Source: a virus. Taken from it: 47,751 bases of DNA. Both the position numbers and the translations under genes were made by a program. The DNA is taken from positions 1 to 47,751 of the IMG/VR virus record IMGVR_UViG_3300006754_000032. One strand, written 5' to 3'. A model generated the notes under the pieces. That model saw only the letters and a list, made by a program, of their open reading frames with translations. It searched no databases and was not told the DNA's origin. Of this stretch, positions 1 through 47,751 are shown one piece after another; positions within the stretch are counted from its first letter, which is position 1; each line of letters opens with the position of its first letter.

Positions 1-1455
1 GCAGAACCTAAACAAGGATTTAAAAATCATGTTGTTTCGTTTGACGCTAATTCACTATATCCAAATGTAATGATATCTCTTAACACTTCACCTGAAACAA
101 AAGTAGGTAAAGTGGAAACAACTGATAATAAAATTATTATTCGACATGTCACTGGTAAAGTGTTTGAACTCGATAGACCGGCTTTTGCGAAGTTCCTTAA
201 AGATGAGGAATGCGCCTTATCAAAAGCCGGGATTTTATTTACGCAAAAGAAAAAAGGTATTATACCGGAGTTCTTAGAGTACTACTACAATCAACGCGTA
301 AAAATTAAGAAAGATCTCTTTAAAGCTAAAACCAAGCTTAAAAAGCTTAAAAAAGATACTCCGGAGTATACAGATGCTAAGTACGAGGTCGAACGACTTA
401 ATACATCTCAGATGGTTATCAAGATTCTTATTAACTCGTGTTATGGTTATATGGGTAATAAAAACGCTCCTATTGGAGATGATGATATCGCATCATCGGT
501 GACATTAACAGGTCAAGCAGTAATTAAGTTTTCGAATGAGCTTATTAAAGAGTTTATTAAAAAGGAAATACCCACAATTACCGACCATGAATTAGAACAA
601 TGCATTGTATACAATGATACCGATTCATCATATGTTTCTATTACACCGCTTGTAGATAAAGGTCTAAAGTTTTTAGATGGTGATGATATACATCAAGATA
701 CACATGACAAAATTCAAGAGATTGAAAATTATCTAAATACCGGTGTTGAGAGCTGGGCTAAAAAATCTCTACTGTCAAAGGATAGCCGGTTTGTGTTTAA
801 GCGAGAGTGTATTGCAGATGTAGGTGTATTTTTACAAAAGAAAAGATATGTAATGCATATTCTCGATGATGAAGGTATTAAGGAAAATAAATTTAAATAT
901 ACAGGTGTTGAGGTGGTACGTACAACAATGCCTAATGCTATTAAGCCATATGCAAAAAAGATTATTGAAACAATGTTAAGTACACAGTCTTTAACTAAGA
1001 CAAATAAAGTGCTTAATAAAACATATGATATTTTTAAGGAACTAAGTCCAGAAGAACTTGCGTTTGTTATGGGTGTTAAAGGATATGAAAAATATGCGGT
1101 TGCTTGTAATGAATTTAATACAGTTAAAAGTATGCCTATTCATGTTAAGTCTGCATATTTTTATAACTTACTTTTAGATAAACTTAATACTGGCAACAAG
1201 TACGAATCATTAGGTTCTGGTGATAAGGTTCGTTATATGTACGTGGAGACACCAAATAAGTATGGGCTAAATAGTATTGGATTTAAATATAATTACCCTT
1301 CCGAGTTTAAAGATACTTTTAAAATTGATTATGACAAAATGTTTGAAAAGATTTTATTTCAAGGCATTCAGAGATTTTATGATTGTGTGGGTTGGAATAT
1401 TCGTAAGCCGGCTGAGAATGTTACAGTAGAACTTTTTGACTTGTTTAGTAAATAA
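1..1455 (+). CDS. 43: DNA polymerase, family B (T4 gp43-like), 3' part
   Basis: The reading frame is open from base 1, so the gene begins upstream of the window and only the C-terminal 484 residues are here. These form the palm, fingers and thumb of a family B replicative polymerase. Motif A (DANSLYPNV) is at fragment residues 15-23, the fingers motif B is seen as KILINSCYGYMGN, and motif C, with the catalytic aspartates, as YNDTDSSY. The exonuclease domain must lie upstream. The enzyme would act with the gp45 clamp, gp44 clamp loader, gp32 and the gp41/gp61 primosome, all of which are also encoded in this window. The stop codon overlaps a TAAATA-type box in front of the next gene. Identity is certain from the motifs; the true start is not visible. 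Confidence 0.96.
   Translation, partial: AEPKQGFKNHVVSFDANSLYPNVMISLNTSPETKVGKVETTDNKIIIRHVTGKVFELDRPAFAKFLKDEECALSKAGILFTQKKKGIIPEFLEYYYNQRVKIKKDLFKAKTKLKKLKKDTPEYTDAKYEVERLNTSQMVIKILINSCYGYMGNKNAPIGDDDIASSVTLTGQAVIKFSNELIKEFIKKEIPTITDHELEQCIVYNDTDSSYVSITPLVDKGLKFLDGDDIHQDTHDKIQEIENYLNTGVESWAKKSLLSKDSRFVFKRECIADVGVFLQKKRYVMHILDDEGIKENKFKYTGVEVVRTTMPNAIKPYAKKIIETMLSTQSLTKTNKVLNKTYDIFKELSPEELAFVMGVKGYEKYAVACNEFNTVKSMPIHVKSAYFYNLLLDKLNTGNKYESLGSGDKVRYMYVETPNKYGLNSIGFKYNYPSEFKDTFKIDYDKMFEKILFQGIQRFYDCVGWNIRKPAENVTVELFDLFSK
1447..1454 (+). promoter_or_regulatory. candidate late promoter box for the 105-aa gene
   Basis: AGTAAATA ends 8 nt before the ATG at 1463. It overlaps the polymerase stop codon, where an AAATAA string is common by chance, so this is one of the weaker members of the class. 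Confidence 0.35.
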
Positions 1456-1462
1456 GATTACT

Positions 1463-1780
1463 ATGGCAGTACAACCCGGCGGATATTTAGATAGACCAGA
1501 AGACGATAATACTCATAACGCACACCCGGCGTGGAAGAGAGGAAAGATCGCTGGTATTTTAGAAACTTTAGCTATTCTAAAGGAGATTATTACAGGAGCA
1601 GATAATGGCACCGGAACTATTAACTCCACGGAGATTGAAAAAATTAGAAGATCAGTTTTTATAATGAGAGATGCTCTTACTCATGCATCTGATAAATCAA
1701 CATATCTCTCGAAACAAGCGAAAGAAGCGCTTGACGAGGCAATTAAGGTGGCAAGTACTTTAGTTTATCAAAAAAAATAG
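1463..1780 (+). CDS. hypothetical protein, 105 aa
   Basis: I do not recognise this protein. The frame can be extended upstream to 1436 into the polymerase gene, but the ATG at 1463 (MAVQPGGY) is preferred because it leaves a 7-nt gap after the polymerase stop and follows a TAAATA box. After a polar N-terminus of about 28 residues, it appears mostly helical, with heptad-like spacing of Ile/Leu in residues 30-100 (GILETLAILKEII; KQAKEALDEAIKVAS). It has no cysteines, membrane segment or signal peptide. It lies directly behind DNA polymerase on the same strand, so an accessory role in replication is possible but unsupported. Confidence 0.75.
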   Translation: MAVQPGGYLDRPEDDNTHNAHPAWKRGKIAGILETLAILKEIITGADNGTGTINSTEIEKIRRSVFIMRDALTHASDKSTYLSKQAKEALDEAIKVASTLVYQKK

Positions 1781-1808
1781 TGGACTATTACCAAATTTAA
1801 TTTAATAT
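1781..1808 (+). promoter_or_regulatory. possible sigma70-like promoter for the 118-aa gene
   Basis: TGGACT (1781-1786), a 16-bp spacer and TAATAT (1803-1808) lie 6 nt before the ATG at 1815. Each hexamer matches consensus at 4 of 6 bases. The geometry is the same as in front of uvsX, gene 32 and dut, which is the main reason to list it. Confidence 0.35.
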
Positions 1809-1814
1809 ATTATT

Positions 1815-2171
1815 ATGGCAGACAAAAAACCAATTAAGACAATTATTGATCACATCGGCCGGACTGTCGTAGGTTCAGTCACAAAAGAGGATACTAAGAA
1901 CATTACTCTTTTTAACCCTGTGATTATTCACGTACAACCAGACTCCCAATCCGGTCAATTACAAGTACAATCGTTTCCGTATATCTTTATGGAGTTCCTA
2001 AAGGATAAGGACAAGAACAACTGGACCTTTAATAAGGCAGCCATTAGTACGTCTGATGTTGAGCTAGACGAGAGAATCATTACTCAGTACGAAAATATCA
2101 ATAATCCTCAGCCGCCTATTCAAGAAACTTCAGCAGAAGAGCCAGAAGTAATTAAGCTCTTTGATGATTAA
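1815..2171 (+). CDS. hypothetical protein, 118 aa, possibly Sm-like
   Basis: Function unknown. The first ~75 residues alternate short strands and polar turns (IIDHIGRTVVGSV; ITLFNPVIIHVQ; LQVQSFPYIFMEFL), the kind of pattern expected for a small beta-barrel. My impression is that similar proteins of this length occur in marine T4-like phages, where they are unannotated; a comparison with LSm/Sm folds is only a guess. The C-terminal ~25 residues are acidic and proline-rich (PPIQETSAEEPE), ending in a DD pair, and look disordered. It sits between the polymerase cluster and hsp20 on the same strand, with no recognisable ribosome binding site in front of the ATG. Confidence 0.75.
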   Translation: MADKKPIKTIIDHIGRTVVGSVTKEDTKNITLFNPVIIHVQPDSQSGQLQVQSFPYIFMEFLKDKDKNNWTFNKAAISTSDVELDERIITQYENINNPQPPIQETSAEEPEVIKLFDD

Positions 2172-2192
2172 TTGCTAAAATACGCATTGTGT

Positions 2193-2200
2193 AATAAATA
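2193..2200 (+). promoter_or_regulatory. late promoter box for hsp20
   Basis: AATAAATA ends 8 nt before the hsp20 ATG at 2209. It lies in the intergenic gap and is not part of a stop codon. T4-type late boxes cover about -13 to -6, so the predicted 5' leader would be only about 3 nt. Confidence 0.55.
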
Positions 2201-2208
2201 ATTTTACT

Positions 2209-2619
2209 ATGAAACTAACTAAGTACACACACAACCCAATCGCAGAAATCGAAAGAGCCTTTGATGGTTTTTTCAATCTGACACCAGTCTTCCACCAGTT
2301 GGAAGAAGTATATAAAACAGGAGATCAAGTTCGATTTGCATCGGATGAAGATGCACTAAGCGTGCAAATTGATCTGCCAGGAGTCACAAAAGAGAATTTA
2401 GATCTTTCTACTGACACCGATCAACGCGAGGTCTATATTAAGGCAAAGCGTCAAGTAAAAGCCCATGACGGGGAAAAGGAACAAACCTATAATAGGTCGT
2501 TCTCAGTTGGAAGAGAGTTTGATCTTAACAAGATTGATTTCACTTATGTCAATGGAGTCCTTGAGGTCGATGTACCTCGTAGGAAGAAAGAAGAATATAT
2601 TAAAACATATAAAGTTTAA
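2209..2619 (+). CDS. hsp20: small heat shock protein, Hsp20/alpha-crystallin family
   Basis: A 136-residue ATP-independent holdase chaperone. The alpha-crystallin domain spans roughly residues 42-132. Hallmarks are SVQIDLPGVTKENLDLS at the domain start, a second strand set with EVYIKAKRQV and YNRSFSVGREFDLNKI, and the conserved late strand YVNGVLEVDVPR near the C-terminus. The short N-terminal region begins with the class-typical pattern of a few polar residues followed by a Phe-containing amphipathic stretch (FDGFFNL). Hsp20 genes are common in marine T4-like phages, where a role in capsid assembly or host proteostasis is suspected. A late promoter box precedes it. The noncoding structured stretch at 2629-2850 follows and carries its terminator. 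Confidence 0.93.
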   Translation: MKLTKYTHNPIAEIERAFDGFFNLTPVFHQLEEVYKTGDQVRFASDEDALSVQIDLPGVTKENLDLSTDTDQREVYIKAKRQVKAHDGEKEQTYNRSFSVGREFDLNKIDFTYVNGVLEVDVPRRKKEEYIKTYKV

Positions 2620-2628
2620 CAATTAAAT

Positions 2629-2793
2629 GGGCTTAGCTAGCCCAACCCGGGTGTGCCTGAATAAACATTTTAAGCAAGAGTGTTAAGGGGGCTGCAACTT
2701 ACATGGAGGGTCAACTGACTATTATGTGTAAGGGAACGGAGTACAAGTAGGGAAAAAGATGAAACTGCATCTTGCCCACCCGAAAGTTGGAGG
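2629..2793 (+). ncRNA. candidate structured RNA downstream of hsp20
   Basis: No credible coding sequence lies in this ~265-nt gap, but the DNA folds well on paper. CCAAC (2642-2646) pairs with GTTGG (2786-2790), and CGGGT (2648-2652) with ACCCG (2778-2782). Together they form a 10-bp closing helix with a 1-nt bulge opposite AAA. Inside are a CTTACA/TGTAAG arm (2698-2703/2727-2732) and a strong arm, GGG (2750-2752) plus AAGATG (2756-2761) paired with CATCTT (2768-2773) plus CCC (2775-2777). An alternative hairpin GGGCT/AGCCC sits at 2629-2643. The base composition is richer in G than that of the flanking genes. A strong terminator follows at 2825. It could be a processed 3' UTR of hsp20, a stand-alone sRNA or a regulatory leader. 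I do not recognise a known family. Confidence 0.55.
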
Positions 2794-2824
2794 TAACCAG
2801 AAAATCCTCTCACCCACCTTTTTT

Positions 2825-2849
2825 AAAAGCCCCGAAAGGGGCTTTTTTT
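2825..2849 (+). terminator. rho-independent terminator after hsp20/ncRNA
   Basis: A 9-bp stem, AAAAGCCCC (2825-2833) paired with GGGGCTTTT (2838-2846), encloses a GAAA tetraloop and runs into seven T residues (2843-2849). It is the best intrinsic terminator in the window on the plus strand and isolates uvsX from upstream transcription. Confidence 0.93.
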
Positions 2850-2850
2850 A

Positions 2851-2878
2851 TTGAATTTAAGGACGTATATTATATAAT
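2851..2878 (+). promoter_or_regulatory. sigma70-like promoter of uvsX
   Basis: TTGAAT (2851-2856), a 16-bp spacer and a perfect TATAAT (2873-2878) lie directly after the terminator. The ATG follows after only 7 nt, so the expected transcription start falls on or next to the start codon. Confidence 0.8.
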
Positions 2879-2885
2879 ACTTTAT

Positions 2886-4022
2886 ATGGATAAAGATATT
2901 ACTAGTGCATTGGATGCTATTGATAAAGTAAACCCCTTCGCAACTTATTTAGATAACAATTCACTCAGTCACGTTGGATCATGGATTGATACAGGATCTT
3001 ATGTGCTAAACGCAATTATTTCCGGTTCAATTCACGGCGGAATACCTAAAGGTAGAGTAACAGTACTTGCCGGTGAGTCGATGACAGGTAAGTCGCTTTT
3101 TGTCCAAAAAATTCTAGCCAAGGCCCAGGAGGACGGGCTCGTCCCTGTTATCTTTGATACTGAAAATGCTATTGACCCGGAAGGAGCTGCAAGATTAGGG
3201 CTAGATATTAGCAAAGTTAAATATGTTCCTTGTACTAGTATTGAACAAACTCGTAATTCACTGTATAAGTTTCTTATGGTGGTAAAAGAAAAGGGACTAG
3301 AGGGTAAGTTTATTGTAGCTATTGACTCACTAGCTAATCTTCAATCAGAGCTTGAACTGTCGCGGATGAGTAAAGACAGTGTTAGTTCAGATATGGGTAC
3401 AAAAGCGCGCGCAATGAAGACATTAATGCAAACTTGTACAAATTTAGGGTCAGTTACACAAACCACTATCCTATGTACTAATCATGTCTATGATGACCCA
3501 ACAGCTCTGTTTCCTTCTATTGAAAAAAATATGCCAGGTGGTAAATCATGCATTTATCTTCCATCAGTAACAGTTCAACTAGCACGCAAGCCAATGAAAT
3601 CAGATGGCGGTAAGACTGTTGATGGGGAATTGGCAGTTGGTCAGAAAAAATACGCTGGAATTATTATTAGAGCCCTTACGCGTAAAAATAGATTTATTAA
3701 ACAGTACCTTGAAGGTGAAATATACCTTTCATTTGCTTCTGGACTTGATCGCTACTATGGATTAGTTGATCTGGCCGTTGGTGTTGGTGCAGTAGTTCAA
3801 ACTGGAGCAACTTATCAGCTTGAAGATGGTACTAAGCTAGGCTATTATAAGAATTGGAGGAAGGATGTTAAACTTTGGGAAGAGACTATTCTTCCAAAAC
3901 TTGAAGAACGAATTAAAGATGAGTGGTCTTATAGTAATAAAGAAGAAGAGCCACCTGATGAATTAGGTTTAGATGGTTTAGATGATTTAATTAATGAAAA
4001 AGAAACTAGTACTGACTCTTAG
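2886..4022 (+). CDS. uvsX: UvsX RecA-like recombinase
   Basis: A 378-residue strand-exchange recombinase of the RecA/UvsX family, close to T4 UvsX in length. Walker A is GESMTGKS (residues 63-70). Walker B is FIVAIDSLAN (about 142-151). The C-terminal ~40 residues are acidic (EEEPPDELGLDGLDDL), as usual for phage recombinases. It forms filaments on gp32-coated single strands and drives recombination-dependent replication. The frame is open further upstream to a TTG at 2772, but that extension would translate the terminator and promoter, so the ATG at 2886 is chosen. The 3' end overlaps the queC start by 29 nt. Confidence 0.95.
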   Translation: MDKDITSALDAIDKVNPFATYLDNNSLSHVGSWIDTGSYVLNAIISGSIHGGIPKGRVTVLAGESMTGKSLFVQKILAKAQEDGLVPVIFDTENAIDPEGAARLGLDISKVKYVPCTSIEQTRNSLYKFLMVVKEKGLEGKFIVAIDSLANLQSELELSRMSKDSVSSDMGTKARAMKTLMQTCTNLGSVTQTTILCTNHVYDDPTALFPSIEKNMPGGKSCIYLPSVTVQLARKPMKSDGGKTVDGELAVGQKKYAGIIIRALTRKNRFIKQYLEGEIYLSFASGLDRYYGLVDLAVGVGAVVQTGATYQLEDGTKLGYYKNWRKDVKLWEETILPKLEERIKDEWSYSNKEEEPPDELGLDGLDDLINEKETSTDS

Positions 4023-4752
4023 TGGGGGAATGGACTCATCTGTGCTGTTGTATATGGCACAAGATAGAGGCTATGATCATATACATACCATAACCTTTGA
4101 CTATGGTCAAAGGCATAAACAAGAACTCGCTTGTGTTAAAAAACAAATTAATAATTTTAATAACATGTTTAGCGGGTGGTTTAATTTAAAGATTACTAAT
4201 AAGGTCTTAGATGTAAAGTATATTAAAGACATTGCGCCTACCTCATCTTTAACTAATAAAGATATTGATAATCCTAATATTAGCGAGATGGCAGGTGATG
4301 CACAGCCTGTCTCATACGTACCGTTTCGGAATTTAATGTTTCTATCTATTTGCTCGTCATATGCTGAAAGTGTAGGTGCAGATACAGTATGGTATGGTGC
4401 TGCACAGGTTGATTCACTAGCTGGGTATTGGGACGGTAGTGAAGAGTTTGTTAATGTAGTTAATGAAGTAACAGATCTTAATAGAGAGAACAGAATTAAC
4501 ATTGAAGCACCGCTTCTTGACATGTCGAAGGCTGCAATTGTTAAAGAAGGAATTAGACTAGGAGTTACATATGGTGATACATGGACATGCTATTCGAATA
4601 GAGAAGATGGGCTAGCTGATGCCACAACTCCGTCAAGTAGTATGCGAATAACGGGGTTTATTGATGCTGGGTATGAAGACCCTATTCAATATGTCCAACA
4701 GGAAAAGTTGGATGACCTATACAAAGAAAATAACTGCAAGGAGTGTGCTTAG
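3994..4752 (+). CDS. queC: QueC-like 7-cyano-7-deazaguanine synthase (divergent)
   Basis: QueC converts 7-carboxy-7-deazaguanine to preQ0 with ATP and ammonia. The PP-loop SGGMDS is at residues 10-15. The FDYGQRHKQE segment (35-44), VPFRNLMFLS (109-118) and the ending GFIDAGYEDP (221-230) are all family-typical. The start is fixed by the PP-loop, which forces a 29-nt overlap with uvsX. Oddly, the usual cysteine cluster (CGxCxxC before the LRxxGF-like segment) is missing. Cys199 of the TCY motif remains, but the region around residues 206-217 has Ala/Thr/Ser in place of three cysteines. A CxxC (C248, C251) appears at the extreme C-terminus instead. With the amidotransferase at 6664 it suggests deazaguanine modification of phage DNA. 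Assignment to the QueC family is strong; the exact reaction is uncertain. Confidence 0.88.
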   Translation: MKKKLVLTLSGGMDSSVLLYMAQDRGYDHIHTITFDYGQRHKQELACVKKQINNFNNMFSGWFNLKITNKVLDVKYIKDIAPTSSLTNKDIDNPNISEMAGDAQPVSYVPFRNLMFLSICSSYAESVGADTVWYGAAQVDSLAGYWDGSEEFVNVVNEVTDLNRENRINIEAPLLDMSKAAIVKEGIRLGVTYGDTWTCYSNREDGLADATTPSSSMRITGFIDAGYEDPIQYVQQEKLDDLYKENNCKECA

Positions 4753-6164
4753 AGACCGTAGCGTCTAAGCTCTTCTAGCTGCCAGTGTGTCTTAGGCTTG
4801 TATTTTTCCTTAAATGACTGACTTTTAACTTCAGTCAGTTTATTACGTTTGTCAGAAGCTACTTGCTCGTTAATATAACGGGAAGTATCGGTTTGATGTG
4901 AGTCGAGCATTGGACTGTAACTAAAGTCCTCTTCTAGTGTCTCTTCATTCTCTCCATTTAATTTCTTTTTTGCATGCTCTCTTTTATCATCATCGACAAG
5001 AGCATCTAAAACATCTTCGTAATCGGTTGAAGGGATATAATCCTCCGGCTGCTCTTTAGTTAAGAAATGATCAAGCTCTAAGCCACCAAATTCATCATCC
5101 TCTTCATCACTGACATTTGCTCTAAACTGACATCTTTTTTTAGCTAACTTTGATGGAGGCGATGCACAATACTGACTCATTGACTCACCAGCTGCTTTTG
5201 CGGCTCTAGTTAAAGCGCCTTCTGTCCCCTTCTTCTTCATACCCTTAACTGCACCCTGAATCCAATCTTCATTATCTTCTGGTGTAGTAAGACCACCTCC
5301 CTCTTCACCCATTGAATACTCATCAGGCATACCCTCCGGTTCGTCTATTCCATAACCCACTTGCTCATCTTCGTCTGGAGCCATAACAACAACTACACTA
5401 TCACTAATTTTATCAACGTCTCTCTTTAGCGCTGCTTCAATCTTATCAATACCGTGTGCTATAACTGCTTTAGCAAGCGGCGTTCCAGGGTCAACTGAAA
5501 ACTGTACAGTATCATTACTAATATCTAAACCATCCTCATTAGCATACTTAGAAACGATATTACCGACATCTTCAACACGCTCAGCATCTCTAATTTTAAT
5601 CTCAATAAAGGTAGTTGGATCTGCTTTTGAATCTTCTAAGCTTTGCGCTAATTCTTGTTCTGCGTCATCCAACTGACCAACTGTATCTTCAACCGCGTCC
5701 CCTACATCTGCACCTGCTTTAATATCCTTTGCGAGCTCTATAGCAGCTTTTTGCGCCGCGTATTTTTCTTCTCTTCCTCTATTAGTAGTAGCTCTATTAA
5801 TATACGTCGCGAGACCGTCTTTTATTGCATCAGCAATCTCATCTTTACTTTTTTCAATTTCTCTTTCCTTAGAATCTAATAAAGCTAATAAGTTATTCTT
5901 TTTAGCAGAAAACCCTGTACCCCTTTTCGCAGCATTCAATTCTTCATCACTAATTACCTCGAGATCATATAATACCGTTCTAATAAAGTTAATTGTATCT
6001 AATGGTGCAGAACTAAACCCCGCAGATCTTAGCTCTCTTGTAACAGGACCGAAAGAAGGGTGATATTTTTCATAAGGAGATTTTTTAGCTTCCTCGAGAA
6101 ACTCTGACCTGTTGAATAAATCATTAAAGCCACTAAAATTGTCGGTGTAGTTAAAGGAACTCAT
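4749..6164 (-). CDS. acidic late protein of unknown function, 471 aa
   Basis: I do not recognise this protein. The N-terminal ~100 residues look globular (FRPVTREL-like turn, FIRTVLYDLEVISDEEL). Residues ~95-190 are charged and helical, with likely coiled coil (KEREIEKSKDEIADAIKDG; DDAEQELAQSLEDSKAD). Residues ~250-330 are very acidic and Gly-rich. A small Cys pair (QYCASPPSKLAKKRC) sits near 345-360, and the C-terminus (~430-471) is basic. It is the only minus-strand gene in its neighbourhood and has a consensus TATAAATA late box 6 nt before the ATG, so it is probably an abundant late product such as an internal head or scaffold-like protein. Its stop codon overlaps the queC stop by 4 nt. 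Confidence 0.85.
   Translation of the reverse strand: MSSFNYTDNFSGFNDLFNRSEFLEEAKKSPYEKYHPSFGPVTRELRSAGFSSAPLDTINFIRTVLYDLEVISDEELNAAKRGTGFSAKKNNLLALLDSKEREIEKSKDEIADAIKDGLATYINRATTNRGREEKYAAQKAAIELAKDIKAGADVGDAVEDTVGQLDDAEQELAQSLEDSKADPTTFIEIKIRDAERVEDVGNIVSKYANEDGLDISNDTVQFSVDPGTPLAKAVIAHGIDKIEAALKRDVDKISDSVVVVMAPDEDEQVGYGIDEPEGMPDEYSMGEEGGGLTTPEDNEDWIQGAVKGMKKKGTEGALTRAAKAAGESMSQYCASPPSKLAKKRCQFRANVSDEEDDEFGGLELDHFLTKEQPEDYIPSTDYEDVLDALVDDDKREHAKKKLNGENEETLEEDFSYSPMLDSHQTDTSRYINEQVASDKRNKLTEVKSQSFKEKYKPKTHWQLEELRRYGL
4817..4841 (+). terminator. possible plus-strand terminator inside the opposing gene
   Basis: ACTGACT (4817-4823) and AGTCAGT (4833-4839) form a perfect 7-bp stem with a 9-nt loop, followed by a short TTTATT stretch. 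It lies 65 nt beyond the queC stop, within the coding sequence of the convergent 471-residue gene. The T-tract is weak, so this is only a candidate. Confidence 0.35.
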
Positions 6165-6170
6165 TTAATA

Positions 6171-6178
6171 TATTTATA
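6171..6178 (-). promoter_or_regulatory. consensus T4-type late promoter TATAAATA
   Basis: Exact TATAAATA on the minus strand, 6 nt before the ATG of the 471-residue gene. With T4 geometry the transcript would begin about one base before the start codon. The box lies in the 17-bp gap before the divergent gene at 6182. Confidence 0.75.
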
Positions 6179-6181
6179 TCT

Positions 6182-6634
6182 ATGAAGCTGAATTATAAGG
6201 ATTTTAACAAAATGACTGAAAAAGAGCTGTGTAAACTACCAGGAGTAGGAAGAACCACAGCTAGACGTATTGTTGGATTTAGACCTTTTCGTCATAATGA
6301 CGATTTATTTAAAGTAAAGGGACTAGGGAAAAAGACACTTAAAAATTTGGGAATTCAAAAAACCAAAAAGAAAAAGAAAAAATGGTATACCATCGATGGT
6401 GTCGATTACCCAGATTGTGCACTGGCTAGAGATACGAGATACGGTCACATTGATCTGTTTTGGAGAGTACCTAAAGAACACCGGGAAAGTATAGGTCCCC
6501 CATCCCCGTGGATACTCAGAAATCGTCGTATAGATGAAAAGACAAGGGCAGAAGGGCCTGATGGGCTTATGAGTAGGTACGTCGACAACTCTTTTATGTG
6601 GGAACCAGGGTTTAAATTTCCATGGGAAGATTGA
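6182..6634 (+). CDS. helix-hairpin-helix DNA-binding protein, 150 aa
   Basis: Residues 11-57 contain two helix-hairpin-helix motifs of the ComEA/competence type: CKLPGVGRTTARRIVGF and FKVKGLGKKTLKNLG, separated by a linker. Such motifs bind the DNA backbone without sequence specificity. A lysine run (residues 59-67) follows and should strengthen DNA binding. The C-terminal ~80 residues are rich in aromatic, Arg and Pro residues and match nothing I recognise (WYTIDGVDYPDC; PWILRNRR). It has no visible nuclease motif. It starts 17 nt from the divergent late gene and precedes the amidotransferase by 29 nt. A role in DNA repair, recombination or DNA modification is possible. Confidence 0.85.
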   Translation: MKLNYKDFNKMTEKELCKLPGVGRTTARRIVGFRPFRHNDDLFKVKGLGKKTLKNLGIQKTKKKKKKWYTIDGVDYPDCALARDTRYGHIDLFWRVPKEHRESIGPPSPWILRNRRIDEKTRAEGPDGLMSRYVDNSFMWEPGFKFPWED

Positions 6635-6658
6635 TTACCTCGTAAAATATATTAACAT
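6631..6658 (+). promoter_or_regulatory. possible sigma70-like promoter for the amidotransferase
   Basis: TTGATT (6631-6636, overlapping the upstream stop codon), a 16-bp spacer and TAACAT (6653-6658) end 5 nt before the ATG at 6664. The hexamers each match 4 of 6 consensus bases; the spacing matches the better promoters in this window. Confidence 0.4.
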
Positions 6659-6663
6659 ATGTT

Positions 6664-7326
6664 ATGTGCGCTATTTTTGGATCGTTCGACAAAACAATGT
6701 TAGAGATTTTATACCAAGCTAATAAGGAGCGTGGTAATTTTGCTAGCAGCGTTGTATGCATATCAGATGATGATCAATATATCTCTAAACATGAAGGTGA
6801 TATAAATTTTGATAAGTTTAATTATGCTGGTAGGGAAAATATAGAATATCTTCTTGGGCATGTACAGGCACCTACTTCCGCTAAAAGAACCTGGAACTAC
6901 AACACATCTCACCCATTCGAATCTCTGACATGGCTGGTTAGTCATAATGGTGTTTTAACAAATGAGAAAAAACTAAGAAGAAAACATACAAGATTTTTAG
7001 AAAATCCCGTTGATACAGCGGTAATAGTTGAACTATTAGAAAAATTTACTCAGGTAAATAAAAACCCAGTTAATACCATAAAGCAAGTATTATCAATGTT
7101 AGAGGGGTCGTATGCTTTAAGTATGGTGCATTCTAATACTAACGATATCTATATAGCGAGAGTAGGGTCACTTCTTCACTATAATAATAAGGGCAACTAC
7201 TCTACAATGATGGGATCCGGTTATAAAATATTACCTGAAGGAATTATAATGAAGTTAAATAAAAAAACAAAACGATGGAATAAAGTAGGCACTTTTGAAT
7301 CCAAGTCACCGTTTACATTTGTATGA
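6664..7326 (+). CDS. class II glutamine amidotransferase
   Basis: A 220-residue stand-alone Ntn-type glutaminase domain that releases ammonia from glutamine. The nucleophile is Cys2 after Met removal (MCAIFGSF). Other family landmarks are LGHVQAPTS (~63-71), HPFESLTWLVSHNGVLTNEKKL (~82-103), the DTAVIVELL segment (~117-125) and LEGSYALSMV (~145-154). No synthetase domain is fused. In some phages that make 7-deazaguanine DNA, a related amidotransferase domain is fused to QueC. Here the two are separate genes about 1.9 kb apart, which suggests the same pathway. Asparagine-synthase-like or sugar-amidating roles with the adjacent glycosyltransferase are alternatives. Its stop overlaps the next start as ATGA. 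Confidence 0.88.
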   Translation: MCAIFGSFDKTMLEILYQANKERGNFASSVVCISDDDQYISKHEGDINFDKFNYAGRENIEYLLGHVQAPTSAKRTWNYNTSHPFESLTWLVSHNGVLTNEKKLRRKHTRFLENPVDTAVIVELLEKFTQVNKNPVNTIKQVLSMLEGSYALSMVHSNTNDIYIARVGSLLHYNNKGNYSTMMGSGYKILPEGIIMKLNKKTKRWNKVGTFESKSPFTFV

Positions 7327-7982
7327 GTAAAACATTTATATTTTCTGCTACAGCAGGTAAAAAAGAAGACTCAATGCTTTACAATACGTGTAAAGATGAA
7401 AATATCGACATCTTTATAAAAGAGTATAATAAAGAGTCTATACAAAAAACCTACAACAAGGCGATTGATTTTTCAATTAGGGAAGGAGTTAAAAACTTAG
7501 TATTAGTTCATGACGATGTAATACTCGAAGCTTTTTCTGAAAGAAGAATTGAAAGAAATTTTAAAAATTTTGATCTAATTGGTGTAGCTGGCTGCAATCA
7601 GGTCAAGCTCGAAAAGCCAGTTCTCTGGCATTTAATGGGCGGTGGCTTCGACTCCGGTAATTTAGTAGGCGCAGTTGCCCACGGTACTGAAAATCAAAAA
7701 AATATGGGAGGGTTTGGATTTTATCCAAATAGAGCTATTTTAGTAGACGGAGTTTTTCTCGTAATTAAAAGAAAAGTATTTAAAAAAATTAGATTTGATG
7801 AAACCTGTCCTTCTAAATGGCATTTTTATGATCTTGATTACTCTATGCAGTGTCATAAAGCCGGCTTTAAAGTTGGAGTCGGCGACTTTATTGTAACTCA
7901 TAAATCCCCCGGTCTTACTTCTTTTACTGAAGAATTTCAGAAGGGCGAAGATTGGTTTTTAGATAAGTGGAAAACCGAATAA
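7323..7982 (+). CDS. glycosyltransferase, GT2-like (GT-A fold)
   Basis: A 219-residue soluble enzyme resembling phage glycosyltransferase family 2-like proteins. The nucleotide-sugar/metal site is probably LVHDDVIL (residues 61-68, with Asp64/Asp65 as the DxD equivalent). Later landmarks are FYPNRAILVDGVFLVIKRKVF (~133-154), the acceptor-side FDETCPSKWHFYDLDYSMQ segment (~158-176) and the closing VTHKSPG. There is no membrane segment or signal peptide. It overlaps the amidotransferase by 4 nt (ATGA), so the two are probably translationally coupled and may act together. Targets could be modified DNA bases, virion proteins or host surface sugars; nothing here decides which. Confidence 0.82.
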   Translation: MSKTFIFSATAGKKEDSMLYNTCKDENIDIFIKEYNKESIQKTYNKAIDFSIREGVKNLVLVHDDVILEAFSERRIERNFKNFDLIGVAGCNQVKLEKPVLWHLMGGGFDSGNLVGAVAHGTENQKNMGGFGFYPNRAILVDGVFLVIKRKVFKKIRFDETCPSKWHFYDLDYSMQCHKAGFKVGVGDFIVTHKSPGLTSFTEEFQKGEDWFLDKWKTE

Positions 7983-8000
7983 CATATAATACCATAAGGC

Positions 8001-9308
8001 GTGAGTAAGTTAGACTTAGACTATTTTGAAAATGTTCTTATATATAAGTCCCTTACAGATAGTGGGTATTTGGCTTCTATTGCTGATTTTGTAAAGCCTG
8101 AATATTTTAAAGATAAAGCGATCGCTAGTATCTTTAATATTATTAAAGACTTTACAGAAAAAAGAAATAAGCTTCCAACAACGACAGAGATTAAGTCTTA
8201 CTTAGTATCAGATGAACAAAAGAACTCTTTTAAAGAGCTCGTTAAGACGTTTAGTGATATTGATAAGACTCTAGATAAAGAAGAACTATATGATAATACG
8301 GAACAGTTTCTTAAAGAGAAGGCCGTATATCATACAATGCTTAATGTAGCAGAAGATGTATCAAAAGGTAAAGTTGATACATCAGTCGTTTTAGATAAAT
8401 TTGAAAAATCATGCAACATTAATTTAGTAACTGATTTAGGACTAGAACTGTATGGTGATGTTGATAAGCTTATTGATGATCTTAACTGTGTTGAAAGATA
8501 TGTTCCAAGTAAATGGGAGTGGTTAGACAATTGTCTCGGAGGCGGTTTTTTAGAAGCTGGAAAAGCTTTATATGTGTTTGCTGGTGAGACAAATATTGGT
8601 AAGTCAATATTTTTGGGTAATATTGCCAGTAATATGGCTGAAGATGGTAAAAACGTTTTGTTAGTTACTTTAGAAATGTCTGAGCTGTTATATGCTAGAC
8701 GAATTTGTAGTAACGTTACAAAAATTCCAATGAAGCAGTTAGCTGAAAATGCACCTAGTATTAAACAGGCTATGAATGATCAAGGTGGTAAAATTTTTAT
8801 TAAAGAGTTTCCACCTGCCACTATTACGGCTAATCAATTAAAAGCGTTTGTTAAGAAGTTTCAAGAACAAGGCATTAAGCTAGATGCTATTGTATTAGAT
8901 TACCTAAACTTGATGCACTCACCTGTAGGTAATAACTCTTATGAGCGCATTAAACATGTAACTGAACAGGTACGTGCAATGAGCTATTTGTTTAACTGTC
9001 CTATTATTTCAGCCACACAGTTAAACCGAGCTGGGTTTGATACAGATAACCCTGATCTAGCAACAATTTCTGAATCTATCGGGTTGGCGGCCACTGCTGA
9101 TGCTATTATATCTATCTTTCAAAATGAAGAAGATAGAGGAATTGGAGTCATACGCTTAGGTATGATGAAAAACCGGTATGGTCCGCGTGGTATTACACAA
9201 GCTATGAGAATCGATTATAATACGCTAACAATCGAACAAGCTGATGATATCGAAATAGATGAAGATATGGATAATACTCTTAATGTATTAGCTGGGCTTG
9301 CATCATAA
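8001..9308 (+). CDS. 41: replicative DNA helicase, DnaB/gp41 family
   Basis: A 435-residue hexameric 5'-3' helicase, slightly shorter than T4 gp41. The N-terminal domain (to ~160) is the DnaB-type helical region. The RecA-like core starts at about 170. Walker A is GETNIGKS (195-202), followed by LLVTLEMSELLYARRI (the H1a region), Walker B AIVLDYLNL, and the ATQLNRAG motif with the arginine-finger region downstream. It works with the gp61-like primase at 14322. The start is GTG (MSKLDLDYF) with AAGG a few bases upstream; a TATAAT hexamer lies 10 nt before the start without a good -35 box. Confidence 0.95.
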   Translation: MSKLDLDYFENVLIYKSLTDSGYLASIADFVKPEYFKDKAIASIFNIIKDFTEKRNKLPTTTEIKSYLVSDEQKNSFKELVKTFSDIDKTLDKEELYDNTEQFLKEKAVYHTMLNVAEDVSKGKVDTSVVLDKFEKSCNINLVTDLGLELYGDVDKLIDDLNCVERYVPSKWEWLDNCLGGGFLEAGKALYVFAGETNIGKSIFLGNIASNMAEDGKNVLLVTLEMSELLYARRICSNVTKIPMKQLAENAPSIKQAMNDQGGKIFIKEFPPATITANQLKAFVKKFQEQGIKLDAIVLDYLNLMHSPVGNNSYERIKHVTEQVRAMSYLFNCPIISATQLNRAGFDTDNPDLATISESIGLAATADAIISIFQNEEDRGIGVIRLGMMKNRYGPRGITQAMRIDYNTLTIEQADDIEIDEDMDNTLNVLAGLAS

Positions 9309-9317
9309 GGAACCTTT

Positions 9318-9325
9318 AGTAAATA
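9318..9325 (+). promoter_or_regulatory. candidate late promoter box for the DHH gene
   Basis: AGTAAATA ends 7 nt before the GTG at 9333, in the intergenic gap after gene 41. The second base differs from the best late boxes. Confidence 0.35.
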
Positions 9326-9332
9326 ATCAAAA

Positions 9333-10208
9333 GTGAATATCCAAATATGGACAGATACTGATTTACATGGAGCTGGTTCTGCTCTTGTTTTAAAGTGGTT
9401 ATATAAAGATGCTAAAACATTTAGTATTAATGATGTTTCAGAATATACTTTTTCTGGTAGATTTAAGGGATCGCTACAAGCATTAGATCATTATGATAGA
9501 GTCTACATTGTTGATTTGGATTTATCACCAGAACAAATTCAATTAGCTGATAGAGATAATGTTGTTGTTATTGATACACATAAAGGACATGTCAGCCATA
9601 AGCATTTATACAAAAAAGCTAAAACCATATTAGACAGCAGTCAGTATGCTTGTTTAGATCTAATTTTTAATAAATTTAAAAGTCACCTAACACATTTAAC
9701 TGACAAGCAACTACAATTAATCAAATACATCAGCAAGTACGATTGGTATAATACACAGCACAAAGAGTCCTTAAAATTAAACGCTATATATTACAATTTA
9801 AATTCTCCAAAAACAGAAAAGTTTATTTCGGCATTTTCAGACGGGTTTAGAGATTTTACAATTCATGAAAAAAATGCTATTAAGCTGTATTTTAAAAAAT
9901 TTAAAGATCAGATAGATAGTGGGCAGGTATTTACAGGGATGATAAAAAACTATAGTGTTGTAGCGACGTTCGCGAACTATGCTGTAAATGAGCTAACTCA
10001 TTTTTTAATTAAAAAATATAATACTGATATTGGTATGGTTATTAATACTGGAGCTAAGACTGTATCATTTAGACGATCTAGACAAAGTGATGTTGACTTA
10101 AGCATATTAGCTACAAAACTTTGTGATGGTGGCGGTCACGCAGCATCCGCCGGCGGTAAATTAACTGAACAATTCGCGAATTTAACCAAAACATTTGTAC
10201 CGTGTTAA
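9333..10208 (+). CDS. DHH/DHHA1-family phosphoesterase
   Basis: A 291-residue protein with the architecture of DHH-superfamily phosphoesterases (RecJ, NrnA, cyclic dinucleotide and oligoribonucleotide hydrolases). Candidate metal-binding segments are IWTDTDLHGAGSALVL (residues 5-20), VYIVDLDLS (~57-65) and VVIDTHKGH (~77-85, in place of the canonical DHH). The C-terminal DHHA1 domain ends with the substrate-binding CDGGGHAASAGGKL (~265-278), which is nearly canonical. Possible substrates are nanoRNAs, ssDNA ends or cyclic nucleotides. The last use could be anti-defence, but nothing shows it. Start GTG; its stop is overlapped by 7 nt by the next gene. Confidence 0.86.
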   Translation: MNIQIWTDTDLHGAGSALVLKWLYKDAKTFSINDVSEYTFSGRFKGSLQALDHYDRVYIVDLDLSPEQIQLADRDNVVVIDTHKGHVSHKHLYKKAKTILDSSQYACLDLIFNKFKSHLTHLTDKQLQLIKYISKYDWYNTQHKESLKLNAIYYNLNSPKTEKFISAFSDGFRDFTIHEKNAIKLYFKKFKDQIDSGQVFTGMIKNYSVVATFANYAVNELTHFLIKKYNTDIGMVINTGAKTVSFRRSRQSDVDLSILATKLCDGGGHAASAGGKLTEQFANLTKTFVPC

Positions 10209-10501
10209 CAACCAGTAATATATCTCCAAACCCCTCAAAGACTTTAATACATGATGAAACAGAACATCTGTTACTTTGCTTTTGTACGTTCTGCTCCCTA
10301 CTAAAAGGTAAAAAACTTTCACTACAAAATATTTTTATATTAGTTTTACAGGAGGAGAGATTGAGAAATATATTAAAGGACCTTCTAACAATCGAAACTA
10401 ATTTTGATATAGTAAAGCTATTCATAGATTTTGAGCCGGCAATAACAAAGTCAAAATATATCACCAAGTTCCTTAATTCGAACTCTAAAATACAGTTATA
10501 A
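10202..10501 (+). CDS. hypothetical protein, 99 aa, upstream of gene 32
   Basis: A GTG-started gene overlapping the DHH stop by 7 nt. The protein seems fully helical, with a hydrophobic Cys/Leu-rich central stretch (LLLCFCTFCSLL, residues ~23-34) and a second helix (ERLRNILKDLLTIE). It is unlike any family I can name. In T4 the short late-transcription coactivator gp33 is encoded close to gene 32, so position and size raise that possibility, but I see no sequence support. No ribosome binding site is visible; translation is probably coupled to the upstream gene. Confidence 0.6.
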   Translation: MLTTSNISPNPSKTLIHDETEHLLLCFCTFCSLLKGKKLSLQNIFILVLQEERLRNILKDLLTIETNFDIVKLFIDFEPAITKSKYITKFLNSNSKIQL

Positions 10502-10508
10502 AAACCGG

Positions 10509-10536
10509 TTGAAGTTTTCCTTTTTGTGGTTATAAT
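10509..10536 (+). promoter_or_regulatory. sigma70-like promoter of gene 32
   Basis: TTGAAG (10509-10514), a 16-bp spacer and a perfect TATAAT (10531-10536) lie in the 41-bp gap before gene 32. The -10 box ends 6 nt before the ATG, placing the expected transcript start on the start codon. Confidence 0.8.
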
Positions 10537-10542
10537 TATGGC

Positions 10543-11373
10543 ATGAGTACTTTTAATACTTCAATGTTCCAATCAATTAAAGACGCGTTAGCAAGCTCCG
10601 AAAGTAAGGGGTCCGCTACATTTAACGAAATTATGCCTACTAAAGTAGGTAATACGTATACGGTAAGACTTTTACCTTATGCTAAAGATCCTAGTAAAAC
10701 ATTTTTCCATTATTATAACCATGGATGGAATTCTTTTGCTACCGGCCAGTATGTTCAGACATTAAGCCCGCAAACATTTGGTGAGCGAGATCCTATTGCA
10801 GAAGAACGCTTTAAGGTCCTTAGAACTGGCAGTGAGGAAGAAAAAGAAAAGATGCTAGCAGTCCGCCGTCTCGAAAAGTGGCTGGTTAATATTTACGTTG
10901 TTGATGATCCTGCAAATCCGGATAATAACGGCAAAGTAAAAATTCTTCGATATGGTAAACAACTTCAAAAAATTATTACTGAAGCTATTGAAGGTGAAGA
11001 TGCAGAAGAGTTCGGACCTCGTATTTTTGATCTTGGTGATGATGGTGTAAACTTTAAGATTAAGGTTGAACAGCAAGGTGATTATCCAACATATGTCTCT
11101 TCGAGATTTACAACTGCTGGTAAAATTAATCTTTCCGAAGATAAACAAAAAGATGTTTATGAAGGGTGTTTTGATCTTGGTGAAGTGTTTACACAAAAGA
11201 CATATGATGAACTTAAGGATATGTTAAGAGAGCATTATTATTGCAGGGCTGATGAGCCTGAGGCTCCAACATCAGCACCAGAACCGGATACTACTCCAGC
11301 CGAGCCGGAACCAGTCGCTGCTGGAAAAGATACGGTTGAAGAGGACATTGATGATTTGTTAAAAGATCTCTAA
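10543..11373 (+). CDS. 32: single-stranded DNA-binding protein gp32
   Basis: A 276-residue T4 gp32-type ssDNA-binding protein that coats single strands at the fork and during recombination. The core OB-fold is recognisable from TYTVRLLPYAKDPSKTFFHYYNHGWNS (39-65), SPQTFGERDPIAEERF (75-90) and NIYVVDDP (116-123). The acidic Pro/Glu-rich C-terminal tail, ending DIDDLLKDL, is the usual protein-recruitment tail. The only cysteines are C209 and C234, so the gp32 zinc site (His plus three Cys within the core) is absent. The gene has its own strong promoter. A three-codon frame ATG-GCA-TGA (10538-10546) overlaps its ATG. Confidence 0.94.
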   Translation: MSTFNTSMFQSIKDALASSESKGSATFNEIMPTKVGNTYTVRLLPYAKDPSKTFFHYYNHGWNSFATGQYVQTLSPQTFGERDPIAEERFKVLRTGSEEEKEKMLAVRRLEKWLVNIYVVDDPANPDNNGKVKILRYGKQLQKIITEAIEGEDAEEFGPRIFDLGDDGVNFKIKVEQQGDYPTYVSSRFTTAGKINLSEDKQKDVYEGCFDLGEVFTQKTYDELKDMLREHYYCRADEPEAPTSAPEPDTTPAEPEPVAAGKDTVEEDIDDLLKDL

Positions 11374-11377
11374 TAAA

Positions 11378-11869
11378 ATGAGCCAAGGAATCACTCCAGA
11401 AGAAAAGGCGGCAGTTATGCAGTTGATGGGGCAGACCTACGGCCAGGTAAACCAACAAGATCAAATGATTGTTGGTCAATCTGGTAATCTCCGCCCGGAT
11501 GCCCATAAAATGAAACAGGCATTTGAACAAACTGCACATATGCCGACTGTCGATGCTAATCCACAGCATGCACAACAACCACCGCCACCAGAGCGACCTC
11601 AGCAAGTTGCACCAGTAACTCCGGAGCAAGCTGCACAGGAGCTAGCTGAATCAGCTTCACCACCAACACCGGTCCCAGTACCAGTTTTTGATGATGAGGA
11701 CCGTGTGCAAGAAGATAAAAATACTAACCAAATGGAGTTAGATTTATCCGAGCCTAAGTTTGCTGATAAGTTGCTTGATTTAATGAAAGAGCAAAATTTG
11801 ATATTAAAAGAAATTAGCTTAAAATTAGATAATGGAAAAAAGACAACTAGAGGTCGCAAACAAGGGTGA
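11378..11869 (+). CDS. hypothetical protein, 163 aa, low-complexity
   Basis: Not recognised. Residues 1-60 are Gln/Met-rich and probably helical (EEKAAVMQLMGQTYGQVNQQ). Residues ~62-105 are Pro/Ala/Gln-rich and disordered (QQPPPPERPQQVAPVTPEQ; PPTPVPVPV). The C-terminal ~45 residues (FADKLLDLMKEQNLILKEISLKLD) predict a short coiled coil followed by a basic GKKTTRGRKQG tail. It lies 4 nt after gene 32 and overlaps gene 45 by 38 nt, so it is co-expressed with the two fork proteins. A bridging or recruitment role at the replisome is a reasonable but untested idea. Confidence 0.75.
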   Translation: MSQGITPEEKAAVMQLMGQTYGQVNQQDQMIVGQSGNLRPDAHKMKQAFEQTAHMPTVDANPQHAQQPPPPERPQQVAPVTPEQAAQELAESASPPTPVPVPVFDDEDRVQEDKNTNQMELDLSEPKFADKLLDLMKEQNLILKEISLKLDNGKKTTRGRKQG

Positions 11870-12557
11870 ATTTTTAAGATTATTAGACGCTATATCAAAA
11901 ATAAATGACAGTGGCGTTATTCTTGATCTTAAAAAAGATAAAGTATCAAGCTTAGTTTCTAGTATAGATAGCACCTTAATACTACATTCAGAGTATAAAA
12001 CTAACTCAGAGTTTGAGAATACATTAAACATCCCGGATGTAAAAAAATTAAGGAATGTATTAGACACAATTGAAGATAAAAATATATCTTTAGAAATAAA
12101 TTCTAACAATATTCAATATAACGGTAATGGTGTTAAATTTAAGTACCATCTCTTTGAAGAAGGCTTTATAACTAGACCAAATATTAATTTAGATAAAATT
12201 AATAAATTTACCTTTGATGTTGAATTTACTCTCGACAAGCCCACTTTGCAAAGATTGTTTAAAGGAAGTACCTTTGCGTCAGAAACAAATAAAATTTATT
12301 TTTATACTGAAAATAATAATTTAATGGCTGAGCTTACAGATAGGTCTCGTCATAATACTGATAACTTTACTTTAAATTTAGGAAAAGCTGACTTTAGTCT
12401 TAATCCAATTCCAGTGAATTTAGATAATATTAGATTACTCTCTATTATTAATAACGAATTTAATGTAAAAGTAAATACTGAGTATGGTGTTGTTGTATTT
12501 GATATTGAAGATAAAGATATTAAATTAAAGTATATAATTTCAGCTTTAACTCAATGA
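11832..12557 (+). CDS. 45: sliding clamp gp45 (PCNA-like)
   Basis: A 241-residue protein with the length and strand/helix rhythm of the T4 gp45 trimeric clamp (228 residues). The N-terminal domain has FLRLLDAISKINDSGVILDLKKDKVSSLVSSIDSTLILHSEY (14-55). The second domain contains FTLDKPTLQRLFKGSTFASETNKIYFYTENNNLMAELTDRS (~133-173), comparable to the gp45 segment around DLQQLLRVSRGLQIDTIAITV. It tethers polymerase gp43 and, in T4, also activates late promoters together with gp55 and gp33. It starts inside the upstream gene (38-nt overlap) and overlaps the next start by 4 nt. The family is inferred from pattern, since identity is low. Confidence 0.75.
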   Translation: MEKRQLEVANKGEFLRLLDAISKINDSGVILDLKKDKVSSLVSSIDSTLILHSEYKTNSEFENTLNIPDVKKLRNVLDTIEDKNISLEINSNNIQYNGNGVKFKYHLFEEGFITRPNINLDKINKFTFDVEFTLDKPTLQRLFKGSTFASETNKIYFYTENNNLMAELTDRSRHNTDNFTLNLGKADFSLNPIPVNLDNIRLLSIINNEFNVKVNTEYGVVVFDIEDKDIKLKYIISALTQ

Positions 12558-12892
12558 CATCACAACATAAAAAGAACAAATTAAGAACCCCGGGATACTT
12601 TATAAAGAGATTAAAAGATAATAATTTTGTAACATTGCGAATGTTTCATAAGTATAGTCCAACTGATCCTCGGAGATGGACAGTGTTAGTCGATCCGGGT
12701 GGATCCTCTGTATTTGTTACATGCTTCGAGAATACGCCGTTTGTAGGGGAATATTTGTTTAGTTTTAATGACGGTAATCAAAATTTTAATAATAACTTTA
12801 GCTTAAAAACTGACTCGATCGAGGTTGTTGTTAGTAAACTGCTAAAAACCGGAGTGCGACAAAATGATAAGAGCGATTTTTTAGATAAATAA
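12554..12892 (+). CDS. hypothetical protein, 112 aa, downstream of gp45
   Basis: Unrecognised. The N-terminus is basic (SQHKKNKLRTPGYFIKRLKDNNF), followed by beta-rich sequence (VTLRMFHKYSPTDPRRWTVLVDPGGSSVFVTCFEN) and a polar Asn-rich loop. A basic N-terminus with a compact beta body fits a nucleic-acid-binding protein. In T4 the gene after 45 is rpbA (RNA polymerase-binding), but this protein shows no resemblance I can document. The start overlaps the gp45 stop as ATGA, implying coupled translation. Its stop codon is part of the late box for the next gene. Confidence 0.75.
   Translation: MTSQHKKNKLRTPGYFIKRLKDNNFVTLRMFHKYSPTDPRRWTVLVDPGGSSVFVTCFENTPFVGEYLFSFNDGNQNFNNNFSLKTDSIEVVVSKLLKTGVRQNDKSDFLDK
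12884..12891 (+). promoter_or_regulatory. late promoter box overlapping a stop codon
   Basis: GATAAATA lies across the end of the upstream gene (codons GAT, AAA and part of TAA) and ends 5 nt before the ATG at 12897. With T4 geometry this would give a leaderless transcript starting at the A of ATG. Confidence 0.55.
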
Positions 12893-12896
12893 TAAT

Positions 12897-13232
12897 ATGA
12901 GCGACGAAGTTAACCAAAACTCTGAAAATTTCGATAATGATGAAGAGTTAAGAGAAATGGTTGAAAAGGCTCTAAAGCAAAGTCTTGTTGAGAGGAAGAC
13001 ATTTAAAAGAAGACAAGACTTAGCGCTAAGATTGAGTAATATTATTAGTGAATATTTAGATTGTTATATTTTATTGGGTTATGACTTTCAAGGAAGACAT
13101 CTAGATATAAAATCGTCCAAAACACCACAACAAACTGAAGCGCTACATTCATTCCTATTAAAATATTTTGCCTCTGAAATGCATCATATAAAAGGGTTAG
13201 ATCATGGCATGGGTCCAGATGAAATACTGTAA
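12897..13232 (+). CDS. hypothetical protein, 111 aa
   Basis: Unknown. Residues 1-20 are acidic. Residues 20-60 are strongly helical and charged (REMVEKALKQSLVERKTFKRRQDLALRLSNIISEYLD). The rest is mixed (CYILLGYDFQGRHLDIKSS). A His/Met-rich end (EMHHIKGLDHGMGPDEIL) closes the protein. It is preceded by a late-type box 5 nt from the ATG, unlike its neighbours in the replication cluster, so it may be expressed at a different time. The following gene begins 29 nt inside it. Confidence 0.75.
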   Translation: MSDEVNQNSENFDNDEELREMVEKALKQSLVERKTFKRRQDLALRLSNIISEYLDCYILLGYDFQGRHLDIKSSKTPQQTEALHSFLLKYFASEMHHIKGLDHGMGPDEIL

Positions 13233-13533
13233 AAGAGATATATATGCTGTTGAAACAGGCGACTACGTAGGGCAGATGTTTGCTATAGTCGACCTTAAAG
13301 ATGATACTATCGGCTGTCTTTCGCTTCCACGAATGGAAAATATTGATGTTCCAAAAGAATCATTTGATACCGGAAGGAACGGTGATATAATTAAATTTGT
13401 AGAGAAGCTTCCAGAAGACGTTTTTTCGGTTGTAGAGGCACAATATATAAAGAATGAAAACTCTAATAATAGACGGGAACAACTTAATACACCGAACGTT
13501 TTATACGGCGAAAGCACAGTCAAAAAAGACTGA
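13204..13533 (+). CDS. hypothetical protein, 109 aa, overlapping two neighbours
   Basis: Unknown. The body is beta-rich (KRDIYAVETGDYVGQMFAIVDLKDDTIGCLSLPRMENIDVP), followed by a helix (IIKFVEKLPEDVFSVVEAQYI) and a disordered Asn-rich tail. The chosen ATG (13204) gives a 29-nt overlap with the upstream gene; M6 (13219) is an alternative start. Its 3' 80 nt overlap the start of the 5' nuclease gene in a different frame, an unusually long overlap for this genome. The compositional balance of the protein argues that it is real. Confidence 0.7.
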   Translation: MAWVQMKYCKRDIYAVETGDYVGQMFAIVDLKDDTIGCLSLPRMENIDVPKESFDTGRNGDIIKFVEKLPEDVFSVVEAQYIKNENSNNRREQLNTPNVLYGESTVKKD

Positions 13534-14338
13534 AGCACACACAGATTATCAAGTAAGCAACTTTCATATATACTTTACGCTTAACGCTGTGAGCTCCTAC
13601 GTGAAGCAATTTGTTCCAGATACCACTATATTTGTGTGGGATGAAAAAAAAGACCATAAACCTAATATACGTAAGAGTATTTTAAAGGAATATAAGGGTA
13701 ATAGGAGTAACGATCCATCACCACATGAAAATAACGAAGTAATTAAGTCTATACTGTATTCAATGGGGATTAACTCTATTTTCCCAAGTCAGTTAGAAGC
13801 AGATGATATTGTAGCGTATATTTGTAGAGAGCATGAAGGTAGCAAGGTTATTGTTTCAGTAGATCAAGATTTTTTGCAGTTGGTTAGCTCTGAATGTACC
13901 TTATATGATCCGATCCGTAAAAAGTTTTTTGAAAAGGGTAACTTTGAAGAGCAAACCGGTTATGAGAATGTTGAACAATGGTATACAGCAAAATGCTTAA
14001 CAGGTGACGCATCAGATAATGTACCCGGCATACCGCGATTTGGTAAAGCTTCAGTTAGAAAATATTTAGATGACCCAGGTTATCTATTAGATGAAAAACA
14101 ACAAAAAATATTTAGGCGTAACGCTGACATATTTTGTTTAGATAAGTATATACAATTACCGGAAGAAAGACAATACTATAAGGACCAATTAGCAGTTAAA
14201 CTGGATCCTTGTTATAAGACGTTTCTTGAGTATTGTAGAGAATACAACTTTAACCGTATTCTTGATAAAAAAGAAGATTGGCATAATTTGTTTTTTATGA
14301 AAAGTCTTTATAATAAATTAAATGATATCGCTTCCTGA
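13454..14338 (+). CDS. rnh: RNase H-like 5'-3' nuclease (FEN/T4 RNase H family)
   Basis: A 294-residue structure-specific 5' nuclease, similar in length to T4 RNase H (305). It removes RNA primers and processes flaps behind the fork. Metal-binding acidic residues are visible in order: KTLIIDGNN (Asp7), IFVWDEKKDHKPNIRKSILKEYKGNR (~55-80), SQLEADDIVAYICREH (~115-130), VIVSVDQDFLQLVS (~133-146) and the H3TH region CLTGDASDNVPGIPRFGKAS (~178-198). The start is required by the first catalytic motif and lies 80 nt inside the previous gene. The stop is overlapped by 17 nt by the primase gene, giving lagging-strand enzymes side by side. Confidence 0.93.
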   Translation: MKTLIIDGNNLIHRTFYTAKAQSKKTEAHTDYQVSNFHIYFTLNAVSSYVKQFVPDTTIFVWDEKKDHKPNIRKSILKEYKGNRSNDPSPHENNEVIKSILYSMGINSIFPSQLEADDIVAYICREHEGSKVIVSVDQDFLQLVSSECTLYDPIRKKFFEKGNFEEQTGYENVEQWYTAKCLTGDASDNVPGIPRFGKASVRKYLDDPGYLLDEKQQKIFRRNADIFCLDKYIQLPEERQYYKDQLAVKLDPCYKTFLEYCREYNFNRILDKKEDWHNLFFMKSLYNKLNDIAS

Positions 14339-15383
14339 AGACTTTGTCATACTTAAGTTTTTTGAGCTAGGGTTCTATCCAAAGTATAATAAATTTAACA
14401 ATGTATATCAATGCAGCTGTCCTATTTGTAGAGAAGGTAAGTCATTAGGTAAAAAACGTCGTTGTTATTATATACCAAAAAACGAAAACATATTTTGTCA
14501 CAATTGTGGTTGGTCTGGAAAACCGTTAAGATGGATTAAGGAAGTTGCCGGCAATACTGATGAGGAAATTATTAAGGAATTAAAGGAATACATTCCTAAT
14601 GCTGAAGACATAACTGAAAGAGATGAAAAACCTAAGTCAGATTTTAAAGTCGAGACCTTGCCTAAGGATAGTATTAATTTGTCTGATAAGTTTCAACTTG
14701 ACTATTATAGTAGCAACAATATTGTTACGGCTGTTAGATATCTTATTACTAAACGGAGATTAGATACTGCAGTTAATCGACCTGATAATTTATATGTTTC
14801 TTTAGTAGATAGAGTTCATAAGAATAGACTTGTTATACCTTTTATAAATGAAAATAAAGAGATTGAGTTTTATCAAACTCGTACAGTTTTAAATAAAGAC
14901 GGTAGGACTAAACCTAAGTATCTTGGTAAAGTTCAAGCTGAAAAAACGCTATTTAATATAGATAGAGTTAGTAATGATCATGATAAAGTTTATATTTTTG
15001 AAGGACCATTAAATGCTTTCTTTACTAAAAATTCTATAGCAGTAGCTGGTATTACTGAAAGAGGTAGATCATTTACTCAAAGACAAGAACAACAGCTTAA
15101 TAATACTCTAAAATGGTATGATAAGGTGTGGATACTTGATTCTCAGTGGGTTGATCAAGCTTCATTAGTAAAATCAGAAGCATTACTAAAGCAAAAGGAG
15201 AAAGTTTTTATATGGCCAGAAAAATTTGGTAAAAGATTTAAAGATTTTAATGATATTGCAATAGCATGCAAAGTAGATGAGATTAAATGGGATTTTATAG
15301 AAAAAAATACCTTCGAAAGACTCGAAGGTATTGTGAGGTTATCTGAAATTAAAAAATATCGAAATCAGACGTATTTAAATTGA
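14322..15383 (+). CDS. 61: DNA primase gp61-like
   Basis: A 353-residue primase that makes RNA primers with the gp41 helicase. The N-terminal zinc-binding domain has C31, C33 and C36 (CSCPIC) and C59/C62 (FCHNCGWSG). The C-terminal catalytic half has a TOPRIM domain starting at KVYIFEGPLNAFFTKNSIAV (~222-241), with the essential glutamate in FEG, and VWILDSQWVDQAS (~268-280) as the second acidic motif (DxD-type, here less canonical). Length matches T4 gp61 (342). It overlaps the 5' nuclease by 17 nt. Its last 19 nt overlap a convergent gene, and its 3' coding sequence contains that gene's terminator. Confidence 0.93.
   Translation: MISLPEDFVILKFFELGFYPKYNKFNNVYQCSCPICREGKSLGKKRRCYYIPKNENIFCHNCGWSGKPLRWIKEVAGNTDEEIIKELKEYIPNAEDITERDEKPKSDFKVETLPKDSINLSDKFQLDYYSSNNIVTAVRYLITKRRLDTAVNRPDNLYVSLVDRVHKNRLVIPFINENKEIEFYQTRTVLNKDGRTKPKYLGKVQAEKTLFNIDRVSNDHDKVYIFEGPLNAFFTKNSIAVAGITERGRSFTQRQEQQLNNTLKWYDKVWILDSQWVDQASLVKSEALLKQKEKVFIWPEKFGKRFKDFNDIAIACKVDEIKWDFIEKNTFERLEGIVRLSEIKKYRNQTYLN
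15301..15331 (-). terminator. minus-strand intrinsic terminator within the primase gene
   Basis: On the minus strand, ATACCTTCGA and TCGAAGGTAT form a perfect 10-bp stem (15331-15322 and 15316-15307) around a 5-nt loop. A run of T follows (the complement of seven A at 15301-15307). It begins 33 nt after the stop of the minus gene at 15365 and lies wholly inside the primase coding sequence. In the plus direction there is no T-tract, so it should stop only minus-strand transcription. Confidence 0.85.
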
Positions 15384-15802
15384 GCATTACCAGTCTGTGC
15401 AATATAACCTTTAAACGACTCATTTAGAGCAGCAAGCTCTGTAGCGACTCTAGCAATTTTACGCTGTTCTGAAGCTTTCATTCGATCAAAGATTGTATCA
15501 GGCTCAGCACTAGCTAAAAGGGTTTGAATAGAATCAGCATCTTCACCATTTAGATAATGCAGAAACCCATCAATTTCATCAATCCACCCTTTTAAAGTAG
15601 CTCTCATAGCTGCATTACGCTCTTCTACTGCTACAGCGGCCCTTACGTTAGGGTCATCTTCTACAACAGTCTCATCAACTTCAACATCTACATCAAAATC
15701 CCCTGCACTAGTATCATCCTCTAATTCTGCCTCAAATGCTACTCTATCCTCGTCTGCTTGTTCATTGAGAGATTTAAAAAAACGTCTTTCGAATTTGGTC
15801 AT
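15365..15802 (-). CDS. acidic hypothetical protein, 145 aa
   Basis: Not recognised beyond a strongly acidic N-terminal half (AELEDDTSAGDFDVDVEVDE, ~25-44) and a helical C-terminal half (DEIDGFLHYLNGEDADSIQTLL; KIARVATELAALNESFKGYI). The first residues (MTKFERRFFKSLNEQ) look like a short conserved helix. Small acidic late proteins in T4-like phages include prohead core and decoration proteins, which is a possibility only. It has its own late box (ACTAAATA, 5 nt from the ATG) and a dedicated terminator, so it is a single-gene transcription unit. It converges on primase with a 19-nt overlap. Confidence 0.8.
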   Translation of the reverse strand: MTKFERRFFKSLNEQADEDRVAFEAELEDDTSAGDFDVDVEVDETVVEDDPNVRAAVAVEERNAAMRATLKGWIDEIDGFLHYLNGEDADSIQTLLASAEPDTIFDRMKASEQRKIARVATELAALNESFKGYIAQTGNAQFKYV

Positions 15803-15807
15803 AAAAT

Positions 15808-15815
15808 TATTTAGT
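15808..15815 (-). promoter_or_regulatory. late promoter box of the 145-aa gene
   Basis: ACTAAATA on the minus strand ends 5 nt before the ATG at 15802. It forms one arm of an inverted repeat with the divergent late box at 15822-15829. Confidence 0.55.
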
Positions 15816-15821
15816 CTCTAG

Positions 15822-15829
15822 CATAAATA
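15822..15829 (+). promoter_or_regulatory. late promoter box of the 108-aa gene
   Basis: CATAAATA ends 5 nt before the ATG at 15835. It is divergent from the minus box at 15808-15815, and the two are related by a 9-bp inverted repeat (15805-15813 and 15824-15832). Confidence 0.65.
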
Positions 15830-15834
15830 ATTAC

Positions 15835-16161
15835 ATGGACGGACCGGAATTTCCTTATAGCGTAGGCCCAGAAGATAATCCTATTAATTTTCATATGAAT
15901 GTACAAGATCAAATAGATATGTACAAGGATAACGAAAAACATCAAAAAGCCCCGCCAATTTTACCTTTTGAACTAGAACAAATGAATGAACTCCTTGGTA
16001 ATACGTTTGTCTCTTTAGCTGAACTAAGAAATATGCTTTCGAAAGCAAAAGCTAATGAAAATATTTCATCCGGAGCAATTAATCAAATAAATGATAAAAT
16101 TGATAAAATTAACGAACTTATCCTTGATATTCCGGAAGATCTATCTAAAATAGCTATATGA
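15835..16161 (+). CDS. hypothetical late protein, 108 aa
   Basis: Unknown. The N-terminus is Pro/Asn-rich (DGPEFPYSVGPEDNPINFHMN). Residues ~48-105 form a predicted amphipathic coiled coil (LEQMNELLGNTFVSLAELRNMLSKAK; NQINDKIDKINELILDIPEDL). The gene follows a CATAAATA box by 5 nt, so it is probably expressed late and possibly from a leaderless message. It overlaps the next gene by 4 nt (ATGA), tying it to a membrane protein. Confidence 0.78.
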   Translation: MDGPEFPYSVGPEDNPINFHMNVQDQIDMYKDNEKHQKAPPILPFELEQMNELLGNTFVSLAELRNMLSKAKANENISSGAINQINDKIDKINELILDIPEDLSKIAI

Positions 16162-16619
16162 CTATTTTTAGATCGATACTAATTACATGTATCGTATCAG
16201 CTCTATTCGGTTTTGCACTTCGTAATGCATTTGGCTTTTGGGAAGCCGCTACTTTAGCATTTGTGCTTCAATTTATTACGGCTTTTGTTGTTTCCTCCTT
16301 TAAGTTAAATAAGGTAAGTAATCTTACCATGGAGTTTGAAGCCGAATTGCAGCAGTTATTAGATCTTAATGAAGCTCAAATTATATGCCCATGTAATAAT
16401 AATACCTTTATGGAAAATATATTTATTAATATGGATAACACATATACATGTGAAAAATGTAACAACACATATAGGGTTGATGTTAATTTAGTTCCAACAC
16501 TACTTACAGAGACAGTAAATGTAAACAAAACGTTTGCTGACCTAACAAAAGGAGTAAAAGAAATAGAAGATAATAATATCAAAATAACATCAGAGTATAC
16601 TCAAGGAACGGAACTATAA
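16158..16619 (+). CDS. membrane protein with zinc-ribbon-like motif, 153 aa
   Basis: Two hydrophobic segments at the N-terminus (residues ~5-24, ILITCIVSALFGFALRNAFG; ~31-50, ATLAFVLQFITAFVVSSF) predict a membrane hairpin. The soluble part contains CPCNNNTFM (C77, C79) and, about 25 residues later, YTCEKCNN (CxxC), a zinc-ribbon-like arrangement. The tail is polar. Its place in a late-promoted operon with a small coiled-coil protein is compatible with an envelope function such as lysis control or superinfection exclusion, but no known holin or Imm-like signature is visible. Confidence 0.75.
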   Translation: MTIFRSILITCIVSALFGFALRNAFGFWEAATLAFVLQFITAFVVSSFKLNKVSNLTMEFEAELQQLLDLNEAQIICPCNNNTFMENIFINMDNTYTCEKCNNTYRVDVNLVPTLLTETVNVNKTFADLTKGVKEIEDNNIKITSEYTQGTEL

Positions 16620-16630
16620 TACAATAAAGT

Positions 16631-16864
16631 ATGGAAAAACATAAATTTAAATTAAAAGATGGTTCAACGAAAACTATGGAATTTGATGAATTGGTTCGTT
16701 GGGCTTGCTTGGTAGAAGCACTGGAAGTAGTCGGGGGGAAGGAAGATATAGATATTGAAAGTAATAAATGGATTAAACCATTAGCATTTCAAAAATATAT
16801 TGATGAGCGATTCCACTCAATGAAGCACGATCTTAAAGTTGAAGCTACTCTAGGTAATTTATAA
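16631..16864 (+). CDS. hypothetical protein, 77 aa
   Basis: Small, unrecognised. It opens with a charged strand-turn-strand (KHKFKLKDGSTKTMEFDELV), followed by a helix with ACLVEALEVVGG, and ends with a charged helix. A TATAAT hexamer lies 10 nt before the ATG but lacks a good -35 element, and the gene may simply be the third member of the late operon starting at 15835. The stop codon abuts and overlaps the stop of the convergent glycosyltransferase gene at 16859. Confidence 0.72.
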   Translation: MEKHKFKLKDGSTKTMEFDELVRWACLVEALEVVGGKEDIDIESNKWIKPLAFQKYIDERFHSMKHDLKVEATLGNL

Positions 16865-17686
16865 TCCTAGCTCTTCTTTCACAGTTTGGATATACTCACT
16901 TGACACTTTATCTTTAAACTTGTCAATAACTTCGGTGGTATCTTTTCCAATTTCTTGGAAACCAATCATATAATTTCGGAACCGATCCTCTCTTGTTGGC
17001 TTAAACGGAGCTCCTAGTGGTCTTCCAAATCTATGTACCCATCTAAGAAACGGTAGGCATACTGATCGCCGACCCGCGTTGCGGTATTTTTCATGAATAT
17101 ACCCTTCTTCACCCCCAAACCCTCTAAACTTTTTGTTAAAGCCTAACCAGCTATCTTTTCTACATGTAAAGAGTCCAAGACCTTGAGCTTGGATTTCAAA
17201 TGGCTTCCCGTTAGGGTCATCACCCCTTTTATCTGATCCCCAGACGCCCCACATATCACTACCCCATTTATCTAGATCAAAATGAGTAGCTGTATTTTTC
17301 ATATCGTCATATAGTAGAGGGCCTTGCAATAAATTACCTTTATCCTTTCCAGCATCATAATAATCTAAAAGCTTTTTTAAGCTCCCCGGGTCAATTAATA
17401 CATGACAGTCCATTACTAATACGTATTCAGTATTCGCTAATCCAAATATTTTGTGTCTTAAAGAAGTTGCGGAAAATGCATCAAATTCAACATAAGTTAA
17501 AGGCTCTTTAATCCATTCAGCAAATTTACGTATCTCTCTTCCTTGTGGTGATTTTGGATTGTTATTAATAATAACAAATTCTAGTCGATCTAAAATTTCT
17601 TTATGATACAATCTTAAAGACTGTATTGTAAAATAAAGTCCTTCATAGTCGTCATAAACACAGGTTCCAATAGTAAGTTTTCCCAC
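16859..17686 (-). CDS. polypeptide GalNAc-transferase-like glycosyltransferase (GT27-like)
   Basis: A 275-residue GT-A fold enzyme. The N-terminus LTIGTCVYDDYEGLYFTIQSL is the nucleotide-sugar domain start. The metal motif is DCH (93-95, LVMDCHVLIDPGSL), the DxH form typical of polypeptide GalNAc-transferases. Then come FRGFGGEEGYIHEKYRNAG (188-205) and PFLRWVHRFGRP (212-223), which parallel the GGE...R...GG and V-x-H-x-F motifs of that family, including a possible third metal ligand, His218. It lacks the lectin domain, signal and membrane anchor of the animal enzymes, so it is cytoplasmic. The start is GTG at 17686, 11 nt after the Thr/Pro-rich fibre gene, which makes that fibre the obvious acceptor. 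Sugar donor and acceptor are inferred only. Confidence 0.85.
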   Translation of the reverse strand: MGKLTIGTCVYDDYEGLYFTIQSLRLYHKEILDRLEFVIINNNPKSPQGREIRKFAEWIKEPLTYVEFDAFSATSLRHKIFGLANTEYVLVMDCHVLIDPGSLKKLLDYYDAGKDKGNLLQGPLLYDDMKNTATHFDLDKWGSDMWGVWGSDKRGDDPNGKPFEIQAQGLGLFTCRKDSWLGFNKKFRGFGGEEGYIHEKYRNAGRRSVCLPFLRWVHRFGRPLGAPFKPTREDRFRNYMIGFQEIGKDTTEVIDKFKDKVSSEYIQTVKEELGL

Positions 17687-17697
17687 ATTATTAATTA

Positions 17698-20600
17698 CTA
17701 AAATTGCAAATTATTGCAATCCGGATCTTCGGGACATATCGTTGTAGTTGTAGTCGTTGGAGCCGGGGTAGTAGTCGTCGTGGTAGTAGTCGTCGTCGTG
17801 GTCGTAGTTATTATTTGTTCTTCTATTAAGAAAGGTACCTGCAGCGGTAGGATCGGCGCCGGGTATATAAACACCGGGTCCTCCGGTTCCGGTTCCGGTT
17901 GCGGCGGATCCGGCGGATCCGGCGGATCCGGCGGCTGCGGCAGTGGCGGTTCAACAATTATAGTCGGTGGCACCCTGGTTGGAGGAACAGTACATGGGGG
18001 CGGTGGAGTTGTGTAGGGCGGCGTCGTATAAGGCGGCGTCGTATAAGGCGGCGTCGTATAAGGCGGAGTTGTGTACGGTGGTGGAGTTGTGTAAGGTGGT
18101 GGAGTTGTGTACGGTGGTGTTGTAGGATCATCGTATATTTTAAAATCACCAGACGGTCCACCGTTCGTATAACCACCCGGCCAATTAGACCCGGGTAAAT
18201 CATTAGTATTCTCTAGACCGCTGGGTGTATCAATGACCTCTTCACGCGTGCTGGGATCTGTGACATCATCGTCCTCCTCCTCTAAATACGGATCAACAAA
18301 GACGTCTTTTTTAAGAAGAGGGTCGAGTCCACCGGAGTCAATGTCAATGATGGGACCTTCTTTGGTTTGGGTTGTATCATCCGTTTCCTCGATCTTTGTG
18401 CGAGGATCAGTAGGATCGAGGCCACCAGGGTCAATGATGGGACCTTCACTTCCTTCCCCGGCATTTGGATCCCATGGACCGGCCGCCGACATCCGCCAGC
18501 CAGATGGCAGCTCAAACGGGTCACTTCCTTCCCCGGCATTTGGATCATATGGGCCAGCCGCTGACATCACCCAACCGGGTGGCAGAATAGGATCAGCAAC
18601 CTGATCAGGTTGGTACGTTATTGGTTTTGAAGCTGATATTGCTTTATCAATATCAACTGTCTGCAAAACATAACTAGGCGACCCGGCATTATGGCTAAGG
18701 CGCTCCATTGCCGCATTAATCTCATTTTGAGTATCGGGGTTCCCATAAAAAGGTCCACCGCCGGTGGTTGTATGAGTCTCAACTAAAATAGGTGTGTTAT
18801 TAGTGTATATAAATGACGGAGCACTACTATCACCCCTTTCCAATAATTCTTGGAAACTACTCTCTGGTATAGGTAGAGCAATGCTTACAGTTTCAGGATT
18901 TGCTCCGCGCTCTGACCGGCCACGGTCGAATGTCATTACTCTTGGAATTGATTTTCTTTCCGCATCAACTGTAACAACATATGAATCCTGTAAAATATAA
19001 TTATAATCCGTACGTGGTTCAGGAACGGGGTAAATAGCAGTGTTTTCAACCGGTGAATCAAAAATTCCGACACTTATATCCAGACTGCGGTCGCCAATCT
19101 TGATTCTTTCAACAATATTTCTAGTTACTCTATTTCCATCTTTATCTATAAAATTTACAACGCCATCGGCACTATCACCCGGATACCGTACGTCCCAATG
19201 CTTGGACATTACGAAGTGAATTGGAGACACCATGGTTATTGATTTTTCTGTCGCGGCTCTCCAATTATTCGGATTAAAACCAACTCCACGTTCACTTATA
19301 CCTGATATATCCAATTTACCGGCAATTGGTAAGTTAGATACTAATAACCTGTTTATGAGTTTTTTAGTTTCAGACTCTGGTTCTGGACTTTCTCTTTGCT
19401 GTTGTACAGTTAAAGTGAATATCCGTGTTAGATATACTTGTATATCTTCCAATAACCACTCTGACAACATTCCGCTGGGGTCGTCCTCCACTCCACTGTT
19501 AATATCTGTAAGTCTTTGCTGATCAGCTTGTAGTCTTTGAGTGAGTTCCTCCAAACTTAAAGTTGGTAATATACTGTCTCTGAAACTCCTCCTCGCCTCC
19601 AACCGTCTTTGGTTTGCAGCATTTAAAAGCTCTTGCCGAGTCGTTTCATTTTGCTCACTTTCAGCTTCCTGTCGTTCTCTTTCTATTCTAGCTTCTTCAG
19701 CTATAGCTGCCTTACTCGCGGCGACCGCAGCCGCCTCTTCCTGTAACTGCCTTAATCTAGCCTGTTCTAGCGATTTTTGTTCAGCTTCATAAGCAGCCGC
19801 CTTCCTAGCTGCCACTTCAGCGTCACGTATTGCATCGGAAGTCGCTTCACCGGCTTTTGATAATCTACCGGCAGTGGTTGGCTTATCCGGTGTAGCCGCT
19901 GTATATAGCCTCCTACCTTGGGTGATCTGCTCCTCTGCTTTAGTTGCTTGCGCTGCTTGTGCAGTTGCTTCTGCATCTGCCTGCGAGCGTGCCGCTTCTG
20001 CTTCCGCTTTTGCTGCCTCAGCAGCCGCGAGCGCCTCTGCCGCGACCTCTGCCGCGGCCTGAGCTATGCTTTCCGCTTTTGCCTGTGCTGCTGCATTTGC
20101 TGCGGCTCGAGCCGCGGTCTGAGCCGCAGATTCCGCTGCTGTACGTTCCGCTTGCGCAGCCGCGGCATCTACCGCGGCCTGAGCTGCTAATTCTGCCGCT
20201 TCTGCTTCTGCCTGCGCAGATGCTTCCGCTTTTGCTGCAGCATCTGCTGCCCTCACCGCTTCCTCCTCCTGTTGTCGAAGTTGATCAACCTGTTCTTGCG
20301 AGATTCTAAATTCGTCTTGAGGGTTAGGTATATTTTGTGTTATCCTTTGTGATACAGGCTTACCTTCAACAAATTGCTGTAACGAAATGGTAACATCCAT
20401 ACTACCGTCTTCAGCAACTTGATCTGCAATAAGTGTTAACCCATCAGCATTTATATTTACCCATGGGGTGGGTAACCCCCATACAGAAGCAGGTGTAGTA
20501 CCACTAGCACCGTCCCAAAGCTCTTCTTTAGTTTGATAATCCTCAATAAAGATCTCAACCTCACCATCAAGCTCTCTAGATACTTGTACATAATCTACAT

Positions 20601-21075
20601 TAACAGTACCTGTTGTGTTTTTAAAAGAGTTTGGAGCTCCACCACCGCCCAGTTGAGGGTAAGCGACAACAGTCACACCAACATCTATTAGTCCAACGTC
20701 CGGGCTGCCTAAATTTGAAGCCGCAGGCTCTACCGCGGTAGTTGGCTGATTAGGATCCGTATCCTCTGTGTCCGCGGTTGATGGTCCCGTAACGACCGGA
20801 ACGACCGGATCAATTGGAGACACCGCACCTGGAGACACCGCACCTGGATTACAAAGCGCTGGGTCAGGTGGCACCTCATATGGGCCAGCCGCTGACATCC
20901 GGATCTCAGGCTGCACCTTATATGGCCCGGCTGCTGACATCCGCCAGCCGGGTGGCAGCTCCGGTTCACTTCCTTCCCCGGCATATGGATCATATGGCCC
21001 GGCCGCTGACATCAGCCAGCCAGGTGGCAGCTCCGGGTCACCGCCATTCACGGAATATGGATCATCTATTGGCAT
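17698..21075 (-). CDS. giant low-complexity fibre-like protein with mucin-like C-terminus, 1125 aa
   Basis: No catalytic domain is recognised. Layout: residues 1-70 carry three copies of the unit MSAAGPY, two of them with a preceding LPPGW. Residues ~130-260 form a beta-rich region. Residues ~262-480 are an Ala/Glu/Gln-rich helical rod, almost certainly a coiled-coil stalk. Residues ~530-830 form a second globular region. Two more MSAAGP[YW]DPNAGEGS units follow (~840-880), then an acidic linker, a stretch of tandem (T)TPP(P)Y units, PPDPPDPP repeats, and poly-Thr segments with a PAP interruption before the end ICPEDPDCNNLQF. It is likely a virion fibre or whisker-like protein. The start codon shares its A with the upstream stop (TAATG), and the GC-rich Ala and Pro parts differ from the surrounding AT-rich genes. 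Confidence 0.85.
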   Translation of the reverse strand: MPIDDPYSVNGGDPELPPGWLMSAAGPYDPYAGEGSEPELPPGWRMSAAGPYKVQPEIRMSAAGPYEVPPDPALCNPGAVSPGAVSPIDPVVPVVTGPSTADTEDTDPNQPTTAVEPAASNLGSPDVGLIDVGVTVVAYPQLGGGGAPNSFKNTTGTVNVDYVQVSRELDGEVEIFIEDYQTKEELWDGASGTTPASVWGLPTPWVNINADGLTLIADQVAEDGSMDVTISLQQFVEGKPVSQRITQNIPNPQDEFRISQEQVDQLRQQEEEAVRAADAAAKAEASAQAEAEAAELAAQAAVDAAAAQAERTAAESAAQTAARAAANAAAQAKAESIAQAAAEVAAEALAAAEAAKAEAEAARSQADAEATAQAAQATKAEEQITQGRRLYTAATPDKPTTAGRLSKAGEATSDAIRDAEVAARKAAAYEAEQKSLEQARLRQLQEEAAAVAASKAAIAEEARIERERQEAESEQNETTRQELLNAANQRRLEARRSFRDSILPTLSLEELTQRLQADQQRLTDINSGVEDDPSGMLSEWLLEDIQVYLTRIFTLTVQQQRESPEPESETKKLINRLLVSNLPIAGKLDISGISERGVGFNPNNWRAATEKSITMVSPIHFVMSKHWDVRYPGDSADGVVNFIDKDGNRVTRNIVERIKIGDRSLDISVGIFDSPVENTAIYPVPEPRTDYNYILQDSYVVTVDAERKSIPRVMTFDRGRSERGANPETVSIALPIPESSFQELLERGDSSAPSFIYTNNTPILVETHTTTGGGPFYGNPDTQNEINAAMERLSHNAGSPSYVLQTVDIDKAISASKPITYQPDQVADPILPPGWVMSAAGPYDPNAGEGSDPFELPSGWRMSAAGPWDPNAGEGSEGPIIDPGGLDPTDPRTKIEETDDTTQTKEGPIIDIDSGGLDPLLKKDVFVDPYLEEEDDDVTDPSTREEVIDTPSGLENTNDLPGSNWPGGYTNGGPSGDFKIYDDPTTPPYTTPPPYTTPPPYTTPPYTTPPYTTPPYTTPPYTTPPPPCTVPPTRVPPTIIVEPPLPQPPDPPDPPDPPQPEPEPEDPVFIYPAPILPLQVPFLIEEQIITTTTTTTTTTTTTTPAPTTTTTTICPEDPDCNNLQF
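17740..17815 (-). repeat. poly-threonine coding repeat
   Basis: Near-continuous runs of Thr codons (read on the plus strand as GTN triplets such as GTA, GTC and GTG), broken by a PAP insertion, encode the Thr-rich tail of the fibre-like protein. Mixed use of all Thr codons argues for selection on the amino acid rather than simple slippage. Confidence 0.85.
17902..17934 (-). repeat. 9-bp tandem repeat encoding PPD units
   Basis: Three perfect copies of CGGCGGATC (plus-strand sense) and a partial fourth encode the Pro-Pro-Asp run of the fibre. Identical codons show recent slippage-type expansion. Confidence 0.85.
18015..18122 (-). repeat. 15/18-bp tandem repeats encoding TTPP(P)Y units
   Basis: Three near-identical 15-bp units (AGGCGGCGTCGTATA in the plus sense) are followed by more diverged 15- and 18-bp units. 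Each encodes Y-T-T-P-P or Y-T-T-P-P-P. The gradient from perfect to diverged units suggests ongoing copy-number change at one end. Confidence 0.88.
18448..18586 (-). repeat. second cluster of MSAAGP repeat units (two copies)
   Basis: Two coding copies of a ~75-bp unit (LPPGW or LPSGW, then MSAAGP[YW]DPNAGEGS). They match the units at 20878-21030 near the N-terminus of the same protein, more than 2 kb away in the DNA. Confidence 0.82.
20878..21030 (-). repeat. first cluster of MSAAGP repeat units (three copies)
   Basis: Three MSAAGPY units, two with the LPPGW lead-in, span residues 16-66 of the fibre-like protein. The DNA keeps high similarity to the second cluster at 18448-18586, including the PAGEGS-type spacer. 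Confidence 0.82.
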
Positions 21076-21974
21076 TATGCTGTTATACTAGATACGGTAG
21101 TATATGGTTTATCTGGCAATGTGCATAAACTTGGAGTTAATACGGTTTCTGTGAGTACTTCACTTCCTTCATAACCTTCAACGTGAAAATCTCTCAGAAA
21201 GAAGTCTTTCGCGCTTAGTGAATATCCACCTGCAGCTGCAGGTGTAGTTGAAGAAATTGGAGTGCTAAATGCAAATCCACAATAGATATTATCTAAATTA
21301 GATAACGTACTATATCTAGACCCCATGTCAATTGCTGTTAGCAGAGTATACGTAGTGGTATTACTATCTCTTGAATCAATATATAGTGTTCTGCCCAAAT
21401 TAACATATCTAAATCGTAATGTTCTATATGTATCAGTAGATATAGTACTAAAACTAGTAGATATAGAAGATAAATGATTATAAGCCAATACATTATGTAA
21501 ATAGTCACGAACTACAATTGACTCTCTTAATAGCTGATTCGGCTTTACACCTGGACGATCGTCTCTCCCAGTTAATGCATAACGCCCGGTTGAATCAAAA
21601 CCAACCTTTACTAACATACCGCTTAATACAGCACCTTCTAGAAGAACTGTAGAATCGCCTTCAGTCTTTAATACTTCTGGTGTTTCCGTTAATAACGCAT
21701 GCGCAGATAATACAAATTCAGGGTCCTGATCACCGAGATATTGCCCAGGTAGAGTAGATATTGGTTGTACGAGATTTGTTAAAAAGGTTGAAAATCCTAG
21801 TTCATAGTTATGAAATTGAGCTGTTGAGCCAAAACTTGTACTAGGTAATTTATACTGAAAGGACCACGTAATATCATAATTCGAATTAAACGCTTTTTTA
21901 GACTCAACAAACGTATAATACCTTGCTAAAGAAGGTAATGATATATCAGACGGAAATCCTGCTAATGCTGCCAT
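21075..21974 (-). CDS. virion-associated protein with probable beta-sandwich (lectin-like) fold, 299 aa
   Basis: No named family. The sequence is dominated by strands with the rhythm of a legume-lectin/glucanase sandwich: ITWSFQYKLPSTSFG (~36-50), YELGFSTFLTNLV (~57-69), GMLVKVGFDSTGRYAL (~119-134), LRFRYVNLGRTLYIDSRDS (~186-204) and NIYCGFAFSTPI (~229-240). Calcium-binding or sugar-contact residues cannot be assigned. It is the last gene before the mucin-like fibre and overlaps its start by one base, so the two are coupled and may form one appendage. A late-type box lies 5 nt before the ATG. Confidence 0.78.
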   Translation of the reverse strand: MAALAGFPSDISLPSLARYYTFVESKKAFNSNYDITWSFQYKLPSTSFGSTAQFHNYELGFSTFLTNLVQPISTLPGQYLGDQDPEFVLSAHALLTETPEVLKTEGDSTVLLEGAVLSGMLVKVGFDSTGRYALTGRDDRPGVKPNQLLRESIVVRDYLHNVLAYNHLSSISTSFSTISTDTYRTLRFRYVNLGRTLYIDSRDSNTTTYTLLTAIDMGSRYSTLSNLDNIYCGFAFSTPISSTTPAAAGGYSLSAKDFFLRDFHVEGYEGSEVLTETVLTPSLCTLPDKPYTTVSSITA

Positions 21975-21979
21975 ATATA

Positions 21980-21987
21980 TATTTAAT
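21980..21987 (-). promoter_or_regulatory. late-type box of the beta-sandwich protein
   Basis: ATTAAATA on the minus strand ends 5 nt before the ATG at 21974. It could drive the distal fibre and glycosyltransferase genes as a unit separate from the upstream fibre operon. Confidence 0.5.
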
Positions 21988-21996
21988 TACTCATTC

Positions 21997-22203
21997 CTAT
22001 ATAAAAAGACAGGTTAGAGAATTTGTTTTCTTAATCTGCGTCTTGAATGCTAAATCATATCCAAGTTTCCCTAATTCTATGTATAAAGTCTTAAAATGTT
22101 TAAAAGGGACATTAAGAAGAACACTATCCAACTCGCTATCATATATAACGTAGTCGGAAAACTCTTCACAGAGTGCACCAGCTCTGCAAAAACTTGCATT
22201 CAT
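21997..22203 (-). CDS. small hypothetical protein, 68 aa
   Basis: Unrecognised. It carries three cysteines (FCRAGALCEEF and a C-terminal TCLFI) and a mixed alpha/beta pattern (SDYVIYDSELDSVLLNVPFKHFKTLYIELGKLGYDLAF). It lies between fibre genes and has an AATAAATA box 5 nt before its ATG, enclosed in an inverted repeat. Small proteins in fibre clusters can be assembly chaperones (as T4 gp38 or gp57A), but there is no sequence evidence for that here. Confidence 0.65.
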   Translation of the reverse strand: MNASFCRAGALCEEFSDYVIYDSELDSVLLNVPFKHFKTLYIELGKLGYDLAFKTQIKKTNSLTCLFI

Positions 22204-22233
22204 ACAAGTATTTATTCATTATCGAATACTTGT
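22204..22233 (-). promoter_or_regulatory. late box within a 9-bp inverted repeat
   Basis: AATAAATA (22209-22216, minus strand) overlaps the stop codon of the upstream 55-aa gene. It is bracketed by perfect 9-bp inverted repeats ACAAGTATT/AATACTTGT (22204-22212 and 22225-22233). The start codon at 22203 follows immediately. Confidence 0.55.
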
Positions 22234-22379
22234 ATAATTTTATTAATTTTTTGAATTAAAATAGAATTATCTGCCAGTAGTTGTTCTTGTTGTGCTGTAA
22301 AAGACGTGCAGTTAGTTAATATCTGTTTTAATGAAACAAAATCTTCAAAATCTAGACCTTCAACTATAACCTCTTCCAT
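22212..22379 (-). CDS. very small hypothetical protein, 55 aa
   Basis: An ATG-started frame (MEEVIVEGLDFEDFVSLKQ) of 55 codons fills what would otherwise be a 200-bp gap between fibre genes. The product is acidic at its N-terminus and then helical with heptad-like hydrophobics (LLADNSILIQKINKIIQVF), suggesting a short coiled coil. No late box is seen in front of it, so it is probably read through from the upstream collar-type fibre gene 32 nt away. It may be a fibre trimerisation or assembly helper, by position only. Confidence 0.6.
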   Translation of the reverse strand: MEEVIVEGLDFEDFVSLKQILTNCTSFTAQQEQLLADNSILIQKINKIIQVFDNE

Positions 22380-22411
22380 ACTGTAGTTATATTATTAGTA
22401 CTATAAAGCAA

Positions 22412-24070
22412 CTAGTTCCATTCAAACACTACAATTCCAGTGGTAGGTACAGGCCCGGATGGTTTTTTACTATGTGATCCTTGACCACCGCCATATGCTG
22501 GACTGTTACCGTAAAAACCTGAACCACCCACTCCTTCTTCTTCGCCACTATCGTCTGTATCTACATAACCGACGCCACCTACTAACGATATTGTTTCTGT
22601 TGGTAAATAAAGACTGTCAGCAATAACCGGTGTAGGTGCAGTAGTTGAATTGTACAAACCACCTTTAGCTCTAACTAATGGCGCTGTCGGATATCCGCCG
22701 GGTTCGTATATATAACTAGACTTTCCACTAGTAAACCCTACCGGTGGAGCACCTACAACAACTGGGAATTGTGTACCTGGAGGTGCAGAGAGATAGCCAA
22801 TTGCTGTTGATCCAGCATTACCACTTCTGCCTTTTCCAGGAGAGCCAGATCCAGTTACATAAAACTTAACGTACGAAATGCCATTTGGCATTGTAAATGT
22901 ATGTGTTACACCTTCTGCATTAAAAATTCGAATTCCGGGCTGAGGTCTTGTTATTTGTATTGTACCGCTAAGTGGGTTAAAAGAAGCATCAGTTTTATTT
23001 TCCGTTACACCTGATCCTGATGTAATAGTCGCAGATAGGTTTTTCCCGACAGTTAATGTAGGGCTAGTTACACCTCCAAAGGCTTTAATAATAAACGACA
23101 TTCCTATAGCAGAAACACCAGGGCTGCTTGAATGAGCTGTTGTTACCCCTACTAATGTACTGTTAGCAGGCGATGATCCCTCCATCCATCCATATAATGC
23201 AGTACTACTCAGATTTGGAAGAGTAAATGTATTGGCAGAAAAATCTCTTCCATATTTGCCGCCTGTTGCAGTAAGAAGTTCTGAATACGTTACAGCATCA
23301 ACAGCCTGCCCATTACAATTTAACCAACCATACGGCGCAGCTGATATCGGACACGCATACGGCATAATAGTTCCAATTGGAACCAAAGCCGCTGTAGTTG
23401 GAGCTACCGGTGAATATACTATTTGAGGTACTTGCCAAGCAAGTTGAGCCTGCCCTGCGCCATCCGTTGAACTGTAACCTAGGAATGTTTTAGCTTGCGG
23501 TGATGTTGCTGGAAAAGTATAATCGATTGAGTTAACTTTTAACTTTGATGGTAACGAAAGATAACTGGTAAGACCTGAGTCCCTTTGAATTATACCGTCT
23601 ATGCTAATTCTAGAACTTAATGCTACCTTATTAGACCCATCAAGAGTTAATGAGCTTCCTAATGCATTAGTAGATATATTTCCTGCGGATAATGTACCAA
23701 CAGTAATTTGATTAGCCGCGTTAATACTAATTGTTGTATCTCCGGCGCTTATTAAATTCGATACTGTTACCCAGTCTGAAGCTGCAGCTCCTGTACCGGT
23801 AACACATACTTTTATTTCATGGTTATCTGAATCATAACCATAGTCTCCAGTTAATACAGGTGCTAAAGTAGTTAAATTAGCTGCTCGCCCGGCCCACTTG
23901 TTTCCAACAATTACCCCACCTTTTGTTGTACCATCACCGACAAATAATCTCACCGTATCAGTCGTCATCCCAAGCTCACCAGTCTCGAGGGTAATTTGTT
24001 GTCGATCATAATTAGTCCCTCTCCTAACAAGGAGCTTTAACAAGGTATTTTCTAAAATTTCTATGGCCAT
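22412..24070 (-). CDS. tail fibre protein: Mtd_N-like domain + phage tail collar domain, 552 aa
   Basis: The N-terminal ~55 residues (LKLLVRRGTNYDRQQ ... ETGELGMTTDTVRLFVGDG) match the Mtd N-terminal type repeat domain that anchors many fibres (RRGT...GELG...LFVGDGTT.GG). The middle shows trimeric fibre-like strand repeats. A tail collar domain follows at about 228-295 (VPIGTIMPYACP; GWLNCNGQAVDAVTYSELL; FTLPNLSS). The C-terminal ~170 residues are Gly/Pro-rich, with GSGSPGKGRSGNAG and GGSGFYGNSPAYGGGQG, a probable host-binding polyglycine-type tip. It is a paralogue of the next gene upstream in the operon. A late-type box ACTAAATA lies 9 nt before the ATG. Confidence 0.88.
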   Translation of the reverse strand: MAIEILENTLLKLLVRRGTNYDRQQITLETGELGMTTDTVRLFVGDGTTKGGVIVGNKWAGRAANLTTLAPVLTGDYGYDSDNHEIKVCVTGTGAAASDWVTVSNLISAGDTTISINAANQITVGTLSAGNISTNALGSSLTLDGSNKVALSSRISIDGIIQRDSGLTSYLSLPSKLKVNSIDYTFPATSPQAKTFLGYSSTDGAGQAQLAWQVPQIVYSPVAPTTAALVPIGTIMPYACPISAAPYGWLNCNGQAVDAVTYSELLTATGGKYGRDFSANTFTLPNLSSTALYGWMEGSSPANSTLVGVTTAHSSSPGVSAIGMSFIIKAFGGVTSPTLTVGKNLSATITSGSGVTENKTDASFNPLSGTIQITRPQPGIRIFNAEGVTHTFTMPNGISYVKFYVTGSGSPGKGRSGNAGSTAIGYLSAPPGTQFPVVVGAPPVGFTSGKSSYIYEPGGYPTAPLVRAKGGLYNSTTAPTPVIADSLYLPTETISLVGGVGYVDTDDSGEEEGVGGSGFYGNSPAYGGGQGSHSKKPSGPVPTTGIVVFEWN

Positions 24071-24079
24071 ATGTTTTAA

Positions 24080-24087
24080 TATTTAGT
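24080..24087 (-). promoter_or_regulatory. late-type box of the 552-aa fibre gene
   Basis: ACTAAATA on the minus strand, 9 nt before the ATG at 24070, overlapping the 3' end of the upstream fibre gene. The distance is the longest of the set. Confidence 0.4.
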
Positions 24088-25630
24088 AGCTAAAAACAGG
24101 TATTGCAAATCTATCAAACGTTTCAGTACTCTCTTCACTTCGTACGTCGCCGGATAACGCCATTGTAATAAATCCTGCAGAACTTAATTTAATATTATTT
24201 CCGGCTGAAGTTAGTCCTTCACATATTTGCTGTGAATATTTACCACCGAAATTATTTTCAACCTGGTTAGGAGCTCCATTAAAGATATTTAAAACAGGAT
24301 CTTCAGCGTATTTTATAATAAAGTTAACACCTGAAGCACTTAAAGTTGTGCCTGGTGTTGGACCAGATAGACTACCATCAGTAGCACTTAAATATAAGGT
24401 TTGTGTACCGGTTGTAATAGCGCCGTTAGCACCATATAATAAAACATCACCACCGGTGAGGTTTGGTACTTTAAAGTCGGTCATATTTGCACCGCCGTAA
24501 GTAGTTCCGATCTTATCAAATAATTGTCTATATTCCGGTCGAGCTGTTGCGTTAAGACTGTGTCCGTTGCATAATAAATACCCAGCTGGGGGGAGTGTAA
24601 ACGCTTGTGCATGTGGTAGTATCGAACCGATCGGAACACCGTCACCCGCTCCACTACCTGAAAGACCGGTAGCAGTAATGACATCAAATACAGAGCTTTT
24701 AATTTCAGTAATTAATCCTTTGTTCGTGTCTAAGAAAGGCATCTCCATAAAGGCAGATGTAGCTCCATTTAATGTTACTGTACCGTTGTCATTTGTAATA
24801 AGTGCACCATCAACTGACTGTAATACAGCTTCTAATTTATTTGTTGCTGTGTTTACTTGTAATCCGCCGCCTAACCTACCATCTGTTGTTGAGGTACCAT
24901 CTCCAGGTCCGGCCCATGATGAAATACTAACATTCATCGCCCCAACATCTTTGAGCTCTAATTTATTATTAGTATCAAATTTAAATTGCTGCTCATTAAT
25001 ACTTAAAGCTAATTCTTCACCATCCCCACCCTTTAATCCGCTAGATGCTGGAAATAAGGCCTTTATCTCTCTTTTAGTTATAGAGTTTTGCTTTGGTGTT
25101 AATCTCCCGTCTTTACCAGGCGCGCTAGATAACTGTAAATAATCAGTGTTAAATGCAACATTTACATTACCATTAACAGCAGATAATAGAGCATCCCCAA
25201 AAAACGTTCCACCTAAATATTCTGCATCAATTGCGTTTTTTGATAGCGTAAGCTTATTATTGGTATCAAATTCGAGGAATGCACCATCTGGAACTGATCC
25301 TATATAACTCCACCCTGATAAAGTGTTTGTATATGCCCTCCCGGTTGCCGATGCGCCGGAGAGTATATATAGCTTGTTTTTCGCGTAACCAATATCACCA
25401 ACCTGTAAATATGGTGACTCACTAACCGCTGGGCCTAAACTAGCATCAGCAGCAAAAGGACCCACATTTACGTTACCAGCTACCTTACCACCGTAAGTAG
25501 CCCCATCACCGACAAATAGTCTTTTTGAATCTAGGGTATAACCTACTTCACCTTGATCCAATACGATCTCCTTTCGTTGGTCATCAGTACCTCTCCTAAC
25601 TTTTAATTTTACTATAGTAATATTTGCCAT
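24083..25630 (-). CDS. tail fibre protein: Mtd_N-like domain + phage tail collar domain, 515 aa
   Basis: Same architecture as the downstream 552-residue fibre. It has the N-terminal anchor VKLKVRRGTDDQRKE ... LDQGEVGYTLDSKRLFVGDG (5-45), long fibre-like middle repeats with recurring FDTNNKL units (three copies: LEFDTNNKLTLSK, FKFDTNNKLELKD and similar), and a collar domain at about 335-400 (VPIGSILPHAQAF; GYLLCNGHSLNATARPEYRQL; FKVPNLTGG). The C-terminus is not glycine-rich here but ends in ordinary beta sequence. The two genes probably arose by duplication with tip divergence. It is separated by 4 nt from the Gp10-like gene upstream, so co-transcribed. Confidence 0.88.
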   Translation of the reverse strand: MANITIVKLKVRRGTDDQRKEIVLDQGEVGYTLDSKRLFVGDGATYGGKVAGNVNVGPFAADASLGPAVSESPYLQVGDIGYAKNKLYILSGASATGRAYTNTLSGWSYIGSVPDGAFLEFDTNNKLTLSKNAIDAEYLGGTFFGDALLSAVNGNVNVAFNTDYLQLSSAPGKDGRLTPKQNSITKREIKALFPASSGLKGGDGEELALSINEQQFKFDTNNKLELKDVGAMNVSISSWAGPGDGTSTTDGRLGGGLQVNTATNKLEAVLQSVDGALITNDNGTVTLNGATSAFMEMPFLDTNKGLITEIKSSVFDVITATGLSGSGAGDGVPIGSILPHAQAFTLPPAGYLLCNGHSLNATARPEYRQLFDKIGTTYGGANMTDFKVPNLTGGDVLLYGANGAITTGTQTLYLSATDGSLSGPTPGTTLSASGVNFIIKYAEDPVLNIFNGAPNQVENNFGGKYSQQICEGLTSAGNNIKLSSAGFITMALSGDVRSEESTETFDRFAIPVFSY

Positions 25631-25634
25631 AATT

Positions 25635-26717
25635 TTATGCTATTCGTCGCCATACGTACGCACCATACGACGGCGGAATGTTATTGTGTTTTGTTCCATC
25701 ACCTACAGCTGTAGACGGCTTAATATTAGATGCTCCTTCATTTACAACTACTTGTTCATCTCCTTTTGTTACCACTGTTGCTGAACTTTCATTAGTAGCT
25801 AATTCCCCAGCTGTAGCCTGGCCTAAATCAACAGCACCTAACTCCCTACAAAATGTATATGCATCAAAATCCCATTGCGCTCCAGCCCCTCCAGGAAATT
25901 CACTTGCCACAAACCGTGTTTCACCGTTCCATAATCCAATCATTTCCTTATAACCATAATCCGGATTTTCTAGGTACGCGGCCCTTTGAATTGCAGAATA
26001 AGTAGCAGCAGATCCTAGTAAGAAATTAAGATCTAATGTTCTTCTTATAACATCCTGTGGGTCGCTAGGGTTATTTGTTCTGTTTCCAAAATCGTTATTC
26101 CAATTCCATCCACTAGCAGCTCCAAGTTGATTTCTTCGCCTCTGCTGCTGTGCCCATGCTTGTGTTGAATTTGTTGTACCAGCGCCAGTAGCAACAAAAA
26201 CTTGCCCGTTACCTACATTAGAACCGGTCGCGACAAAAACATCATCAGCTCCAACATTAGTGTCGTGCCTATGCGGCGGTAAGTTTGCAATAGTAAGTTC
26301 TGTCATATACTCACCAGCTAGATTTCCAGATTCTTCTGTGTTTTCGTAATCAGTACAAAATTTTCTAAAATCGTTATTTTTATCCGTAAAATCTCCAACA
26401 CCTACTAAAAATCTACCCTGTGCAATTTGCTCCCAAGTAGTCCCTGCTATTCTTGTTTGTGGGTTAACGTTATCTAGAGTTAATTGTATACACCCGACAG
26501 GAAAAAATGCTGTTAACCATTCTGTAGGGTTTTCAGCAAACCCTTCCGGGTATATGTAATTATTAATTACTACTCTATTACCACTTAATTGTAACCCGGT
26601 AGAATTACCAGCTCCATCAAACACTTGATTTAACGAGTCTCCTAGCTCTGACCCACTTAAATGGAGCAAAGAAGTATAAAAATCAGATATAAATTGATTT
26701 GTTAAACTCTCCGGCAT
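25635..26717 (-). CDS. Gp10-C-terminal-like fibre/baseplate protein, 360 aa
   Basis: Contains the conserved module of T4 gp10 C-terminal/collar-like proteins: AFFPVGCIQLTLDNVNPQTRIAGTTWEQIAQGRFLVGVG (~91-128), then LAGEYMTELTIANLPPHRHDT (~152-171) with the His-rich turn, and the end NNIPPSYGAYVWRRIA. The N-terminus (ESLTNQFISDFYTSLLHLSG) is shared with the 945-residue protein next to it, suggesting that both dock on the same baseplate partner. A CATAAATA late box lies 8 nt before the ATG. It is probably a short fibre or connector rather than a receptor-binding tip. Confidence 0.85.
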   Translation of the reverse strand: MPESLTNQFISDFYTSLLHLSGSELGDSLNQVFDGAGNSTGLQLSGNRVVINNYIYPEGFAENPTEWLTAFFPVGCIQLTLDNVNPQTRIAGTTWEQIAQGRFLVGVGDFTDKNNDFRKFCTDYENTEESGNLAGEYMTELTIANLPPHRHDTNVGADDVFVATGSNVGNGQVFVATGAGTTNSTQAWAQQQRRRNQLGAASGWNWNNDFGNRTNNPSDPQDVIRRTLDLNFLLGSAATYSAIQRAAYLENPDYGYKEMIGLWNGETRFVASEFPGGAGAQWDFDAYTFCRELGAVDLGQATAGELATNESSATVVTKGDEQVVVNEGASNIKPSTAVGDGTKHNNIPPSYGAYVWRRIA

Positions 26718-26725
26718 ATTACTAT

Positions 26726-26733
26726 TATTTATG
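26726..26733 (-). promoter_or_regulatory. late promoter box CATAAATA
   Basis: Minus-strand CATAAATA, 8 nt before the ATG at 26717, lying in the 32-bp gap between the two Gp10-like genes. Confidence 0.6.
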
Positions 26734-26749
26734 TCACAATTTGAAAATA

Positions 26750-29587
26750 CTATCCAATGTTGACATTTCCTTCCGTTTGACCGTATATTATACCACCAAC
26801 AATTCTAACACCACTACCGCCTCTAACTCTTATTGAATAACCGCCTTTGCCGCCTTTATAAGTATCCCCGGATTGCGTTGTAGACCCGCCTGGCGCGCCC
26901 CAACCGCCGCCACCTGCACTAAATCTATTATACCAGCGACGGTTTGCGATTGAAGGGTAGCCCGATCCAGACCTATTTGTTGTTTGTACAGGGTATTTTT
27001 GAAAAACACCAGGTAGGCTTCCAGATCCACCTCTAACGAGTCCAGATCTATGATTATAGCCATCCCATCCCGTGGGTGATACATATGAAATGCCGTTATA
27101 TATTAAATCGCTTCCACCACCCGGTTTATTAATTCGAGCGGCGACATAAGGTAAACCTGGCGCGCCACCTACTATGCCGTTTGCTCTCCAGTGAGGCCCT
27201 ACATGAAACCGCGGCCCGCGGCCGAAGAAATTGCCATATTTTCTATTTGACGTTAGCGTATACCCAGAGAGCCACCCGTAGTATGGCTCACTACGATTAT
27301 AAGCTGTAATATATGTTTCAATACAACGTCTACTCAGGCGTCTTCCAGTACATGCTATATCTACCGATCCATTTTCACCTGGAGGTATATTACTCCACGC
27401 CGGCCCGCTTTCACGACCTTCTTTTAAATTACCACTTAAATCTAGTGCACCAAATTCAGCACCAAAAATACCGCCTGTCCCTCCACCATATGCTGTAGGT
27501 GTTAGTATGCGACCCCCACCGCCTCCAGTGCCTTGAGGATTTACCCCTCTCCACTCCCTACCACCAGCTCCGGAGCCACCAGCTTCACCACCAATTCCAG
27601 GTAATAGTACGTAAAGTGGTCCCCACCCAACAGTAACAATATCACCAGCTCGTTTAAATTGTTGTAAAGAATGCGCACTAACAACTGGGCTAAAGAAACG
27701 ACCAGCGCCGCCGGGTTCACCCGGAGCGCCGCCTGCGCCACCGCCGGCCGTAGTTGGTGCATTGACCTCTTTCCATCTATCAACAACACCTAAATGCCCA
27801 TCACCATCGTTAGTATAAAGAGATCGACCTATACCGTGGATTGGGCTAGTACCGCCCCAGCCTCCACCGGCCCCTCCTCCTCCACCAGACTTATCTCCAT
27901 CATATGCGCTTGCTCCGCCTCCTCCACCACCACTTATACCACCTTGTGTGTTGTCAATTATAATTTCAGAATTACCAGTAACCAGTATAGCATCTCCACC
28001 ATCTTGTCCAGATCGATTAATACTCCAATAGCTACCTCCATTACCACCTCTACCCATAATGAACCCTTTATTTATTAACTCTAAACCACCAGGAAAATGA
28101 TCTACGATCATTGCTGGTACCTTATCGTCACTTGGGTCGTCTGAATATATATAAACACCATTATCGATAATTACTCTACATTTAGACTGCCCATCCCACC
28201 CGTTATCTGTAGCCCACTTATTTAAATTAAATACCTTATTTTTAGTAGATATTTTGTTACTAGAAATAGTTAACTGATATGGTAGATTATCACCCGGTCT
28301 TTGGTCTGGTGATAAATTATCATGATAATTAAGAGGTACACGTTTCCAAAAGTAAACCGGGAAATTAGGTGGTATATTATTATGTCTTACAGATTGACCA
28401 GTAGTTGTCGATTGTACAACTTTTGAACTAGGTACTAAACCGTAATATAAATTCTCACCGGCTACTGCTTGCCCTACCGTGGCGTTTAACTCTTTTAATC
28501 GGTTAACCCCATCAAGAGCTTTAGCTGCCTCATCCAGTCCTAATATATCGATAATAAAATCACGCGCTTTAATTAATTCTCTATCCGGAAACCTACCTGG
28601 ATGGACTCTATCTGAGGATCTTGGGTCATAAAAAGACCGGTCTATGTAGTATTCTACGCCATTGTATTCCCATTTTACACCAACCGGTCTAGGACTAGAT
28701 CCAATAAATTTACCAGACACATTTAAAATACCACCCCACCCTGGGCCTCCAGCGGCCGGTGGAGCCCATCCTGCTAAAGTTTGATTTCCAAACCTAGGAT
28801 TAAAATCAGCATCAGTATATACTTTACCGGTTTTATGATTTTCTCTAATTATAAAATCTCTGTAGTGTTCAGTATCACCGTATGCAGTATTGTATTGAAA
28901 CGCTTCAATTACATTACTATCTAAGTACCGCTGGTCATCTGTTACTAGCTGCTGCGGGTTTAAAGTGTCACCAAAATAAAATATAAATGCTACATTCGTT
29001 CCTTCGCCCTGACTTTGCTCTGGTACTGCCTCTGTTTTAATATCAGTTGTGTGAGTATGCGTAGGTAGGTCTTCAGCATCAACACCAGCTCTAAATTCAC
29101 CAGCTAGATCTCCGTTTTCTAATCCTGCACCTGTTCTTTCTTTATTACCAGCAGTAAAAGTAAAACTATTATTATTTTTATCAGTACCGGTTCCTACACC
29201 AACAGGAAATAACCCTTGTGACTCTAAAACCCACTTTGTTCCTGCTATTTTAATTCCAGGGTTTTTAAAATCAGTAGTTAGGATTATACTATTAATTGGA
29301 AAAAAAGCATCTAACCACTCTTTTTGATATGACCAACCTTCAGGTTTGATATAGTTATTCACTACAACCCTATCACCGAGAGAGCTTAAAGATAGACCAG
29401 TTGTGCCCCCGGCGCCATCATATATTTGAGCTACACCAGGCTCTGGTGTAAACACATTATAAGGACCTGCTGTGGACCATAGCTCTGTTACAGTATTAGT
29501 TAACCAAGAAGCAATACTACCACCACTTACATGTAAAAGTGATGTGTATTGATCTGCTATACGTTGTTGTGAAAGACTGTCCGACAT
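26750..29587 (-). CDS. Gp10-like module fused to glycine-rich receptor-binding tip, 945 aa
   Basis: Residues 1-20 resemble the N-terminus of the 360-residue neighbour. A Gp10-type module lies at ~95-185 (DAFFPINSIILTTDF; GLFPVGVGTGTDKN; DLPTHTHTTDI), closing at ~405-420 with NNIPPNFPVYFWKRV. The following domain (~450-560) has IIDNGVYIYSDD and LINKGFIMGRGGNGG, typical of tail-tip proteins. Then come several polyglycine stretches (GGGGGGASAYDG; GGGGAGGGWGG; GGGGWGAPGG), consistent with a polyglycine-II sandwich like that of T4-type Gp38 adhesins, where loops bind the receptor. It is the best candidate for a host-range determinant in this window. A late box lies 7 nt before the ATG. Confidence 0.87.
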   Translation of the reverse strand: MSDSLSQQRIADQYTSLLHVSGGSIASWLTNTVTELWSTAGPYNVFTPEPGVAQIYDGAGGTTGLSLSSLGDRVVVNNYIKPEGWSYQKEWLDAFFPINSIILTTDFKNPGIKIAGTKWVLESQGLFPVGVGTGTDKNNNSFTFTAGNKERTGAGLENGDLAGEFRAGVDAEDLPTHTHTTDIKTEAVPEQSQGEGTNVAFIFYFGDTLNPQQLVTDDQRYLDSNVIEAFQYNTAYGDTEHYRDFIIRENHKTGKVYTDADFNPRFGNQTLAGWAPPAAGGPGWGGILNVSGKFIGSSPRPVGVKWEYNGVEYYIDRSFYDPRSSDRVHPGRFPDRELIKARDFIIDILGLDEAAKALDGVNRLKELNATVGQAVAGENLYYGLVPSSKVVQSTTTGQSVRHNNIPPNFPVYFWKRVPLNYHDNLSPDQRPGDNLPYQLTISSNKISTKNKVFNLNKWATDNGWDGQSKCRVIIDNGVYIYSDDPSDDKVPAMIVDHFPGGLELINKGFIMGRGGNGGSYWSINRSGQDGGDAILVTGNSEIIIDNTQGGISGGGGGGASAYDGDKSGGGGGAGGGWGGTSPIHGIGRSLYTNDGDGHLGVVDRWKEVNAPTTAGGGAGGAPGEPGGAGRFFSPVVSAHSLQQFKRAGDIVTVGWGPLYVLLPGIGGEAGGSGAGGREWRGVNPQGTGGGGGRILTPTAYGGGTGGIFGAEFGALDLSGNLKEGRESGPAWSNIPPGENGSVDIACTGRRLSRRCIETYITAYNRSEPYYGWLSGYTLTSNRKYGNFFGRGPRFHVGPHWRANGIVGGAPGLPYVAARINKPGGGSDLIYNGISYVSPTGWDGYNHRSGLVRGGSGSLPGVFQKYPVQTTNRSGSGYPSIANRRWYNRFSAGGGGWGAPGGSTTQSGDTYKGGKGGYSIRVRGGSGVRIVGGIIYGQTEGNVNIG

Positions 29588-29594
29588 ACTTATA

Positions 29595-29602
29595 TATTTA
29601 TT
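29595..29602 (-). promoter_or_regulatory. late promoter box AATAAATA
   Basis: Minus-strand AATAAATA, 7 nt before the ATG at 29587, directly beside the stop codon of the 708-residue gene. Confidence 0.6.
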
Positions 29603-31729
29603 TTAGTAATCCAGACCTCCACCGTCTGGGTTTAGTTCTTCAAATTCAGCGTCTCCTAAGACAATATTACCGAAAAAATCATCATCTGGTGAAGCTTCTA
29701 ACTCATGTGATGTGTCTGTTATACTGTTTAAAACTTCTTGTTGTAAGTTAAATAACTGATCTATTACACGTGCTACAACGCTATAATCCACTGCTTCATT
29801 TTCATGAAACTCCATGTCTCTAAAATTAATATCTGTACCTTTATAAGTGGTGTAATCTCTTAATACAGGTATACCATCAGAGACGGTTTCAGCAGGTATA
29901 ACACTAAGATTTAAAAATATTTTTACTGTATCTTTAATAATATTTTGAATTTCACTATTTAAAGAGCTTCCTAAACTAGATTCACAACTAGTTATTTTTT
30001 CATATAAATTCTCAAGATCTAAGGGCACGAAGTTTTGATACAGTAAGTTACTTTCTTTAAACAAGTATATACGACCAATAGTATGCAGTAAGAAAAATAA
30101 GTCTGTTTCATTCTTAGCAACGAGGTAATTTATATAATTAAAATAGTTAGATCTTAATGTATTTGAATTAAACTTTTTCTGTATCAAATTAAATCTCTCA
30201 CCTGTATTATCAAAATACATATCAGGTAAATAAAGCAAATTTTCAGGTGAAGCAAACCCAGCAACCTGCGTTGGATTTGATATAAATCTAGTCGAAATAA
30301 ACCCCTTATCGTTTAATATAAACATATTAGAGTCGTTTTGCGAAAAATATACATCTATATCTTCTTCCCTCGCCGCAAAACCGTAGTTAGGCCTATACCG
30401 GCGGACGATTTTTGGCTTTAATTTAGGTCCTAAGTTAGTTATATTTTCTGCATTAATATGGTATAATAAAAATACATTAGAATTCCCATCCGAAACACTG
30501 TTAATCTTTTCTGGGTCATTATTAGCCAATCCACCGGCATTTGGATCTATATCTTGAACAGCCATCTCACCGGCTCCTGGTTCTGTTAAGATCAATATAG
30601 AATCATCCGTATCTCTTATATCAAATGCAATTATTTCCTCGTCAGCGTCTATCGTTGTTATAGTTTTAATTAATTTATTCGAATATTTGTTTCTAATAGC
30701 AATATAAGATATGGTTTCAGTTTTATCTGATAAACTGTTAATTTCTTCTTCACTTAAAATATCTTCATCAAAAGTTCGAACACCACGAACAGGGGGCAGC
30801 TCTTCTATTTCAACACCAGGTCTTGGAGCCCCGAGAGGTATTATTTCATTATATCGATACCCTAATAAATCCTTACCTATCTTTACTACCTCGTCTATAA
30901 TTTGCTCTTGTATTTCAATCCTGTCAACCAGTTTTAATTTTTTACAAGGATTAACAAAACTATTATCATATAAATTAAGCTGTATTTCATTCGTACCAGC
31001 AGACAAGCTATAAAGTATATCGGTTGAATTATCGTATGTGAATCTAGTAGAACCTTTAAATAAACTTTCCCCGGTATCCTCATCCGGTGTAATAGGTATA
31101 AAATTACTATTTTTTACAAAACTTCCAGAGAACGTGTGAGCAGCTGTTGGTGTGGTAGTAAAATAAAAATATGTCTCATCATCGTACACAAATAAAGTGC
31201 TATCAATTGTGTCATCCAATACATTAATACCGGGTACCTTATCGATAAAGCTAAAAGGATCTATTTGAATGGGAAATAGATTATCTTTAGCCATTTTTGT
31301 GTCATCATTTCGTATATCAAACTGACCACTAGATAGCCCTAAAAAATATGCATTTCCATCTGATGCAGAATTTTTGAAATTTAATAAATCCGTATTTGAG
31401 GTAATATTTAATGCATATAAATTTAAATTGTTTTGATTTAGTATGCCTAAGTTGGTTTCAATAAAAGACTGATCGACAACACTTCTAGGTGAAACAACAG
31501 GCTTTGTTAGTATATTAGACTCAACAATTGGTGTTGCTGTTCTATCAAATTCTAACTTCTCTAGTACACAGTTAGCATAAAAAGTATCTGATGATTTTAA
31601 AATCTTTGAAGATGTTGAGAAAGTTTTACCGGTGTAAGCAACACCGTCTCTTACATTGACAAACCCAGAGTAGGGAATCCCGCTTAAAGTAAACGAACCA
31701 GTAGTGGTGTATTTAAAGTATTCAATCAT
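29603..31729 (-). CDS. structural (baseplate/tail) protein, 708 aa, unknown family
   Basis: Large, beta-rich protein without a recognised domain. The first ~45 residues (YTTTGSFTLSGIPYSGFVNVRDGVAYTGK) look like a small beta domain. Residues ~200-330 include repeated Asp/Thr-rich strand-turn units. Around 470-560 there is a helical part (FNSNTLRSNYFNYINYLVAKN), and the C-terminal ~80 residues are helical and acidic (VVARVIDQLFNLQQEVLNSI). It overlaps the upstream gene by 4 nt (ATGA), so the two products are made together, probably in fixed ratio. Its position between gp6-proximal wedge proteins and Gp10-like fibres suggests a peripheral baseplate or fibre-attachment role. Confidence 0.8.
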   Translation of the reverse strand: MIEYFKYTTTGSFTLSGIPYSGFVNVRDGVAYTGKTFSTSSKILKSSDTFYANCVLEKLEFDRTATPIVESNILTKPVVSPRSVVDQSFIETNLGILNQNNLNLYALNITSNTDLLNFKNSASDGNAYFLGLSSGQFDIRNDDTKMAKDNLFPIQIDPFSFIDKVPGINVLDDTIDSTLFVYDDETYFYFTTTPTAAHTFSGSFVKNSNFIPITPDEDTGESLFKGSTRFTYDNSTDILYSLSAGTNEIQLNLYDNSFVNPCKKLKLVDRIEIQEQIIDEVVKIGKDLLGYRYNEIIPLGAPRPGVEIEELPPVRGVRTFDEDILSEEEINSLSDKTETISYIAIRNKYSNKLIKTITTIDADEEIIAFDIRDTDDSILILTEPGAGEMAVQDIDPNAGGLANNDPEKINSVSDGNSNVFLLYHINAENITNLGPKLKPKIVRRYRPNYGFAAREEDIDVYFSQNDSNMFILNDKGFISTRFISNPTQVAGFASPENLLYLPDMYFDNTGERFNLIQKKFNSNTLRSNYFNYINYLVAKNETDLFFLLHTIGRIYLFKESNLLYQNFVPLDLENLYEKITSCESSLGSSLNSEIQNIIKDTVKIFLNLSVIPAETVSDGIPVLRDYTTYKGTDINFRDMEFHENEAVDYSVVARVIDQLFNLQQEVLNSITDTSHELEASPDDDFFGNIVLGDAEFEELNPDGGGLDY

Positions 31730-34098
31730 TTCTTGTAATCTATAAAATTGATATCGCTAATGTTTGCTGTCTTAGGTATTGAATTAGGTATATTAGATAA
31801 AATAATATTTCTAACCTCATCTCGGATACTTTCATTAGTTATATTTAAATTCTTAACGTTAATATCAACAACATTACTCTTATGCTTTAGATTTGTGTTA
31901 ATAGAGTTAACTAACGTTATAGTATCTGTTAAGTTTCTCATACCACATGGTAATGATATTGTAATGTCTTGCACATTATTTAAATTAGAACTAAACAAAA
32001 ATGCTAATTGTTCATTTTCACTTAAAGGCTCTAGAGCTAAATATAAATTATCAATAGCAACCGTATCCTCTTGATCAAGAGCCGCATTTCGTAGTACTTC
32101 TATTTTTTGCTGCACATTGTCAGCGTCGATGTAATATACAAATATATCACCGAAAAGAAGTCTTTTAGTGTACATCTGATATGCGTTAATTTCAAATTCA
32201 TAGAATTTAATTGAATTTAAATATACCTTACCAATTCCTTGGACAGCATCAAAAGATAAAAATACATTATTCTTTTCAAATAAATCGATTTCAAAATTGT
32301 ACTCAAATGTTGTTTTAGCTATTCTTGCTGATAAGCTGAGACCCTCTGTGCTGCTATCAAAAAATCTATATATAAATTTACATTTTTTTCCATTTTTTTC
32401 AAATCTAATGCCGCCATGAACAGCGTTATATTCTGACTCTATATGAAAATCATCAGTATCGTTTTGTATAGTAAATCCTAATCCAAACCCACCATTTTTA
32501 TTAATGGTTGAAAAGTAATTATTTATTTTCCTATTTATTGATGACGTATCACAAAAGTTTGTAGGTGATTTTGCCACAAAATCATCTTTTGATATTCTAA
32601 CATACTTATACCTCTTTGAAGGTTCAAAAACTAAGTCACTCTTTTTATCAAAATAAAACTTTTTAGTTACAGAAGTCTTTAAACTCGAGTTAGTCATTAT
32701 TAAATTCTCCACCGTACCATCATAGGTAACATTAAACGCTGGAACCCCGTTAAGAGCATTTTCCTTTGTAGTAACATCCGGGTAAAAATATCTATCAACC
32801 CACGTTCCACGCTCACCTATGCCACCGGACAACCAAGTACAGAGATAAGTTACATTTTCACTCTTAACAGTGTTATCATCTAAGTTATATACCCTGTCCG
32901 CTAAATCCGGTGTTTTAAATGCAAATGACCCGCAATCTGCAAACTTAGTATCGTTAATGTTTATTTTATCAAAAGGTTGAAGTGATGAAGGTGTCGTAAA
33001 GTATGTAGTACCTGGTGTTATAACCAAATCGTAGTTATTGTATACATAGTTTAATGCTAGCGTTTCATTCTCTTCACTATCCACATCGGTAAAGATACTT
33101 GTATATGTTCTTAAATCTTGTGAAAAAATAGTTGTTTCAGATGTGGATAATAAATTATTTGAAGAGGTAAACGAATCTTGTGTATTAACTATATTCTTTA
33201 GATTGAGAAAATTAAACACTAGTGAATCACTATTACTTGAGCTGTAAAGCAGGTAATTTGATGGGAGGTTAAAATCACTATTACTATCTTTTACTTTACC
33301 GGTATCATCATATGTAATATATGAAGCATTATATGGTGATGGTACAGATAAATTTAACTCTTGATCAATTTTTATATTATATGAATTAATAAAAAATGCG
33401 TTGTATCTATTAGCTGGATCGAGATATGTTGCTACTACTTCTACACCGTTACTATTAATAGCATACTGATTTTTTGTAGCATCGACCTGTTTTGTGGAAT
33501 ACAGGTTGATGTAACTGGTATTCAGGTACTTTGATAAATTATAATTTAAATTAAACCCGGATAGGGGTAATTGACTCTCAGCAACAAATAGTACGTTACG
33601 TGTCTCTGTAAACTCAGTACCGTCCTCTACTACAAGGTAATATTTAAAGTTATTTTTGCGAGTAGCTACCCTACATGTAAAACTATCTATCAGTTCAATC
33701 TCGAAAACATCACCACTTATTGGACTAATGTCAGCTGTTCCATAATTTACAGCTTCATAAATTTTATTTTCAAGTTTAAAGGTACTTAAAGAAGCAGCTT
33801 TAAATTTACAAAATGCAGTGCCACTAAACCCAAAATTTAATGAAGTTGAATATTTACCTGGTTTTATGTTTGGTGAATTGTATGTAGTTACATCATCTAG
33901 AAGAAAACTATCCGTAAGATAAAAATTAGTATAGTTTAGATTTTTAAAACTTTGTGAACCAGATAGTGCTTGAACAAAATTTATTTTAAACCCCCCGTTA
34001 AAAGTCCTAGGAAATTGATCTAATTCAATATTCATCGGGCAAAAGCTAGCCTCTGCTGAGCTAAGTGCACTTAGACTAGATTTTACTAAAGATCCCAT
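31726..34098 (-). CDS. structural protein with concanavalin/LamG-like domain, 790 aa
   Basis: The ATG at 34098 (MGSLVKSSLSAL) is preferred over an in-frame TTG two codons upstream because a late box ends 6 nt before it. Most of the protein is strand-rich (many Tyr/Asn/Ser). Residues ~530-680 (ISSINRKINNYFSTI-type entry; GGIRFEKNGKKCKFIYRFFD; NVFLSFDAVQGIGKVYLNSIKFYEFEIN) have the pattern of a LamG/concanavalin-like sandwich. The C-terminal ~90 residues form a separate alpha/beta unit (ITLPCGMRNLTDTITLVNSINTNL-like). It probably belongs to the periphery of the baseplate. The next gene starts in its stop codon (ATGA). Confidence 0.8.
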   Translation of the reverse strand: MGSLVKSSLSALSSAEASFCPMNIELDQFPRTFNGGFKINFVQALSGSQSFKNLNYTNFYLTDSFLLDDVTTYNSPNIKPGKYSTSLNFGFSGTAFCKFKAASLSTFKLENKIYEAVNYGTADISPISGDVFEIELIDSFTCRVATRKNNFKYYLVVEDGTEFTETRNVLFVAESQLPLSGFNLNYNLSKYLNTSYINLYSTKQVDATKNQYAINSNGVEVVATYLDPANRYNAFFINSYNIKIDQELNLSVPSPYNASYITYDDTGKVKDSNSDFNLPSNYLLYSSSNSDSLVFNFLNLKNIVNTQDSFTSSNNLLSTSETTIFSQDLRTYTSIFTDVDSEENETLALNYVYNNYDLVITPGTTYFTTPSSLQPFDKININDTKFADCGSFAFKTPDLADRVYNLDDNTVKSENVTYLCTWLSGGIGERGTWVDRYFYPDVTTKENALNGVPAFNVTYDGTVENLIMTNSSLKTSVTKKFYFDKKSDLVFEPSKRYKYVRISKDDFVAKSPTNFCDTSSINRKINNYFSTINKNGGFGLGFTIQNDTDDFHIESEYNAVHGGIRFEKNGKKCKFIYRFFDSSTEGLSLSARIAKTTFEYNFEIDLFEKNNVFLSFDAVQGIGKVYLNSIKFYEFEINAYQMYTKRLLFGDIFVYYIDADNVQQKIEVLRNAALDQEDTVAIDNLYLALEPLSENEQLAFLFSSNLNNVQDITISLPCGMRNLTDTITLVNSINTNLKHKSNVVDINVKNLNITNESIRDEVRNIILSNIPNSIPKTANISDINFIDYKK

Positions 34099-34104
34099 TA
34101 ACAA

Positions 34105-34112
34105 TATTTATG
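34105..34112 (-). promoter_or_regulatory. late promoter box CATAAATA
   Basis: Minus-strand CATAAATA, 6 nt before the ATG at 34098. The gap to the previous gene is otherwise empty. Expected transcript start is about one base before the ATG. Confidence 0.65.
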
Positions 34113-34135
34113 CTGTGTCTTCTTTATAAGATTTG

Positions 34136-34714
34136 TTATTGACCACCTCCGCTGTCCGAAGCTGCACCAGCCCCGCCACTTGCCGGGTCTTCTTTATATA
34201 TTTTATTATCTAATTGTACGAGGAAGTCATCTTTTTTAGTAAGTAAGGTAAATCGCGAAGTATTATATTTATCATTCAAAAGATCCACACCAACTAACTC
34301 CATATCCTCTACAGCTTGGTAATATCCTTCAGTTCGTATGTTCATCGGAGCGCTTAATGTTGTCGTTTCACCGGTAACATACCCAATGTTTATTTTTAAC
34401 ACAACATATTTTTTTAATGCATAACTAGAAGGTTCATATATATGATGGTAATTATCAGTTAGATATTTTGGTGCCACGCCTTTATTAATTTCAGGGTAAA
34501 TAGAATCTTTTGTGTAATCACGAAAAACCGAAACATCTGGTTCTAACACTGCAGTACCATCACCCCAGTCGATTGCTAGATAGTTAGGAAAGGTACCGGT
34601 ATAGACATCTACCAAATTTAATGCAAACTTTGTTACATCAAAGAGATCAATCGCTTCATAAACCTTTGATGCTCCGGTAGTGGTAGTGGATATAGAAAAA
34701 GTATGAGTGTTCAT
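34136..34714 (-). CDS. PKD-like domain protein, 192 aa, baseplate-associated
   Basis: Contains the signature of a PKD-type Ig-like fold: FPNYLAIDWGDGTAV (~42-56), followed about 40 residues later by DNYHHIYEPSSYALKKYVVLKINIGY, i.e. the WGDGT strand pair and the H-x-Y strand. Residues 170-192 form a flexible Gly/Ala/Ser tail (SGGAGAASDSGGGQ). The start lies in the stop codon of the 992-residue gene (ATGA overlap), so it is translationally coupled to it. PKD-like modules in phages mediate protein or carbohydrate contacts at the virion surface. It is too small and too different to assign to T4 gp8 or gp9. Confidence 0.8.
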   Translation of the reverse strand: MNTHTFSISTTTTGASKVYEAIDLFDVTKFALNLVDVYTGTFPNYLAIDWGDGTAVLEPDVSVFRDYTKDSIYPEINKGVAPKYLTDNYHHIYEPSSYALKKYVVLKINIGYVTGETTTLSAPMNIRTEGYYQAVEDMELVGVDLLNDKYNTSRFTLLTKKDDFLVQLDNKIYKEDPASGGAGAASDSGGGQ

Positions 34715-37689
34715 AGTATTAAAGCCGCAGCAGATAGAGGTGATGGTGATACATACGTCGCCGTTAATGATGGTATGGCTGAAGATAAAACAAAGTTCAA
34801 ATTATTCAGATTGCGTGTGTTAGAGGCAGATTCCGCAAAAGTAAATGTAAACCTACTGTTGTTACAGACATAAACTTCAGAATTTAAAAATTTAATATCA
34901 TCTACGTATTCAAATAGATAATTAAACAGCACCGGCCCTTTGTTTTGATCTTTTAGTATAACCCCCAAGTTAAATTGCTCGTTATCGCTACTATACGTTA
35001 ACAAGGGCTTGCTACACTCTATATAAGCAGCATCGCCCCCTGTTAGATTTAAAAATGCAGCAGAAGACACTGCTGGGTTACCTGTTGTAGGAAATATTTG
35101 TACACTCTTATCATCGATGTAACTATACTTGTAAATTTCTGGGTAAAATCTATCTCCCTTATATCCTAGCTGGTCTCTCGCCATCCTACAGTAAAACACA
35201 TCATCCTCTACCTTTAACCTATTACTTACTTTATCAAAAAAGTTTGTATTTATAGTGAGAGAATTAGTAAACGTTCCTGGGCTAACAAACCTTTCGTCTT
35301 TATATGAAGTTCGTTCAACAACTAAATAACCACTGGTTTCAATAAACAACGTGCTATAAAAAATATCAAAATTAGTTACCGCGGAAGAAAGTTCGTTACA
35401 AACTGCGGTGTTGTATTTTGTAGAGAGATATGATAACCACTCTGTAAGCTCTTTTACAGCAGGGGTATTCCACGCTGTATTTGTATTCTTTAAATAAATT
35501 TTGCCTAGGTGGTCTTGCTTATTAAAGAAGCTTTCTTTTGCTGATGTTACATTAGATATTGTAGTTTTAGAATCTACATTTGCGTTATACTCAAAACTCT
35601 CTTCATTAGGCGTGTAGTTAAATACTATATTATCTGTGAACCGCATTCCGTCATAGTTTTTAACATCATTTCCGGAATTACCAGAGCCACCAGATAATCG
35701 TACATCATAAGTAAAATTACCTGTTAAATCATCTGTCCATGTATCTGTAGGATCACATAATGCTGTGAATAAAGTTTTGCCGGAGTCGGCATCAACATTA
35801 AAGAGACCTATTCCGGCTTCTACTAAATCTGAAAAATAAAACTGGTCACTACTAGTTGCGTAGGCACTTAACTGAGAAATGTTTAAGTCTCCAACTCGAG
35901 TGGCACTTACAGGGTCTGTAAGAAACTCCGAATCAGAAAATTTAAAATACGCCCCTTCTTTAATATCTGCATCTAGAGTCATAGACTCAGGCCGCCCATA
36001 ATCTACTTCTAGGTAGTTTGAAGGTTTTTGTAAAGTTTGATAGGGGTTAAAATACCTAGCGAATATATTATATGCAGAGGTGGGAAAGCTTAACCAAGTG
36101 CTTGGAGTATCAGGTAGTAAACCGGACGGGCCTCTACCGGTAAAACCATTAGTAAATGTTGATAGGCCCGATCTTATAGTTTCGGAATACGTTGTCGTAT
36201 CAGTTGTTTTATAAACAAAATTATAGCCCTCGCCATACAGGTCATCAAAAAATTGATAACCGTTTAATAACAAGCTTTTTATTGTTTTCGGATTTTCTTG
36301 TACAATGTTACTTCTGTAATAATTGTAATCTTTTACTAAACCAAAGATATTTCCAAATAAATCCTTTTTACTATCATTTATATATCCTTGATCAAAAAGA
36401 TAAGATAAGTCGGTGTTTAAATTCCTATCTTGTCCAATTTCAGAATTATAACCTATAAAAGCAGTACTATCTCTATCAGTATTAGGTTGATTAACTGCAA
36501 TTCCTTTACTAGCATTATTAATTGATCTAGAGGTATCAATAATAAAAGTTAATACGTTTTCTGTATTTGTAAATAAATTTGGATCCGGAAATATATATAA
36601 TTGGTTAGGCGGGTAGGTCTTTTTAGTAAAGAATTTTAACCGCCGGCCTTCAATAGTTACGATTGAAGAATTTTGTGGTCTAAAGAACCCTAAATCTCTC
36701 TCACTTACAACTTCACCAGAAAACACTGAAGCTGTAGAAGGGAAGTCTTGATTTAAAAAATTAGCATATGGTTTTTCTGCTTTAAATAAAATAGGAGGTA
36801 AATTATTTTCATCCAATTCTGGCTTTCCATTTTCATCTGTGGCTAGATAATAAAAATCAGCCCCCATAAATTTTTCTGTTAGCTTCCGCTTATTATTAAA
36901 CAGAGAATCGTCTGTAACATTAAAATCTAAAGTCTTACGACCTTCTTTAAGTGTAATTAAATCCTCACCAACATTAGCAAAAACCTGAGTAATTAATGAC
37001 TCATCATCAGTTAAAAATATATTATCTTTTGGTAACCCAGCCGGATCATAGCTTTTAAAGGTTTTACCGTAGTCGCCTGCTTTTGGAGACCTGTTAAAGT
37101 ACTGTGAAAAATTATCAAAATACTCTGTTAGTGAGATTGATAAATCTCTTTTAATCTTTCCTATATCATAGTCTTTTGCAGCTGTGCTACGATTTTCGAG
37201 AAAGTTAATAACAAGATCTATAGCAGCGCGCTCTGCACCTAATGAACTACCCTTTACTTTAGCTTTTGTAGTAGCATAATGAAGAGTTTGGCGCTTTTTC
37301 TTATAGTATGAAATAATGTCTCTTATTTTACTACTATAAAAGGACATTGCGATCTCCATATCATATGGATCGGTAAAATCTAACTGTGTAAGAAACGTTC
37401 TTTCTGCATTAGTAGAAAAATTTAAAGTAATGTCTTTTAAAAAATCACGATACCGTTCGATAATTATATCCTTATTATCCTTAGCTTGATTATTCGTCTG
37501 AATATTCCACCTATTAAGATAGGTGTTATAAAAGTCTGTTAAAGTTTCTGGTTGGTAAGATTCACTTACCGTTTCAATAAACTGAACAAACGAAAATGGT
37601 GTAAATTTATCTAACGCATCATCATGTTTTACATTAGGATTAGTTATAGATAAATCTACTTCAGGAAAGCCTGTAACAATAGTATCCAT
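34711..37689 (-). CDS. large baseplate wedge-type protein, 992 aa (gp7-like by position)
   Basis: No domain is recognised with confidence. Residues ~1-210 are mostly helical (FSFVQFIETVSESYQPETLTDFYNTYLNRW; ISYYKKKRQTLHYATTKAKVK), and the remainder is strand-rich with many aromatic residues. One segment, LTFIIDTSRSINN (~385-397), faintly resembles the start of a VWA fold but lacks its full DxSxS pattern. In T4, gp6 is followed by gp7 (1032 residues), the bent wedge scaffold, and length plus order make this or the next upstream gene the gp7 analogue. A GATAAATA box ends 6 nt before the ATG. Confidence 0.8.
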   Translation of the reverse strand: MDTIVTGFPEVDLSITNPNVKHDDALDKFTPFSFVQFIETVSESYQPETLTDFYNTYLNRWNIQTNNQAKDNKDIIIERYRDFLKDITLNFSTNAERTFLTQLDFTDPYDMEIAMSFYSSKIRDIISYYKKKRQTLHYATTKAKVKGSSLGAERAAIDLVINFLENRSTAAKDYDIGKIKRDLSISLTEYFDNFSQYFNRSPKAGDYGKTFKSYDPAGLPKDNIFLTDDESLITQVFANVGEDLITLKEGRKTLDFNVTDDSLFNNKRKLTEKFMGADFYYLATDENGKPELDENNLPPILFKAEKPYANFLNQDFPSTASVFSGEVVSERDLGFFRPQNSSIVTIEGRRLKFFTKKTYPPNQLYIFPDPNLFTNTENVLTFIIDTSRSINNASKGIAVNQPNTDRDSTAFIGYNSEIGQDRNLNTDLSYLFDQGYINDSKKDLFGNIFGLVKDYNYYRSNIVQENPKTIKSLLLNGYQFFDDLYGEGYNFVYKTTDTTTYSETIRSGLSTFTNGFTGRGPSGLLPDTPSTWLSFPTSAYNIFARYFNPYQTLQKPSNYLEVDYGRPESMTLDADIKEGAYFKFSDSEFLTDPVSATRVGDLNISQLSAYATSSDQFYFSDLVEAGIGLFNVDADSGKTLFTALCDPTDTWTDDLTGNFTYDVRLSGGSGNSGNDVKNYDGMRFTDNIVFNYTPNEESFEYNANVDSKTTISNVTSAKESFFNKQDHLGKIYLKNTNTAWNTPAVKELTEWLSYLSTKYNTAVCNELSSAVTNFDIFYSTLFIETSGYLVVERTSYKDERFVSPGTFTNSLTINTNFFDKVSNRLKVEDDVFYCRMARDQLGYKGDRFYPEIYKYSYIDDKSVQIFPTTGNPAVSSAAFLNLTGGDAAYIECSKPLLTYSSDNEQFNLGVILKDQNKGPVLFNYLFEYVDDIKFLNSEVYVCNNSRFTFTFAESASNTRNLNNLNFVLSSAIPSLTATYVSPSPLSAAALIL

Positions 37690-37695
37690 TAAACA

Positions 37696-37703
37696 TATTT
37701 ATC
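37696..37703 (-). promoter_or_regulatory. late promoter box GATAAATA
   Basis: Minus-strand GATAAATA, 6 nt before the ATG at 37689, filling most of the 15-bp gap between genes. Confidence 0.65.
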
Positions 37704-37704
37704 T

Positions 37705-39954
37705 CTAGAACAGAGATAGACTACTAAATAAGGAGTTTCGAATCATAACATCAAATACGTTATTAGCTCCTTCGAGGGCGCTAAGCGGGGTATTATAATC
37801 TAATGTTGTTAATCCATTGGAATAGTCGATTAAACCACCCTCGATGGTGTTATCGTACGTTGCAGATAGACTATAAAATTTGTAAAACTTATCTACATCT
37901 GTAATACTAGCATAAGTTGCTGGTAATACTAAAGGCCACCCCCAATATGGGCCACCGCTAGTTGCAGGTGTCGCTGTAGTATTAAAATTACTAAGCATAT
38001 AAGTCTGGAAATTACCAGATTTAGAATATGAAGCTCCACTTAATGCAGATATTGGCTGATAAGTATTCAGTCTTGTATATGTGTCACTAAACTTTTCATA
38101 CGCTACAATGTCTGTGCCGGCAGACACTTCGTAAGTTGATGTATCAAGTAATGCACTTAGATTTTTTCCATAAGTTGTTTTTGTTGTATGTCCTTTGGGG
38201 TTGTAGTTTTCATCAAATTTATTTTGTGTACCTCTAAATTTGTTATAATTCATACTGAGCACACTCATTAGCCTATCCACTAATTCAGGTTGTTGAGCTA
38301 AAGATCGATCAAACACGATCCCTTCGTCATCGGTTAGATCAGCTAAATTAATAAGAGAATTAATATCACAATAATCTATATCGCTAGTGTTTGATGTAAA
38401 GTTTTGAATTCTTTCCCAAATCTTCTTTCCTAAAACAGTATAACTACTACTAACGTTACCAAATATAGTTCCAATAAAATCAGTAAATAAGATATCCTTA
38501 TCTAATAAAATTTCCTGGAACCGTAAATCCTTTATTGTTTGTTCAAAATCAAATTCTTCATTTTGCTTATATGCTTCGTAATAGTTTTTTGGATAACAAG
38601 TAAAAGCTGTATAGCCGGTTACTGTATTAGTTGTAGAGGTCGCAGTATTTTCATACGGACATTTTGCACTAAGTGTTAAGTACGCAGGCTCAGCAGAAAG
38701 TGAAGCAAGAGTATTATCATTAAATGTTAAGAGACCTCTATACCAAAATGTTGTATCAAAAGAAGATAACGTAGCGCTTAAGCTTTGAATTGTATAATGT
38801 GATGCAGATACTTTAACACCACTTACACCCGGAATTATTTGTGGTGTTTTACCTGATAACAACGAAAAGGTTGGTGTTAAGTGACTAGACAAGGACTTCA
38901 TTGTATAGTAATCCTGATTCTTTGGTGAAAGAATAAATGGTATACCCAATCCTTTGTACTGAACTGGAGATACAGCAAAGGTAGCTACACTGTCACCTTC
39001 TCCTGGAATACCATTTGAGGTGATTGCTATACTACTAAGAGTTTGAGCAGAAGTTGCGCCAACTAAAGATGATAGTGTAATAGTAAAGTTGTTGTTGTAG
39101 TTATTATTTTTATAACCAGTAGTGCTATTAGAGAATATATTATCTCTATCCTTAAAGAAAGATACGTTAATAGTGTTGTAAGGTGCTTTTTGTCCGTCAG
39201 TCTTAAAATATACTACTTGATCTCCCGAGCTTCCTACATTAATACTTGATATATGCGTGCTTAATGAGTTTACTATTGCAAACGCACTCGGGCCTTTACC
39301 ACTAGTGTAATTATTACCACTTAACCGCACATATATGTTTGCAGAAGAAAGAGAAATCTTGTCTATATCCTCATACTCAAATCCAGATAGTGAAGGTATG
39401 TATTCTTTCTTATAAAATGAATTAAACTTTTTAAGATTATTAAACCTATTAGCATTTAAATTATAATAATTAGGTACATCACACCCAGACACCGAAAAAT
39501 AAATATCTTGAAAATCTTGATAGAAGGGCGACTGTGAATTAATTGTTATAGCATTAGAAAATTCACCTGCTGATAAATTTAATATATTTGTCTTTACAGG
39601 GCCAGCGGTAACTGTAAAGGTGTTAGTTATGTAATCAAATATTTCAACATCTGTGCTATACGACGCTAATATTGAATTATTATTACAATCACGTAACACC
39701 ATTCTGACATTGTATACCCCGGGGTATTCGTAAACGTGGTTACTGGTTAATGTATTACCATAAGTACCGTCGCCAAAGTCGAAAGTAGCCTTTAAGGTAT
39801 TATATTGGGTTGTTACCGCCACACCGCCGAGAGAGCTAGGTATACGAGCCTTAAAAGTTAGCGGGGTAAAGGGTAGATTATAAGAAGATAACTTAGCTTC
39901 TCGCTTATAATCTTCTACGTCAAATGTCGCATAGTCTACTTTTATATTACTCAT
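37705..39954 (-). CDS. baseplate-associated protein with N-terminal PKD domain, 749 aa
   Basis: Near the N-terminus KATFDFGDGTYG (~49-60) and SNHVYEYPGVYNVRMVLRD (~64-82) make a clear PKD-type fold (FGDGT...H-x-Y-x-x-P-G-x-Y). Residues 100-450 are repetitive beta-rich sequence with many Ser/Thr and Leu-Ser-Ala motifs. From ~470 the sequence becomes helical (DLRFQEILLDKDILFTDFIGTIFG; LINLADLTDDEGIVFDRSL), reminiscent of wedge proteins. The start overlaps the gp6 stop region by 8 nt, so it is translated along with gp6 and probably binds the gp6 ring. A second PKD-like protein occurs at 34136. Confidence 0.82.
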   Translation of the reverse strand: MSNIKVDYATFDVEDYKREAKLSSYNLPFTPLTFKARIPSSLGGVAVTTQYNTLKATFDFGDGTYGNTLTSNHVYEYPGVYNVRMVLRDCNNNSILASYSTDVEIFDYITNTFTVTAGPVKTNILNLSAGEFSNAITINSQSPFYQDFQDIYFSVSGCDVPNYYNLNANRFNNLKKFNSFYKKEYIPSLSGFEYEDIDKISLSSANIYVRLSGNNYTSGKGPSAFAIVNSLSTHISSINVGSSGDQVVYFKTDGQKAPYNTINVSFFKDRDNIFSNSTTGYKNNNYNNNFTITLSSLVGATSAQTLSSIAITSNGIPGEGDSVATFAVSPVQYKGLGIPFILSPKNQDYYTMKSLSSHLTPTFSLLSGKTPQIIPGVSGVKVSASHYTIQSLSATLSSFDTTFWYRGLLTFNDNTLASLSAEPAYLTLSAKCPYENTATSTTNTVTGYTAFTCYPKNYYEAYKQNEEFDFEQTIKDLRFQEILLDKDILFTDFIGTIFGNVSSSYTVLGKKIWERIQNFTSNTSDIDYCDINSLINLADLTDDEGIVFDRSLAQQPELVDRLMSVLSMNYNKFRGTQNKFDENYNPKGHTTKTTYGKNLSALLDTSTYEVSAGTDIVAYEKFSDTYTRLNTYQPISALSGASYSKSGNFQTYMLSNFNTTATPATSGGPYWGWPLVLPATYASITDVDKFYKFYSLSATYDNTIEGGLIDYSNGLTTLDYNTPLSALEGANNVFDVMIRNSLFSSLSLF

Positions 39955-41794
39955 CTGTTATAACAATACGCTTAGCTACGGATAAGGGAGAGTATAGGTA
40001 CGGAAATTTAAAAAACGGTAACGTTTTATCTTGATTTACTAACTCTATATCACTTTCAGGGTATTGAGGGTTAAATGATAAAAATGATACACCACCTGTG
40101 AATATTTCCCCAGTTAGCTCATTTCTAGTTTCTATTCGCTTTATACCTTCCAGTGAAAGAATATCATTAGCTAAATCTATTAATTTTAAATTCTCACCTA
40201 GATTGTTATTTTCCGGAATGAAAAAGTTTTTAATTATACTGGCAATTCGCGACTTTAACGTGTTTTTATTAATTTTGTTGTTTGTTTCTCTAACAGCGTA
40301 TAACTTACTTTGATCTAGTATATCTAATGTTAAGTTAGAAGCATTACCTATACCTAACCCAAACGCCATATAGATAGGATCTCTAGGTACAACAGTATTA
40401 GATAACATCTTACGGTCCTGCGTTTGCGTTACAATATAATTTTTAAATGAATTACTCAAAAACGGAGGATAGGACTTATCTTCTGTGATTTTAAATTTAG
40501 GTACAACAAATACATTAATGTTATTAAAGTCACACGAATCTGCAAAATTCACTTGATTGATTATTACTCTATTTACCTTATTAGGGTCAACACATATATC
40601 ATAAAAATATTGTATATATTCATTAATATAAGACGTGTTGCTAGCAACGCGCGTACTAGTGATCACGTTAGCTAAGTTTCTTTCTAGGAATGATTGATAG
40701 TCTTTTTCAGTAACCAGCCTCAATTGCGATGAAAACATTTTTGGAGCATTTTGTCTAATTTGGTCGACTGTTTCTTCTGTTGAAAGAGTAGAAGAATTGA
40801 GAGGGTTATTAAATGTAATCTTTGGACTGTTGGTAATATTTAGGAATGTTGTTTCGTCTTTATTCGGATATATGTCCTTAAATAATGCACGTTGCCTAGC
40901 CGAATCATAAACAAATAATTTATTACCATTAATTATGTTTTTACTAATAATGCCGGCAGTATTATCTGACAATATATAATCGATTGATACAATATCACTC
41001 TGCTCTAGCTTTTTACCAAATACACCATTTCCAAACTTTACTTCATAATGACCGTATTCATTTAATCTAATCTCACATACTCTATCAACCGCGCTTGATA
41101 GATACAAGCTTTCAACAATCTGGTATTCATAGTATGTTGAATTACTAGCCTCTTTGACATACACGCTTACAGTACCATCAGCAATAAATTTATCATCATT
41201 ACTATCAACAATGTTATCTACAACAATTGGTAATATTTCAAATTCCTCGCCCTGGGCAGTATAATCTGGATACTCTTTAATGGTCCCTTGATACAAGATA
41301 GCTTCATCATTTACAGTTTGTAAAGTTTCTGTTTTGCCGGCAACATTTTTATTAAAGGATAAATCTTCATTAAAGTTATATTGAACACCGTCTGCTAAAA
41401 AATAAGAATATTTACGAATAGTATAATTACCGGTAGGTAAAGATGCTGATGCAACTGCGTTTATTGGAACAATAGAAGTTTGCTTACCAGCCGGCTTATA
41501 ACCGATTAACTTTACAATTTTGTTCATGTTCTCATATAGAGTAGCTTGATCAAAATTTACTTCTGCAGCTGTATTGTTTAAATAGAACAAGAGAACATGA
41601 TAAGAGTATGCAATTATATCAATTACGGCGGCTAAATTACTACCTTCATAATTTTGATCGGTGAACTTTTGATTTTCATCTAATCGATTAATAATATAAT
41701 CTTTTAAACTTACTGCATCAAACGCGACATATGCGTCTTGTGGCAGATTAAAATCTAAAAACTTATTCGATGTTTCGTTTGTGTTTGTTGGCAT
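39947..41794 (-). CDS. 6: baseplate wedge protein gp6-like (gpJ-like)
   Basis: A 615-residue wedge subunit, close to T4 gp6 (660). It would form the inner ring joining adjacent wedges. The conserved N-terminal segment is FDAVSLKDYIINRLDENQKFTDQNYEGSNLAAVIDIIAYSYHVLLFYLNNTAAEVNFDQATLYENMNKIVKLIGY (residues ~25-98). The typical middle is EIRLNEYGHYEVKFGNGVFGKKLEQSDIVSIDYILS (~243-278). The downstream part has ETVDQIRQNAPKMFSSQLRLVTEKDYQSFLERN (~338-370). It lies directly after gp25 with a 4-nt gap, the same neighbour order as in many contractile systems. Confidence 0.93.
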   Translation of the reverse strand: MPTNTNETSNKFLDFNLPQDAYVAFDAVSLKDYIINRLDENQKFTDQNYEGSNLAAVIDIIAYSYHVLLFYLNNTAAEVNFDQATLYENMNKIVKLIGYKPAGKQTSIVPINAVASASLPTGNYTIRKYSYFLADGVQYNFNEDLSFNKNVAGKTETLQTVNDEAILYQGTIKEYPDYTAQGEEFEILPIVVDNIVDSNDDKFIADGTVSVYVKEASNSTYYEYQIVESLYLSSAVDRVCEIRLNEYGHYEVKFGNGVFGKKLEQSDIVSIDYILSDNTAGIISKNIINGNKLFVYDSARQRALFKDIYPNKDETTFLNITNSPKITFNNPLNSSTLSTEETVDQIRQNAPKMFSSQLRLVTEKDYQSFLERNLANVITSTRVASNTSYINEYIQYFYDICVDPNKVNRVIINQVNFADSCDFNNINVFVVPKFKITEDKSYPPFLSNSFKNYIVTQTQDRKMLSNTVVPRDPIYMAFGLGIGNASNLTLDILDQSKLYAVRETNNKINKNTLKSRIASIIKNFFIPENNNLGENLKLIDLANDILSLEGIKRIETRNELTGEIFTGGVSFLSFNPQYPESDIELVNQDKTLPFFKFPYLYSPLSVAKRIVITDE

Positions 41795-41798
41795 GATA

Positions 41799-42287
41799 TT
41801 ATAATACGTAGTATCCGTTACTATTTAATAATGACTTAAGTGTTATCCCATATGCATTTAATGATGGTATGTTTATTTGTAAAGCTATGTAATATTCCTG
41901 CGCATCTGTAATAGCATCTACGTTAACCTTTTCAAGCTGTATACGTGGCTCTTGTTCAGGTAATTTAGTATCAATATCATACCTAATTTTATACGCAGTC
42001 GAGCTGTTGACAGGGTCAAACAGATATCTTCTTAAATCAATACCAAATTCAGGGTTTAATATTTTCTGTCCCGGTGACGTTAAAAACGCATTTATAATGC
42101 TATTTTTAATAGCTTGTAAATCATATGACCCTTGAATATCTTTTAAAACTACGTCTTTGTTTAGTTGTTTGTTATAATATACCTCGGGTACTAGATCTAA
42201 AAATAAATCCTTATACAGATAACCACCTTTAAGGGCCGCGTTATCTTTTTTATCTACCGAGACATCTGATATCTTTATAAGAGCCAT
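41799..42287 (-). CDS. 25: baseplate wedge protein gp25-like
   Basis: A 162-residue member of the gp25/GPW family found in all contractile injection machines, where it attaches the sheath to the baseplate inner ring. Diagnostic features are the segment LQAIKNSIINAFLTSPGQKILNPEFGIDLRRYLFDP (~57-92), with the conserved EFG, followed by PRIQLEKVNVDA (~113-124) and a C-terminal strand. It is the first gene of the 25-kb minus-strand structural block and has an ATTAAATA box 6 nt before its ATG. The divergent small gene at 42349 shares the 61-bp intergenic region. Confidence 0.94.
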   Translation of the reverse strand: MALIKISDVSVDKKDNAALKGGYLYKDLFLDLVPEVYYNKQLNKDVVLKDIQGSYDLQAIKNSIINAFLTSPGQKILNPEFGIDLRRYLFDPVNSSTAYKIRYDIDTKLPEQEPRIQLEKVNVDAITDAQEYYIALQINIPSLNAYGITLKSLLNSNGYYVL

Positions 42288-42293
42288 TTATAA

Positions 42294-42301
42294 TATTTAA
42301 T
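42294..42301 (-). promoter_or_regulatory. late-type box of the structural block
   Basis: Minus-strand ATTAAATA, 6 nt before the gp25 ATG at 42287. This is the most upstream late box of the large structural operon. Confidence 0.55.
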
Positions 42302-42330
42302 ACCCGAGTGGTAAATCGAGTTTAAGGAAC

Positions 42331-42336
42331 TATAAT
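42331..42336 (+). promoter_or_regulatory. possible -10 box for the 92-aa gene
   Basis: TATAAT lies 12 nt before the ATG at 42349, with a poor -35 region (TGGTAA at 16-bp spacing). A TATACT overlapping it would give 7-nt spacing but no better -35. Assignment is weak. Confidence 0.3.
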
Positions 42337-42348
42337 ATACTTATAGGT

Positions 42349-42627
42349 ATGCGTGTTAAAGGTAAAGCAGATGTTGATGTGGAGATATCCACTAACGAAC
42401 TAGTAACAGCTCTCAAAAATGAAGTTTATGCAACATTGGAGCTCCCAAATCCAGTAGAAGGACGAGTATTCGTTAAAGATGATTCCGGAACGACTGGATG
42501 GGCGATCCAAAGAACTGTACATACAACGCATTCTTTTGAACTCGAAGAGAATTTAGGACCTGCTGTAGAAGAGGATATTGAAGTGTTTACAGCATTTCAT
42601 ACAATAGCTGAGTTTCTTAAAGATTAA
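42349..42627 (+). CDS. hypothetical protein, 92 aa
   Basis: Unrecognised. The sequence predicts a short beta strand (MRVKGKADVDVEIS), a helix (TNELVTALKNEVYATLEL), beta strands with a GRVFVKDDSGTTGWAIQRTVH turn, and a final helix. It is acidic overall. It forms a two-gene plus-strand block with the 198-residue late gene, but it lacks a late box of its own and has at most an early-type -10 hexamer, so the two genes may be expressed at different times. Confidence 0.72.
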   Translation: MRVKGKADVDVEISTNELVTALKNEVYATLELPNPVEGRVFVKDDSGTTGWAIQRTVHTTHSFELEENLGPAVEEDIEVFTAFHTIAEFLKD

Positions 42628-42651
42628 GTTACGCGATACTGTGTGATTATT

Positions 42652-42669
42652 TGCAAGCTTGCATAAATA
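42652..42669 (+). promoter_or_regulatory. late box preceded by a 12-bp palindrome
   Basis: The perfect palindrome TGCAAGCTTGCA (42652-42663) overlaps the late box CATAAATA (42662-42669), which ends 5 nt before the ATG at 42675. The palindrome could be an operator for a dimeric regulator. Confidence 0.6.
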
Positions 42670-42674
42670 ATATT

Positions 42675-43271
42675 ATGGCAGGTAAAAAGTTTGTTAATTT
42701 GCACGAGTCTTATATGAGAAGATACCAACGCGGAGGTTTTCTTGTAGGTGACGTTTTTAAATTTAATGACGATTATCAATCAACTGATTGTTATAAATCA
42801 TTACCGAAAAATACAAAAGAGTTACTCACAAAAATGATCGATTCAGGGCTCCATATTAGAGTCGTTGGAATAAAAGATACAGAACCTACGCGGTACCCTG
42901 CTAGTTCGCAGCAATCATCTCTCGATGTAAATTTAGATATTGCACTCGATGAAGGAGGTGGGAGATATTCACATTATGTTACAGTTCCTGGTTTGTTAGG
43001 ACAGTCTGTTGAATATTACCCTAACCTTCTGCCTATACCAGATGCTCTAAAGAGACCTAGTAATGTAAACATCAAACCGGAAGAGGTTGTAGAGGATGAG
43101 GAAATGCTTTCCAATAGATCTGATAGAGGTGGGACAGAGCCACATGAGCTCACACCAACAGAGAGATCTTTACCAAAGCAGAATACAGTAATTCCTAGTG
43201 ATCCTGCTACCCCGTCGCCGGCGGTTACATCATACACAAACGAATATATGGCTGATCTTAAAAAAGCCTAA
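42675..43271 (+). CDS. hypothetical late protein, 198 aa
   Basis: The ATG at 42675 (MAGKKFVNLHESYMRRYQRG) is chosen because a CATAAATA box ends 5 nt upstream; the frame is open eight codons further, through the box itself. The N-terminal ~100 residues look folded (RYQRGGFLVGDVFKFNDDYQ; LLTKMIDSGLHIRVVGIKD). The C-terminal ~70 are acidic and Pro/Ser/Thr-rich, probably disordered. My impression is that proteins beginning this way recur in marine T4-like phages without assigned function. The stop overlaps the convergent DUF6899-like gene by 4 nt. Confidence 0.78.
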   Translation: MAGKKFVNLHESYMRRYQRGGFLVGDVFKFNDDYQSTDCYKSLPKNTKELLTKMIDSGLHIRVVGIKDTEPTRYPASSQQSSLDVNLDIALDEGGGRYSHYVTVPGLLGQSVEYYPNLLPIPDALKRPSNVNIKPEEVVEDEEMLSNRSDRGGTEPHELTPTERSLPKQNTVIPSDPATPSPAVTSYTNEYMADLKKA

Positions 43272-43528
43272 ACGTCTCCGTTCTCGTCAATTTTTTGATC
43301 TTCGTAAAGACCTACTACCGTTCTGTAGTATTCCTGTTTGCAACACTCTAGCGCGCCAATCATTTCATTATAATTTGCGTAATTTTCTCCCTGTGATCTA
43401 ATATAATTATCTATAAAAACAGTAATTACGTAATTTAACTCACCTGCGTTTTTAGGGACAAAATTCAATCCGTATACTTCAAGAGCACCATCCACTAGTT
43501 GTCTTTGTTCTGGTTTAATGTAGGGCAT
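43268..43528 (-). CDS. DUF6899-like small protein, 86 aa
   Basis: The N-terminus MPYIKPEQRQLVDG is the hallmark of a widespread small phage protein family that I associate with DUF6899, although I cannot check the accession here. The rest is helical (GELNYVITVFIDNYIRSQGENYANYNEMIGALECCKQEYYRTV), ending in an acidic tail. Function is unknown. It overlaps gp44 by 14 nt and follows it in the operon, the place where T4 has the small clamp-loader subunit gp62. It is far too short for gp62 (187 residues) and unlike it. Confidence 0.75.
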   Translation of the reverse strand: MPYIKPEQRQLVDGALEVYGLNFVPKNAGELNYVITVFIDNYIRSQGENYANYNEMIGALECCKQEYYRTVVGLYEDQKIDENGDV

Positions 43529-44441
43529 TTTCTAAATTTACTAAACATGCAAATGCATTAATTTCTTTATCTACAACAAACGCGCTCTTATAGAGATGGT
43601 CTGCGATAATAGCAATCGTTTCTTTCTTTTTAAGATCTTCGATATTTGAAGTATAGATAAAATCTAGATAATTAGCTAATAACGTGTCATAATCTCCTTG
43701 GAACCTATCTTCGTTTTCAATCAAATATCTCCTAGCTTCTAAACACTGCTTAGAGGCTATTTTTTTGTAAATCGTTTCGAGCAACTCGTTATCACTAACA
43801 ACGCTAGTAATACACAGCTCTGAATCAATGACGTTTTTTTGGAGCTCGTTAATGGTTTTCCGTAAATCGGGGAAGTGACGCTTGACAAGCTGTACGAACT
43901 TTTTCTTTTGCTCTTCCGGTACTTTAATATTTTCATTTTTTAGAATGGTGTAACATCTTTTAACTGCTAATTCGATAACAGGTTTAAAAGTTAATGACTG
44001 ACATCTGGACTGTACGGCTGGAATAATCTTATGCTTATAGTTCGCAGTAATAATAAACCTACAATACTTAGCATACGACTCCATTGTATTACGAAGCGCT
44101 GCTTGAGCTTGAGATGTTAGACCATCTCCCTCATCTAAAATTACGACCTTAACCTTACCATCGAAAGATTTAGTTTGTGCAAAATTAGTAATACTGTGTC
44201 GAATAGTATCGATACCAGACTCATCAGAAGCATTAATATAAAGGTAATTACACTTAAGAATGTCGTTAACAATAACTCTAGCAAGGGTGGTTTTACCAGT
44301 ACCAGGATTACCAACAAAAAGAAGATTAGGTATTTCATTTTTAAACTCTTTAACTACGCGTAATGTCTCTTGATCTAAGATAACATCATCTAGCGTTTGC
44401 GGGCGATATTTTTCGACCCAAATTTTATCAAAATCAATCAT
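43515..44441 (-). CDS. 44: clamp loader ATPase subunit gp44
   Basis: A 308-residue AAA+ protein, close to T4 gp44 (319), that opens and loads the gp45 clamp. KIWVEKYRPQTLDDVIL (residues 6-22) is the clamp-loader N-terminal signature. Walker A is GNPGTGKTT (44-52). Walker B is VVILDEGDG (~98-106). The sensor/SRC motif AVQSRCQSL lies at ~148-156. The C-terminal collar domain (~230-308) is helical. It starts 2 nt after the dUTPase stop, so dut and 44 form an operon under the dut promoter. Confidence 0.95.
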   Translation of the reverse strand: MIDFDKIWVEKYRPQTLDDVILDQETLRVVKEFKNEIPNLLFVGNPGTGKTTLARVIVNDILKCNYLYINASDESGIDTIRHSITNFAQTKSFDGKVKVVILDEGDGLTSQAQAALRNTMESYAKYCRFIITANYKHKIIPAVQSRCQSLTFKPVIELAVKRCYTILKNENIKVPEEQKKKFVQLVKRHFPDLRKTINELQKNVIDSELCITSVVSDNELLETIYKKIASKQCLEARRYLIENEDRFQGDYDTLLANYLDFIYTSNIEDLKKKETIAIIADHLYKSAFVVDKEINAFACLVNLENALH

Positions 44442-44443
44442 AA

Positions 44444-44866
44444 TTATTTACCAGATGAACCAAACCCCTTTTCCCCGCGTTTTGATTCCATAATATTACC
44501 TTCACTTACCTCGACATTATAATTTTTATACACAACAAATTGAGCAATGCGATCTCCGGATTTAACCTTATAATCCTTATCAGTATTATTATATAACTTA
44601 ATCCCAGCATCTCCACGGTATCCTTGATCGATAATTCCAGGGTGCGGAATAATGCCATGTTTAAATCCAAGGCCTGAACGACCTTCCACCTTTATCCAAA
44701 ACCCGTGATCAATGTATGCAAATTTTAACCCTACATCAACGACAGCAGAGCCGCGCGCTGGTATTAACCTATCTTCAACGGAAGTTACATCTAAACCAGT
44801 ATCTGAATCATGATTTTTAGACGGAATAACTGCATTTTCATTAGTTTTCTTAAACCTTACAATCAT
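44444..44866 (-). CDS. dut: dUTPase (deoxyuridine triphosphatase)
   Basis: A 140-residue trimeric dUTPase that hydrolyses dUTP to dUMP, keeping uracil out of DNA and feeding dTMP synthesis. All five motifs are visible: SDTGLDVTS (~21-29), EGRSGLGFKHG (~61-71), HPGIIDQGYRGDAGIKLYN (~75-93), SGDRIAQFVV (~103-112) and KRGEKGFGSSGK at the C-terminus, where the Phe stacks on uracil. Length is typical. It leads the minus-strand dut-44-DUF6899 operon and has a near-consensus promoter ending 6 nt before its ATG. Confidence 0.95.
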   Translation of the reverse strand: MIVRFKKTNENAVIPSKNHDSDTGLDVTSVEDRLIPARGSAVVDVGLKFAYIDHGFWIKVEGRSGLGFKHGIIPHPGIIDQGYRGDAGIKLYNNTDKDYKVKSGDRIAQFVVYKNYNVEVSEGNIMESKRGEKGFGSSGK

Positions 44867-44872
44867 ATAACT

Positions 44873-44900
44873 ATAATAAGGTATGTTGTAAAAAATTCAA
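44873..44900 (-). promoter_or_regulatory. sigma70-like promoter of the dut-44 operon
   Basis: On the minus strand, TTGAAT (44900-44895), a 16-bp spacer and TATTAT (44878-44873) end 6 nt before the dut ATG at 44866. The -35 box and spacing are identical to the uvsX promoter. Confidence 0.75.
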
Positions 44901-44906
44901 GTGTAG

Positions 44907-44914
44907 ATTAAATA
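44907..44914 (+). promoter_or_regulatory. late-type box of the small terminase gene
   Basis: ATTAAATA ends 8 nt before the ATG at 44923. It lies back to back with the sigma70-like dut promoter in a 56-bp divergent region, so early-type and late-type transcription diverge here. Confidence 0.5.
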
Positions 44915-44922
44915 TAGATGTA

Positions 44923-45366
44923 ATGGCTGATGAAGAGTTAGATGGAGCGGTGAATGATATTATTGCACAGATAAAAGGTAATAATAGTACCGTACGCGAA
45001 AAGCGCGAAGATATAACTATAGATAAAGACAATTTAGAAGAGTTTATTATGAACTCTTCTGGAAAGCTTGTTAAAAAGTCTTTAGAACTTGTTGATAATG
45101 TTAATGATTACATTTCAACAGCTCCGGAGAATAGAGATGTTGCAGCATTGGCAGAAGTAATTAAAGCAACTGCAGGGTCTATTGATACATTACAAAAGCT
45201 TCACAGTTCTAACGAGAGAAACGAAACACAAAAGGAAGTTAAGAAAATGGATGTTGAATCTAAAGAGAGGATAAACATTACAGATAATCAGACTAGAGTG
45301 CTTCTCTCTCGTGAAGATATTATGCAAGCATTGGTTGATAGGGACGATGACGTTATTGATGTTTAA
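44923..45366 (+). CDS. 16: small terminase subunit, gp16-like
   Basis: A 147-residue protein with the layout of T4 gp16 (164 residues), the DNA-recognition ring of the packaging motor. It has an acidic variable N-terminus, then two central helices (GKLVKKSLELVDNVNDYISTAPENRDVAALAEVIKATAGSIDTLQKLHSS, ~45-95) and a C-terminal segment NITDNQTRVLLSREDIMQALVD (~119-141). The central helices compare with the [20 protein letters not shown] and NREILKLHKD helices of gp16. The C-terminal segment compares with its NIQNATVF and ELMDEI segment. The large subunit gp17 is not in the window. The gene stands alone on the plus strand with a late-type box. The assignment rests on pattern rather than a unique motif. 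Confidence 0.68.
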   Translation: MADEELDGAVNDIIAQIKGNNSTVREKREDITIDKDNLEEFIMNSSGKLVKKSLELVDNVNDYISTAPENRDVAALAEVIKATAGSIDTLQKLHSSNERNETQKEVKKMDVESKERINITDNQTRVLLSREDIMQALVDRDDDVIDV

Positions 45367-46679
45367 AAATCAAGCGCGTCGTCGCAAGTGTCTTTATCGT
45401 CGCAGATATCTTTTCCTCTATCTAAATATTCTTGAAACTCTTCCATAGTACCGAACGGCATCCATACTGTTTCGCCAGTACTTGTAAGATGTGTATGTGC
45501 ACCAGATAAAGATCCGTTCGTTAGATCTAAAGTCTTTTGCGCGGCACTTAAAGGGTTGGTAAACGTAGTAACATTCAACACACCCGGGAAAGTACCGAGA
45601 CCTTCAATTACCGGATCAACTTGTGGCGACATTTGTGTACCTCCAATATTTGGATTCTCTCTCGGTTTCGACCCCGTTCCGCCCCGACCTGCAACTGTGT
45701 ATAAATCAAACGAGCCTTCCCCGGTAGATATTGTAAGACCAAAATTTGGTATTGATGGACCGCAGCAACAACTACAACAAACCTCAACACATTCTTCTTC
45801 TAACTTTTCATTCCCTTGTTCGTCAAAGGCTTTTCTTAAGAGAAGGACAGATTTACAAACTGCTTCATTTTTTGTTTTTGATATATTTTGATTCGGGTCG
45901 AAAAAGTTTATATCTCTCTTGTAAGTAAATAATCTAAACGCATCCGGACCGAGGTAGCCCGCAACTAGTTGAATAATACTATTTGCAATGCCTTTTAATA
46001 TGTTACCAAATTTAACATCCTTAATCATTAGATTACCACACGCAACTGGCCCTGAACAGTAATCCCCGTTATATTCATTATTGACACGCTCTATAGAACG
46101 CCTGTCTATATACGGGTATGCACCATCGCTATATATTGCGCTTTCAGAGTTATAGTTAAAAACATCAGCGCATGTTGTCTGACAGATATTAAGATTCCTT
46201 CGTAAAAAAGCCGGCGTCTTTTTATATAAATTTATCGATATGTCTTCAGATGCACCGACATACACCGGTACATTGGCGTTTTGTTGAGTTGTATTAGCTA
46301 AGCATGCTAAAGTGTCCGGGGAGGGAAAAAAGCAATTTTCTTTACGACCTTGACCTCTATAAGGATTTTGCGCATACTGTACAACATAGTTTGTAAACGG
46401 TCCGTTATAAAGCTGCCTTATATAGTATAAAGCTGACTGTTCATCAATTTCTGGATTACCACGTATAAGATCATCAACAAATATTTGCAGCTGTCTTAGC
46501 CCTAATTGATATACTCTTTTAAATGATTGACACAGCTGTTTATCCTTATTTGTAAACTTATACCCTAATATTGGTCCTCTATTTTGTCCCCTGCAATCCC
46601 GTTCTACAAGGGAATCAAATTGATCTTTAGTTAATTCTAAAGCTCTTAATGTTTCGATACTTTTGTTACATATAGCCAT
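45363..46679 (-). CDS. cysteine-rich virion-type protein of unknown function, 438 aa
   Basis: I do not recognise the family. The N-terminal ~110 residues are helical (FKRVYQLGLRQLQIFVDDLIRG; SALYYIRQLYNGPF). The middle has scattered cysteines. A dense cluster CVEVCCSCCCGPSIP lies at about 295-310, followed by a Gly/Pro-rich beta region (STGEGSFDLYTVAGRGGTG) and a His-rich turn (SGAHTHL, ~393-399). The end carries CDDKDTCDD. The cluster could bind metal or form disulfides. The gene lies 1 nt after the gp27-like hub gene, so a hub or tail-tip component is likely. Its stop overlaps the gp16 stop. Confidence 0.78.
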   Translation of the reverse strand: MAICNKSIETLRALELTKDQFDSLVERDCRGQNRGPILGYKFTNKDKQLCQSFKRVYQLGLRQLQIFVDDLIRGNPEIDEQSALYYIRQLYNGPFTNYVVQYAQNPYRGQGRKENCFFPSPDTLACLANTTQQNANVPVYVGASEDISINLYKKTPAFLRRNLNICQTTCADVFNYNSESAIYSDGAYPYIDRRSIERVNNEYNGDYCSGPVACGNLMIKDVKFGNILKGIANSIIQLVAGYLGPDAFRLFTYKRDINFFDPNQNISKTKNEAVCKSVLLLRKAFDEQGNEKLEEECVEVCCSCCCGPSIPNFGLTISTGEGSFDLYTVAGRGGTGSKPRENPNIGGTQMSPQVDPVIEGLGTFPGVLNVTTFTNPLSAAQKTLDLTNGSLSGAHTHLTSTGETVWMPFGTMEEFQEYLDRGKDICDDKDTCDDALDF

Positions 46680-46680
46680 T

Positions 46681-47751
46681 TTAAGTGTCTTCTATTTTAG
46701 AGTCGGGCCCCACAAATGTTTTAACACATGAGATTACGTTAAAATACTTATCTTTTGTAAACAGGTGTCTTACCTTAGTTACAAACCACCTACCTAATAA
46801 TTTTTTGTCTGCAATTTCTTCTTTTTTGTTTCTCTTAAATACATCTATAAACTTACCAGCCTTTCTAGCTGTATCGCCAATATTATCAATAGCTAGCTGG
46901 AGGTTAAAAAAGGTTAAGTTAGAAACCATTTGAGCTTTTGCTATATTTCTTACATGCTCTTTTTTATATGGCAGAATAAAGGGCTTAAAAATATTACTCT
47001 TTGCTTCATTTAATGGTAGGAAGGGCTTTGGCACCCCTCCAACACATTTAAAGACTTCGACAAACGACTTTGCCCATGCATCCTTAATAGTTTTAATTGT
47101 CATTAATTCTTTAACTTCTATCCCCAGGTATTGGTTAGTTGTAGCTACTGAATAATTTGTAAAGAACTCGTTACTCCATGTTACCATCGGGGTGGTAAAG
47201 TTTGTATTCTTTAACGCGTTAGTGTATTTATTAACCAGAACGCCCTCATCTATAGGGTTACTTTTAACTGTGCCGACATTCTCGACATTAGTCAAATCTC
47301 CAACACCAAATGCCTCTTGCGTCAACTCTGAGTTTTCACCAAATATTTTACTTATGGGTCGTAGTTGATATTTTTTATTTACCCTGTTAAAAGTAAGCAT
47401 TCCTTGACAAGCTAGATCACCATCGAGAAAATAATACAACCTAAGCAAATACTTGATTAGATCTGAATACCTAAATGATATTGGTGGGATAATATATTCC
47501 GGAAAGTTATCTATCACCATGTCACCTGGCTCCCAGTTCTCATAGTCAATGCAATCAGGTCCAATAACTTCTTCTAATATTTCTTGAATGATAGTACCGA
47601 TAGCAACATGCAGGCCACCGCGCCCGCCGCCGCCATATCTTTTACCATATGGAATTTGTTCATTTAACTTAAAATAGTTTTCTTCAATTAAAGTATACGT
47701 TTTAAAGTTATTAGTTCTATCTGTTTTAGATACACTATTACTCTCATTAGC
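46681..47751 (-). CDS. baseplate hub protein, gp27-like, 5' end outside window
   Basis: The frame is open to the window edge, so at least 356 C-terminal residues are present and the start lies beyond 47751; an internal Met at 47520 is not the start. Upstream residues in this frame include a Gly-rich turn (RYGGGGRGGLHVAIG). Hub-like features are SDLIKYLLRLYYFLDGDLACQGMLTFNRVNKKYQL in the middle and the C-terminal GKFIDVFKRN ... LLGRWFVTKVRHLFTKDKYFNVISCVKTF. The latter parallels the end of T4 gp27, where a strand pair carries a V-x-x-V-x-H motif. A trimeric hub role between tube and spike is inferred. Sequence similarity is weak, so the subunit name is tentative. Confidence 0.55.
   Translation of the reverse strand, partial: ANESNSVSKTDRTNNFKTYTLIEENYFKLNEQIPYGKRYGGGGRGGLHVAIGTIIQEILEEVIGPDCIDYENWEPGDMVIDNFPEYIIPPISFRYSDLIKYLLRLYYFLDGDLACQGMLTFNRVNKKYQLRPISKIFGENSELTQEAFGVGDLTNVENVGTVKSNPIDEGVLVNKYTNALKNTNFTTPMVTWSNEFFTNYSVATTNQYLGIEVKELMTIKTIKDAWAKSFVEVFKCVGGVPKPFLPLNEAKSNIFKPFILPYKKEHVRNIAKAQMVSNLTFFNLQLAIDNIGDTARKAGKFIDVFKRNKKEEIADKKLLGRWFVTKVRHLFTKDKYFNVISCVKTFVGPDSKIEDT

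Follow-up and report, generated by a model that had tools for sequence, protein, structure and literature searches.

Could a phage carry both the enzyme and the substrate for a mucin-like coating of its own virion? As far as we are aware, mucin-type O-glycosylation is usually viewed as a eukaryotic trait. The question arises from two genes in the window, by which we mean the whole 47,751-nucleotide stretch of viral DNA analysed here (IMG/VR record IMGVR_UViG_3300006754_000032); the source of the pair is a marine virus of bacteria. An earlier note, made from the letters of the DNA, had described a mucin-like fibre gene followed at once by the gene of a GalNAc-transferase-like enzyme. Both genes are indeed there, on the minus strand with 11 nt between them (Table 1), and the enzyme gene opens with a GTG start. 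The block that holds the gene of the 1125-aa protein also carries baseplate-wedge and collar-fibre genes, and from this block the product is probably a tail- or fibre-associated virion protein. We consider it likely, as a joint reading, that the predicted GT-A glycosyltransferase is of GT27/GT60-like kind and that it O-glycosylates threonines of its upstream-encoded neighbour, probably a virion protein. The fold, the conserved residues, the gene pairing and the Thr/Pro composition were computed; from them we infer the activity, the sugar, the linkage, the virion location and the biological use of glycosylation.

Table 1. Coordinates of the genes and sequence features at the locus
Feature	Position	Strand	Remark
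Convergent 77-aa gene	16631..16864	+	directly after enzyme in window
GT-A glycosyltransferase (predicted), 275 aa, GT27/GT60-like; D93-x-H95, GGEE 191-194, H218, R222	16859..17686	-	PF00535, fold
Proposed acceptor, 1125-aa Thr/Pro-rich protein	17698..21075	-	end of baseplate/fibre gene block
Conserved C-terminal tail CPEDPDCNNLQF of the 1125-aa protein	17701..17736	-	
Poly-Thr tract T14-PAP-T6 (aa 1090-1112), candidate sites of O-glycosylation	17740..17808	-	
Tandem TTPP(P)Y units (aa 985-1028), candidate sites of O-glycosylation	17992..18123	-	
PPGW-MSAAGPYDP repeat block	18446..18585	-	tandem repeat, period 75
Domain aa 595-860: invariant His, Asp, GDSS-x-P	18496..19293	-	alignment of 7 sequences
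PPGW-MSAAGPYDP repeats at N-terminus	20864..21065	-	tandem repeats, periods 42 and 72
299-aa neighbour gene	21075..21974	-	conserved beside Thr-rich gene in many relatives

The Thr/Pro-rich protein and the enzyme

The mucin-like composition ascribed to the 1125-aa protein is borne out when its elements are counted: seven TTPP(P)Y units and one TTPPPPC, four PPD repeats, and two Thr runs, 14 and 6 residues long, with 40 Thr, 50 Pro and a single Ser in the last 161 aa. Since three different codons are used in each Thr run, the tract is no simple DNA repeat; the stretch formerly given as 17740-18125 corresponds to 17740-18123, differing in its end coordinate. The whole protein gave no Pfam match and no PHROG match better than E 0.5. 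Its domain at aa 595-860 has a pattern of invariant residues that we take to be that of a trypsin-like protease; Pfam gave nothing above cut-off there, and the AF2 model of the domain was kept out of the fold search because its pLDDT was 41.

In the enzyme, DCH (93-95), GGEE (191-194) and VHRF (217-220) lie where the earlier note had placed them, GGEE being presumably equivalent to the GT27 GGE motif. The AF2 model has a pLDDT of 93.1, and the structural comparison that had been suggested, made with Foldseek and VIA-align, found GT27 GalNAc-transferases to be the nearest solved structures. Ranks 1-50 of the Foldseek search against the PDB are polypeptide GalNAc-transferases throughout (best E 6.2e-13), while in VIA-align 29 such entries score Z 20.0-24.1, the best superposing 252 residues at an rmsd of 2.6, and the next entry is a chondroitin polymerase at Z 18.8. 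The fold match spans residues 1-275 at 12-16% identity. Neither a sequence-only search of solved structures with the single enzyme sequence nor a profile search (best 6h1j, E 0.0026) gave a GT27 match, so that the relation is visible by fold alone. The best viral structural match, A0A6J7WYC1 of an uncultured Caudovirales phage (BFVD predicted structure, TM 0.88, E 1.3e-24), has 28% identity and carries no description beyond GT-A domain protein. GenBank phage records, from which those very near the window were possibly excluded, held no relative of the enzyme at E 1e-5; another family member drew three weak matches there (E 0.5-0.8).

Conserved residues were compared in 39 viral sequences picked for diversity (leaving out L067, with a stop codon in its matched range, and L075) and in 80 bacterial ones. 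D93, H95 and H218 are invariant in 39/39 and 80/80, and all of these sequences have DxH and none DxD, among the matches listed. GT60 enzymes are polypeptide alpha-GlcNAc-transferases of the Skp1/mucin type. According to the portion of PMC7185993 at hand, DxH stands in place of DxD in both GT27 and GT60, two families that O-glycosylate polypeptide Ser/Thr, and PMC4202792, in the part available, describes for GALNT1 a DxH motif with Asp209, His211 and His344 and Mn2+. By analogy, D93, H95 and H218 would fit the DxH and C-terminal His metal ligands of GT27.

How far does the likeness to known families go? The enzyme resembles GT27 of animals and Toxoplasma in its predicted fold, DxH, C-terminal His and Thr/Pro-rich presumed acceptor, but differs in its low identity and in standing alone at 275 aa; Pfam found PF00535 there (GT2, E 2.8e-8, the sole match above cut-off) and no C-terminal ricin-type lectin domain. 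It is therefore not filed as a GT27 member. Glyco_transf_7C (PF02709), a mark of GT27, appears in 5 of the 39 viral members with a best E of 0.048, and PF00535 in all 39. DxH also agrees with GT60, which the available text of PMC7185993 groups with GT27, but PF11397 (GT60) is absent from the 18 Pfam families found for the 39 members at E <= 1, and no GT60 entry was recognised among the structure matches listed. GT2, for its part, shares the PF00535 match but has a DxD metal motif that is replaced by DxH in the phage enzyme.

Pairing across viral relatives and its exceptions

We called an ORF Thr-rich if it had at least 10 Thr in some 30-aa window, and drew viral relatives from 80 of 262 and 80 of 272 IMG/VR matches. 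Among these, a Thr-rich ORF ends just upstream of the enzyme in 62 of 81 loci (61 without the borderline L035), against a background of 27 among the remaining 1,228 ORFs at those loci, some of the 27 being tandem copies of the partner. Grouped into 47 distinct enzyme clusters (among the matches listed), a clearly Thr-rich ORF adjoins the enzyme on its upstream side in 35 and occurs anywhere in the locus in 39. The bare cut-off gives 36/47, but we report 35 because the cluster L034/L035 passes only by the 287-aa neighbour protein of L035 (10 Thr in 30 aa); L056 is uninformative, a contig end leaving 16 aa upstream of the enzyme. A further 14 enzymes, none within 90% of the first set, have the Thr-rich ORF adjacent in seven and within the locus in ten. 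The co-occurrence check proposed with the original idea, which was to fail if most relatives had no such partner, thus comes out in favour of the pairing among 80 of 262 matches. In the literature covered, with subscription papers largely outside it, this pairing of a Thr/Pro-rich protein with a GT27-like enzyme was not found reported.

Seven of the 47 clusters (L027, L030, L032, L034, L037, L072 and L078, among the matches listed) have the enzyme with no mucin-like ORF in the locus, and in three of the seven no ORF with at least 10 Thr in 30 aa was found on the contigs (80.0 of 80.6 kb, 44 kb and 34 kb). L291-L294 likewise have the enzyme without a mucin-like ORF; these are of two enzyme types, one on the same contigs as L203-L205. 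Such partnerless clusters speak for a protein O-glycosyltransferase that acts chiefly on some other protein of the virion or host, and for which the Thr-rich neighbour is a minor or former substrate, as does the enzyme's place directly after the 287-aa neighbour protein (10-12% Thr, 10-11% Ser) in L032, L034, L035, L037 and L038. We regard this as unlikely: apart from these cases, the gene order and the Thr/Pro make-up hold up well in a wide range of phages, and bacterial enzymes too have Thr-rich proteins, of another kind, in their vicinity.

The 299-aa neighbour gene served as an enzyme-independent anchor for comparing loci. Of 42 anchored loci, 11 were uninformative, their contigs ending too soon, and much of the enzyme-bearing part consists of contigs already included in the first scan. 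A Thr-rich region is present in 19/23 loci with the enzyme versus 5/8 without it, and its presence alone is a weak predictor of the enzyme. Where sister phages lack the enzyme, the Thr-rich gene is followed directly by the convergent 77-aa gene, and the Thr-rich regions that five such loci retain are acidic and proline-poor. The Thr tracts of enzyme-bearing phages have 10-28% Pro and 2-10% Asp plus Glu (12/12, measured on 12 of the 19 Thr-rich enzyme-bearing anchor loci), whereas those of enzyme-less sisters have 2-9% Pro and 16-28% Asp plus Glu in 5/7, with no tract in 2/7; composition was taken on ten loci where no enzyme was detected, and the incomplete L283, L274 and L279 were left out of the count. 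Only this contrast of Thr/Pro with Thr/acidic composition separates loci with the enzyme from those without, by a thin margin in Pro (10 versus 9%). Four of the 35 enzyme-adjacent clusters exceed 10% Asp plus Glu (L026, 15.8%), and L283, whose contig ends before the enzyme's place, has 10% Pro and 10% Asp plus Glu. On a tree of the neighbour gene, enzyme presence changes three times and independent pairs give no significance, so the contrast between enzyme-bearing and enzyme-less phages rests on few events.

The proposal of a dedicated enzyme-substrate pair therefore stands in part: fold and co-occurrence favour it, while the seven partnerless clusters, the sister phages that keep the gene without the enzyme and the missing lectin domain count against it.

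The C-terminal tail follows a family pattern, C-x(n)-C-[NK]-x-[LI]-x-[FYW]-end, present on the enzyme-adjacent ORF in 60 of 81 viral loci (among the matches listed). Its frequency beside the enzyme gave rise to the idea of an enzyme-recognition tag. That idea was rejected, because seven sister phages without the enzyme retain the tail, the Cys being followed by N, D or S (D or S in place of N/K after the last Cys in 4/7), and because the enzymes of L063, L076, L079 and L036 pair with tail-less Thr-rich proteins. In bacterial loci the pattern was found once, in a spurious-looking ORF. Our guess is that the tail probably serves assembly or anchoring.

Bacterial homologues

The bacterial homologues (80 of 117 matches) span several phyla among the matches listed and are contained in ORFs of larger size, some of which also have parts resembling PqqD, HPr kinase or an epimerase. 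Family libraries, run on nine of these ORFs, gave weak PqqD or HPr-kinase-like matches, below curated cut-offs or at one, and a clear epimerase match within one ORF. Neighbour genes were inspected for 10 of the 80 loci, and the bacterial tree took every second locus (40 of 80). Thr-rich windows crowd near the enzymes, 40 within 3 kb versus 8 beyond (p 1.3e-8, among the matches listed), and 27/80 loci encode proteins whose leader has the form RR...W-x-[KRQ]-P, 19 of the 27 with at least 10 Thr in 25 aa; in 38/80, some of them incomplete, no Thr-rich ORF was found by the cut-off used. The Thr-rich proteins near bacterial enzymes differ in kind from the phage ones.

A sulfotransferase as constant bacterial partner was rejected, its motif occurring in 3/80 loci, an undercount since the motif misses L118, which is positive by Pfam. 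Epimerase-like ORFs, recognised by motif within 3 kb in 5/80 loci and at 3.2-4.1 kb in two more, may be neighbours of the enzymes, a hint only.

We give about even chances to a general prokaryotic system of mucin-type O-glycosylation, in which a GT27/GT60-like enzyme is joined by a dedicated Thr/Pro-rich acceptor. Its bacterial form would have larger enzymes near small secreted-type poly-Thr proteins with RR...W[TMS]KP...PAHA leaders, and its phage form would be a stand-alone enzyme of T4-like phages that coats a tail-associated protein. Such a system may be the prokaryotic equivalent of mucin glycosylation in eukaryotes, and perhaps its ancestor.

Proposed mechanism and significance

If the enzyme does glycosylate its Thr/Pro-rich neighbour, it would bind a metal and a nucleotide sugar via D93-x-H95 and H218 and, in the cytoplasm of the infected cell, use a host UDP-sugar to attach probably HexNAc (GalNAc or GlcNAc), with configuration retained, to the threonines of the TTPP(P)Y units and poly-Thr tracts. 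A virion protein associated with the phage tail would in this way gain a stiff, mucin-like stretch close to its C-terminus, and its terminal Cys/CNxLxF motif would be for assembly or anchoring and not for the enzyme; the sugars might give protease resistance, stiffness, spacing or shielding, and the earlier note had suggested that they might tune adsorption or mask the protein.

Alternatively, the enzyme might modify a host surface glycan of O-antigen or capsule type and so block superinfection, the Thr-rich neighbour being an unrelated fibre spacer. The GT2 match of PF00535 and weak GtrB-like PHROG matches in 6 and 2 of the 39 members (best E 0.00059) would agree with this, but it seems improbable, more so than another protein target, given a fold that matches peptide-specific GalNAc-transferases better than any other entry, DxH instead of DxD, a gene directly behind a probable structural gene, and PqqD-like parts in the ORFs of some bacterial homologues. 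The PqqD domain binds peptides. Glycosylation of phage DNA, a role reported for phage glycosyltransferases in the accessible part of PMC12619734, is very improbable here in view of the polypeptide-transferase-like GT-A fold, the place in a tail-gene block and the pattern of partner proteins.

The proposed O-glycosylation of the Thr/Pro-rich neighbour has a parallel in gene arrangement in S. mutans, where, by the sections of PMC5856776 consulted, the gene of the GT-A enzyme PgfS lies immediately downstream of cnm and is co-transcribed with it; PgfS helps to modify the Thr-rich Cnm, and in a pgfS mutant its other target WapA is more proteinase-sensitive. Unlike the phage enzyme, PgfS is cellular; it sits in the membrane and acts together with PgfM1, PgfE and PgfM2 (same source). 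Mycobacteriophage virions (Freeman 2023, via parts of PMC12619734 and PMC12691614) have structural proteins glycosylated at their C-termini, but these are capsid and tail tube rather than a Thr/Pro-rich protein encoded next to the enzyme.

The repeated pairing in related viruses, looser in bacteria, suggests that microbial mucin-style sugar coating may exist. Sister phages that differ in the presence of the enzyme yet share the kind of protein and its C-terminal tail offer a natural test case. If the reading is true, the family would be a source of compact enzymes with natural Thr/Pro acceptors, and phages would own a genetically encoded means to stiffen, protect or shield part of the virion.

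The enzyme and its phage

The 47.7-kb virus record belongs, judged by its genes, to a T4-like phage, for it encodes a DNA polymerase, UvsX, a DnaB-type helicase, a gp32-type single-strand binding protein and a baseplate wedge. Close kin of the DNA polymerase were absent from GenBank phage records, all 2,461 matched records falling below 60% identity and the top identity among the 15 matches listed being 31.6%. A block on the minus strand leads from baseplate-wedge genes through collar-type fibres, a 299-aa gene and a 1125-aa Thr/Pro-rich gene to a 275-aa glycosyltransferase, and the motifs and coordinates reported in the earlier note for these last two genes proved correct when re-checked in the sequence. 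Elsewhere in the window, a QueC-like gene and a glutamine-amidotransferase-like gene each correspond to one half of a single PHROG, phrog_10428.

Positions of the features discussed (window, unless a locus, L, is named)
Feature	Position	Strand
Baseplate-wedge to glycosyltransferase block	16859-42287	-
275-aa glycosyltransferase	16859-17686	-
1125-aa Thr/Pro-rich protein	17698-21075	-
Protease-like domain, aa 595-860	18496-19293	-
PPGW-MSAAGPYDP repeats	18446-18585 and 20864-21065	
299-aa anchor gene	21075-21974	-
QueC-like and glutamine-amidotransferase-like genes	3994-4752 and 6664-7326	
Radical SAM-like ORF	L079:6949-8004	
Enzyme-profile fragment	L289, near 2471-2707	
Epimerase-glycosyltransferase ORF	L086:6405-8888	

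Family libraries gave GT2 as the sole assignment for the enzyme and matched GT2 in 39/39 members, and a sequence search of solved structures returned no GT27 structure. An AlphaFold2 model was built from 39 viral sequences (pLDDT 93.1, pTM 0.91); in Foldseek, polypeptide GalNAc-transferases filled ranks 1-50 without exception, and VIA-align placed 29 entries of these transferases at Z 20.0-24.1 (top entry 6nqt_F, rmsd 2.6 over 252 residues), the first entry outside them being a chondroitin polymerase at Z 18.8. Since GT-A enzymes have a core in common, the step in Z counts for more than its size. In BFVD, the top viral hit was an uncultured-phage protein at 28% identity. D93, H95 and H218 are invariant in all 39 viral and all 80 bacterial sequences. 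One paper describes GT27 and GT60, both polypeptide O-glycosylation families, as having DxH in place of DxD (PMC7185993), and another names the DxH motif of GALNT1 with Asp209, His211 and His344 (PMC4202792). Because the family-library search found no lectin domain of the animal GT27 kind in the window enzyme, and the family search assigned its members to neither PF02709 nor PF11397, we call the enzyme GT27/GT60-like and place it in neither family.

Pairing with a Thr-rich gene

The best 80 of 262 IMG/VR stretches encoding enzyme relatives, together with the window, gave 81 viral loci in 47 clusters at 90% identity. If an ORF is called Thr-rich on the bare criterion of at least 10 T in 30 aa, the one that ends immediately upstream of the enzyme qualifies in 62/81 loci and 36/47 clusters, against 27/1,228 other ORFs, a background that takes in tandem copies of the partner. 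Dropping the L034/L035 cluster, which is borderline by the cut-off and not mucin-like, leaves 35/47. Of the remaining 12 clusters, one (L056) is truncated where its contig stops; in L057 the Thr-rich gene adjoins the enzyme but on the opposite strand; and L063, L076 and L079 have such a gene nearby. Seven clusters (L027, L030, L032, L034, L037, L072, L078) showed no mucin-like ORF in the locus, and for three of these, contigs of 80, 44 and 34 kb held no Thr-rich ORF. A second set added 17 loci. Clustered at 90% identity they represent 14 enzymes, each of them less than 90% identical to every enzyme in the first set; an adjacent Thr-rich ORF is present in 7/14 and one within the locus in 10/14; one of the four misses has just 215 nt upstream of the enzyme. 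In phage L079, where Thr-rich genes lie to either side, the enzyme gene shares 4 nt with an ORF whose product looks, by its Cys-rich start, like a radical SAM enzyme.

The Thr tract of the 1125-aa protein is written in mixed Thr codons and is thus maintained as protein. Across the loci, partners range from fragments truncated by contig ends up to more than 2,400 aa. The PPGW-MSAAGPYDP repeats flank the middle part of the window protein, and seven sequences share an invariant His, Asp and GDSS-x-P in a domain that resembles a trypsin-type serine protease set inside a mucin-like protein, a likeness that the confidence of the model is too low to confirm.

The C-terminal tail and phages without the enzyme

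In 60/81 viral loci the C-terminus of the adjacent protein fits C-x(n)-C-[NK]-x-[LI]-x-[FYW], as does that of tandem copies of the partner. For an enzyme-independent test we used the 299-aa neighbour as anchor, obtaining 42 loci of which 31 were informative: the enzyme is absent from 8 and present in 23, and 19 of these 23 also have a Thr-rich gene. Seven of the eight retain a long gene at the same position; its tail is of the same type, the last Cys being followed by N, D or S, and a convergent gene of 76-104 aa comes directly after it; a profile search of these seven phage records found no enzyme. The tail is therefore not there for the enzyme; our guess is that it serves anchoring or assembly. 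The eighth locus, L289, and L290 hold fragmentary 15-bit enzyme-profile matches with stops, which were not counted; the L289 fragment, which has two stops and lies in the stretch separating the anchor from the convergent gene, could be a chance match or a decayed remnant of the enzyme.

The Thr-rich stretches are Thr/Pro in the enzyme-bearing anchor phages (P 10-28%, D+E 2-10%, 12 measured), whereas in the seven enzyme-less phages they are Thr/acidic in five (P 2-9%, D+E 16-28%) and absent in two. Such a contrast would be in keeping with a transferase that favours Pro, but on the tree of the neighbour gene the enzyme need change state only three times, and independent pairs are not significant. 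In an enzyme tree, a single branch (SH-aLRT 100) separates 47 viral rows from 40 bacterial ones, and the rows with the tail fall within a subset of 42 viral rows (SH-aLRT 94). Because L063, L076, L079 and bacteria have Thr-rich partners lacking the tail, we infer, with the root of the tree not fixed, that pairing with a Thr-rich gene may predate the tail.

Bacterial relatives and known systems

A single GTDB scan gave 117 bacterial relatives, of which 80 were fetched (42-52% identity). A Thr-rich ORF is present in 42/80 loci, and Thr-rich windows cluster near the enzyme, 40 lying within 3 kb and 8 farther away (p 1.3e-8 for an expected share of 43%, a count in which tandem copies are not independent and some frames may be spurious). 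The enzyme lies within a 604-827-aa ORF in 9/10 loci whose neighbours were listed. Compared with family libraries, nine such ORFs gave PqqD matches in L088 and L118 and HPr-kinase-related matches in L105 and L101 (E 1e-21 to 1e-4, none above curated cut-offs, L118 equalling one), a clear NAD-dependent epimerase match in L086, and weak or no extra matches in the remaining four. PqqD binds peptides, which would make a peptide substrate more likely; epimerase and glycosyltransferase share one ORF in L086 (Bradyrhizobium), which hints at a possible donor of the UDP-Gal or UDP-GalNAc type.

Proteins with an RR...W-x-[KRQ]-P leader are encoded in 27/80 bacterial loci, 19 of the 27 cases having at least 10 T in 25 aa, usually past a PAHA-like site. 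Near the bacterial glycosyltransferases (L084, L092, L121, L138, L156 and others), a family of small proteins with an RR...GG...LP..WTKPVV...PAHA leader, often with Thr-rich C-termini and in several loci repeated in tandem two or three times, resembles a secreted glycoprotein or peptide system not yet described. By reading of the sequence, the protein beside the enzyme in L110, L119, L132 and L133 seems to have a PqqD-like N-terminus and a Thr-rich C-terminus.

In Streptococcus mutans, according to PMC5856776, PgfS is a GT-A enzyme whose gene lies directly downstream of cnm and is co-transcribed with it; PgfS is required for modification of Cnm, which has a Thr-rich region, and another target, WapA, is more sensitive to proteinase without PgfS. 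Mycobacteriophage virions, as reported by citing papers, carry glycans at C-termini. Literature searches, which reached few subscription papers, turned up no account of a GT27-like enzyme in a phage paired with a mucin-like protein. The observation in the earlier note was right, and its interpretation, that the phage carries an enzyme-substrate pair O-glycosylating its own virion surface protein, is the best one available, in which we infer the sugar, the linkage, the activity, the virion location and the purpose alike. The reach of the finding is wider than a first reading from the sequence could show.
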